From the NCBI RefSeq assembly GCF_026151205.1, contig NC_087079.1, forward strand, positions 9,786,635 to 9,850,634: 64,000 bases of DNA, given 5' to 3'. This DNA is from Bolinopsis microptera. Taxonomy: Eukaryota; Ctenophora; Tentaculata; Lobata; Bolinopsidae. Each line of letters begins with the position of its first letter. The stretch's first letter is position 1. Of this stretch, positions 1 to 64,000 are shown one piece after another. The notes beneath the pieces are model-generated. The model ran no database searches. It was not told where the DNA came from and saw only the letters and a list, made by a program, of their open reading frames with translations. Position numbers and translations under genes: made by a program.

Positions 1-3000
1 GATCCCTGATGTCGAAGAGATTGAATTATACGAAACCTATACCGTTATCTGCAATAATAACTTCCAAATGGGTATAAACAATCATTTCTTCTAGCACTTT
101 TTCAAAAATAATTTTCTTATTTATCTATCTTATCTTTTATTTCTGTTATGTCCTAAGTTCTGTTTCTGTCCTAAGTGTACCCAAATCATTGATTCATCAA
201 AGACTAAACAATTTAATCTGTTAGGTTTATGTCTTTGGAATCCTTTATAACTTTGCCACGTGTATACAGTTTAATTTGTATGTCAAAGTGCAGCAGAAGG
301 AACATAAGAATTATAACTAAAGTCTGTAGATTGTATACAAAGAATCTATGATTTATCATTTAGCTCGGTGTAGAGCGGCAGTATAAGATAACATACCAAT
401 TTCTCAGAGAGGGGAGAAGATAAGGTAATTGGAATAGATCCAGTGTACACCTGTTCACCAAAAGATGATGGGTCTGGAGCCTTGTCTCCAGAAACTCTCC
501 CTACATGTGTTAATTATCCATGTTCGTCAATACGCTTTTTTGATTAACTAATTAAAAATTAATTTACTAATTTGTTAATCAACTGATTGACTAATTAACT
601 TTTTGCCTCAATTTGGCTCAAATCGTTTTACAATAATATCCCCAGGGAGTCAGAGTCAACTAGATTTTATAAAACAGATAACTGCTGACGTTAACAACAA
701 ATATGCCGTGCAAAGCGATCAAATCGGTTGTTGGGAGGGATCAAACGGTGATTTTAACGGAGCGAGTGGCTTGACTCAATGTAATCCTCGAAGCCCTTCA
801 ATGTATATAGGTGAGAAATTATAAAAGATAAAAAGTTCGTCGCCTTTTGGATCCTCTTTACAAATGAAATCTATAATATATAGTAGGGTAGCGTTTGAAT
901 CACCACCTGTCTTTATATTTGACACTATATCGCGGATCTACAAATAATTAATTATAAGTTTATGTCATTACTAGTTACTACCCGCTACATTACAGATATT
1001 GGTTGCAACGACAACAACAAAGAACGCACAATGGTTGGCTATAACTCGCTTATGGTATTTGGTGATAAAGTGGACGCCACTGATCCATTGTGGGGAGAAG
1101 ATATCATTGAAGATGAGGTCGAAAAAATGAAAATCTACATGGAATGTATTCCAGGTAAATCTATATGGAATGTATTCCAGGTAAATCTATATGGAATGTA
1201 TTTCAGGTAAATCTATATTTAACTTTCTCTTACGAAGCTGACGTTGTTTAAACTTCAAGAACATGCATAACTTCAAACTTGAGAAGAATGTATCTTATTC
1301 TTAATGATCACAACTTTAAATGCTAAATATAAATCTCTATAGTAATGAAAATGTTTTAACACCTCAGTACTGTGTCTTACTACAGCTCAACCTGCTCAGT
1401 CTGACTATTTGGGAATTTAAACTCTTGATATAAATCTCTATTACAGCTGAAGAAATAGCGACGGTATGTCAGAAGGTTGATGAGCAACCTACCAAGTCAA
1501 ATACGAAACTTTACGTCAAAGTGTACAGGTGAATATTCACACTATTGATTGAAAGCCCCTCGTAAGGGGATTGTCTCTCATGGACTAATTAGTGTTTTAC
1601 ATCACAATAAGTTAAAAATAAAGACCCCAATGGGCACTCCTGAAAACATAACTACTAGAAAATATATCAAAACTAAATAGAAAAACTGTGGTCAAATGTG
1701 ATAAAATGGCAACAAACTGCGAATTATAATGGAAAATAAATTTTGAATTCGTTATTTAATGGCACGCAGCAGATTATAGAAAATGTAAAAAAAGTCAAGC
1801 AAAAATGTTGTTCACATATCACATTTACAAATGGGTTTGAGTTTCAAATTAATTTCACTGTACGACAAACAGATTATTTAAAAAATTTACAGATTATAAA
1901 CTAAAACACAGCATTGATTTGGCTTGGTATAAAAGTGATAAAAAACAAATTTAAAAACTCAATATTCTGGACGTTGGATTTAGCCCCGATTAGCAGCAAA
2001 AAAAGATTAAGAATTTCTGTTTCTAGTGGACCTACGGAGGCCGCTGATTTCGTGGATGAGAAATTTACTCGTGGACCACTCATTTACATTATCATCCACC
2101 TTCTGCAGCTTCAGTATTTTTCTTTTGCATTGTGATTTGAACGCCTTCACTCTTCAGCAATTGGCATGACACTGAATTGAATGCTTCGTCTAGCGATGCG
2201 TCTACAAATAGTAGTGGGCCGTTGAAGAATATTGAATTTCTATGTGTGGCAGTATTGCAGTCATTGAACCATTCATAGTTAGCTTCAGTGATTACTTCTG
2301 AGTTTCGAGACGGCACATTTTTGCGCATAGTTTTTGCGACGAGAGGAGGTGATTAGGGAAATAGAATATTGTATTCATGAAAATGAGTGAATTAGATAAT
2401 ACTAAGATTATGCTGTGTATAGTTAGGATCGAGTAGTTGCTGAGGAGGTGTCCCATCTTTGTGCACCTAATTAGTTTATCCGATAGTTCATCCAAAAGTT
2501 TATTGTTTTCCCCGGAACTCCTTCTCTGTTCACCTATATTATTTATCAATTTGTTACGGTCGTAAGGATTAAAAAAGTTTGACTGTGAATTAACAGTAAT
2601 AATGTTCAGTAGTTCCCCCGATATACACTCAAAACAAGACCATCTTCATCCTGGAGTTTTTGATATGTTTTCAACGTCATTTTTGCTAAGGTAGCTACAC
2701 TTGTAGTGTTTAATTTGCCTGCACATGTTGCATATTAGATTCTGGCGAGATTTTGGAATTTGTACTGAGCATTTATCACATTTGACCGTCTTACTAGATG
2801 TTAGCACCAGGTTTGGTGTCAACTTGTAAAGTATTAATAGATAGTAACGTGACGTGAGCTAAGTGATTTTGATATGGAATAAATAATAAGATCAACAATT
2901 AATTAACGTGACGTAGTGAGTTCCTGTATAATTTAGTATATACTTATAGTAAATAGTTATTACGTGACCTGCTAACGTGACCTAGCTAATACTTCGCATA

Positions 3001-6000
3001 CTATAAAAAAATGGGGTGGTAAGACTATTTTAATCATAGATCTTTATTAGGGTTTCAAATTTTACTCATCTGTATATCTTTTTTGCAATCGCAGTTCTAT
3101 GATATTCATCATAAACTGGTTCGTTTGCAGTGTTGATATACCAGACTCAGAACCGAGCCGAGAGAAGCGGCTGATGAACATCAAGCAAAGCGAAGATATA
3201 CACTACAGGTTGCGGTGTGATGATGGCTACAATTTCGAGTAAGTATCTGGTTCAAATATCCAATTTCAGATTTAAGGCTGGCCTTACGTTTTGAAATGCT
3301 ATGGTTCACATTTTAATTTCAATTACAGGTATAGATTGTCCACACCATAGCTTTATAACACGAATGCTTTGTTTCACTTCTAAATGAAAAGCTGTAATAG
3401 TAAAACTAAAAAGCCAATATCGAATTTGGCAGTTATTCGAGTACATATCGAGCTGTTTACAATCACAATACGATTTGTAATTAAACGAATCTTCCCGAGA
3501 AGCTGTTCCGGCCTAGCCGATGGCCGATGCTCCTACATGGTTTTCCGGATCATCACTAGATGAACGGGACACTATGGTAGTCACTTTCCGGACGTAGCCT
3601 CTCTGTCCAAACGGAGAGGTAAAGTGAGCGCCCTACACATACACTCACACACTCACGCACGCAATCATAAATTGAAACGACACAGTACATGCATACAAGG
3701 CTCTAATTGGGTATATAAGACGTTTGACAGGTTATTTGAGAGGCTACAGATACTGGTGATTGGGATCATGTGAAACTCTCTAATCTCTATACCAGATTTT
3801 TCTATACCAGGCATTTATCGTTCCCCCGTGAGGTCCGGTATATAGAGGTTTTACTGTATTTTAGTATTTATTTTGAATCAAATTTATAACTTTATAATGT
3901 TTTGACTTTTTACCGACAGTAAAGAATTAAGGGGGAGATCGATGTGCTTCACAGTAACTAACTGTTTCAATATTCAGGGACGGTATTGACGAAGAAACAG
4001 TTTATGGTTATTGCTCAGCAGTAGGAGCTGAAGCCGGGGCCAACGAATTCTTCGCGTACACTAAAGATGCACCTGATACCGCCCTCAACTGCTATGGTAA
4101 GCGACTGGCAGAAAGGTTCAAGCGAAATTATAATATTATATTCAATATAAAATTGTAATTAGTTAGGTTGTAAACCTGCTAAATGTTGATAACATCGATA
4201 AAAAACCCGCAGCTAAGTGTCCAGCAAACCCTAAAAATGCAGACCTATTTTCTGTGGGGTCACCAGTCTTCAGTGTGCTGTACATGCCATCTTTAAGAAA
4301 AGGAGAAAATTTCATCGTCCCTAAAAATACGGTCAGTATCATTTGTTGGTTACATGTTGGTTGTCGCTTTATAATGTTTTACTTCCTGACGTCAAAAACT
4401 GACCAAATTAATCCATTCAGTAGTATAAACTGATAGAGCCAAATGAAATCATTCATTGTTAAAAAGGTTTTGTTGCCTTGAATAGCATTATTGGATGATA
4501 ATGATTGATAGGACCATCAATTTCATCGTCGTTGGAGTAAATGCAGAAAATGATGCCGATGAATCCACTGAATTGGAACTTATGTCCTCCATAAGGATTT
4601 ATATTCGCCATCAGATCTCAATTCTCAGACTACATTTTATAATTGCAGGTTAAGTGTGCAGATGGGCACTCATTAGTAGAGGACGCTCCAGAGAACTTTG
4701 AGATAAGCTGTTTAGGAGCTGACACGACTGCAAATCCAGATTCTGGACTGTTATCTTGCACTGATTGTCCTGTTTGTTATGGTGGGTAATTTTAAATCGT
4801 CGTTAACGCCTAGGTCACATTAACTCCTAGGTCACATTAACTCCTAGGTCACATTAACGCCTAGGTCACATTAACTCCTAGGTCACATTAACTTCTAGGT
4901 CACATAAACTCCTAGGTCACATTAACTCCTAGGTCACATTAACTCCTAGGTCACATTAACGCCTAGGTCATATTAACTCCTAGGTCACATTAACTCCTAG
5001 GTCACATTAACTCCTAGGTCACATTAACTCCTAGGTCACATTAACGCCTAGGTCACATTAACTCCTAGGTCACATTAACGCCTAGGTCACATTAACGCCT
5101 AGGTCACTAGGTCCTATCAACATTCAACAGTGCTGATTGCTTATATTTGTTGTAGCCCTCAAATATCTTTGTAGCTTCAAAGCTGTATAGGGTAAATGCT
5201 CACCAAAGACTAATGAACGAATTTTTACAGCAATGTGTATAGAAAATCCCGAAAGTGTTGATAAGTTTGTTGCCGATACTGACTCAGTATTCAAAACACT
5301 GACAATGCCTGCTCTTACTAAAGGAAAATCTCACACTTTAACCAGCGCCAATGTAAGTGGAATTCTTCCATCATGTTTGGGGTGAACTCCTATTAAACGT
5401 ATAATTAAAAGTATGAACTAATCGTAGGAATTGTAGAAATCAAACACAGATACCCTAATTCAGAGTCCAAATCAAATGGACAATCCATTTTCTCTGTTTA
5501 GGTGATATGCGAAGACAACTATTCTTTAGCTCCAGATGCCCCGACCAGCTTTGACATTACCTGTAATGCTGTGGGATTACTGTCTTGTGAAACCTGCCCT
5601 AAATGTTATGGTGAGTCGTGCTAGGAAACAATTATGCTTGATTTGTTTAAGTTATTCGACACTATCATTATCTTAGCTTTAGCTGACCTCTCTCCAGTCT
5701 CCATAACGAAGTGGATATCCGAGATATTTTGTATCCTAGAGAATTGTATAGTACATTCACTATACCGTAAACGATTACTATAGTCTATTATCTTTCAGTG
5801 AAGTGTCCAGCAAACCCGGATAATGCCAACATGTTCGTGGCAGGAGAGGATCCTGTCTTTAAACAGCTGGAAATAGAAGAGATGATAAAAGGGCAACAAG
5901 TTACCTTTAAAGCTGAAAAGGTGACAAAAAGTTCTATGCGCGTGGGGCTGAAAATTTCAGTAGTATTTCGAGCCGACATCTTAATATCCACCTATAAATT

Positions 6001-9000
6001 TTAAGTTTTAGAACCCCTGCAGTCTTATTCACCTCATTCAGGTGATATGTGAAGATGGACACGATTTAGAGGAGGGTGCCCTAGAAAAATACACTGTGAC
6101 TTGTAGCGACCCTGGGGCGGCTGATCCGAATATGGGGCTACTTAGCTGCGGAGATGCATGTCCTAAGTGCTACCGTTAGTATGATTTCTTTATCGCATAA
6201 TCTGTTCTGTGACTCACACAGCGTTTTCCTCAGCCGTACATCTTGCTATTTTGAAGTGGTGTGAGTTGAGTTATAAAATAATTCATTATGATTAACAAAC
6301 TCTCACAATTATATAGTCCCACCTTTTGTTTTGCAGCTATGTGTCCTGCGAACCCCGACAGTACTAAGTTTGCGGACGGCGCTGACGGTGTGTTCAAACA
6401 ACTCACCATGGAGGCGTTCAAAAAAGGGGCATCACACGCTCTCACCAAAGAAAATGTAAGAATTTAGCACTAACGATGGACCATATACGTTTTACCGAAA
6501 CAATTAACTCGAATTTTACTTTTCCCGATCTTAAACACTCTTATCAAACGAAATAATGATCAGGTAGTCTGCGAGGAGAATATGGGGGTAGCAGATGATG
6601 CACCAGATTCTTACGAGATCGATTGTGGGAAGTCAAATGAAGACGGGTTATTTGAATGTACTACGTGTCCTAAATGTGTAGGTTAGTTATATAAAACATA
6701 GGTAAATATGAATAAATTGAACATTAAAGTTTAGAAGAAATAATTGAGGAATAACTTCATCGAATATTATCAAAACTGAAAATTTCAGCTCAGTGCATAG
6801 CCCCTCACACTGAAGATACGTTGGTTATTCCGGAAGAAAATGGAGTAAAGTTGGTTCCAATGGATGGTAACATAAATCTAAACCAAGAACTCGTTGGTAT
6901 GTGAAAAGCTTTTTACAAATGTCTAAAACTTTTTGGTTTCTATAGATATCGATCATCGATGTTAACTGAACCTTTCATAGACTCTTAGGGAAAGGTCCAA
7001 GGAGAGTATAGACTGATCAGTATAGAGACAGTATCATTAACCCCCTTCACTTTCAGTCGCCGTGGGTGACATAGAGTGCAAGGATAACTATGCCATGTCA
7101 GCTGATGCTCCGGAAACTTTCTCTTTCGTGTGTAAAGAGAATGGCATGTTCAGTTGCGCTGACGGTGCAAATGGATGTCCTCGATGCCTAGGTTAATAAA
7201 AGGACTGAAATATGAAGCAATTGATGTCCGGCATTTTGACTAGATTATCATTAGTGGGTACAGTGTACACATATTATTAGAGGTCTAGTATACCGGGTTT
7301 ACAATATAATTTAAAACCGTCCCACACAATTACATTCAAAACATTTCTCTAATCATAATTTCTATAAGGCACCTGTAACTGGCCAGAAGCTGTTGTCATT
7401 GGAGGTGATGAAGGATATGACTTCCAGTATGTTGATGAGACGAAGAATAAAGGTGACGATAGGGCTGAAAAAGCTATTCCTGGAGTTAATCACGTTGAGG
7501 TAAGTCACGTGATATGTTTTAGTATTTCTTATCTCGGACTCTTGACTTTAAAGAAAATTGTTCAGTATTCATTGTGTCTTTAAAATTGAGTCTGGTTTAC
7601 TCTTTTCAGGCATACTGTACAAATACATCTCTGGTTATTTTGGGACCAAGATTTTTAAGCTGTATTACCAATAACACGATGGTTTTCGATCTCAAAGGTT
7701 ACCTTGATGACGCTGTACCAGTCTGTCAACTAGGTAAATTTTTTTAATAAATTTTAATAAATTTTAAAAAATTTGTAACTAGGTAAATTAATTGTTTATG
7801 TTTGATCAGGAATAATGACGTAGAGTGAAAAAAACACAATAGTCAATACGTCTTACTCTCAAGTAATTTCAGCGAACACACACTTGCCAATTGGACTGAA
7901 TTGAACTCTCAAATTCTCTTGATTAAAGCTTTGAAAAGTTTCTGACATTATAATGTAACCACATTCCGCAGAACCAGTGTGTGAAGCACCGGCTACAGAG
8001 GGAGGCTCGTTCCAAATGACAGGGAATATAGCAGTCGGGGAGGTATACACCTTCACTTGCAATGAAGGTACTGATGATTACAGACGGGTTTTATAGACCT
8101 ATTTGTCTAGTACAAATTAAATTATAAATCATTTATATTAGTATTGATGTTTTGGATAAACGGTGTGTTGCCGGAGTTTTTAAAGAACTTCTCGGATTTA
8201 TGAACTTCATACTAAGTTTTTAAATATTTGTATTTTAACCAGGGTATGTGTTCGATCTAGACACGATAAAAGAGCACGGAGATGAGATCACAATAACTTG
8301 TGAAAAACCAGCTGAAAATGACACCCTCGTTAACTCTAAACTGCCAGCACAGTACTGTTACAGTAAGTACCCGGACAGCAATGTACTGTTACAGTAAGTA
8401 CCCGGGCAGTAATGTCCTGTTACATTAAGTACCCGGACAGTAATGTACTGTTACAGTAAGTACCCGGACAGCAATGTACTGTTACAGTAAGTACCCGGGC
8501 AGTAATGTACTGTTACAGTAAGTACCCGGGCAGTAATGTCCTGTTACATTAAGTACCCGGACAGTAATGTACTGTTACAGTAAGTACCCGGACAGCAATG
8601 TACTGTTACAGTAAGTACCCGGGCAGTAATGTCCTGTTACATTAAGTACCCGGACAGTAATGTACTGTTACAGTAAGTACCCGGACAGCAATGTACTGTT
8701 ACAGTAAGTACCCGGACAGCAATGTACTGTTACAGTAAGTACCCGGGCAGTAATGTCCTGTTACATTAAGTACCCGGACAGTAATGTACTGTTACAGTAA
8801 GTACCCGGACAGCAATGTACTGTTACAGTAAGTACCCGGGCAGTAATGTACTGTTACAGTAAGTACCCAGACAGCAATGTACTGTTACAGTAAGTACCCG
8901 GACAGCAATTTAATGTTACAGTAAGTACCCGGACAGCAATGTACTGTTACAGTAAGTACCCGGGCAGTAATGTACTGTTACAGTAAGTACCCAGACAGCA

Positions 9001-11457
9001 ATGTACTGTTACAGTAAGTACCCGGACAGCAATTTAATGTTACAGTAAGTACCCGGACAGCAATGTAATGTTACAGTAAGTACCCGGACAGTAATTTAAT
9101 GTTACAGTAAGTACCCGGACAGCAATGTAATGTTACAGTAAGTACCCGGGCAGCAATGTACTGTTACAGTAAGTACCCGGACAGCACAGCACTGTTACAG
9201 TAAGTACCCGGACAGCAATGTACTGTTACAGTAAGTACCCGGACAGCAATGTACTGTTACAGTAAGTACCCGGACAGCAATGTACTGTTACAGTAAGTAC
9301 CCGGGCAGTAATGTACTGTTACAGTAAGCAGCTTGAGAATGTGAACAATCGTTCGAGTGAGTCTCGTGAAATGTGAACAAAATATGGCTCAAAACATGTT
9401 CGTCCATCATAGTTCATACTCATACCGGATAGACTTGATAAAATAAACTGTTTTCTCATTACTAAGACGGTCAAACAGTACTACCACTTCATATCGAGCA
9501 GTATCGTTTTAGTTTTCTCGTCAAAATTTGATTAATCCAATCAATTTATGAATGGATCCATCGGATCAAATCTGTTTTTATTCTGTGATGAATCCATCGA
9601 ACGTAAAACTTCTCCGTTGTAGTTCCAACGGCTCCATTGTGTTGGAATCTGATCACCAGCAATTTGAATGTCTACTCGTTTCTATTGAAGTTCCAGTTAA
9701 ACTGCACCTCTTTTAGCTCCGCTAAATATTAGGCACCCTTAAAAAACCTAAAATTGTAATTAGTATTACATTTCTTGGGTGAACACTGAACAATACATAT
9801 TGTTGGTGCAAAACACAGCTCCTTAGCCATTTACACCACCACCGTAGTGAGTTGACTTGCTACATATTCTGACGTCGGAGCACCAATACGGTTGTTTAGT
9901 GCTTACCACATCAAGTCATTCACTAAGTAAATTATGGGAAGCCTGCTGGCTCTTTATTGTCATGTGAACTACTGCAGTCAATAAAATTCAAATTCACGAA
10001 ATTTATGTAACTTACGGGTTCCTGATTTGATAAATTATTAAATTTGTGTAACTCACAGTTGGCAATCTATCTCCATGGTTAACTGGAAAACAAAGAAATT
10101 TGATAATAAGCACTGGCTTCTTAAAGGCTGGTTCGCATGGTTACAGTGTCCCACCGTCCTTTGGAGCATCGTTTTACATAGAATGACGTGGGCAAACCTT
10201 TTATTTTATCAATTCGCAGGTTGAAGGTTCCAATATATTAGAAATGTTAGATTTTTCGTCATGACTTCATGAGGTCATAGTTTGAACCGTACAAGTTAGG
10301 AAACAGCGAAAATGCTTAAAAGTGAATTAAAATGACAGATTTGTTAGAAAATCTGCTAAACGGTAATGTTGACCGTTACATTTTTCCACTAAGTGTCCGC
10401 TTCATTGCTAAGAAACGTGCTGCAAAACAGTACTTACAGAAAGACTGAATTTTCAAAATCTTTCTAATGAGCATGACAGCTTGACAAGTTTCGTAATTTC
10501 TGAGATTTGGCTTGAATCCAGAACTACTGATTCATGTCAGCCGACCACGGTTAGCACTTAGCTTTAAATGGAAGAAAAAATTGTAAGTGTTTAAAATTAA
10601 GGGGAATCTCTGCATTTCGTTAATAACAGTTTAAGAAGCTTTCAGAAGTCTTATAAAACTTTTAACAGGTGGTTGTATGGAGATAAAGGGTTTTAATGGT
10701 ACAATAACCCCCATTGCTACGAGATCAGGAGGTGCTCCGTACAGCGAGGGACAGGAAATTACTTTCGCCTGTAACGAGGGCTATGAACTGGTAAGGGTGA
10801 TCCATTATACTATTATACCTTTACTTACAACTACAAGTTTCATATATTTATTACTTCAATAATGTAGGCTCTATGATTATTGGTTTAATCTAGGCTATGT
10901 ATGAAGCTCTACCTATTATATCTATACCATAGACTTATTAGACTAGGACACAGTCCAACCTGATCCAGAGGATGTAGCGTCTGCTGCTAAGTATAGTAAC
11001 GTCTACTACAGACTACACAGACTACACAGACTACACAGACTACACAGACTACACAGACTACACAGACTACACAGACTACACAGACTACACAGACTACACA
11101 GACTACACAGACTACACAGACTACACAGACTACACAGACTACACAGACTACACAGACTACACAATACACATGCTTCCAAATTGAAAAATTGATAGTTTCT
11201 GGTCCGCAAATTGGTGTTTTTAATATGGTTAATCGAAGAAACTGGCATTTAAAAGTATCTTCAACACAAATAAATTACAGTCAGATTCAAGTAAAGGCGT
11301 ACAGACGTGCGATAAGGGGAAGATTGGTGACGGACTAGTGGTTCCAACTTGTATTATAAAACCGGAACCAACGGAAGAATCAAAAGGAGCAGCAGACCGT
11401 TTTACTGCATCTTCTTTCCTGATAATCACTCTACTCAGCCTACTTCTCTGGTCTTAA
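1..11457 (+). CDS. Large multi-exon CCP-like / Cys-rich repeat surface protein, 5' end outside window
   Basis: At least 23 exons: 1-71, ~408-508, ~654-810, 996-1154, 1447-1528, 3131-3238, 3978-4096, 4213-4331, 4649-4781, 5231-5352, 5502-5610, 5799-5920, 6042-6174, 6337-6455, 6564-6681, 6789-6896, 7057-7191, 7369-7499, 7610-7733, 7972-8067, 8243-8362, 10669-10790, 11281-11457 (TAA). All junctions from exon 654-810 onward have GT-AG ends and keep one reading frame; the ends of the second and third exons are uncertain. The product has CCP/sushi-like halves (CDDGYNF, FACNEGYEL) and, in the middle, repeated modules opening with CPANP and closing with CPKCY. The last exon ends in a hydrophobic stretch (SSFLIITLLSLLLWS) after small residues, as in a GPI-anchor signal; a short transmembrane tail is the alternative. 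So it is probably an extracellular, membrane-tethered protein. AATAAA lies at 11937-11942. I do not recognise the whole protein; the middle module matches no family I know. Confidence 0.82.
1138..1215 (+). repeat. Three tandem copies of a ~26-bp unit spanning an exon end and splice donor
   Basis: The unit ATGGAATGTATTCCAG followed by GTAAATCTAT occurs three times in a row (the third with TTTCAG). The first copy is the end of exon 996-1154 and its donor; the next two put equivalent donors in the intron. Confidence 0.85.
3690..3860. repeat. Dispersed repeat copy in an intron
   Basis: Part of the intron 3239-3977. Segments such as GACAGGTTATTTGAGAGGCT, ACCAG(A/G)TTTTT and a closing TAGAGGTTTTACTGTATT recur in diverged form and the same order at about 44860-45000. 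This suggests an old interspersed element of unknown class. Just upstream, 3480-3650 holds a more GC-rich stretch that may belong to the same or another repeat. Confidence 0.45.
4213..7191 (+). repeat. Tandem exon-pair repeat encoding a Cys-rich module
   Basis: Within the large surface-protein gene, exon pairs 4213-4331/4649-4781, 5231-5352/5502-5610, 5799-5920/6042-6174 and 6337-6455/6564-6681 encode the same ~80-residue module; 6789-6896/7057-7191 is a diverged fifth copy. The first exon of each full pair starts in phase 1 and ends in phase 0, the second starts in phase 0 and ends in phase 1, so a pair can duplicate without breaking the frame. Shared residues: a CPANP or C.ENP opening, VFK.L, KG, then CE(D/E)..., a DAP..(Y/F)-I-C core and a final C..CPKC. 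Confidence 0.85.
4803..5107. repeat. 17-bp intronic minisatellite, about 18 copies
   Basis: Tandem units of the form CTCCTAGGTCACATTAA or CGCCTAGGTCACATTAA, with few changes, in the intron 4782-5230 of the surface-protein gene. Each unit holds the palindrome CCTAGG. Confidence 0.95.
8352..9328 (+). repeat. 31-bp minisatellite made of exon end plus splice donor, 31 full copies plus a partial
   Basis: The exon 8243-8362 ends ...TACTGTTACA before GTAAGTACCCGG. This segment, GTACTGTTACAGTAAGTACC plus 11 more bases, is repeated every 31 bp to 9328. About 28 of 32 copies keep ACA/GTAAG; four variants (near 8425, 8549, 8640 and 8764) read ACATTAAG and have lost the donor GT. The first copy is the inferred working donor; the next exon begins at 10669. 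Confidence 0.95.
9329..10668. other. Remainder of a long intron, no gene seen
   Basis: AT-rich intron sequence between the 31-bp minisatellite and the exon at 10669. I found no exon consistent in phase and no recognisable transposon ends. Confidence 0.5.
11014..11162. repeat. 9-bp tandem repeat (ACTACACAG)n, about 16 copies
   Basis: Near-perfect array in the last intron of the surface-protein gene. It is open in several frames because nine is a multiple of three; the resulting Cys/Val or Cys/Ser/Leu repeats are artefacts. Confidence 0.95.
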
Positions 11458-13221
11458 TTCTTCTTAAATTTCCGTTATTTGTGATACGTCCAAGTTATGC
11501 TTGGTTGCCTGAAATGTCCAATATGATTAATTTGGGACAAGTAAAATAAGAAAGTTTCTCAATTGATGGACTCTAATGGTTCATCAATGGACTCTAATGG
11601 TCCGTGAGGACACAACCCTCAGTGCAATGAGACGTTGAGATGAAAACAATCACGATTGTACTGACAGCTTGGTTTGTGGATGTTTGATAATCACTGATTC
11701 GAATTGTAGAGTTTAATTTATGTAGTTAAATATTTGAATTTTGTACTGTAAAATATTTGATGTGAACTTTTGAGTTTGGAGATTGAAGGCATTGAAGAAG
11801 TTTAAGCTGTTGCTGATACAATCTTTTAATGGTAGAAATCAATCTAAAAATGTTGACCATTCATACAATTAGTTTATGTGTGAAGAAATGTCTGAAGATT
11901 ACGTAGTTGATTCAATAATGACCCTATTCCAGTAATAATAAATTTACATTTTTTCCAATTGATCTAATTAGCTAAACTCTTATTTATCATTAGATTTGTA
12001 TCTACCACTACCAGTTTTCTCCAGCTTTGCTTCAAGATCTATTCAACGGTTTTACTTTGGATGTAAGCTGAGAACCCTACCGGTCCTAACCACCAAATCA
12101 AATTCCTAAATTACTGGTCTCATGACAATTGTATACCAGCGAGTTAATGCACATCATGCTGCTTTAAAACCATTATCCAGTCTGTTAGTTGTATGTTTTC
12201 ATTTGGGAAATTGAGTTATTCATTTGGGAAATTGAATTATTCTGAGGATGATTTGATTGGAAACTTCAGCTGTTCGTGGTTCTCCTGGCTACAATGAGGC
12301 ACTTAGAAACTACTTAAAAATACTTGGCAACTTTCCAGTGAATTAAGGGACTCTCGTGTATAATATGTGTCTCCATCTGTCTATTGAAATTTAAATGTTG
12401 GTTAAAAAGTCGGTTAATTAATGATGAAATATCAACATTATGTCTAACACCACAGTACGTGATTAGGCATGCTATTGTTAAGTTGCCATTTCAACAGACT
12501 TTTCAGTCAACCTTTCAATTGCGACTGACATGATAAAGACACATGTCAATTGTAAAACTTCATAGGCGGTAACCAGCTTCTTGAATCTCGATTATAAACT
12601 TGTCCATTAAAAAAGCATCTGCGGCATTTTATTTAATGTTCCCTGATTTTCTTAAGAAAAATGACTCGAAAAGCCCGGAATAAAAAATAAGTAATCGATC
12701 TGACAGCAGCTTTATTGAAGATTTTACTGCTCTGCACCAGGTGTGGTGCTTGATGTTATAATGACTCCAATTTGCATCACAAAAGCTACATCATAGTTTT
12801 CATGATCCTTTAAAAAAGTGTCGGTGTAGATGTGTTGAAAATGCAGTAGGATCTCCAAACCCCTTGTCATTACAGCACACAAGGCTTCCCATGCTAATTG
12901 TGCACGTAATTCAACAATGATAGAGTTTATTGATAAACAAAACACTCGCTCATTCCGAAGAGCGATTGAAGAAGGCGTATATTATGCCATTTAAAAACAG
13001 CTGAAATAGCAAGAATCTCTTTCAAGAGATGGAGCGGGTCTGTGGACACGTGCCTCCAACTCTCGCCTACCCAACGCAGCCTTTTATCATGCTCAGACAA
13101 CCGGCGCATTCTTCTACACCATTAGCCTGTGCCTGTTGCTCAACATTACACCAGTTTATAATTGATCCTGTAGTTATTTTCGTCTTGGTCAACTGGAAGT
13201 GAAGATACTTTTTTGCATTTC
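11458..13221. other. 3' UTR and intergenic region
   Basis: It holds the 3' UTR of the upstream gene, with AATAAA at 11937-11942, then AT-rich intergenic DNA leading to the K+ channel start at 13222. On the minus strand two adjacent short open stretches (12724-13109) look slightly exon-like but lack a consistent start, splice sites or a recognised domain. Confidence 0.5.
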
Positions 13222-16200
13222 ATGATGGCGCTCAGCCACCTCAGTGCCACCAAGCTGCCCCGAGTCAGGCACAGTATCAGGAACACGATTGCCCGCCAGG
13301 AAGTGGAAGAGGAACGAGCTCAAGCTTATGCGCTCTCGCTAAATAGCCCGAGCTCCGCGGCTTCTTCCCTGGGATCTTTTACAACTGGCCGTGCTCAAGC
13401 ATCCAATCCAGGGCCAGCAACCATTTCAGTACCCACGTCCGCGTCATTCGGTAAAAAAGTGAAGAAAAGGATCAGTATGGCGGCAGTGGGCCACACAGCT
13501 TTTGGGAGTCTGATGAGACGGGGACATGTTCATTCTTTGTGAGTATGATTAAATAATTATGGTAAAAAGTAGCCTTAAAAAGCTCGATATAACACATTTT
13601 CATAACTTCTGCAAGAGAGTTAGTGAAAATCTATTCCACAATTATTTCACCCATCCGTAGTAAGTTCAATCCGCAGTACAAGACTCATTTCTCGAAAGTG
13701 TATTTACCATATTCAAAATCTGCCTGGAATTAAATCCCGAACCGGAAATCTCAAAATGACAGTGGCACAGTGTATTAATCAATACTAAAAACTGCGCGTG
13801 ACCGATGTTAGTCACTTAAATGGCGCTATGACTATTACTATTAGCTGCTTAATGAGATCATTGAAATGGTGCCATCGGTGATCCGTGGTGTGTCAGATTA
13901 GTGGTATGTCATGTTTCTTAAGTTCAGCACTTTTTAAATTGCTAGTTCATCAATAGAAAAATGATAAATCACTCCAAGTCCAAGTGTACGCTTGCTGTCA
14001 TGTGAGTGTGGCTACCTTCTTATTTATTTGTAGGTAACATTAATGTATTGTTTAAAATCTAAAATTATACATAACCACGCACCGACATAAACCCGAATAA
14101 TTGCTGAAAATGTGGCCCAATTTCATATAATATGGTCATGTCACGTGATTGAAATTTATTGCAATTAAGTACATAATACGTAATCACTTTTTGACCAATT
14201 TTTAACCCCATCCTGCCTCCCTAAGCTCCGTATAGTATTAGTATTCAGTTTTTCAGTTTCACTCATAGCTATAGTGATAAAATTACACTAGCGTTATCAT
14301 TTAGAAACCCCCTCCCACCTTTACAGTTACTCTTGGCTAGTGCGTAGAAATTAAACCAGTGTGAGCTTTTCCAAACCACCTCGCCTAGATTGGCTTAAGT
14401 AATTTGTCAACGGTCCTTTTAATGTTATGTGGGGGTGATTTGGAAGAAACGGCTCCGTTTGGACTGCTGAGAAGCAATTCTGCAAGAGTTATAATTACGG
14501 AGACTGGGAGTCTGGTGTCTATGGTTTATATGTGCCAAGTTTATGAAATAAAGTCTCTTCTTTAGACGGTGGCAAATTAGTTTGCTTGCATTGCCGATCT
14601 GTCATGGCCTGATCCGTGCATTGTATGATAGTTCACCTGCAATAATGGACGAGTACGTACTTTAAACGTACTATAGAATTTAAGTCTAGACTAGATTCTA
14701 GACTATAGATTTCAACCCCCGTTGCATCTTCCGCATACTTGCTATAAATATATTGCTAACGTGTTTATGTGGACTCTACCATTGTCCATCAGTACTTGCC
14801 AAGTATGCTGGATTAAAGTCTGACGAGTTTCAGTCTGCAGAGCGTGCTGCTCGTTCGTCACTAGATTCATCGTTTATTCCTTAACTGATATCACATTTTA
14901 TCAATAACATTTGGCTTTATTAATATCATTTAGATTCTTTGAGTGAAAGTAAAATTGTTCATAGTATTCAAAATCTCCGAGTGCATTATTTTATGTACAT
15001 TCTTAAACTCACACTCAAAGAATAAGGAATAATCTGCTGACTATAGCAATTTGATGAGTTCGTTGCAGCATAAGCACCACACATCCAATAATTATATCAC
15101 TATGAGATCATGTTCCATTAAAAAAGTCACCGGTCAACTTGGGTCTTACAATCTTAAGAGACAGTCTTAGGTCTTTAAAAAAAGCTGGTCTAATTCTTTC
15201 CAAATCAAAACATCCATTTGTTCAGGTTTCGATCTTAAACGGTTACTATTTTCACTTTCAGGAGACAAAAGAATCACATACCCTCTAAAGTCCTAGCGGA
15301 ACTAGAACTCTCAAGCACGTAAGAAATGGGGAGTTTTTGTAGTTTTACTGCGTATCAGAATGAACTGGAAGGGGGGGGGGGGGGGGGGGGGGGGAAGGGA
15401 TTTTAGGATTTTCCGACCAAGTGTTATTCTGAAGTCTATACTATAAATATGCACGGGAAGTCAAATAGATGACAACTAAGTGTACTTCCAACTTTAATTT
15501 GTATTTTGAAATTTTTTTTCAAATAACACCATTCTACCAGCCACAAGTAAAATTCTAATGACTGTTAATCTACCAGACGTAAAACAAGTATAAAAAGATC
15601 AAGCATCGTTGGTGCTCATAGTCACACTGCACCATTTGAGCCCATTCCCGAACCAGTCGTAAACAACCAAAATACACCACCTCGAACTATAAACCCGCTC
15701 GACTTCAACCTGGATACTTTACCCGAGGACCCGGGGCTTGATGAGAACGAGACGGAAGATGAAATGTGTACAGAACTCCTGTCAATGAACGGAAATGTTC
15801 CTGATGGAGACCTCATTTTCATCAATTGTTCTGGTAGGAACCATTTGACACTTTTACAGTAACACAGCATTTAAAACCTTTGCAATCTGATATATTGGCA
15901 TAATATGTAACCTTATTAAACTAGACTTAAGAATTAAGATACTAAAGATAAAATGTATAACGTCACCGAAAATTATCTGCAGGTTTCCGTTACGTAACCA
16001 CAGAAGAAACTCTAAGTAGATTTCCCAATTCGTTACTAGGAAATGCAAAACTACGACAAGCACTTTATTCACAAAAACTGGACGCTTACTATCTCGATAG
16101 ACACAGGTAACTATTCGAATAGGAATATCACTTTTTGTTCAGCAATTCGGGTTTCAAGGCATAATATTTGCGCTAAACTATGTGTATCCTTGCTTTAATT

Positions 16201-17253
16201 AAGAAACTGATAACCAGTCAGCAAAACAATTATAAGCGTTATTATTTTATTATCCTACAGGGCGTGTTTCGAGTCCATCCTTCAGTTTTATCAAACTGGG
16301 ATTGAATGCCCTCCACCGTACATAGACCTACATATCTACCATTCTGAGAAAGATTTTTACGGTCTGAAGAGGTCCCGTGATACGGTGATCGAGATAAGAG
16401 AAAACAGGATGAAGGAAAGTTCCTGTCTCTGCTGCCCACATAGCAGTAGGTTAAAGATCCACAAATTTCTGATTAATCCCCCGAACTCGATCTGCTCATC
16501 TTTATATCATGCGACGGATATAACCATGATTGCGTTGGCGACGGTATTGTTCATCTTGGAATCTGAAGAAACTCTTAAAGACAAATTTCAATTAACGTTA
16601 GGGCATTTAAGCGACAGTTATGGGATAAACTTTTGGCTTTTTGCATTAGATGCAATGACTATCGGATGGTTTACCGTAGATATAATGCTAAGAATGGTAT
16701 CATGGCCACAGTTTATTGAGTACTGGAAGGATTTTATGAACTTGCTGGACATATTTTCTGTTGCACCGTTCTACATAGAGCTCATTCAATTGGCGACAGC
16801 TAACGAATCTGATAATAATTACGATTTTCTCCGAGCCTTGAGACTTATACGGGTAGTGAGAGTATTCAAGTTTGTGCGTCACTCAGAAAGTATGATGGTG
16901 ATTCTGAAGGCGGTGGTGAAGGCACGACACGAGCTCCTCGTTTTGTTTGTATCCATCTTCCTTTTCGTCATTACATTCGGCTCGATAATGTTCTATCTAG
17001 AACATGACGTACCAGAGGATCAGATGCCACCAGAAGGGTCCCGTCCCAACACCCCTTCTCTTCCATCTTGATGTCGTGTTGGTGGGTCCTGGTCTCCGTG
17101 ACGACGGTTGGGTTCGGTGATATGTATCCGGTGACAACTGCCGGTAAGTTCGCCGGTTCTGTGGTTCTTTGTCTGGGAATTATCTGTCTGGCCCTACCCA
17201 TGACGATCATTGTGACCAAGTTCAGTATTGAGTTTGACCGAGAGAAGTCTTGA
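13222..17253 (+). CDS. Kv-type voltage-gated potassium channel, frame broken before the pore
   Basis: Five exons: 13222-13538, 15262-15318, 15577-15833, 15983-16106, 16261-17253; all junctions agree in phase. The ATG at 13222 opens a ~200-residue variable N-terminus. A T1 domain starts at DLIFINCSGFRYVT and includes DFYGLKRSRD. S1 to S6 follow: S2 FWLFALDAMTIGWFTVDI, S3 DFMNLLDIFSVAPFYIEL, S4 RALRLIRVVRVFKFVRHS with regularly spaced Arg/Lys, selectivity filter TVGFGD, S6 LGIICLALPMTIIV. It would form K+-selective tetramers in the plasma membrane. Two oddities: the frame shifts by one base in or near the C-run at 17052-17055, so the upstream frame stops at 17069-17071 while the pore continues in another frame; and S6 has LPMT where Kv channels usually have PxP. 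The frameshift may be a homopolymer sequencing error, an allele or a real lesion. Intact length would be about 583 residues. Confidence 0.85.
13539..15261. other. First intron of the K+ channel gene
   Basis: AT-rich, GTGAGT donor at 13539 and a pyrimidine-rich acceptor ending at 15261. No other gene or repeat array was seen. Confidence 0.6.
15371..15394. repeat. Poly-G tract of about 24 bases
   Basis: Uninterrupted G run within the intron 15319-15576 of the K+ channel gene, on the coding strand. It could form a G-quadruplex in DNA or pre-mRNA. Its length may vary or be mis-called. Confidence 0.85.
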
Positions 17254-19751
17254 AGAGACTATATGCTATTTGAGCTAGGGTGGTAAACCAAAGTCAAGGC
17301 TGTGGAGAAAAGAGTGCGACCTAGGAACGTCTCAATAAGTCCGGAAACCAGCAGGTATTGAAGTTCAAATGATTGAAATGCAATTTTTGAGACATCAAAC
17401 TAACGAATAACAATGACAAAAATAGAAATAATATACAAAACAACTTTATCATATAATAAAAATTCAGCATATCTTCTTAAGTTTAATCTTGTTTTTACTT
17501 TAATCTCGATTTAGAATATCTGTAAAGATCTAGGGAAATCTTTAATAAAAAATCTGTATTTTCACCCTCGGTATGTATTGTAGTAAATATACGCCTTTGT
17601 AGTCTGTTCAAAGAACTCTCCACATTTTTTCTTGTTCTGTCACGGCTTTTGTAGTCACAGTTATTTGCGGGGAATATTCCTGCAGAAAAACAGCGTTAAC
17701 AACTGGACACATTCCGACGTCAATCTAATTGGTTGTCCGGAATTCCTTGACGAAATCAGAATTAAACAATACAGATGCATAATTCCACCATTTGTTAGAA
17801 CGAATTGGGCGTGTTTAAAAGACAAACACATACTCAACCTTCCCTGTCTGGAAACTACCTGTAAAGCAGTCATGGATAGAGGTTGCCACGAGTGCGAACT
17901 TCTGGAAACGTCTCTGGAGGACTTAGCCAGGGGCTCCACGTGGATCTTCTGATACGCTGCCGTGCTGGACTCACTTGGTGTCCGCCTACTATTTTCATCT
18001 CCATCTTCCGCCTGGTGTAGACTATAGTTATAAAGAAATCAAGCCTAAGATAAACCAGACACATTCTTTTAAGGGCTGATTTGATTTAACGTACGTGGGA
18101 ATATTTTTAAAGTACTCATTTGTTCATAGTTAGAAACAGTCAGACAATGAGTTGTGTCCTATTGTGAGATTTGTGAGAATCATCTCAGTCATCAGTAACT
18201 TTGAATAACCGGAAATGATAAACAAATCAGAATACACAATGATCTTTTGAAAATCTCCGACTTCACAGACAACTGTCTCAATAGGTTCAATAGGTAGGTA
18301 GGAACTTCGAAACACGCACCAGTGGCGGACAGTGAACAATGAAAAAAAATTTTAGGTGTAACAGATGCCAGTCTGACTAAAGTTTGGTAGAGTTAAATGC
18401 TGCACTTGTGACTTGCAATTGCATAGTGCATACCAAACTGCAAGCACATGGCTAATCGAAATCCATATTTGGCGCGTCATCGCCTGTTGCCATAGATACA
18501 ATGTGGTATTGCGCCATGATACGACAAAATATGCAACGCGCGTTACGTAAACTAACTTCTATATTATTATATCTGCGACAGACAAGGTGCCCAGGCGTGA
18601 AAATAAAATAAAAACAAAACAAGGACTCATCAATGTTTGACGAAAATAAATTAAATTTTCTATGAAGACCCCAACCCACCTCCAGCAGCGGTCAAAAATA
18701 AAGATGAAATTTTAGATTTATCCACGGTCCTTTGACAATATTATAATATAGGATTGCAAACCTCGTAATCAGTGATGACTGTATCGCTGCTATGATCATT
18801 AAATGCACTATTCAGCATCCCTGGATAATAGTTCAAGTTTTCTTTTCTCCCTTTCCCAACCAGCATCTGACCTGCTTTTGTTTTGTTTTTCTGAGCTGCT
18901 CTGTACATCAATAAAACTTGATCCCGGCTGCTTGTAGATATGAAGTTGCTGTCTCTCTGAAATTGACATTTTTTACGACAGGAAACTTTCATATCATTTT
19001 ATTTCCTAAATTGTTTTTAAGATATATTATCTTCCATATTTAAGATTTGGTTGGGGAGGCGGATTATCGTTGTGAAGTACTGTACTACTCACGAAGTACT
19101 GTACACGATGTTTTCAACCCACGAGTCAGAGAGCAAGCTCAATCTTCCATAGTCATTTGATTACAAATCTAGCTGTAGTTGTGATTTGCACTCTACCTTT
19201 TACTTATAAATGTGCATGTGGGTAATTCCTTAAGTTCTTTATTTTGCTAAGAAGAAGAGATAGTATAATAAATGATTTTAACAGTAGTGAAAAGGTTGGA
19301 TAGGCTAAAGGCGGAAGTAAACTTTTATTAGCAATCGCGCCGGAAGATGAGAGGTAAAATTTTCTCTCTAACCGGACTTTATAGGTATAGAAAAAGTTGT
19401 AGATGACTCAATGTACTAGGTTAATTAAACACAGGGATAGGAAGAATTGATTTTAATGGTTTTAAAAATAGCGACGATGTTTAAAATAATATTATACATT
19501 TATTACTTTTGCTTAAACGAGCTTACCCAATTATCCTGAAATTCCAATGTACTGAAAAACGAAAAAAAGATCTGATGCTCACCAGAGCACAGATATTGAG
19601 GGCCAGTAAAAACATGGGCAGTTTATGTGCAATAAGATAATAAAACATCTCCGTTAATTCTAAAATTATCGAGTGTCTACTCAGTTAACTAATTTGGTAA
19701 TTATTAGATCCGAGAAAGTTCTACATTTTACTCCCTGACAAAATGAAAATT
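17254..19751. other. Convergent intergenic region, no firm gene
   Basis: Lies between the 3' ends of the K+ channel (+) and the acyltransferase (-). Polyadenylation-like AATAAA occurs near 17453 for the channel, and TTTATT (AATAAA on the minus strand) at 19499-19504 for the acyltransferase. Two open stretches are weakly exon-like: 17695-17952 (+), Cys-containing and preceded by CCTGCAG, and 18763-18992 (-), starting ATG and ending at a GTTTGC donor-like site. Neither has a recognised domain or neighbouring exons, so they are not called genes. Confidence 0.45.
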
Positions 19752-21436
19752 CTATAAAAAATATCCTAAAACTAAAGCCATAACAGGTGCTAGAAAACTG
19801 TAGTTCTCAGGAAATCCAAAATACCATTCGCATACCAAAACTAAGAAACACAGGCAGAGGGACACTGTATTTGCCTCGATAAGAAACTTGCGGAGACCTT
19901 CATCTCGACACCCTCTGATTGATTTTATCCCATTTATACCTTGGATGAGACAAGCAAGTGAAAACGACATGTCCCCATCCATCCACTGAAAGGGAAATGT
20001 CCATCTAAGGATAACTGCTAACACACGAGGTAATATATTCACGGCGACGAGAAAATGTGCTGTGGACATGATATTTGAGTGAGTTTTACTGTCTTTACAA
20101 CGAGCAGCTGATAATCCGTGCCCTATAAAAACCGGCACAATAATAGCGATATCAAGGTTTGAAACTGAATGTAAGATAACGTGAAGTGTCCGAAAAAAGC
20201 CAAGGTGTTCCATTACTGATGTCTGAAAGTTCTGAATAACCAAATAGACTGCAGTACCAGATACAACGATCATTGACAGCAATGCTGTATACCCGATTAC
20301 ACGATGGTAACGGTGGAACCCCATTATAGTTAGGTTTCCAGAGGCAACTGTCCAAGCCAGAGTAGCAGAAATATGGATTATCAGTTGAATTTCGAGTGAT
20401 GAAAATGATTCGCCGGTTGAAAATTTTGCCAAACGGTCTTGAGACAGAAAAATCCAGATAAAAATAAGCAGAAACGTAGTTTTGAGATAGGTGACCATCT
20501 TGCTTCGATCGACGTTTCTCCTTGAGTGAGGTCTTGTGGTTGATGGTTTGAAGACGAAACAGAGTTCACGGTTTTTGTATGCTGGGAAAAGTGATTGATG
20601 TTCATAGAACAACTCTTCTAGGGCGTCAAAGTAACCAGCGACAAATTCATCCAAATTTGAGTAATTTTTTGGGTGCAAGGGATTTTTCCTCACTACCAAA
20701 CATGTTCCTTCCCCTAATATAGTATCCCACGTGGGTAACCACAACGGAATATTCAAACCAGTTGCCTCGTACACTGCCCTATCTATTCCTGAAAATGGAG
20801 TCCAATAGCTGTCGTACATACCAAACACAAATGCTGGAACTACACCGGAACAACACGAACCCTCCCCTGGCCCTTGTTTGTAATCTTCCAGACAACCCTC
20901 AAGAAGCCGGTATGAGGAACGAGGGAAATAACCGCCTCCCGAGGATTACAAACAGTCATTTCTCGAGCTCCTCCGGGTATTATACCAACGTGTTTACCCT
21001 CCTTCAACGACTTGGTGATCTCTTTTGATGTAGCGTCGATAACTCTGCCAGCAAGCATGGTCGTATAACCCACAGTTGGGACATACTTCCCGAAAGAACT
21101 CTGAGCCATCACGAAGTTGTCCTCTCCGAAAACGTGGGGATGTGCCTGAAATGTTGGAAATAAGGACATGGGGTAGCGGCCGTGGGGGTGAATAGCAAGG
21201 ATGCAGGGTGACTCCGGCAGAGAGGTATTCCTGAAAACTTGAAACTTCTTACGTTGAGATATCCTTCGCAGGAGGTTAATAAACCACGTTGATCTATGAG
21301 GTCCGAGTATAGCGGGAGTTAGCCAGAAAATTAATGGAATGAACCGGTAGTAAGGTGGAACAACAAGGAGGAGACAAAGGAGAGCCCATGTCAGAATGGG
21401 AACTCCAATATCCCACCAAGCGACGAAATTACCCAT
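19752..21436 (-). CDS. DGAT2/MOGAT-family acyltransferase fused to a His-rich multipass membrane domain (frame interrupted)
   Basis: Intronless. ATG at 21436 follows an in-frame TAA. The first ~200 residues match the DGAT2/MOGAT family: an N-terminal hydrophobic hairpin (LTWALLCLLLVVPPYYRFIP), the catalytic HPHG motif in AIHPHGRYPM, then IPGGAREM. These enzymes transfer fatty acyl from acyl-CoA to mono- or diacylglycerol in the ER membrane. The domain continues in another frame from about 20835 (VPAFVFGMYDSYW). The frame break coincides with an 11-bp tandem duplication (GTGTTGTTCCG, GTGTAGTTCCA) that also brings in a TAG. After the acyltransferase (about FVFKPSTTRP) come ~240 extra residues with several membrane segments and conserved-looking His: IIHISATLAW, FHRYHRVIGY, LHVILHSVSN, KTHSNIM. 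These resemble DUF2306-like membrane proteins; that assignment is an inference. Known animal DGAT2 proteins end near the acyltransferase domain, so the tail is unusual. Confidence 0.8.
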
Positions 21437-22032
21437 TAGGGCTTAATCTCAAAATCAAACAGTTTCTTAAGCTTTTCGATCTGAGAGTTTAGGGACTCTT
21501 TCGTTCTCGTCAGGGAAAGTCAATCCACACTGAAGACTCGGTATTTCACAGCAGCTAGGGGTTATTATTTTAAGTCGGTGCTAAACAAGTATTTGATAAG
21601 TCTAAGCATACGTACTAATAATACTGTTCTTGATCAACACACCAGTATTCACTAGTAACTTTTGATAGCGCGATTAATTTCACGAAAAAGTCATCATTTA
21701 CAAAATAAAATCGTTAATCGACAAAGCATCAACAAAAGTTAGACTCTAGATATTATCTAGATCATAACAATTTGTACGAGATCATTATCTCATTATGATA
21801 TCAACTAAGTAATGAGTCAGCTAACGAAGCACGCACTATAGATATCTGTCAACTGAATAGTGAATACCACGTATGTGTTAGCTTATCATCGTGCCTACCT
21901 AGTAGTAGTACCTATTGATTATTATATTATGTAGCATTTTTGAAATTTTTGCAGTATAACTTCCCCACTCTTTTACCGTACAAGGATCCAGCACAGTGAC
22001 GAAGAACATGAAACCCATCAACTATCAAGTAC
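21437..22032. other. Short intergenic region upstream of the acyltransferase
   Basis: AT-rich; would hold the acyltransferase promoter and the 3' UTR of the small gene at 22033-23622, both on the minus strand. No clear core promoter motif was seen. Confidence 0.4.
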
Positions 22033-23622
22033 CTAAAAGCTCTGTAACATGTAAAAACAAAGAACTATTAAAAAGTTAAAGCAAAGAAAACCTGACATCG
22101 ATAGTCGATATTTACGAGGGACTGTAACTATGTAATGTAAGGATATTAAATAGAACGTACCGAATTAAAGTTCTCGTTTTGTGCCGCCTTCTTTAGAGCC
22201 CTCTGAACATAATGTTCGTGGTGCGGCTTGTTCTGAGCAAGTAGTAGTACAGTACCACTAATAGTGGTTAAGCAAGTTAAAAACAAACCACTTTTACAAT
22301 AAATCGTAGAGTTAATCGAAACGTTTTGTTCTTGAATTAAACGTTTCAGAAAATTAATTGCAGTTTTTCTGTCTTTAAATGCGAAACGTTAAAATTGATG
22401 ATATGCTGGTTTCTAAGTAACAAATGTCATACTTTGGACGAAGTTTCCATCTTGTTGCCACTTTGATCTCTTAAGTGCTGCCACACCATATGCGCCCCTG
22501 AATCTGAAACAGATAAAATAATGTGAGCTCCTGGAATTATAGATGAAACAGATAAAATCATGTGAGCTGAGCATGTTAAAAATACAGCACACTCCCTATC
22601 AACAATCAAATATCCTTCACAATTGTTCTCCAAATTAAATTAGGAACGCTGCTTCTCAAACGGACAATATTAAAAAGACAGACAAAGCACCGAAGGATAT
22701 AAGCGAACTAATTTAACAACAACCACAACCACACAGAAGAACAAGTACAAGTAAAAGTACTACACAGAAGAACAAGTACTTTTGTGTAAGTTCACAATCT
22801 TCTGGAGCTCTAAAAACTTGCAGCGGGGAGGCGATACAAACTTAGTGTGGCGTTCCAGTTCCATTACCCCGTACTCAACAAAGTAAGTCAACAGCAAAGA
22901 AAGTGGAGATACCGTAGTGCAAGTAGTGACATTCATAAAATTCTTACATGCTAAGTGCGAGCTGGGGACCGATTTTAACTACTTTTGTCAGATTGGAGAA
23001 CTCACGAAATGTTTATAAAGGCCACTGATGGCTATGATATCACAATTCACAAATTGCAGCATTCGAAAAGTTCGATAAGTGCATGATTATTTTATAGTTT
23101 AGAGTTAAATCTCGTGATTTAACTTATCACTGCAATTCGTCGACGAAGTAGAAGAGGTTGGAATATTAGGTTTCATTAACCACGAGTAACAGTGTGCTTC
23201 TCAGAGTTGACAGCATGCATATTAAAACTTATGTTTTAACTTTGTAAGGTCAGGCAACAATTGACGATGGTTTTATTCAAAAACAGTGGGAGAACGAATG
23301 AAGGAAGAGCATGCATATATAATGATATATATTATATATTATATCAAAATGCATATAATATATTAAAACGTATACTGCTTTATTAAGGTCGTTTATCGCT
23401 GACAATGGTTTTATTCAAAACCACCAGCTAAAAAGAAGCATTTTAAAACCACATAATTTTATAAAACTCACTCTGATTATCATGGTAAATATTCTTGAGA
23501 TCGTTCATCTTGGCGTTTTTAATTTTTGCCTCCGCAATAGCCTCCAGCCAACTGAGGCCCCCGCCCTTTTTATCTTGCCCATCGGCTTTGCTGCCAAACC
23601 CCTTCCGCCCAAATAATCCCAT
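22033..23622 (-). CDS. Small four-exon gene, product of ~100 residues, unknown function
   Basis: Exons on the minus strand: 23622-23472 (start ATG, donor GTGAGT), 22503-22433 (acceptor CTGTTTCAG, donor GTATGA), 22232-22161 (acceptor TTGCTCAG, donor GTACGT) and a proposed terminal 22041-22033 (acceptor ATGTTACAG, then AGC TTT TAG). Phases agree throughout and the total is 303 bases. The product begins MGLFGRKGFG, is Lys/Gly-rich and basic, then has a helix-like stretch with LSWLEAIAEAKIKNAK, then HYVQRALKKAAQNENF. No signal peptide, membrane segment or known domain is visible. Individual exons are under 51 codons, so simple open-frame scans miss it. The last three-codon exon is the weakest part; the real 3' end may differ. 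Confidence 0.5.
23315..23370. repeat. AT-rich palindromic tract
   Basis: Alternating TATA/ATAT sequence that can pair with itself, in the first intron of the small minus-strand gene. Probably a simple repeat. Confidence 0.6.
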
Positions 23623-26506
23623 TCAGTAGTTCGTCAGTCTACATTGTGGAATTAGTTACTGTACACTGTCATCACTAAATTTCTACATGCTACAAATAAT
23701 TTAGCAAATCAGGACAAAACAACGAGAAATACGAAATATACTGTTCAAAGAATACATAGAGATCACGTCTCTGTTACATTACTATCAATATGTTACCATG
23801 GCAACTAATACTGTATCACAGTAAATTTCATTATCAGGTTACCAAAATTACCCACCCTTACAAAAAGTAAAAAGCCGATAATTTGCTCGGCTCAAATAAC
23901 ACAAATACAGATGTCAGAGCGGAGCTAAAGAGCACACAAAGAAGAGAACTACTACAACACTGCAGAGACCAAGCTAAGAGCGAGAGCTACCTTCAACTAG
24001 CGGACTAATAATAAACATCATGTGTACACAAGACACAAGACACATAACTTGATTGCGTTGTACAAAGAGGTAATGTGGGAGTTACTGCTCTCTCTCCGTG
24101 TGCTTGACTGGCGTTGTGGGGCACATGTTTGTGACTTATACGCGTTGTTTTTACAAATCAGTAAAACTACTTCAAGCATGCAGGCGAGCATGGTATTGAT
24201 GATCATGTCTGCTGTAAAACAGTGATCGTTCCGTTATATTTACGTTGCTGAGCATGCAGAATCACGACGGCAATCTTTCAAAGGGCACACAAATAATAAG
24301 CATGAGGAGCCCAATTAAATGATTAGAACAGTCGGAGATGATTCATCATGATCAGATGATTTCTCGATTGATTCTGGAAACGTGATGTTTACATATCACT
24401 GCCGGCAAAGAAGTCTGAATCAAGGATCAATGATCATCTTAGTTGACCGCGAAATAATAGTTACAGAAACTTTATAACTCATACTTTTATGATTGCTCTT
24501 GAATGCCTAGTCTGATAATTGACAGATTAAAAGTTTAGTCAACTAAAACGATAAGTTACTTAAAAAACTATATCGATATGATTGATTGAGAATCTGACTT
24601 TGTACTTCAAATTCAAATTTCATACTTTTGAATAACAGTTAAATACCATCTATTAAAATTCACACCAAATTAAATATTTTAAAACAATTTACGTGAAAAA
24701 GTTGAAAAATGTGGAAAAGTCGCACGACTCAACTTTGTGGTTTGTCATGGTGAGTAATTACAAAATGTTTATAAAATTCATTTCTGCTGTGAAGACGAAG
24801 CATTCACAGTTCATAACCGCAGATGATTAACAGATGTAAGAGAGAGAGTTAAAACCAATCCAGTTTTGAAATTTTTAATCGATCAGGTGTTGTCTACCTA
24901 TTAACACGTTATATACCAAGGCTCCTGTTTTAGATTTGGATATATCTATAGAAGAGGGGCACTTTATAGTTAGAGTTTATGATTAAACGGGACGATTTTC
25001 CGTTCAAAATCGTTCAGTATTCTCCTTATTGTAGTAACATGTACTCATTGGAGTATTTGGTTCTCAACTCGTTAGATTTTTTAGGATTTGCAATAATTTT
25101 AATGGTTTTAAAAGATTGGTTGAGATAATGCTTAACTCTTTCGTTAATTTAGGATTTAAAAAGAAATTATTAAGTAGTAGATACCGACATATGTCGCAGA
25201 AGCATGGCTTTAAAGATAAATTTACTATGATTGATACACTGGACTACTTGCTTGACGATTAGATTACTGCTGGTACCTTCGTTTTGGCAAGTCCGGTGTA
25301 ACGTTACACTGTAACGTGGTATTACATCATGCTAGATGCTGGGGTGAAGAGCTTTATTGTTATTCTTATTTGGCCCGTTTCACTCTGTTATGTTTATGCC
25401 CTACATTTTGTACCTTGTATTAGTAGTGGGCATTGGTTTGGTTTTACACTATTTCAGTTGTTTTAGTTTCTATAAAGTTATAGCTAATGTCTCATATTTT
25501 TACTTTTTACTTAACTTTAAATTATTTTTATTAGGAAAAAGCTTGAGGGAAGATGACAGTTGCATGCATAAAACTAGTTTAAGTCACCAATGCAGAATCT
25601 GAAGTTTGTGAACCTCAACTAAGCCTTTCACTTGTTATAACCGTGTTATTCTCACTTGCTCAGCTGAACATGATAAAATATAACTCAAGTAATATTGAAA
25701 ATTGTCATTAAAGATGGTTATAATTAGTATACTCGTGTCCTAAGACTAGATGTTAGTCAGTTTTAGTAATCTGACTCTTACTCATCTACCCATTAATTAC
25801 TCCTTGACAACAGGAATAATCAACAAATAATATGCAAATAAACTTCAGGAAAATTAAATATCATTCAACATAAAATACTGAAATATAACATTAACCATAG
25901 CGAGATGCCACCCTGCACTTGTATAGATACATTAGATTAAGAAATATGGTAATATCCGTGTTTACTTTGAATCTATGGTATTTAATTAATTTCGACCTTT
26001 GATTTGTAGATCGTTGATTAATAAGGGAGGGAATTACGTATACCACTTGTAAAAACTATATAACTTGTAAAAACTATACCCAGACTGGCTTTCATATTAA
26101 CTAAGGAAATACTTATTTAATAGCTAATATATTGCATTTTTTTAATATGAACTTCCGTTTTACTTTCGGCCGAGCAAGTATGTACTTAGAAAATATAATG
26201 TGCGAAAATTAAAATCCAGGCAAGCTGATCCCGGATATTTTCAGATCAAATCAGTTCAGGAATTTTGTCTTATCAGATTACAGACAGCAGCGTTGACAAT
26301 ATAATGTGGAATTTAGGACTGAGCGAACCAACTTTCGTCTTTCGGAATGTTTTAAATGTATTCGAACTAAAAGGAGTCCGAAGATCAAAGTCTCACTTTA
26401 ATGTTTAATCTTATTTCTACTACTTCGACAAAAACAGCAACTAGACAATATTATACTACTAAACTGTATCAATCTTACATTGGTTTGCTTGCTGCTTTTG
26501 TTGCGG

Positions 26507-26508
<2 letters not shown>
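23623..26508. other. Intergenic region, nothing recognised
   Basis: AT-rich. The small open stretches at 24018-24225 and 25357-25602 have low-complexity or hydrophobic composition with no domain, splice context or coding bias. The region should contain the promoter of the minus-strand gene starting at 23622. Confidence 0.45.

Positions 26509-26538
<30 letters not shown>
26509..26538. repeat. (CT)n microsatellite
   Basis: About 15 CT dinucleotides in a row. The Ser/Leu or Arg/Glu repeats read from it are not coding. Confidence 0.95.
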
Positions 26539-26541
<3 letters not shown>

Positions 26542-26771
26542 GTTACCACTATACGCATGCAAGCAAGCAAACTCATTACAGTTCCAGTATAGGATCGCCA
26601 TTAAGTCGCTATAAACTTATAAAGCAAATAACAGTACAAAGTTATCTAGAAGATAATATCTTTATAACTATATTTAGGTAGATAATATCTGTATAGTTAT
26701 CAAGTACAACACACAAAAATTATCTAGCGGATGTGATGATATTTAGTTGACATGAAATTTGTGGATATCAT

Positions 26772-27183
26772 CACGTGACCTCATCACAACACCACGTGAC
26801 CTCATCACAACACCGCGTGACGTCATCACAACACCACGTGACCTCATCACAACACCGCGTGACGTCATCACAACACCAGGTGACGTCATCACAACACCAC
26901 GTGAATTCATCACAACACCACGTGACTTCATCACAACACCACGTGACGTCATCACAACACCACGTGACGTCATCACAACACCACGTGACGTCATCACAAC
27001 ACCACGTGACGTCATCACAACGCCACGTGACGTCATCACAACACCACGTGACGTCATCACAACACCACGTGACTTCATCACAACACCACGTGACGTCATC
27101 ACAACACCACGTGACGTCATCACAACACCACGTGACGTCATCACAACACCACGTGACGTCATCACAACACCACGTGAAGACTG
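26772..27183. repeat. 21-bp array of overlapping E-box and CRE motifs, 19 full copies plus a partial
   Basis: Each unit has CACGTGACGTCA followed by TCACAACAC. CACGTG (E-box) is intact in 17 of 20 copies and TGACGTCA (the palindromic CRE) in 13 of 20; ten copies have both, overlapping by two bases. Period 21 is two helical turns, so all sites face the same side of DNA. The array ends about 710 bp before the start codon of the secreted protein at 27895. It is open in several frames on both strands because 21 is a multiple of three; those frames are artefacts. Confidence 0.92.
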
Positions 27184-27894
27184 CTCCAGGTTTCTCTGTC
27201 TTTTTTACTTCTCTGATTGTAAGTATGGAAGTTATACATTAATATGCACTGCACTAGAGGGTGAAGTTTTAGTAGTGGAACTATAATATAAATAATATTG
27301 TAGTCCTTAATAAAGTTGGTGCTATATCGCTCTGGGATAATTATAAGGATGAAGTTGATTGAAACGTCAAACTTCAAACCAGTTCCACAAAAAAGGTAGT
27401 CGAGTTTTTATTTTATAATAGATTATGGTGCAGATCAGAAGGTTTACAATATATTATTACAGTAAATTGTAAAAAAACAATTTATCGGTCAAAGCTATTG
27501 TTTTGTAATGAATGACATGTCAGATTTCTGTCTTTCTGGCGACCAAATTATATTATGTAAACAGCAGAAAAACTCTTGTTCGGAGAGGTTCAACAAGGAA
27601 TATTACCTAGACCCGTTAACTTATATAATCATAATTAAACTGGCTAGTGACTCAATAGTATTCAGATCGTGACAATGCCCATAATAGTGAGGAGGTGAAC
27701 CATAGCTTGTTGACACGGTTTGAACTGTTTCATGCTGGAAGCTGATTGGTTAATCGTTGTCACGTGCTTTGCCTCGTCCTCAGTAAACAGATCTCTATTG
27801 TTCAATAACGGCTATTTAGTTAGCCTTATTAACTGGGAGCAATTTAAAAACTTTCACCTTTTACAGTGCCACGTATATTATACAGTTCTCTGAA
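27184..27894. other. Region between the E-box/CRE array and the secreted-protein gene
   Basis: About 700 bases, AT-rich, expected to hold the promoter and 5' UTR of the gene at 27895. TATATTATA at about 27873 is too close to the ATG to be assigned as a TATA box with confidence. A further CACGTG lies near 27762. Confidence 0.4.
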
Positions 27895-28566
27895 ATGAAG
27901 ACAGTCTCGTGTCTCCTTGTGTTGTTCGTGTTATCACATTCCGTAGAGGGGAAATGGAATGCTCAAGCTGTCGTAGCGAACGAGAAATACTCGTACGAAA
28001 AGCAGGAGATGTTTCCCTTGCGTTTCAAAACAGTCACCGCATCACCAAGTCAAATGTGGGTTACATTTTACTACAGCAGCGGATCATGGGGTCAGTTGAG
28101 ATGGTCTGAGAGCACGTGGGGGGTTGAGCTGTACGCGTGTACTGATGACAAGTTGTATACAACCGGGGCTGGAGATAAGTTCACTGATGTTCCTGAGGGT
28201 CCGGACAGGATATGGGAGGTTAGCTGGGGTGACAAGGAATTTTCCGTGAGCTGCAATGGGAATAATGTGTGGAATTTCAAGTACGAAAACAGGCTGAGCA
28301 AGTTTAGTGAGAATTGTTGTGACCGAAAATACTCTGAGCAACGAGGTTCTTTGAGAACTTTCAAATTTAACAAAACTGGGGCCTCGGGTGAGATTTTGAA
28401 TTTTCCGACAGAGTATTACACAAACGATGGCAAAGAAGACAAGAAAGATAAGAAGGACAAAAAGGACAAAAAGGATAAGAAGAAGAAGGACAAAAAGGAT
28501 AAGAAGAAGAAGGACAAAAAAGACAAAAAGAAAGACAAGAAGAAGAACAATGCTGTCCAAATCTAA
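27895..28566 (+). CDS. Single-exon secreted protein with Lys/Asp-rich tail
   Basis: 223 residues. A clear signal peptide (MKTVSCLLVLFVLSHSVEG, cleavage probably after residue 19) is followed by a ~150-residue domain with many aromatic residues and five Cys (one at ELYAC, one at VSC, a CC pair in NCCDR), compatible with a small beta-rich fold. Parts (WGVELYAC, RIWEVSWGDKEFSV) faintly recall farnesoic-acid O-methyltransferase-like beta domains, but I cannot assign it. From about residue 181 the tail is almost only Lys and Asp (KDKKDKKKK units) and ends NNAVQI. Such a tail could bind polyanions or mineral, or add nothing specific. The start has an A at -3. AATAAA occurs near 28929. Confidence 0.8.
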   Translation: MKTVSCLLVLFVLSHSVEGKWNAQAVVANEKYSYEKQEMFPLRFKTVTASPSQMWVTFYYSSGSWGQLRWSESTWGVELYACTDDKLYTTGAGDKFTDVPEGPDRIWEVSWGDKEFSVSCNGNNVWNFKYENRLSKFSENCCDRKYSEQRGSLRTFKFNKTGASGEILNFPTEYYTNDGKEDKKDKKDKKDKKDKKKKDKKDKKKKDKKDKKKDKKKNNAVQI

Positions 28567-30125
28567 CGCATTTTCTCCATACTTTATTATCGTTTTAAAT
28601 CCTTGGAAATCTTATTTAATCGGGACTGACGACTTCTAGAAATTAATTGTGACACATTTTATTTTAAATTGTCAATTAGTTTACAGTGAAATCTTCAATC
28701 ATGTGCATTAAATGTTGTCAAAGATTTGTCAACTTTTAGTTTCCCTAAAATTCAAGGGGTGTTTCCTTTTGTTCAACTTCAGAGTTCACTTTTTAATTAA
28801 AAATTGTAGTGATTTACCATCATAGATCACAGTTCTAGACGTACAGGATTCCAGATCAGAATTATGAATCTACAAAGGACACACACATCCAATAGTTACA
28901 CTGATTCTGACTACAAGTGGTACAAACTAAAATAAAAAGTGGTCCGTGATGACAATACCAATTACACGATTTAAAAAATAAAAACATCGAATTTGAAAAG
29001 TTAAAAAATTTCATGAACATTTTCTGGAAATCGACTTTTTAGTTGTTTTTAGACTTAAAGTAGAGGAGTTATCAGCTGCTTTTAGTTTTCATCGACAATA
29101 TTGTTCGTAACCACAGTTATTGACATAATGGTCAAAGGTTAACTTATGAAATATGAATAACTGTATTTCGTGAGTGATTTTCAATCACACATACTAGAGA
29201 GTGGAGATAGAGTCTAAAAATCTATCTTCTCCAACAGTTTTCGAGCCCTGAAACCTTCATGATATGTTCTAGGGATCATTTAGAAGAGATTGCTCAACCA
29301 GAATTTTGAGATAGGCCTTTAAACATTTTTTATTCGATTTTGAAATGTACAGCAGATGTGCAGATTTGCTGCTTGGAGGGCATGTCTATGAAGCTGATAC
29401 TGAGTCTGGAACTAAGTCAGAAACTGGTCGGTACGCTAACTGCTAACAACTAATTACAACACTACAAATCTATTACATTTATTGAGAATTATGTAATGTA
29501 ACGTGATGGGAATATTGTAAACGGGTCATATCCAGTCCAAACCCAGGATGCATAACATGAAGAATTCGTTGTAACTTTGCATGAAAAGCATTAATATACT
29601 CATTGTGTGGTGGTTAACCCACACCTTGCTTTCATTCTGATTTTATTTGGTACTCGGTATCCAAGTCCTCTACGTGTTCTTTGTTACAAGTATTAGTACA
29701 AGTAAGTGACTGTGTGAGAGTAATCTCTAGATCTCCAATATTAAAGCAACAAGAATAAAGTTAAAATATGATTTACAAGGTAGTTTATACACCCCTCCCC
29801 CCAGGATAATCTTCCTGGCGAGGGTGCCCTCTGTTCATGGCACAGTGCACGGTCAATGTTAACCGTCCTGAAACAATAGCTAAGGATGTCGAGGCGCCGG
29901 GGAATGGGCCCTGGGGACTTGGGAGCGATTATCTGATTATCTCCGCAGCTTCTAAACTCTACAATCTTTACTGCACAACAATTCATATTATTGTAAGTAA
30001 GATTTAAAGAGGGTTTTAAACCAGGCAGCCGGGCAGGTCTCTTTATTTGAAGAGTTAGTCCCTTTTGTAAAGATCAGCTTAGGGAGGCACATTAACTGGA
30101 CTAAACATGAATTAATGAATGAGTA
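28567..30125. other. Intergenic region
   Basis: 3' UTR of the secreted-protein gene, then AT-rich DNA. At 29790-29990 a more GC-rich stretch sits just beyond the LINE 3' end and may be an older repeat. No gene seen. Confidence 0.4.
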
Positions 30126-31111
30126 CTTACTTTGGTTACTTTGGTTACTTTGGTTGTGTTTATCCTCGTAGCAGGAAGGGTCATCAGATTTCTGACCACC
30201 TCGATGGCGAGTAGTCTACCAGGGAATTAGACCAGCTGCAGCTATAACCGGAAGTCGGAGGGTTGTCCGGTATCAAAGCAATAAACTTGGACAAACTAAC
30301 TTTAAACGACTCAAACGTAGCTTCAGCTTTAATATTATCAGGCACTTTGTTCCACAGTTTTGGTCCTCTTACAGCAAATGAGCTGTCATAGAGTGTCTGG
30401 TTGCTCGAGGAACTTAACCTAGACAGGGAAGGGATGATTGCTCGGGTACCATGTCTGGATGTTTTTGTGAACCTTATATTGCTGCAATTGGGGACAACAT
30501 TGTGAAGGATCTTCCACATCATCAGAATAGTGTACCGTTCCCTTCTGCGCTGCAGTGACATTAGCTTTAGATGTGAAAGCCTCTCCCAGTAGTTCATATT
30601 TTCCAGACCGCATATACGATCGGTGAATGTTCGCTGGACCCCCTCCAAAAGCTGGATCTCAGTCACCTTAACAGGGTCCCACAGCGGACAACAGTACTCT
30701 AGTAGGCTTCTGACCAAAGACTTATATAGGGTAGTCATTACGGTCCTATCACGAGTTTTGAAGACACTAAACACCCATGACAGTGTGCTTCTAGCTTTCT
30801 TGACCATATTACCGATCTGTTTGGACCAGTTCAGATCGCTTGATACCATAACTCCGAGGTCTCTAACGTTCTCAACGTTAGAGCCGATTTTGTGAATTTT
30901 CCTTTAACAGTGGAATATCTGTCCTAATTTGCCACTGGACTAAACATGAATAAATTAATGAGGAGAGCCGATTTTGTGAATTTCCCTTTAACAGTAGAAT
31001 ATCTGTCCTGATTTGCCACTGCACTGGACTAAACATGAATAAATGAATGAGGAGAGCCGATTTTGTGAATTTCCTTTTAACAGTAGAATATCTGCCATGA
31101 TTTGCCACTTA
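30126..31111 (-). mobile_element. 5'-truncated non-LTR retrotransposon (CR1/Jockey-like LINE)
   Basis: On the minus strand, 30849-30184 encodes 221 residues of the C-terminal end of a LINE reverse transcriptase. Typical pieces are SSDLNWSKQIGNMVKKA, LYKSLVRSLLEYCCPLWDP, LEGVQRT and YWERLSHLKLMSLQRRRERY, then a stop. The reading frame extends upstream at least to 30898 (NVRDLGV). The 3' end carries a 9-bp tail repeat (TTACTTTGG on the plus strand, 30126-30160). Upstream of the truncation are three ~84-89-bp tandem units (30881-31111) that contain part of the element plus GGACTAAACATGAAT, a sequence also found left of the tail at about 30098. The fragment is inactive. Confidence 0.85.
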
Positions 31112-31244
31112 TTGCCTTACTTAACGACAAGGAAATTTCCCTCCGAAATTGTAGTTATCCTGTACTTTAAAATCTCATTTTTCAAAAGATCAATTTAGTT
31201 CACTGTTCTTTGCCGAGTTTTAATTATTGTTCCAAGATATAGTA

Positions 31245-34200
31245 ATGAAAAAGACACTCCTGTTCTTGATGCAGCTCGCCCATGTGGCAGGATTTGATTT
31301 TGGAAATTCAAGTGTTGAAGACGTGTCTGACAGTAAGTCAATAAATAAGGTCCCGCAAAAACATTGTTTTTAAAGAGTTTTCAAAGGGAAATTAATCGTA
31401 TGATTGGTTGTTCACGTGATTGATCACAATTTTAAATAAAGAAATGAGTTATAAGCGATCAATTTCACGGCACACATTAATATTAAATCGCGAAGTTTGG
31501 TGTCCTGAAATAATTGCGAAAATAAATTCATCACATTAAACTGAATAGTTTTACAGTATTGTTTTTACAGCGCCCTGCTCGGCTGGAAGCTTCATGACGG
31601 AAAGTGAATGTCAGCAATGTGGAGAGAACACTTTCAGTGCTGCTGGAGCTTCTTCTTGTACGAGTTGTCCTGAGGACATGATCTCAGCTGCCGGTTCTAC
31701 ATCAGAGGAGGATTGTGGTAAGAATGTGGCAAGATTTTTAGCAGGTTAAAGCAGTGATGGACCATTACCAAAGCTATTTTTAGCAGCTTTGTGCAGCATG
31801 GTCAATAATGATTTTATCATATTTATCAGTCAAATTATTGCAAAATACAGGATATGCCCTTATTTCAATAACTTATGATTTACTGTCAATAAAAAAACGC
31901 TTACCTTGATGACGTCATCATCACCACAAATCATTTTTTCATATTATTTAAACTACAATCTGAACGATTATCTTCAAGACCTGTTGCCTACAACCTGACT
32001 ATAATCGACTGGCAAAGCGTCTATCTCTGAATATATTTGTACATATATCACGACAATCTGATGTAAAACAGGGGTTCCAAAAAACCCATTTCCCAGTACA
32101 ACCGAAACTTGAAATTTAGTTGCTATATATTATCTAGCACTCTAACAGTCTCTATTACAGAGTCTAGACAAAGACTACCAGGTGAGATAGTGCCGGTTGG
32201 GGCTGAACAATCTGAGGCAGCGTTCAGTGCTTCGAAGACAATTGATCTCGATTTCAAAACAAGAGCAACAATACATCGTTCTGACGGTCAATTATGGTTG
32301 AAGATTTCCCTAGGAAAGGTACACTGCGTAGAAAAGGTTGTGTTGTACCCCCAGGATATGACTACCCACACATGGACCTGCTCAAGAACTGGCTGTGTAG
32401 ATTGCGACGGTGACCAATGTTGGATACTTTCCGTGGAAGTCAGTTCTCAGGAAACAACTCTAAACCTGCCCCCTTTCCCTGACTGCATGTATGGAGACAG
32501 CGTCCAACTACGAGAAAATTACCCTTTTTTTAATGAATTTATGGTGAAGGAAATTGCTATAATCGAGAAACATGGTGAGATATTTTGTATATAATACCGA
32601 CACACGGAAAATTACAATTTAACATGTTTTCCACGATCATTTTAAACATTATTATTAAAGTGGTATATACTCTGAATGAATCAAATATTTTATTCAATCA
32701 TTATAGACTTCCACGCTGATCCGTTAATTTTAATAATTCAGATCTATGTCCTGCCTCCCATCCCTATGCATACACAGACGGAAAGTACTGTTGTCAGTCG
32801 GGAAAGGAGAAGGTAGACCGGGAAGGCTTGCCGGAAGAATGTGACGGCAGTGCGCTTCGAAGGCAGAGCCGTTGCTGTGAAAAAGATAGATACACAAGGT
32901 GCCCCACTCTCACTGGGTATTGTGATTCTTTGCCAGGTTAGCTCTCTCTAATTGCTTTAATTTTTGATAATCTTCCCACTAAGATACGCAACTCAACCCT
33001 TAAAACCATTTATATGAATGGGGTATAGGTTAAAATATGGTAGTTGGAACCGTAAATATTTCCAAAGTTTTTCAAATAATTTATAACATTTTCACAGATT
33101 GGAGAGGAGATGGGAAGTGTGGACCTGCTGCCTTGCTGGCGAATGGGGCTCCAAGCGAGTGTAATCCAGATGATCCAGATGGTAAAGTGTGCTGCTCACG
33201 CGACGGACTGTGTGGAAGCAGTCATGACCACTGTGCTTGCGAGGGATGTGTTGACTACTCAAGTGAGTTAGGTTTATTGTGGAGGATTATTAAACTGGGT
33301 GCAACCATCAGGGGGGGGGGGGGCGTTTGTGTCACTGTAACACTGGTTAATTAAGTGGCCTGAGTGCAAAAGTTAGATATCATTGGAATTGAATCTGTTC
33401 ATAATTTAAGAATTTACGCTATGTAAGACGTTTATTTAATACATTTTAATGTACTTTTATATTACAGGGTGTATGCATGATGATATGGATCCAACAACCT
33501 ACAGAGGAAAGGTAGCTCAACTGAATACAGGAGAAGTCTGCCAAAGATGGGACTCTGCGGAGCTTAAGATGTAAGAAAAGGCTTAGCTTTCAAAACATTT
33601 GGTGATCACATTTCGATTACTGACTAATTGCACTTAATATAATTAAAAACTTTCAAATGTTGGCTAACCATTAATCATCGATAATTTTAAATGTAAAATG
33701 AAGTGATTTATTGTCAATGGTTATTTCAGCGAAATGAGCTCTGAATTAGAAGAAAACTACTGTCGGGATCCAAACAAGTATGTGATATGTATACATTTAG
33801 TCCATATAAACATGTTTCAGAAAAATAAAAACCGGAAAACGGAGAGAATTTTTGTGCATTAAATGTTTTATAACCTAATATAACCGTATTATAATTGTTA
33901 TGCAGAGGCACATATTAGGTGCGGTAAAAAAATCGAAATTATGCGGTACCGCACCCGACTATAAAGGTAAAATGTGCGGTGATTTTTTCGTAATTTGTGC
34001 GGGAATTGTGCGGTTTTCTTTTGCATTTTCTCAAGGACTTTGGAAATTCTAAACGTATAACCGCCGCTCTTATCAAAAATAGGTCTGTTTATGTGTTACT
34101 GAGGGTGTAGTTCTTTACTAAGACCATGATTGAACCTTTATTGAGATTCAGTTATCTGAGAACAGTGACTTGATCTGGTAGAGATCAGGAGACAGTTATT

Positions 34201-35765
34201 TGAAGACGCCTCTTGATAGAGTCGATCAGATCCCATGCGTGATCGCAAATATGTGACACGCTTGTTGGCATTGATCGTCAGTACTTGTGAACCATTTGAT
34301 CCAAGATCCATTAAGCCCACTATAAAGCCAACGCTACCTACTCTATTATCACCAGAGGCAGAAGTTACGAATGATAACTGATACACTATAATCGAAGTAC
34401 GGTAACGACGAGGGTTCCATAACGGCCTGGGTCACGGTCCCGAAAGGGCCTGGGTCACGGTCCCGAAAGGGCCTGGGTAACGGTCCCGAAAGGGCCTGGG
34501 TCACGGTCCCGAAAGGGCCTCGGTCACGTGGCCTAAGCATGAGTTCCAAAAGGGCCTGGGTCATGGTCCCGAAAAGGCCTGGGTCAGGGTCCCGAAAGGG
34601 CCTGGGTAACGGTACCGAAAGGGCCTGGGTCACGGTCCCGAAAGGGCCTCGGTCACGTGGCCTAAGCATGAGTTCCAAAAGGGCCTGGGTCATGGTCCCG
34701 AAAGGGCCTGGGTCAGGGTCCCGAAAGGGCCTGAGTCAGGGTCCCGAAAGGGCCTCGGTCAGGGTCCCGAAAGGGCCTGAGTCACGTGGTAACTGGGTCA
34801 CGTGGCCTAGGTATGAGTTCCAAAACGGCCTGGGTCACGGTCCCGAAAGGGCCTGGGTCAGGGTCCCGAAAGGGCCTGGGTCAGGGTCCCGAAAGGGCCT
34901 GAGTCACGGTCCTATAAAAGGGCCCGACATTTAACATATTTTGGTTTTTACACTCGAAAATCTTAACGCAAAAATTTCAAAATTATGCGAAATTACGCGG
35001 AAAATGCTAGATTATGCGGAAATATGCAGATGATTACAAAATGTGCGAAAATGTGCGGAAAACAATAAATTATGCGGAAGTGTGCGGGAAACGTTAAATT
35101 GTGCGATCCCGCACCCATCGCACCTAATATGTGCCCATGTTGTTATGATACGAAATTAATTAATGGTACTAAGATACTTAATTGGCATACTAATTGAGTG
35201 GTGTGTCTCATCTAGCAAAAATATTTTATCTTCAGTCAAAAAGGCCGGCCTGGGTGCTACAATAGTGAGAAAATATGGGACTTTTGCGATATTCCGATCT
35301 GTACAAGATGTAAGTACAATAAAAAAGGAAGAGAAATCCTCACCATATTATTAAAGTCACAATGTCAAATATATTTTGTGCTGTTAACAGACTGTTTGTC
35401 ACGCTATTAAAATACGACAGCAAATATTGAGAAAATTTCATGCAATCGGACATAAGACTGTATTTAAACGAAGATGAAACTGAAGAGAATGCGACGTTAC
35501 CTCAATAAATTTTTGTTTTAAAATATCTTGCAACACTATAAATAAATGACCATGATTTCAGGGTGCATTGCTTTTCCTGCAAAGTTGGACTTGAATCGAG
35601 TCACCCCCGTTAACGACCTTGATCCGGAAAAGGATCCTATGATAACTGGACAGATTGTTCAATTTAAATGTACCAGGCAGTGGAACATGATGATCGGAGA
35701 TAAGGAACTGACGTGCAAACACCTCTCAATATTCCATCCTATTGATCCACCAAAATGTATATCAG
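31245..35765 (+). CDS. Secreted mosaic protein: Cys-rich, F5/8C-like, hevein-like, kringle and sushi-like domains
   Basis: Exons: 31245-31332 (ATG, signal peptide MKKTLLFLMQLAHVAG), 31571-31717, 32161-32574, 32742-32936, 33098-33262, 33468-33570, 33730-33776, 35236-35309, 35562-35765, all in consistent phase. Exon 2 encodes an ephrin-receptor/GCC2-GCC3-like Cys repeat (CSAGSF, CQQCGENTFS, CTSCPEDM). Exon 3 is a galactose-binding/F5-8C-like domain (WLKISLGKVHCVEKVVLYP). Exon 4 is a compact Cys-rich domain with two CC pairs. Exon 5 resembles a hevein-type chitin-binding motif (VCCSRDGLCGSSHDHCACE). Exons 6-8 form a kringle (TGEVCQRWDS, ENYCRDPN, GCYNSEKIWDFCDIPIC). Exon 9 is sushi-like. The 3' end is unresolved: translation leaves exon 9 in phase 1, and a candidate acceptor TTTTTTATTCAAG lies near 36042. 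MORN5 converges from 36394, so the gene must end before then. Likely an extracellular recognition or matrix protein. Confidence 0.8.
33903..35139. mobile_element. hAT-like non-autonomous element (MITE) with 8-bp target duplication
   Basis: The element sits in the intron between kringle exons 33730-33776 and 35236-35309. Left end CAGAGGCACATATTAGGTGC and right end (reverse complement) CATGGGCACATATTAGGTGC form terminal inverted repeats. TTGTTATG flanks both ends (33895-33902 and 35140-35147), an 8-bp duplication as hAT elements make. No transposase is present. Subterminal sequences are rich in TGCGG/CCGCA. Confidence 0.82.
34420..34912. repeat. 23-bp minisatellite inside the hAT-like element, about 21 copies
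   Basis: Units of GGGCCTGGGTCACGGTCCCG plus AAA with many variants, and a longer-range duplication of a block ending CACGTGGCCTAAGCATGAG. It is enclosed by the element's inverted repeats, so it either moved with the element or expanded inside it. Confidence 0.9.
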
Positions 35766-36393
35766 GTAAAATTTGTAACTCTTTTAAAATTAACCGTTTT
35801 ACTTTCCTCACTAAACCCTTACAAATATATTATACAAGTCCCACGTTAAAATTACAACATTGTCAATTTGAACCCAACACGGACCCTACCCAACTCCTCC
35901 CCCATTCCTGCCCTGCCCTCCTAGTCAGGATTTCCCAGCACTGCAGCAACACATTTTAACTTAGATATCAACAAGATTTTTTGAATTGCATAAATAAATG
36001 AAATGGAACTTTGTTGACATACTTTAAATTTTTTATTCAAGTTATGATGTTATTAGGATACAAGCAAATACGATCAAATAACATCTTTTCACGGACAACT
36101 TTATAAAACCAATGATATTTACAATTTTTATAGATTTATAAAGCTTTCCCCAGGCTTAATTTATTATTTCTGTAAATCATGAAAAAAGTATCATATCAAC
36201 TATGAGGTACAAAATGTGATCAAACTATCAAAAACCGTGCATTCCACAAATTATAATGTACCATTATCCGCTGTCACCAACAGTCCCAACCTTTATTCAA
36301 TGACAGGATCTAGGATAACAGTATTTATTATAAAAACCATTAAAGTGGTATTGTTTTTCTGTGATAATCAAACCCTGCATAAAATCCTGATAA

Positions 36394-37635
<1,242 letters not shown>

Positions 37636-37791
37636 CCTGCATAAATATTGGATAGTTATATCTCAAACTAACACTGTATACATATAGAAAAAGAGTATTA
37701 AGGAACATAATGTGCTGTGTACCTCATATTCATTAATGTGAACTTCACGTTCATGAACGTGTTTTATCAATTACAAGTGTCTTCAATTATT

Positions 37792-37939
37792 CGATTTTGT
37801 TAGTTTGGAGGAGCATCACGTCTCTCGACAGTCAAAGTACAAATACGAAATGAAACTATCACATTTGCCTAGTTTCATTTCATATTTGTACTTTGACTGT
37901 CGAGAGCCGTGATGCTCGGACTCCAAACTAACAAAATCG
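37792..37939. repeat. 148-bp long hairpin, MITE-like
   Basis: Arms of ~66 bases pair almost perfectly (left begins CGATTTTGTTAGTTTGGAG, right ends CTCCAAACTAACAAAATCG) around a loop of ~13 bases near 37858-37870. It touches the left end of the foldback element. It could be a small MITE; if transcribed it would give a long hairpin RNA. Confidence 0.85.
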
Positions 37940-40543
37940 GGCACTATCCGTCGCGGAGTCGAGTCCGCGGCGGAGCCGCCGGACTTCGAGCGGACTCCGA
38001 GCGGACTCCGGCGGAGCCGCCGGACTCCGAGCGGACTCCGGCGGTGCTCCGCCAAAATGTATTTACAGTGGACTCGAGTACATTTTGGCGGACTCCGAGC
38101 GGAGCCGAGCAGACTCCGAGCGGACTTTAAAGTCCGCCGCGGACTCCGAGCGGCTCCGCGGCGGCTCGGCGGAGTGTCCGCCGCGGACTAAGCCACTAGG
38201 CGGACTCCGGTCCGCCGCGGACTCCGGCGGAGTGCTTGGCGGACTCCGCCGGACCTCTCCGCCAGACTTGAATCCGGCGGAGTCCGGCGGAGCTTGGCGG
38301 AGTCCGCCAGCTCGGCGGACTCCGCTCGGAGTCCGCCGGACTCCAACAGAGTCCACTGACTTCCGACCTCCGTCTTCCGACCCTCGGCTAAATTTGTCAC
38401 GTGACATACAACATAGCATTTTGCAATATTGTGGTCAGATGAAAAGGTCGCTAGTGATAAACCTTAACCATTACCCTCACAATGTCAATAGTGTACAACT
38501 CTAGTCCTAACTTTGACCCTATAATGTATAAACGTTGACCCTAACCCTCCACCAAACCGTCCGCAGCGAAATATCAATGTCATTGACTGGTCACGTGACC
38601 AAAACAATTTTTGTCATATTATCTCATATGGGGAAGCGTTTTTAGCAAGCAAAAATACGTCGACCATCACAGGACGACGCCAGCCAGCACTCTCTACGCT
38701 CTTCGAGCTCCGATCGTCCTGTGACGAAGTAAGGACGAAGCCTGAGTTCCTCAGGTAACATCGACCACCGATTGAAAATTCAAAGATTTTTTGACATAAA
38801 GGTCAAATGTAAAACTAAAATCTTGATGCTGATTGATTGACGACGTCAATTTTTGAGCACAGCGCGAGCGCATGCGGAAAAGGACCGCGTAGCTAGTCAA
38901 GATGTTGATAAATAGTTGGCTTGTGGCGCGATGTGTTGCTCTAACTATAGCCCTCTCGCTTGCAGTAGCGCGCGACCGCCGGAAATGACTTGTGGAACAA
39001 GCGTGCCCGCAGCGGCGCGAAAGCACCTGGTTAGCTAAATGAACGCGATGTGCCTTGCATTGTAGGATGAAATCCTACTAGCTGACGCCACTCGCAGCTG
39101 TGATGTTCGCTATACGTCAGCGATCGAAATTTATACGCGTATCACCCGTTAAGATGTGCCACCCGACGCGCCACGCAATTTTTCTCGTTGCTCGTCGCAC
39201 GTCGACGCCCTCATTAAATTTTTGGAGAAAATCGCTCGCCAAAATTTGTTGGACCAGGACGATGTCCTAGCCTGGCAGCTCATTGCGCGGTGCGTCGCAA
39301 CGAGCTTCGTTGACGTGCGACGAGCAACGAAAAAAATTGTGTGGCGCGTCGAGTGGCACATCTTAACGGGGGATACGCGTACAAATTTCGATCGCTGACG
39401 TACAGCGAGCAGCACAGCTGCGAATGGCGTCAGCTAGTATGATTTCATCCTACAAGGCACATCGCGTTTACCTAGCTAACCAGGTCATTTCCGCCTCCGG
39501 CGGTCGCGCGCTACTGCAAGCGAGAGGGCTATAGTTAGAGCAACACATCGCGCCACAAGCCAAATATTTATCAACATCTTGACTAGCTACGCGGTCCTTT
39601 TCTGCAATATGCGCTCGCGCTGTGCTCAAAAATTGACGTCGTCAATCAATCAACATCAAGATTTTAGTTTTACATTTGACCTTTATGTCAAAAAATCTTT
39701 GAATTTTCAATCGGTGGTCGATGTTACCTGAGGAACTCAGGCTTCGTCCTTACTTCGTCACAGGACGATCGGAGCTCGAAGAGCGTAGAGAGTGCTGGCT
39801 GGCGTCGTCCTGTGATGGTCGACGTATTTTTGCTTGCTAAAAACGCTTCCCCATATGAGATAATATGACAAAAATTGTTTTGGTCACGTGACCAGTCAAT
39901 GACATTGATATTTCGCTGCGGACGGTTTGGTGGAGGGTTAGGGTCAACGTTTATACATTATAGGGTCAAAGTTAGGACTAGAGTTGTACACTATTGACAT
40001 TGTGAGGGTAATGGTTAAGGTTTATCACTAGCGACCTTTTCATCTGACCACAATATTGCAAAATGCTATGTTGTATGTCACGTGACAAATTTAGCCGAGG
40101 GTTGGAAGACGGAGGTCGGAAGTCAGTGGACTCTGTTGGAGTCCGGCGGACTCCGAGCGGAGTCCGCCGAGCTGGCGGACTCCGCCAAGCTCCGCCGGAC
40201 TCCGCCGGATTCAAGTCTGGCGGAGAGGTCCGGCGGAGTCCGCCGAGCACTCCGCCGGAGTCCGCGGCGGACCGGAGTCCGCCTAGTGGCTTAGTCCGCG
40301 GCGGACACTCCGCCGAGCCGCCGCGGAGCCGCTCGGAGTCCGCGGCGGACTTTAAAGTCCGCTCGGAGTCCGCTCGGCTCCGCTCGGAGTCCGCCAAAAT
40401 GTACTCGAGTCCACTGTAAATACATTTTGGCGGAGCACCGCCGGAGTCCGCTCGGAGTCCGGCGGCTCCGCCGGAGTCCGCTCGGAGTCCGCCCGGAGTC
40501 CGGCGGCTCTGCCGCGGACTCGACTCCGCGACGGATAGTGCCC
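37939..40543. mobile_element. 2.6-kb foldback transposon with ~1.25-kb inverted arms
   Basis: The left arm 37939-39207 and right arm 39308-40543 are near-identical inverted copies (about one difference per hundred codons in mirrored open frames) around a ~100-bp centre. Termini are GGGCACTATCCG / CGGATAGTGCCC. AAAATC flanks both ends (37933-37938 and 40544-40549), consistent with a 6-bp target duplication. Outer arm parts are GC-rich subrepeats of CGGAGTCCG; inner parts are unique. Open frames here (38063-38504, 39978-40419 and others) are repeat artefacts; no transposase was seen, so it is non-autonomous. Confidence 0.9.
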
Positions 40544-41110
40544 AAAATCGTTTCTAACTCACGCTCGGCCTTATGCAAGATCTGTTCAATTATTCTACCA
40601 GAAAATTATTCCTTGTGCAGTTGGCTTAAAACATTATCAGGAGTCCATCTGCATCACAATCAAAGTTATGCAATTTTACCAGTGTCCAAACAAGTTTCTG
40701 TGACCTTCATTACTTGTTGTTGTGATTGTAAGTAACATTGAAGGTCAAGTGTACACTTTGACTTTCGATTGTCATAGCGGCATGGTAATAACTAGCAAGA
40801 ACCCGTGTAACCCTAAAATGGTGTCAAGAATCAAGAGACTAAAATAATTATTACCTATTTTATTCGTGTTTTTGACACCACTTGGAGTACCAAATTTTGG
40901 GCTCTAAAACTCCTATTTCTTGGCCAATTTTTTATTTTTTCATGCTGATTTGGAGGCATTAGAGCATTTGTCCCAGTCAAAAAAGTTAAAATTGATGCCG
41001 TGGTTTCAGTAAAATGGCACGAATAAATATATATCGTCTTGCTTTGTATATAGTAAGATGGTCTGATGAGCCATGGTTTGGTGACACAGGGGACCTAAAG
41101 TGCAAAGAAA

Positions 41111-41194
41111 CTGCTGCTAACTGCTGCTAACTGCTCCTAACTGCTGCTAACTGCTGCTAACTGCTGCTGTCACGCGCGCCGTGACAGCAGCAGT
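41111..41194. repeat. 10-bp repeat CTGCTGCTAA x5 running into a perfect palindrome
   Basis: Five tandem decamers (one with CTGCTCCTAA) lead into 15-bp arms ACTGCTGCTGTCACG / CGTGACAGCAGCAGT with a 5-base CGCGC centre (41160-41194). Confidence 0.9.
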
Positions 41195-42079
41195 TCTGTG
41201 ATGAGCGAAGGCTTCCCTTTAGTTTTTACATCTTGTTCAAACTAGGATTTAAACTCGCTATCTCAAATTTGGGCTAGTAGACAGGAAAAAGTATATAAGA
41301 AAATGAATTAATCAAGTTAGTCACTAAAATTAAATAAGTCGACCAATGAACAAAGTAAAATTTTTATTAGTATGCTGTATTATATCTACAAATTACTTAG
41401 TCTAGTAGTTGACATACGTTGCATGCCACTTTTCGCGCGCGAAGCGGATACGTAACATGTATCAATTTAGTATAGTAGTACACTTACGTACGCTGTGTCT
41501 AAGTTTATACGATACACAATATGCATGAATAATGGGGTGCGCGATAAAAATAAACTTGCTCGGATTTGATCAAAATTTGTATAATATTGTTTTTTAGAGA
41601 CTATAAGAATTGTCACAGTACCAAATTTGTTATACCTTTTTGGAATGATCAGTGAGTTTCGCCTAGGTGCCATATTTGATGGTGCGCGGCTTTTGGAGCA
41701 AAAGTAAGTGTTAAAGTTGCGTAATTTGACGAAATTCGTTGATTTTTGTCGTATTGTATATTATTTTGTCATATCTTCGGTTCCTGAACATATAATAACA
41801 TGCAGAATCATGCTGAAAATTTGTCAGAACCTTCCAATCATACTTAACTACCGAACCTAAATTAGTTGGGAGAGATTGGCCTTGATTAAGAGGTCTAAAA
41901 ATGACAAAATAGGTATAAATTTGTTAATAAATTTTTGATTGTTTCCGAAATAATGTGCTGGCCGAAATGCAAGCTAAAAACCATTCAATGGTCAGCGCGC
42001 GCGTCTTACACAGGAGGACTATACTGCTGCTATGGGCGCGCGCGCGACAGTGCAGTGCATCAGCAGTGAGCAGCAGATT

Positions 42080-42420
42080 GCTTGTAGTGCGATGCGTTAC
42101 TGTGCCGCGCCGCGCACTTAATGAGGCTTTTCACAGCTTCTCGGCGAGATGCGCTACTGTGCCGCGCCGAGCTGAGATGAATTGACATCGTCAATTAAAA
42201 ACTTACATGGCTCGCCAATCACTGTGCGCGGCGCTCTTTTCAAGCTTCCTGCATGAGCTGAACTGGAGCAAGCATGCATGGGCATGAATAAAGTAGTAAG
42301 CTACTAGGTTAATTGACGATGTCAATTCATTGCAGCTCGGCGAGGCCCAGTAGCGGATCTCGCCGTTGCGAGAAGCATAATTGAGTGCGCGGCACAGTAA
42401 CGCATTGCGCTACAACAAGC
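42080..42420. repeat. Inverted repeat, ~115-bp arms, diverged
   Basis: 42080-42198 (starting GCTTGTAGTGCGATGCG, ending GACATCGTCAATTAA) is complementary, with gaps and mismatches, to 42309-42420 (starting TTAATTGACGATGTC, ending CTACAACAAGC). Probably an older foldback/MITE. The left arm also holds two near-direct copies of GCTACTGTGCCGCGCCG. Confidence 0.75.
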
Positions 42421-43559
42421 TATATCAGGTAACAATAAATTTGCAACTTAACCATATATTATATTAGCGTGCGCCCGCACCATTTTTAAAAACAACAAAC
42501 AAGTGTGAAGTGCATTCAGCATTGCAATTGAGCATTATGTAATGATCATGAGACATGATTATACGTAAACATAATGTCATGGGTAGGTAAACAAAAACAC
42601 AATGCACTACCGTCTTATTTCTCCGCATGGAAATAAAATTAGCGTGATCAGTATTATAAATAGTTTTTGTCGATGTGTCTAAAAAGTAATTTTTAACGAT
42701 TCGCAGCGTTGACGGATGTTACTCGTCTAAATTTCTTCGAAGTAGCGCGCGCCGCTTTCTTGTCGAAAGGCAAGTGCTACGAAGTAGCGCGCGCCGGGCC
42801 AGACCATTAACAATGGTCAATTCGCAGCGATGTTTAATTTTGGTTAACGGATGATACGGCAGATAAACAATTGAGCTATTCATGATTACAAACGTTATAC
42901 ACGCAGCACGACCGATCAAGGTCCACATCTAATCGCGTCTATATTAAGTTCAAAACACACGCACACGTACAATTATCAGCGCTCAGTGAGAAGGTTATAA
43001 CATATAACAACTTTATTGCTAAACATAATTTCATGAGGGAAATGTGCCACATTTCTCATTTTCTTATTTCTTGTTATATCATTCCTACCTAGCTTTGTCC
43101 TTGTTAATTATCATTACAGTCTTGTTCTATACCGTGCCTCTTTATTATAATGGATACGTTGATATACTAATATTAATACTATTACTGGGCTTCTTCTTTT
43201 TCCCTAAATTGTTGATTAATAATTGGAACTCTCTTCCCCTGATGTTGAGATGTATCACTGATACCAACTCACAACTGTTTCAAGCGAATGTTAAAGAATC
43301 ATTTATATAATCAGTTCTGATGTTTTTCTTTCCATTGTCTTCACTTTGCAAGACACATTGGCTTTTATTTTTTACCGCACTCCATTTTATGCCTTGATCT
43401 CTTACTTACTTGGATTTGATTCTTTCTTGATTGATTATGTCACTGTACTAACCTTTATTATACCTACATGTACTGTATGGTTTCTGCTTCTATTTAGTTT
43501 AGTGTCGTTTACAATAAAAGATGTTTTAATTTTGTCTTTGCCTTATGCTGAGTTATACT

Positions 43560-43695
43560 TTAGTTCACTTTTTACACTTTTGCTCACATCACTCACAGTC
43601 AGCCGCTCTGACATGGTTAACCACCTTCCTTGTGTTGTTGGTTAATCATATGAGCGGGATATAAATACCTCATTTCATTTCATTTCATTTCAATT
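43560..43695 (+). mobile_element. LINE 3' end with (CATTT)n tail
   Basis: Ends GAGCGGGATATAAATACC then TCATTTCATTTCATTTC. The same end, diverged, lies on the minus strand at 57805-57895. Two copies with the same pentamer tail indicate a non-LTR retrotransposon family. Hydrophobic open stretches at 43044-43645 upstream may be decayed element sequence but show no reverse transcriptase motif. Confidence 0.6.
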
Positions 43696-43878
43696 AGTGT
43701 TTTTATATTTCGCGAAAGTATTGCAATGATATGGAATTTTTCAGTGCAGTACTTACATCGTATTTGGTGGTGAATGCATGTGATGTGAGTACATATCCAT
43801 ATGCAATGTCGAGCTGTATTCCGTCGCTATATATATTATATAATGAAACAATATTATGCATATATAGTGCATATTATA

Positions 43879-44803
43879 CAGGGTGAGTTGAAAATAATGT
43901 TTGGATTTTAAATAAATGTGATAAATATTTTTATGGAGGAGCAAATTTTGAAAAATGAGTTGCTATCAATTCATTGCTACACGTTGTATACCTCTCGTGC
44001 GCGATCAAAAGGGGTTGCAGCGTGTGTCAATCAATTCATAACGTGATGTATTATGTATATTTTGAAAACAAAATTTCCAATAAAGAAATTCCTAAACGTT
44101 TTGAATTTCATTCTGAATTCTCATTTGATCCTAACTCATAATTTTGTTGATCTATATGGCAACATTCCAAAAAGTTTGAAAATCTTCGACCTGATTTTTT
44201 GACGAATTTTAGAAGGCTGTAAATTTTAAAATCGAACTAAAACATACATTTTTAACGTTAAAAGGCCGGCCTATAGCAACATTTTGTTCCGGCGATCCCT
44301 TTTAAATGATCACTAGAATATTATTCTTAGAATAATAATATATCCTAAAAGTTCCAGGGTGATTGCTCAAAAACTGTAGGAGAAGATCTAGATAAATTTT
44401 GAAGTTCAATTTTCAGGGCTCGTAATTGAAAATCGCTCACACAATATAATTACTCATCAGCGCTGACCTTTGACCGGCGATACCTTCGGCTAGGAACATT
44501 ATTCTTCCAAGGGATTGAAAGCAACTAATAGATATCACTTCCTTTTATCAGATACAACTAAAAAGTCGATTTCGAGAAAATTTCAATGAAGATCCCAAAT
44601 CCCGATGAAGACCTCCAATTACCGGATAAGGTGCTTTCTAATAAGAGACGCTGGATTGAATAAATTATTATTAAGTATTTTTACTGTATTATTCTAATTT
44701 TCGTATATTTTATGACCTAAATATGCAAAAATGGAGTGATTTTTTATTTTATCTCAGAAATTAGAGCCATTTAAAATCCAAACATTATTTTCAACTCATC
44801 CTG
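43879..44803. mobile_element. 925-bp MITE, Tc1/mariner-like ends, TA target duplication
   Basis: Terminal inverted repeats of ~35 bp: left CAGGGTGAGTTGAAAATAAT, right (reverse complement) CAGGATGAGTTGAAAATAAT, both continuing GTTTGGATTTTAAA. The flanks are TATTATA on each side, with TA directly adjacent. No transposase reading frame is visible inside. Confidence 0.85.
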
Positions 44804-44805
44804 TA

Positions 44806-46108
44806 TTATATTACACACGGTCCCGGATATATGGGACATATTACTGACACTACGAGACGCTTAATATGACAGGTTATTCGAGAAGCTTCAGTTATTATTA
44901 CTAGGAATAAGTTTACCAGGTTTTTTTCGATACCCAATACCCAATACCGTGCAGCCCGGTATCAGGTACATAATAAAGAGGTTAGACTGTATTACATTGC
45001 TTTCAAAACTACAGTATTGATTAGTTTAGTCTCAAATTTGAATGTCGTATAAGTTGTATGAATAGTTTTTGAAATTGTTTTTAGCGTCAGTTTGTTATTC
45101 GTGATTATTAAAGTTAGTTGTTACTTGAGAAACTTTAGTACACATTTGGATTCATTTCAACTTCCAGATTATTCACTGTAATAATATTATAGTATTAGTA
45201 ACAGTTGGGCTGATTCCCTTGTTCAACTGGTTTATTTAATAAACTAAGATGAATCAATTAGTTTATTTAATAAACTAAGATAAACAAGTATGTTTATCAT
45301 GTGTTACAATTAAATCCGATTAATGGACTGCTAAATATTCGTCACTAATGTTTGCTTAAACAAATGTGTTCCAGAATAGGAAAGGTCGACATCGGAGTCA
45401 TTTATTTAATTCATGTTAGTTTTTCACCTCTATTCTGGAAATTTAAACTTAAGAACTTTTCATAAATTAAAGATTGTTCCATGTAAGGAACAAAGAAACC
45501 GCGAGTGCCGAGTACATGCGATTAGTCAGGTGAATTATTGATTTAAAATGCGGCATTTATTTCAATCATATTGTGCTCCCTTACTCTTAGTCAGAACAGA
45601 GTAAATTTATTGATATATCAACTCGTCTATTTTGAAATATGTTTAATTGTGGTAAAACATTTTTACAGAGTCAGTGACAATTCCAAGAAATTTGGATTAT
45701 ATTGAACTTCTTACGACTTTTAATATAAAGGGAAACGGATCATTCCTCGAAATTTCTCATATTTGTCCAGTTAATTGAATAAGCCTTTGTTTTGATAGTT
45801 CAGCTGCTAATACGTGGCTCGGTGTAACTGTGTTGTAGAATGTAGAACTATTTGTCGGGCTCATCACTTCTTAAGTCGTGGTTACTGTTTGCTGGTTTGC
45901 ATCATTCAATAGGCTTTAGAGATAAAATGGTCTACCTCGTACAGTTGCTTTTGGTACGTTTTGTATCCAAAAAAATTATATACACATTGCATGAACACAT
46001 TTTACTAAATATTTGGAAATTATCAACAGTGTCACGAATATTGTAACGAAATATACGTATCTTGATTCTTGATGGATTGTGAATAACCGAAACTGTTTGC
46101 AGGTCAAA
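44806..46108. other. Intergenic region with a dispersed-repeat copy
   Basis: 44860-45000 matches, in diverged form, the intronic repeat at 3690-3860. The rest is AT-rich. A pyrimidine-rich acceptor-like CTGTTTGCAG at 46093-46102 just before the amine oxidase ATG suggests an upstream non-coding exon somewhere in this region. Confidence 0.45.
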
Positions 46109-47827
46109 ATGGAAAGTTACGAAGTGGCCATCATTGGAGGAGGAATATCAGGACTATACTGTGCAAAGAAGTTGAAAGATAACGGAATTGAAGGCATCGT
46201 AATAATTGAGAAGTTAGACAGATGGGGAGGTAGATTGAACACGGACATGATCGAGATAGACGGAAGAATGATTAAAGATGAAAAAGGTGCAATGCGCTTC
46301 ACATACAAGGATCCTGACGGCGAACAGACGTCCAACATGCCCCTTCTATCAAGACTCATCAAAGATATGGAGATGGAATCTGAAATGGAACCGTTTTATA
46401 TGGAACCACAACCCGCTGAAGATAGCTTAATGACAGAGGTGTTGAATTACAATTCGAATTATTTCGGGAGTCGACACTTTACAAGTCGGTATGCAGAGAA
46501 AAACCCTAAGATATGGAAAGAATTGTACAATTTGGAGGACGACGAGATCAAATCTCCTGATCAAGTTATCGTTGACGTTTATCAAAAACTACTGGATCAT
46601 AACGCAGACAAAGTGAAAAGATACTTTGATTCTCTAGGACAAGGAGATAAAGCACAGATTATACTGAAGCAAGAAGATGTCCAGCTTCTTCAACAGTATC
46701 AAGAAGCCAATTATTGGGCTTTCTTCCGGAACGAATTCGAATGGCCAAAGGGGGTGCAAAAAAACAAGCTACGAGACTTCAATCTATTTAGTCTCCTTAA
46801 GGCCATGGAATATTCTAAAGATTGTTGCCAGATGATGGAAAAGACTCTCTTTGACGGTAAAGACTCTGTTTCGCAAGGGAATGCAGCTGTTTTGCTGCAG
46901 TTTTACATCGCTTCGGATTTGCTTCACGATAATTTGTATCATTTCAGAAATGGTTGGTCCTCTCTTGTGAAAACGATCAAAAGTTACCTGGATGAAGGAA
47001 CTGGAAATATCGAACTTCTGAAGAACTGCGAAGTTGGTGGAATTCAAGATGTGGAATACGGTTTCACTCTTGAATTATTTTCCGGCGAAAGGAAAATAAA
47101 AGCAAAGCATGTCGTCATGGCCATCCCTCCTGACGCAGTTAAAGCCTTGATGACACGCTATAAAAGCGATACAAGTCTTCTCGAAACATACAATTCAGTG
47201 ATAAGTCTTTGTAACTCCGTTGTTGGTGTTGACAGTGTGAAGGTCATCCTTTATTTCGAGTGCGACTGGTGGAACACATATGAGGACATAGTCTTGTTTG
47301 GAGCCAGTTCCACTGATCTTCCCTGTGGCTGCGTTTACCCATATTACGGACGATGTCGCAATAATTGCCAAAGTTGCGACAACTGCAAAGATGGACTCGG
47401 TAAATCAGCCCTTACTATATACTGCGGCTCAAACAGAGCAGATTTTTGGACGAGTTGTCAACGGCTGGGTCAGAGCTTTGAGTCTCCTCTTCAGAAAGAG
47501 AATGCTAGCCTGATACCCTCTTCCGAACACTTAGTTGGGGAAGCTATGAAGCAATTGAAAAACATATTCAACGTCAAAGAGATTCCTTATCCGATCCTAA
47601 CCAGTTACAGAAGTTGGAACAGCGAAGATAATCTTGGGTACGCTTACCACTATTGGCGCGTGGGGGTTGATGACCAAAACTTAAAATCCACTCAACCGGT
47701 TAAAGGTAAAAATCTATATTTATGTACAGAGGCATGGAGTGGCTACCAGGGATATGTTGAAGGATCTCTGATGTCTACTGAGAAAGTAGTCAACAGGATT
47801 ATAAGTAACAAAAACAGTTCAAAATAA
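46109..47827 (+). CDS. Flavin-containing amine oxidase (L-amino-acid/polyamine oxidase superfamily)
   Basis: Uninterrupted 572-residue frame. The start is ATG 46109 rather than upstream in-frame codons, because it directly precedes the dinucleotide-binding motif: VAIIGGGISGLYCAKKL then EKLDRWGGRLNT. The C-terminus has the family's FAD-contact segment NLYLCTEAWSGYQGYVEGSL. Members oxidise amino acids or amines using FAD, giving an imine/aldehyde, ammonia and hydrogen peroxide. Substrate cannot be told from sequence. No signal peptide is visible, so it is probably intracellular. Unusual is a Cys-rich insert (CGCVYPYYGRCRNNCQSCDNCKDG) of seven Cys at about residues 409-432, where most relatives have none. 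The coding part is intronless, whereas neighbouring genes are split, so retroposition or transfer is possible but unproven. Confidence 0.85.
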   Translation: MESYEVAIIGGGISGLYCAKKLKDNGIEGIVIIEKLDRWGGRLNTDMIEIDGRMIKDEKGAMRFTYKDPDGEQTSNMPLLSRLIKDMEMESEMEPFYMEPQPAEDSLMTEVLNYNSNYFGSRHFTSRYAEKNPKIWKELYNLEDDEIKSPDQVIVDVYQKLLDHNADKVKRYFDSLGQGDKAQIILKQEDVQLLQQYQEANYWAFFRNEFEWPKGVQKNKLRDFNLFSLLKAMEYSKDCCQMMEKTLFDGKDSVSQGNAAVLLQFYIASDLLHDNLYHFRNGWSSLVKTIKSYLDEGTGNIELLKNCEVGGIQDVEYGFTLELFSGERKIKAKHVVMAIPPDAVKALMTRYKSDTSLLETYNSVISLCNSVVGVDSVKVILYFECDWWNTYEDIVLFGASSTDLPCGCVYPYYGRCRNNCQSCDNCKDGLGKSALTIYCGSNRADFWTSCQRLGQSFESPLQKENASLIPSSEHLVGEAMKQLKNIFNVKEIPYPILTSYRSWNSEDNLGYAYHYWRVGVDDQNLKSTQPVKGKNLYLCTEAWSGYQGYVEGSLMSTEKVVNRIISNKNSSK

Positions 47828-49446
47828 ACATGAACAGTGTTTGTCTCAGACTTGTGGTTCGTATGAGCGTAAATAACATTTGGGACTATGTATGGTGAGA
47901 CCTCATATTTTTATTTACTACTATCTTACTATGGGAACATGGGAAGTCTCACAAAACTGCATGGTTTTCGAAATTTTCCTTGACAATTTTGTCTTATAAA
48001 GATATAACTCTTTCCGATCCAGTTAACATCAACTAAAAACTACTCGCTTATTATTGCTTAACGTCTGGCCAGTGGGATCATGTAATCGCATTTATCCTAC
48101 TACAGCCCTAAAATAATAAAAAAGTCTTGATCTTGATACTTTGATAAGCTATCGCTATTCGCTAAAGCGTGACACGTCATACTGTCATAGCTCTCGCAAA
48201 AAACGTACGAACCAATCTCGTACATGCCACGTGGTAGATGGAATGCGTATAAAAGAGGAAAATCAAACACCTTATTGCACATTTGCAGTTGAGTTTTCAA
48301 TTAGTGGACGACCTGAAAGAAGAAGAGAATGAATCTTTCCGCAAAGTAAGTTTCATTATTATTACTATTAGGGTCAGGGCGACCATTTTATGAATCGTTG
48401 AATTAATTAAATCGTTAAATGCTTTCATTACAGGTAGAATTTTCATTTAACAATGATTTACTGCAATTTTAGACCATTTTTAAGCATTGGACTAAAACAA
48501 ATGTTTGAGGTTGCTCATGGCTCATGGCTGACAGTAGTACAATACGCTTGCCTGAATGAACACGTTGGGGCCCACGTAGGTATGAACTATGATAAAATAT
48601 AAACCTTTAATATAAAAGAAATATCAGTATATTCTTATATTAGCACTAATAAATTAAACAATATCCTGGACTCTGGAGCCCTCACCCCTCATACTCACTT
48701 GAAAACAAAAACAAATATTTCCCGATAGATGACATCCTGCTACGCAAAGCCGTGCAACCCAAAGCCGTGCAACCCAAAGCTATGCAACCCAAAGCTATGC
48801 AACCCAAAGCTGTGCCACCCAAAGCAGAAAGCTGTATAGTCCAAAGCTGTGCAACCCAAAGCTGTGCAGTACAAAGCTCCGAAGAAAGCTTTGTTTGAAC
48901 CCTTCAAATCTGGAGAGGCAAGATTTTAGGAAGCCTTTAAATAAACATTTTTGAAGCAGAATATAAGAAAATAAGAAGTTCATAATCATTTAATAAGGAC
49001 GGAACAGTTTTAGGAGCTGGTTTTATAGCTTGTTTTCTGGATACTTTTAAATACGATGAATTTATTGTCAGACGTTTCCCGATCCATCATCTCATCGATA
49101 ATTTTAAGATACAATTAAATGTTTTTACTTGATTATGATTGATCAAAATAGTATGCAATTTATTGAACAAAATTATTTTTGCAGACCGTTGCTCTCTTAA
49201 AAATGATTATACACCATAATGTTTGATAACAGCGAGAACGATTCATTTAATTTTAATCACTTGCAAGCATTTTCACAAGCAGAATCCCGAAAAAACTGTG
49301 CCAGCAACTTGACAAAATTCCAAAATGTCCACAAATTTAATTTATTTCTCTTTAAGTAGATACTGAACATTAAAATAAATTATTAAATGTACCATCAAAA
49401 TCATCCTCAGACCTCCAGAAATCAACCTTCATATCAAATTTAGAAA
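47828..49446. other. Convergent intergenic region
   Basis: 3' UTRs of the amine oxidase (+) and the second K+ channel (-) and AT-rich DNA. The only structured part is the 15-bp repeat at 48742-48885. Minor open stretches around 48100-48340 show nothing recognisable. Confidence 0.5.
48742..48885. repeat. 15-bp tandem repeat, about 9 copies
   Basis: Units of AAAGCTGTGCAACCC with variants (GCCGTG, GCTATG), interrupted near 48822-48840. Confidence 0.9.
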
Positions 49447-51576
49447 TCAAGAAACTAGATTCACACTGTTCTCTACCGTCTTAATTCCCGGTATTGATCT
49501 CCTACGTTGTGATAAAAACCCGTAAGCTACACCACTATACTCGGGGTACATTCCTTCAAAGTTCTCGTGACAGCCATCATCAATCGTAGTGTATCTGCCA
49601 ACTTTTGGCCTTCTTATTTTCATGAATCGATTAAAGTTGGTAATAATGATAGGAAAAGGCAGGGAAATAACAAGAATACCAGTCAAAGCACAGAGTGACC
49701 CCACCAGTTTCCCAAGTGGAGTTTTAGGAACATAATCCCCGTAACCCACAGTAGACATGGTGACAATACTCCACCAGAATCCCGCCACAACACTGTCAAA
49801 CTTGTTGGGAGTGTCATTAGTGCACTGGTCACCACACCCGTGTTCGTCGCATACATCCGCACACCCCTCTGTGAAGAACATCAAGCTGCTGTAAAGTGCT
49901 ACAAATGTTATCAGAGTCATGGTGAGGATGAGGAGCTCCCCCGCGCTTTGTTTAAGAGCGTATCCCAACGCAAACAGTCCTTGGAAGTAACGGGATATTT
50001 TGAAGATACGGACAATTCTGAGAGCTCTGAAGAGACGAAGAACCATGATGAAGGGCGGGTTGAGATGGTGAGCCATGAGTTCTAAGTAGAAAGGTATCAC
50101 TGCCAGAAGGTCGAACCAGTTGAGGATGGACTTTACGAACAGAGATTTGTCAGGACAGGTTAGGATTCTCATAACAAAGTCCAGTGTGAACCAAACTATA
50201 CTCACCCGCTCCACGGATAATATCACTATTTTAGCCACTGACACACTGCGGAAATGCCATTATTGTAATTCTTTAGTTTAATGACTATGAGTCATTATTT
50301 ATTATTATATGGTTTCTCCTCGATTTGTCGAAATATTAAAAACTTAGGGAGTTGATTTTGAAAGAGTCTGAGAAGGTTGATACTTGATTTTAGAGCCAAT
50401 ATCAACAAACAAAACTACAAACTTACGTTAATGCGCCCCACAGTGGGTCATCAGGCGACTTGGCTTGTCTGATAGCGGGGAGAGACTCCAAGCACTGACA
50501 AATAACAGCCATGAAGATAACCACCTGGTCAAAGTAGCCCAGAGTGCGTGCAACAGGACCAGACTGAGGCTCGTCAAACAGCTGGAGGGAGATGGAAAGA
50601 ATGTTAGGGTTAGATACGGGGAATGGGAGGTGGTGGAGAATGTGGATACTTGGTATGTGTAAGTTTTAAGTTTGTTGATATCAAACTCTGAATTTGTAAG
50701 GATCTGCTGAATAAAATAATCGTTTATCAGCCCATAAATACAGTTGATATTGCAAACCTGCCACAATTTCCTCTGAAGCGGATGCTTAAAATAATCTAAG
50801 TCTTCAGACGAAGGTTCGTCCTCGTTATGACCCACTAGCCTCTTTATCACATCAGCGTCTATCTTAAAGAACCTCAGTTCCTCAACAAACACATCCGGGT
50901 TAACTGTAGCGGGGAGGCAGATCAACCCCTCAGATTGGTAATAGTAGAGTATGGGTTCAAATGCTGATCTGTTTCTGTCGAAGAAGTATTCTTTTGTCTC
51001 CGGCATATAGAATTCTTCGATCTCTTCTGATCCTGGGAATTATAAGACATACGGGTAAAATCCGATCATTAGATCCAATGATATTGGATTGCACTGTTCT
51101 ATCGGCGCCAATAGGTATGATGCCAAGGACTGCAGGTGATATCGGATTCACAGTATGGTGTCAATGGCGATAAATTATAGTTATCACTGGACTATTTAAA
51201 ACCTACAATGCACCATGCAGATTACATTTATAATCATACCACGATTAATGGTTGAACTCACTTAAGCGTTAATAAATGTTTTCTTAACACAAAAAAGCTG
51301 AAAAGTACAAGTAAAAACCAAAAAAAAAGAAGTACAAGTAAAAACCAAAAAGACTGTAAAACAAATACCTAACAAAGTCTCCGGATATCTCTGTAGAGTG
51401 GACCTCTTTGTCTGAAATATCTGCCCACCCACATTAATCACAACAATGTCATGAACATTAGTTTTGGAACACTTGCAAACGTGTTCTTCAAAGCAGTTGT
51501 TCCTCCCGTTGAAACAGCCAGCACGATCCGAGGAGTTCATGTGCTCAGAAAGTTTTGGAACTAATGTCACTATCAT
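49447..51576 (-). CDS. Kv (Shaker-type) voltage-gated potassium channel
   Basis: Four exons: 51576-51369, 51032-50758, 50581-50427, 50245-49447, consistent in phase; ~478 residues from the first in-frame ATG. The frame is also open upstream to ~51690, so an earlier start via another exon is possible. T1 domain: DIVVINVGGQIFQTKRSTL, EYFFDRNRSAFEPILYYYQ, EELRFFKIDADVI; it lacks the HxxxxxC..CC zinc motif of Kv2-4, as in Kv1. S1 lies in LGYFDQVVIFMAVICQ, S2 in VWFTLDFVMRIL, S4 is VLRLFRALRIVRIFKISR, filter TVGYGD, S6 LVISLPFPIIITNF with PFP where PVP is usual. Such channels open on depolarisation and repolarise excitable cells. The S5-pore turret holds five Cys (EGCADVCDEHGCGDQC). All key pore and voltage-sensor residues are present. 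Confidence 0.92.
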
Positions 51577-53275
51577 CCGTCCATCTTCGTTTAACAAGGG
51601 TGAGCCATGTAGGTTACTAGCTATACCAGGTTCTAGCAAGTCATTGTCTACTGTGAAGGTATCTTTGTTAGAATGGTATTGAGCTTCTTACATGTCAGTA
51701 AAGGCCGGTATGAGCTAGACGATAAGAGCAGGGATTAAGGAACTGTATAATCATTATCATAATGCACACTCGTCTCGTTTTCACAATGGCAGAGATCACA
51801 CATCGGAGATTCAATACAGGGAACACTCTGATTGCATGTAATGGCTCTGCTGCAGTTGTTACTGTCGACAAAGGGAGCACGGGAAATTGTTGCACCTGTT
51901 CACTATACATCCTTTCATCGATAAACTACATTGCACGTGCAGGCCATTACACTGATTTTAATTCTGTGAACTAATACTATAATTTACAGAAATAAAAATA
52001 TAGCAGACACGTACTATACAAAAAGATTAAAAGCATAGAAGAAGGTGTTACATCATGGAACGACTAACGAGGTATTAAATTCAGGGCTATTTAACTTTAC
52101 AACTTAATTAATTTAAAAGCAGGAAGATGACAGGAAATTGAGCTTACGATGGATTATAAATTTAGCTTAGAAACCACAACAAATACACCCATTTTGGTTT
52201 AATGAAGTCGGATTAATTTTGATCAATCGATTTAAACAGGATGATCACACGATGACAATTATTTCGGCAAATTTCGACGAGTATTCAAGGAAACAAGGTG
52301 CTAATTTTTAAATGATCGAATCAATTAAATTCCTTGATGGATACGTAGATATGCTTGGTGGAATAGTAAATAGACAATCACGCTTGTAAAGTTTGGAATA
52401 GGCTTATGACTATGCTTGAAGTTGTATGGGTAAAGGAGAGAGTTTAATCAAGCCCATACCTCCCAGGTATAGATGATCTTCTTCAGAGAAGAATATAAAT
52501 TCCGTAAATATAAGATAGCAAAGATAAATATTAAATAATGTATTCACTATTCCTCGGTAAGAGATAAATAATTTATTCATCAAAAAATATCAAATAATCT
52601 ATTCATCGATAAATGTTAAATAATATATTCGTCAAAAACAATCAAATAATGATAACGATAAATGATACCGATAAATGTTAAATAATGTATTCATTAAAAA
52701 CAGCAGAGGATCGATTAAGTCAGCACGAACAAACACCTGTGACTATTAATGAAATATTAAACTAATACCCAATCAATCACTGCTTTCTAACAAGAATCAA
52801 ACTGTTCGCTTATATATAGTGTATATTGTACACGAGATTATAACTGGAATCTAATTATCTAGTTAATAGGAATAGCGATTAGCAATTGTGTAACTAAATT
52901 AGATTCGATCTCTGGACATAAATATTTTGTATGAATTTGATAGCATAAGTTAAATATGATGCACCAGATTAATAAATAATTGAATTAATATATAATTCTA
53001 CAATTGTAAGCTTGGGAAGACTTGATAGTCATGTGACGAGAATAGTACAATGATTAAAACTAATTCGCAATAAGTGGACTCTAGAGTTCCGGGAACTAGT
53101 TTCTGTTGCTGAGTAAAAGAACCTTTACCGTCCACAAAACCTTCTATATATAGACTAACAATATTATACTAACAATATTATATATAAACTAACAATATTA
53201 TATAACTTGCATATTAATTGAGGCGTCGTCTGCTTACAGTGCTCAATCAGTAACCCGAGAGCGACATACAAATTG
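51577..53275. other. Upstream/intergenic region of the K+ channel
   Basis: Probably holds the promoter and any 5' exon of the K+ channel (-). 52500-52710 contains an imperfect AT-rich repeat (AAATATTAAATAATGTATTC variants). No gene seen. Confidence 0.45.
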
Positions 53276-53305
53276 AAACGACGGGTTAGGTCAAACCCGT
53301 CGTTT
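53276..53305. other. Perfect 12-bp stem-loop
   Basis: AAACGACGGGTT / AACCCGTCGTTT with loop AGGTCA, four bases before the first copy of the 527-bp duplication. Function unknown. Confidence 0.8.
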
Positions 53306-53309
53306 TCGT

Positions 53310-54345
53310 GTAACTTGTATATTATACATTTTCAATAAAAGTCAAATGAAAAGCTGCACATACATGATTTCACTTTAATTTCCTACATAAAATAATCCGT
53401 CAACATATAGTTGAAAATAAACCGTTCTGGTGCATATTGCTGTAAAGCTGGTCCATGAAGAGTATTGATTAATTTCAAGTACAAATTAATGCAGCAAGCT
53501 AGTCTTATGGAAAACTAGAGGTTGCGAAGGTACAATATGATAAATCGTTAATCGTTATCAGCATCTAAGGAAGGAGATAAAGCTTGTAAAGCCAACTATG
53601 GTATCACGCATCATAACAGAGCAAGGTACCAAGCAAAATGAGGTCGATCGAGATAAAGGTCAACACAAAAGAATTTTATGAGAATATAGCTTTTTATCTT
53701 TACGATTCGGTAAAATAAATGCTATAAAAAACCAAAGCAATTGTAAAGAAAAGTAAATTCAATATTCGTATTATCCTACAAAATCAAGAAGTTTGATTTT
53801 TGATCGTACAATCATATCATTGTGTAACTTGTATATGTAACTTGTATATTATACATTTTCAATAAAAGTCAAATGAAAAGCTGCACATACATGATTTCAC
53901 TTTAATTTCCTACATAAAATAATCCGTCAACATATAGTTGAAAATAAACCGTTCTGGTGCATATTGCTGTAAAGCTGGTCCATGAAGAGTATTGATTAAT
54001 TTCAAGTACAAATTAATGCAGCAAGTTAGTCTTATGGAAAACTAGAGGTTGCGAAGGTACAATATGATAAATCGTTAATCGTTATCAGCATCAAAGGAAG
54101 GAGATAAAGCTTGTAAAGCCAACTATGGTATCACGCATCATAACAGAGCAAGGTACCAAGCAAAATGAGGTCGATCGAGATAAAGGTCAACACAAAAGAA
54201 TTTTATGAGAATATAGCTTTTTATCTTTACGATTCGGTAAAATAAATGCTATAAAAAACCAAAGCAATTGTAAAGAAAAGTAAATTCAATATTCGTATTA
54301 TCCTACAAAATCAAGAAGTTTGATTTTTGATCGTACAATCATATC
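53310..54345. repeat. 527-bp tandem duplication, >99% identical
   Basis: 53310-53818 is repeated at 53837-54345 with a few substitutions (AGCTAGTC/AGTTAGTC, CATCTAAGG/CATCAAAGG). A short partial copy (GTAACTTGTATAT) lies at the junction, 53824-53836. No coding content. Confidence 0.93.
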
Positions 54346-57300
54346 ACATTCACTGCAATTTTCGCACGGAAATGCATGAGGTTACTATCAGTGCATGGTA
54401 GATAGTTTCTCCTTAATTTCTACGGCCTCAATTACGTACTAACTTCATCAGTAGTTAAATCAAAGGTTTAAGCTTTATACTTTGCTTTAATATTATTTGC
54501 ATTTGATTTTACTTGGAGAAAAGCCAGGTTCAACTTGGTTATAACTATAATAGATTCCTAGAAGCATCAAAGTTTGGTAACAGTAGTATTCTTATTGGCA
54601 ACTTGAACTAAATAAACGGGACTTATAAATGCAAATCAAACAATTTACAAGCATGATTATGACCATTTTGTTATTATGAACAGTCAGGTAGTCTTGAGGT
54701 ACAGTCTCATTGTAGCAATTTTTGAAAGCATATTCCCATGATCTTCGAGCACAGAAAGGTTCAACTAGAGACAAATTATAAGGTATTTCGTCTCATGTGT
54801 ATAGAAATTTTGCTTAGACAAGCATATAACCGAGATTGGACATCGACGATTTTAAGATTGGACAAATTTACACAAATCGGAAACTGTATTACCAACTATA
54901 TTACGAATTACCAACTATATTAGACTGACGACAGTAAAGATTTAGATAGCACACTGTGGAGATCGCTGTGCTGTTGAGATAGCGAAAAAACGCATGTTGT
55001 TTTTGTTTGAATATTTGAAGAATATTGACTCAATTTCGGTTTAATGTTGGTCACATCTAGAACCGACATAACAGTACTCTTAGTTGCAACGCGGTTTGAT
55101 ACTTGAGAAAGAGAAATTTAAACAGAAAGTTGAAACCGTCTTTTAAACTTTTAAAGCGGTGCACCTATTCACTGAATGTTTGACAGAGGGCATACATACT
55201 GATTTCTAAACCTTTCTACGGTCGAATAAAATTAGCTCGATGCCCTCTCAAATGTGTTTTATAAAGGGATTCTGTTTGATAAACTGATAAAAGAGTATCT
55301 GTTACAAACGGACCAGTTCTCTGAGATCAAAGCTTTGAGCCTTGGTCAACTCATCAAATAAGTCAGAAAATTATACATATTGCATATTGATCTTTGAATA
55401 TTCTTTTGACTGCTCGAATACTTCTTACTGCTTGAAATCATCTCAAATATATTTTAGATATTCGAAATGAGCACAATCGTTAAAATGTGGTCCAATTTTC
55501 CTCGTGTTTTATATGCAAATTCTTTACAATAACTTAAACATGAGTAAGGGAATCAGGAGGCTCAAAAATGGCTTGATAGGGGGGTCTAACTCCAAGAGAG
55601 CTCCTGTATTATAATTGTACGGTCCACTGGTTGAGTTAGGCTATGTGCCAATACTCCAATATAACAAAGAGGCTAGTATATAACAAACGGTTTAGCCTCT
55701 TTACATTGAGAAGCTAGTCGACAAAATACTAATGCAATGAAAAGCTTACATTGATTCCAACGTCCATGAATCTGCAAAATGGATCAGAATGTAGAGAAAG
55801 CGGGCCAAACAAGCAATTTAGGAGATGATGTCCTTAGCTTTGAAGCAAAAACTTAGGAGTTAGGACAAAGAGTGACGACAATGATTACGTCACCGATATC
55901 GCAAGGTGTCTGTACTGGCCAGCTAACGGCGGCTGTTCCAGTTCAGGCTATATCTGTATAATTATATCTAGCTATATCTCGTTTAATGATTATAATGCCA
56001 TCATTTTAATTATTTTTTCTAGTTCAAGCTGAATCCAACGGATGTTCAAGAAAGTTAAACTTTAAGGATTCATTACCCGAACAGACAATTCAAGCGTACT
56101 CAAAACAGATAGTTTGAGATAGTTTGAAGATAATCTTAACGATTAAATGATGTAATACCATTTTTTGCCGTCTGGAGGTGTGTTTGGTGTTTAGATGTTC
56201 AATGCTCTATAACTATAGAAAACGGGACTTTCTATTTTCCAGTTTCCAATAATAAACACCTTTTAAACCAAAAAGGCCAACCTTTTCTTCATTGAAAGTG
56301 ATATTTTATGAGATCAAAATTCAAAACACAAGATACTATTTTCGTCAAAGTTTCCCTTGTTAGTATGCATTCAATTAATTATATGTGTGTATTAAAGTCG
56401 ACAAAGATCAGATTTATGACAGCAGTGAGACCATGACAAATACAAAAGTGGTCACTGATCATAGTACCTGAAACAAAACAAAGCCTGAATCGAAAATTAA
56501 AATTTAGTATACAACTGAATAAAAAACGTAAAACATCAGCCCAATCTCATATAAACAATATTGACATAAATGATTGTTACTGGATCAAACATACAGTAAT
56601 AACATATTCTCTCAGAGCCGCGATGATGAATAACACATTCTTTGGAAGCGTCAATTTGTAACGGCCATAGAGTTGGCGAGTTATCAGTATTTTTAATGAC
56701 CGAATCACGTGACCTTCGTGATGCATATTAACTCAGCTGCTGACTCCGTGTTCTGATTGTTGGCTTCCTTAATATTATATTTTAAACAAACAAAGTCTTG
56801 GGGACCAGCGGCTCATCGACTACAGGACACTTGTGCATGTCATTATGGTAAATAGGTTAATAATAGGCGTTTATTCGGAAGGAGTAATAATAAGATAACC
56901 GATTATCATCAAGTTAAAACTTATGCGGAAGTTCGACGGAATAAATGAAGTAACTCGTTTCATTTGAACTCGGCTAAGCAGGAAAGCTATGACCAAGTGA
57001 TGCACCAAAGTATACCTTCTTCAGCTTCACTTGGAAAATTGGACAGTACAACCATGATGAAATGATGATGAAAGCAAGCTTCTAAATTCGGGATAGCCTG
57101 TGGCAGGCAACGCCCGATTCTAATGCTTCTACAGAACTACACAAGTGCAAGTAAGTAGGTAAATATTTCATGCTAGGCATGTGGCACCCATTACGGTAAC
57201 CATCCATTGAGTTTTTGCTTTTTCGCTGTACTATATTGCACAGCTCTCCAGTACAACCAGTACAAGTTTATGCATTTCCTTTTGGGAGTTTTCACAAAAT

Positions 57301-57804
57301 GACGTAACGTCGATTTATAAATTTTTGGGTTCATACGGAAAAACATGCTACTAGCTATATACCTGTGGCTTTTCTAAAGGCACACTTTAGACCAATAAGT
57401 CGATAACTGAAGTCAACGAAGTTAAACCTAAGAAAAGTTACCGAAACCGAAAGATGGTTGAATGGTCGGGATGATTACTAATAGTAATTATAATGAACTG
57501 AAATTAATATGAGATCGAGCTGAGATCGGCTTTCTTAACTAGAACCTTAGACCTCTTGACCACTGACAGCTACCGGAATTTATAATTTTACTGTTCCTAT
57601 CAGAAATTGTTCTACAGTTGCATTGTTCAGAAATTTAAATACGAAAAATGGTACTTTTCTCGGACAAGGTACGGCGATTTGTCGTTCAATACTTTCTGTC
57701 CGTTCAATATTTATGTTGATAACACTAGGTTTAAAGGCCTCACAATCACATACAACCTTTCTGACGTAGAGATATGAAATGGTGGTTGACTATCGTACGC
57801 CAAC
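54346..57804. other. Long intergenic stretch, nothing recognised
   Basis: AT-rich with frequent stops in all frames. A minus-strand open stretch at 54592-54774 has weakly protein-like sequence but no start, domain or splice context that I can support. Confidence 0.45.
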
Positions 57805-57895
57805 GTAACCGCTAGCACTGAAATGAAATGAAATGAGGTGTTTGGATCCCGCTTTGATGATTAACAATTCATATTCACGAAGAAGGTGGCTGTGT
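57805..57895 (-). mobile_element. LINE 3' end with pentamer tail, minus strand
   Basis: Read on the minus strand: CCACCTTCTTCGTG...GTTAATCATCAAAGCGGGATC...ACCTCATTTCATTTCATTTC. It matches the 3' end at 43620-43695. Sequence to the right (57896-58551) may be decayed element but has no clear motif. Confidence 0.6.
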
Positions 57896-58716
57896 CTGTA
57901 AGGTGTGAAAAAGTTGCATAGCACAAATATTTCCTTTGTTTTCAACCACACAGAGCATCATAAGTTGATTAATAACCGTCCAAACTTTCAAATTCTGACC
58001 AAAATTTGTGGATTGCATGGTCAACTGTTCTCGTTTTCAAAACTAGCAAACTGTAAACCTCCTGGTAAGAATTCTTATTATCCAGCATCTACAAATTACA
58101 AAAGATAGAACTTCATGATTGAGTCTGTGAAGCGATTAATAGAAGCGGTAATTGTACTGTATACACTATACGGCAACCATAAACTATTAAGTCCAGCGCA
58201 ACCAGTAGTAATCACAGAATCCCAGTTCTTGCAACAAATCCAGATTGTGGTGAAATACAATGCAGAGAACAAACGATGTTACTATTACTAATAGAATACA
58301 ACCCAGTGCCACGCACGGCTTGGTCTGTAAAGCTCCAATTAATAAGAAGATATACTTCAGATAGATTACCAAACTCGTTAAAAGTCTTTGTGAATGCTTT
58401 GAATTCCATTTCCTGGAAGCAAACCATTACCAAGTTGTATCTTCACGATTGTCTAATAGCTTTGTTTAGAAACCGGATGTACGAAACATGTGATGCAGTT
58501 AATTGCACAAAGTGTGATTCAAGGAAAACCTCACGTTTTAATGCGAGATAGATGAGCAGTTAAAATGTTTTTCTGCTTCAAACATATCTGTTAACTGGTG
58601 GGGAGACGTATCATTGTTTTGAAACACGGTATTGATTAACCGATCAGCTTCCAGCATTTACACAAAAGTTAAAACTCCGAACCATCGCACGCGTCAAAAG
58701 ATACTCTTAGCTTCTA

Positions 58717-59514
58717 CTACCTCATTGGACCTTATTTGACCGCGGACATTAAATGAACGGAAATAATTATGAACGGACATTAAAATAAACGCTCAAAGGC
58801 ATTCAAAACCATCAAAAATCCAAATTTGTTCATATTTTTTTGCGTTTTTAAATTTTAGCAGATAATTTGTAAATTAATTTTTCATACAATGAGCAAGAAA
58901 GGCAATCGTTAAGCAGTAAAAAATGTCAAAATATCTGTCGATCAGTGTCTATGATTATGAAAGTTGTGTAAAAACAACAGATACGAAATATTACCAGATT
59001 TGATGATAATATCACAGGTCATCTTCCTCAAATGGGTTATCGTGCAAATTCCCTGCTTAAAGCATCATATCAGTAATACCTGCTTTTTGAAAACAATTTT
59101 TTATTTGACCACCTCGGTCCTGCATTTCAGTGTAATTGTAAACTTTTACAAGATGTGGAGGCAAATAATAACTCCGAAGAAGTGAACGAGGAATCCGAAA
59201 ATCAAGAAAGTGATCATGCCATAATGTGATACTTAGAATATTTAAAATTAAATTGTATAATAACTCGTTTTTCATTGGTCCAATGATATATAGTTTAGTC
59301 TGAATCCGATGATAGAAATTACAATTGACTGAAACTAAAAAGTTGTCATTTCCTAAACATGAGTTCGCAGTGGAATAATTTTGGAAAAAATCTCAACGGA
59401 CTTTAACTTGAACGGACCTTAAACGGACGGACTTTATTTGAACGGGCATTAAGATGAACGCTAGGACCTCCAGCGTTTAATTAATGTCCGTTCAATTCAG
59501 GTCCGATAAGGTAG
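58717..59514. mobile_element. ~800-bp MITE with inverted ends
   Basis: Left end CTACCTCATTGGACCTTATT and right end (reverse complement) CTACCTTATCGGACCTGAAT share the continuation ..GCGGACATTAA/..ACGGACATTAA. Subterminal repeats of GAACGGACATTAA occur on both sides. No target duplication is evident and no coding capacity is seen, so the class is open. Confidence 0.6.
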
Positions 59515-59547
59515 TTAACCGAATAACAAAATTGTTAGAGCAAGGAT

Positions 59548-60797
59548 TACTAGCCGATAAACACTGAGGTGAAAGGATTGCTAGCCGATAAACACTGAGG
59601 TGAAAGGATTGCTAGCCGATAAACACTGAGGTGAAAGGATTAGTAGCCGATAAACACTGAGGTGAAAGGATTGCTAGCCAATAAACACTGAGGCGAAAGG
59701 ATTGCTAGCCAATAAACACTGAGGCGAAAGGTTTGCTAGCCCACAAACACTGAGGTGAAAGGATTGCTAGCTCATAAAAACTGAGGTGAAAGGATTGCTA
59801 GCCGATAAACACTGAAGTGAAAGGATTGCTAGCCAATAAACACTGAGGTGAAAGGATTGCTAGCCCATAAACACTGAGGTGAAAGGATTGCTAGCCAATA
59901 AACACTGAGGCGAAAGGATTGCTAGCCAATAAACACTGAGGCGAAAGGATTGCTAGCCCACAAACACTGAGGTGAAAGGATTGCTAGCTCATAAAAACTG
60001 AGGTGAAAGGATTGCTAGCCGATAAACACTGAAGTGAAAGGATTGCTAGCCAATAAACACTGAGGTGAAAGGATTGCTAGCTCATAAAAACTGAGGTGAA
60101 AGGATTGCTAGCCGATAAACACTGAGGTGAAAGGATTGCTAGCCGATAAACACTGAGGTGAAAGGATTGCTAGCCCATAAACACTAAGGTGAAAAGATTG
60201 CTAGCCGATAAACACTGAGGTGAAAGGATTGCTAGCCGATAAACACTGAGGTGAAAGGATTGCTACCCGATTAACACTGAGGTGAAAGGATTGATAGCCG
60301 ATAAACACTGAGGTGAAAGGATTGCTAGCCGATAAACACTGAGGTGAAAGGATTGCTAGCCGATAAACACTGAGGTGAAAGGTTTGCTGGCCAATAAACA
60401 CTGAGGTGAAAGGATTGCTAGCAGACACTGGGGTGAAAGGATTGCTAGCCCATAAACACTAAGGTGAAAAGATTGCTAGCCGATAAACACTGAGGTGAAA
60501 GGATTGCTAGCCCATAAACACTAAGGTGAAAAGATTGCTAGCCGATAAACACTGAGGTGAAAGGATTGCTAGCCGATAAACACTGAGGTGAAAGGATTGC
60601 TACCCGATTAACACTGAGGTGAAAGGATTGATAGCCGATAAACACTGAGGTGAAAGGATTGCTAGCCGATAAACACTGAGGTGAAAGGATTGCTAGCCGA
60701 TAAACACTGAGGTGAAAGGTTTGCTGGCCAATAAACACTGAGGTGAAAGGATTGCTAGCAGACACTGGGGTAAAAGGATTGCTAGCCCATAAAATCA
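59548..60797. repeat. 31-bp minisatellite, about 40 copies, with higher-order duplications
   Basis: Units GATTGCTAGCCGATAAACAC plus TGAGGTGAAAG with point variants (CCCATAAAC, CTCATAAAA, TGAGGCG). Blocks of variants recur: about 60165-60440 is repeated at about 60510-60797, and 59690-59800 resembles 59890-60000. Minus-strand open frames here are repeat artefacts. Confidence 0.95.
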
Positions 60798-62209
60798 CAT
60801 ATAATCCAGCAGTAGATAATTCGAACGAGAAGAGCAGATTAATTAATTATACATGGGTTAATTGATTGTTATTGAGATATGCTGCTACTTAGTTACCATC
60901 AAGATTCAAGATATTATTTACTGGGCCGCGCTCAGCCTGTCATTCCGCCAAATCTTTATTCGTTAATGAACATAATAGCCTGGGGTCCTCAGGTAAGATA
61001 TTATAAGGCGACCTACCGTAATAATAATAACAATATAATAATTTAATATAATAACAATATAAAGTTTATTGTTATAAGTATATGAACTATGAAGTGTCTA
61101 TAAACTTATAAAGCATATTATTTGTAGTATTGTTACGCCAATTTACTATTGCGACCTTGGCGCGATATATTTATAACACGTGCTCAATATGAATACACCT
61201 GGTTAGGCTGCCTAGAATTGAACCATTGGTATTATAAAGGAGTAAAGGAGTTGCCACATCTGTGATTTAAGGGTTATCACGATGAAACTATGAGATAAAT
61301 GATCTTATTTACACGCGGTTATTCTGACAATATGAATCTTATGACCTAATTGTCTTTATCCGACTGTTTATAGACTTTTGATTATTTTGTCCCCGAACAG
61401 AAGAAATTAATTATTTCCCAATGCTGTTCGTGCATTTTAAATTTCAACTTAAACAAGGTAAATGATTAGGCAATGAGTAATTTGTAATTAGTGATTAGAG
61501 ATTAGTGATTTAAACTCTCCAGAACGGAAGACATAAAAAGCGTGACAAAGTAATAAGCGTGACGAAAATTTAACTAGTAAACAAAACAAAAAGCGGAAAA
61601 ACACAAAAATAGCCACCAATTAGTGTTGAAATGAATACCACGAAGTTCAAAAGATGAAATGAGACGGAAAATATTTAACCAGTAAACAAACAAAAACGGT
61701 GAGACACGCAAATAGCTATGATATGAATTAGTGTTAAAACATGAAGACTATAAAGTTCAAAAAATGAAGTGAGATTGTTTAACATTGTTAAATAATAAAG
61801 ACGCTTTTGCCAAGAAATACGACTGACCAATTTAAGCTGTGCGATAAGCAAAATTGAAATAACAACTCTCTGGATTGACTTTAACAAGATTTAACAAGCT
61901 GAAAGCGCACAAGCCACTTTATATAGCTCTGTAAACACATGGTAGGATCCCAGCTTGAACTGCATTGTGTGTAATATTAGCATGATTTACAAAATCAGTG
62001 TCTCTACAACCTGTCTTGTTTGCTGGTGAGCTGCTCTATTTCAGATCCTTGGTTTAGTTCGAGACATACGAGACAAACTTCCAACCTCATAACAAATGAA
62101 TTTTAATTGCATAATCACAAGTGTAATAGAGATTAGTGGATGTCTAGCGTCTGCTGAGTGCTGTGTGTTCGAACGGTTGGCAGACCGAATCCCTACCGCT
62201 TTTCCTAAC

Positions 62210-62275
62210 CCTAGTTCTAACCGTAATCCTAACCCTAATCCTTATCCCACCACTAACCCTCACATTATCTAACCC
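62210..62275. repeat. Degenerate telomere-like CCCTAA tract
   Basis: CCTAACCCTAGTTCTAACC, AATCCTAACCCTAATCC and ACTAACCCTCAC in succession. An interstitial remnant consistent with a TTAGGG-type telomere repeat. Confidence 0.6.
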
Positions 62276-63059
62276 TCGCACTGTCCTTACAAGCAGTTAT
62301 TAAGCATCAGGGATTCGCTCCGTTTATCAACATCTTCAAATCATCTGTTTACTAGCTTGTCATGAAGTAATGAATCTTGCATTTAAGTAGTGTTCTTTAA
62401 GATTACCATCCTGAAGTAATAAATATTTTAGTTGCATTTAAATAAGATTACCGTCCTTAGGAATTAATTTAGCTTCATGTAATTTCTAGACGTATACTAT
62501 GGATCAATAAGCTGTGACAAAGAAAATATCTTTTAAACGTTCCTTAACTCCTTACCACTTATCTATAATTATAATACGTTCCTTTTAAATTAGGCATGAT
62601 TATGTTTTAAGCGTTAATTAAAATGAATGTTTCTTTATTATTAAAATGAAGGCTTCTTTAAAATTAAAATCACCATGAAACCAAACTTCTTCTCGTGGAG
62701 TCGGAGCTACTGAAGAATTAAAACAATCTAGAATCCAGTTACGGACTTTAAACCTTAATTTTATCATTGATAATGATATTAAGTTAATAATATTTGTTAT
62801 TAATGCTTTTCAAACATTTTCAAATATTTTCCGGGGATTATTTCCCGAAAAGTCGTGGTCACTAGTAACCGATAATTTCCCGAAAGGGTTGCCAGAGTAT
62901 TTATATGAGGACAGACTGCGAGTCAACTCAGACTGGCTGACGGAAAGTTTCAAAACAAATAACAGTTGCGCACTATATATTAGTATATTGCAATATTGTA
63001 TCAGCGCACGTATCACATTACACATTGTTTCATCCAGAACCGGAAAAATTATAACAAAT

Positions 63060-63145
63060 AATACCTTGGCTTCGTTTCGTGCCCAGCGTAACCTCCGCTA
63101 AAGCGTCGGGAATTATCGCGGGTAGCACTCAACAGCCAAGGTATT
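63060..63145. repeat. 86-bp element with 12-bp inverted ends
   Basis: AATACCTTGGCT at the left pairs with AGCCAAGGTATT at the right around a GC-richer centre. It may be a tiny MITE. A similar arrangement (AATCACTCTACA / TGTAGAGTGATT) lies at 63677-63763. Confidence 0.55.
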
Positions 63146-64000
63146 GTTGTATTATATTGTTAACTTAAGTTTAGCCATAGCCTTAACCGTTACCTAAAGA
63201 GACACCATGATCGAACTTTATATAACGTAGGCGTTTAAAATAAAGGAATAGGGATATGTAGATAGATAAGAGAAGGAGGGAGATAAGGGAAGAGACAATG
63301 GGCTGGAAGTAGAACATTCCTGTCCGCTAGAAAGTCCTGCAGTACAACTACGCGATAAAACACCGATAGTTAGTTATTCTAGAACAAATATAAACGGACA
63401 ACAAGTATAACTAAACGACAAAAAGCTTTTGTGTTCACTTTAAAAATGTGACAAAATGAACTATTGACGATTAGCTATACCTATGAATATTTTCAGAAAG
63501 TGCATTAGGTTGGTTGGTATTGGCAAACACATAGTATTTAATAATCAAATATACAGTCGTTTATTAAACTATAGTATAGTAGTAAAAGGCAATGATTTAT
63601 ACACCCTCTCACCCTTATAGTAAAATCTATACGTTGGAACCCTGTTTCACCCTGACACCTGGCATCGAGCGTGCTAAATCACTCTACAGTCGATCTTCGA
63701 GATTTTTCTAAAACGGCACCCGGCAGTTTAAAAAGTCACGTGACAGTCGAGTGTAGAGTGATTAATCATCACCCACCTGGTATTCTACTAACCTCGCTCA
63801 CTTCCGACGAATCTGTCAGCTTGTAGTTGTTAACGCCAGCATACTCATGATACACTCCACAGCAATTCCTTTCTTATTAATCGTCTTAAATCATTTCAGA
63901 TACTGATTCAAAAGTGGTATAAGTAGACTTACAATTACTGCCATATTCCAGCCGTGTGATAAAAACGGTGTCAGATAATACTGACACAAGAACGAATTCG

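Follow-up and report, generated by a model that had tools for sequence, protein, structure and literature searches.

The window considered here is a 64-kb stretch (C8:9786635-9850634) of an assembly of 264.65 Mb in 232 contigs, and its first part is occupied by a sushi-domain gene on the plus strand. The modelled part of this gene, at 646-11457, consists of 21 hand-picked exons separated by 20 GT-AG introns and forms a single open frame with 872 codons to the stop. The protein so modelled matches the Pfam Sushi profile (PF00084, E 2.8e-10). Upstream of the window, in L042 from 9571, there is a start-like exon that by eye probably encodes a signal peptide, and the hydrophobic tail at the C-terminus looks like a GPI-anchor signal. 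A search for close paralogues of the gene found none among its 11 matches: four, far below E 1e-3, are the host gene's own exons, and the others are one distant match at E 1.0e-3 and six weaker ones. Between the last two sushi domains lies a GT-AG intron at 8363-10668, of phase 1 as read from the frame, and a 31-bp minisatellite at 8345-9328, also on the plus strand, lies directly across the 5' boundary of this intron.

The exon that ends inside the array (8243-8362, plus strand) is read by eye as supplying the latter half of the penultimate sushi (CCP) domain. The open frame joins it to the exons on both sides, and its codon score is 10.6 in its own frame and negative in the other five. The codon model behind that score learned from six open frames of other genes in the window, with the host gene left out, and under it 10.6 is attained in one frame by 215 of 20000 random 120-mers; under a model that adds the rest of the host gene, the exon's score is reached by 39 of 20000. 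Measured through the first donor the exon is 120 nt long, the other modelled exons spanning 82-177 nt. Together with the preceding exon at 7972-8067 it matches Pfam Sushi (E 9.6e-5, residues 4-37 of 73), which supports the exon weakly because the match falls mostly in the preceding exon, with four residues of 8243-8362 inside it; the remainder of the domain is read by eye from the cysteines of the exon. The next exon (10669-10790, plus strand), continuing the frame, starts the last sushi domain, and combined with 11281-11457 it gives a PF00084 match (E 6.1e-5) that clears the curated cut-off. Sushi matches thus exceed that cut-off in domains both before and after the array intron. Given the open frame and the codon use, an exon at this position with its donor lying in the repeat unit, as a sequence-only reading of the window had proposed, is credible.

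By TRF the array has a period of 31, 31.7 copies and 92% matches, and its identity at lag 31 is 0.927 against 0.254 +/- 0.014 in 200 shuffles. Phased on the donor, it comprises 31 full copies (8352-9312) and a partial 32nd that consists of the first 16 bases only (9313-9328), with a mean pairwise identity of 0.930 among the full copies. The 32-copy, donor-containing minisatellite that had been described from the sequence is therefore present as claimed. The repeat unit does join an exon end to its donor, but the exonic share is 11 bases and not the ten first counted: it corresponds to 8352-8362, the last bases of the exon, and reads GTACTGTTACA, followed by the intronic part GTAAGTACCCGGACAGCAAT. 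The donor position reads ACAGTAAG in 28 of the 32 copies and ACATTAAG in the other 4; with a slash marking the junction, the donor core is ACA/GTAAG in 28/32 and ACA/TTAAG in 4/32, in keeping with the earlier figure of about 28 intact donors. The full GTAAGT is found in 27 copies, the final (32nd) copy reading GTAAGC. This amounts to 27 occurrences in less than 1 kb; outside the array, the plus strand of the 64-kb window has 18. The first of the four dead-donor copies, which unit comparison finds to be identical, occupies 8414-8444, and the remaining three begin at 8538, 8631 and 8755.

The order of unit types along the array (ABCABBCABCAABCABDAEBDAEFEGHIAAB) carries a record of how it may have grown. 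Identical unit pairs peak at lags of 3 (8/28), 4 (12/27) and 7 (12/24) and are scarce at lags 1, 2, 5, 6 and 8 (0 to 3 each), and on account of these peaks multi-unit blocks were probably copied within the array. The type C units, those with TTAAG, are identical in all four instances and bear three linked changes each (TTAAG and two more). Because these linked changes are common to all four, the four GT-to-TT copies noted in the sequence-only reading, which are indeed present, are most simply explained as one mutation spread by block duplication and not as four losses. The interior blocks of the array are homogenised and the 32nd copy is divergent; yet the first copy equals the consensus. Among the 31 full copies, the 32nd being left out, one of nine donor columns is variable compared with nine of 22 other columns (p=0.21). 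Conservation of the donor columns in these copies thus does not significantly exceed that of the other columns, and the column variation constitutes no evidence for selection keeping the extra donors.

The consequences of using each donor differ sharply. The first donor, the GTAAGT at 8363-8368, is the sole one of the 32 to preserve the frame, which from there runs to codon 873 and gives the full protein. Splicing at donor 2 would shift the frame and bring a stop at codon 793 of 873, and splicing at any copy from the third to the 32nd, including the four with a dead donor, would bring a stop at codon 785 of 873. This latter stop is an in-frame TAA that overlaps donor 2. Both the TAA and the expectation of a truncated or frameshifted product from later copies had been put forward at the outset, and both hold: all 31 later copies stop at codon 785 or 793. 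Under the usual rule, RNAs joined at later copies would be candidates for nonsense-mediated decay because two exon junctions lie downstream of the premature stop. As a splice site the first donor scores 8.0, the median of the gene's 20 donors being 8.85. Masking of donors by RNA structure was considered and rejected, as the predicted accessibility of the array donors (unpaired probability of the 9-base donor 0.006-0.159 in the 32 copies) overlaps that of ordinary donors (0.000-0.254 in the gene's 20 donors). Likewise rejected was a recursive splice site with a zero-length exon, for the unit reads ACA/GTAAG and not an acceptor AG followed by GT. A smaller array in the same gene, at 1131-1218, does read CAG/GTAAAT, with copies 26 bp apart; this spacing is below known intron minima and too close for an intron.

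Very probably, the array at 8345-9328 is a neutral, length-unstable intronic minisatellite that was seeded on a working 5' splice junction, with splicing taking place at copy 1. A segment of roughly 11-18 exonic bases together with the start of the intron would have been duplicated first, and amplification by block duplication or unequal exchange, leaving repeats at lags of 3, 4 and 7 units, would have come next. Growth into the intron would be free for as long as the exon-side copy survived, and the length of the array would be expected to be polymorphic. The exon-side copy would remain the real donor because splicing there gives a 120-nt exon in the right frame. Downstream copies would be intronic look-alikes, mostly unused, and any transcripts that did use them would meet an early stop, still followed by two exon junctions, and would presumably be lost to nonsense-mediated decay. 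Counted against this explanation are the below-median score of donor 1, the reach of the Pfam match into four residues of the exon, and the precedent of human IFI6, where downstream repeat donors are in use according to PMC4526556, so that the same might possibly occur in the present gene.

The same precedent favours a different account, which we consider unlikely: that the array tunes expression, the extra donors competing for U1 or for the upstream acceptor and copy number setting the fraction of transcripts that carries the stop and decays. The crowding of GTAAGT into the array and the premature stop that follows from every alternative donor also speak for it. However, the comparable lancelet arrays, known as mirages, are reported to leave regular mRNA splicing undisturbed (PMC3087553, PMC3902484), the variation among donor columns is as given above, and the predicted accessibility of the array donors is ordinary. 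The suggestion that copy number could affect splicing, U1 binding or isoform choice consequently finds no support in accessibility or in donor conservation; copy number may conceivably regulate the gene, but the idea is so far unsupported.

Less probable still, and in our judgement very improbable, is that reading into the array yields a useful short isoform, ending at the codon-785 stop and secreted instead of membrane-anchored. Truncation there would cost the protein its final sushi domain together with the hydrophobic tail, which resembles an anchor signal. Also in favour are the position of the intron, which separates the last two sushi domains, and that of the stop, shortly past the cysteine read as closing the penultimate domain. 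Against this, the two exons downstream would make the RNA a decay candidate unless it were polyadenylated in the intron, and a retained intron would do as well, making the array unnecessary. Finally, an artefact of assembly or annotation, with a wrong copy number or an unreal exon, is the least probable of all: repeat copy number does depend on the assembly, a single assembly and hand-picked exons are involved, and searches with the flanks (7900-8500 and 9340-9940) match this place only and so offer no second copy to compare, but the variant map is structured and the frame and codon use of the exon fit coding sequence.

The window holds several other arrays. The array at 1131-1218 (plus strand; 26 bp x 3.4 copies) is a second donor-spanning one; it lies across the donor at 1155, with repeat donors at 1181 and 1207 whose use would bring stops at codons 120 and 126. 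An intronic array at 4803-5107 (plus strand; 17-bp x 17.9) begins 21 bp past the donor at 4782, and the junction is not spanned. The last intron of the sushi gene holds a further array at 11003-11163 (9 bp x 17.8). Elsewhere in the window, a 31-bp x 40.6 array at 59542-60793 carries an AGGTGA motif in most units and has no recognised adjoining exon, and two GC-rich blocks some 1.5 kb apart (37932-38504 and 39978-40553) contain near-identical open frames in opposite orientation and resemble the ends of an inverted-repeat element.

Beyond the window, a blind sample of 20 evenly spaced 10-kb stretches from contigs C1 and C2 (200 kb) contained two junction-spanning arrays, one at the donor of a C-type-lectin exon and one at the acceptor of a copine exon. 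The first (L037 7461-7698, minus strand) is a 37-bp x 6.4 array whose second copy is without its GT. Three hand-joined exon pieces match the lectin profile PF00059 (E 9.6e-7, residues 8-137), reaching profile position 106 of 107, and the array-bearing exon contributes residues 111 onwards; by itself this exon has no Pfam match. The second (L022 8230 to L041 280, minus strand) is a 46-bp x 44.2 array whose unit consists of a pyrimidine tract, CAG and then the first 17 bases of the copine exon, the acceptor string CTCACCTCAGGTAGC being found 37 times. Taken together with the beginning of the following exon, the copine exon gives a match to Copine (PF07002, E 1.2e-11), and copine-like exons recognised by eye upstream end in frame with it. 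In all four junction-spanning arrays (8345, 1131, L037 and L022/L041) the reading frame fits the exon-side copy, a point in favour of the main explanation given above. Two of the sampled stretches are each nearly filled by a single satellite-like array, of 29 bp x 308.7 (L021 1060-10000) and of 43 bp x 236.4 (L030 11-9878).

Whether arrays fall on splice junctions more often than chance would have it was approached in two ways. Counting arrays with units of 15-120 bp and at least 2.5 copies in the blind sample, 2 of 27 span a junction, as judged by inspection that was uneven and focused on arrays with high coding-like flanks or donor-like units, against 0.57-1.57 expected (P of at least two, 0.11-0.46). 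Junction density for this comparison came from a crude exon predictor trained partly on the window gene, which recovered 35/41 of that gene's junctions at the lower threshold and 20/41 at the higher. The predictor's own captures in 45 arrays number 4 against 2.62 expected (3 against 1.91), two of the four, L020 and L027, being judged false; it also picked the third donor for 1131-1218 and missed both the array at 8345-9328 and that of the copine gene. In this 200-kb sample, captures of junctions by arrays thus do not show an excess over a rough chance expectation. A preference of minisatellites for donor motifs was rejected likewise: the window and the blind sample of 20 stretches, 264 kb in total, contain 101 arrays with periods of 10-100 bp, of which 7 have a donor-like site with a score of at least 7, the expectation from unit length and sampled rate being 6.98. 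Other score cuts give observed and expected values of 17/15.75, 5/5.26, 5/3.87 and 2/1.56 for the 101 arrays, and a cut of 8.85 gives 3 of 105 against 2.0 by shuffling, with the array at 8345-9328 (score 8.0) uncounted.

A gene-dense, repeat-rich genome may suffice to produce boundary arrays. A tentative proposal, which we regard as somewhat doubtful, is that boundary-spanning minisatellites occur habitually throughout the genome beyond the lancelets as well, whether at donors or at acceptors. Two in 200 kb extrapolates to about 2,600 boundary arrays per 264.65 Mb (Poisson 95% about 320 to 9,500). If the proposal is true, thousands of genes would have duplicate splice sites stacked in arrays of variable length, in which the exon-side copy would be in charge. 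Such arrays would be a source from which new introns could arise, as well as a large natural experiment on spliceosome choice among identical sites. Already the 32 near-identical donors described here and the approximately 44 acceptor-unit copies of the copine intron are natural tests of splice-site choice. Exon definition and position are the usual explanations for how one of several identical splice sites is chosen. Use of the exon-side copy alone would mean that position outweighs both sequence and number; use of later copies would make the array a length-variable brake on its gene.

The array at 8345-9328 is a long instance of something already known, the boundary minisatellite, for which the published cases found come from lancelets and humans; the present genome is a further one. 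An earlier description of the array itself was not recognised in the open-licence PMC literature, in a search not built to exclude one. Mirages were reportedly named in Canestro 2002, the human IFI6 (6-16) minisatellite with multiple splice donors is said to have been described by Turri et al. 1995, and the present genome, for its part, is smaller than lancelet genomes. In PMC3087553 and PMC3902484, mirages are minisatellite-like tandem duplications of exon-intron boundaries in Adh3, globin and troponin C genes, with PGBD5 likened to them. Further marks of a mirage are concerted evolution within the cluster, its edges excepted, and a length that is unstable within or between individuals. The arrays described here share with these accounts tandem units that span a splice junction, at the 5' or the 3' boundary and in the present case by sequence and frame, as well as splice signals that are kept in many but not all copies (here GTAAG lost in the four dead-donor copies). 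Units of 10-72 bp in the Adh3 mirage bracket the present 31 bp (PMC3087553, PMC3902484), whereas the mirage of the BflGb6 globin gene has 6 and 3 copies in its two haplotypes, unlike the 32 copies found here.

The human cases offer a similar mixture of likeness and difference. As in IFI6, a donor-containing unit is repeated at an exon end; unlike IFI6, in which two downstream repeat units serve as donors and give several mRNAs in the account provided by PMC4526556, each later copy here breaks the frame. Human genes in segmental duplications also contain internal tandem repeats at exon-intron boundaries, with minisatellite units of about 30 bp as in the present array; PMC2812944 gives them a mean of four units and, on RNA evidence, connects them with alternative splicing and the formation of new introns. 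Finally, the array resembles the system presented in PMC10809524 in that splice signals are repeated inside one gene, and differs from it in that the intron pre-exists and the unit is ACA/GTAAG and not AG/GT, so that the cut would fall at different points depending on whether a copy acted as acceptor or as donor.
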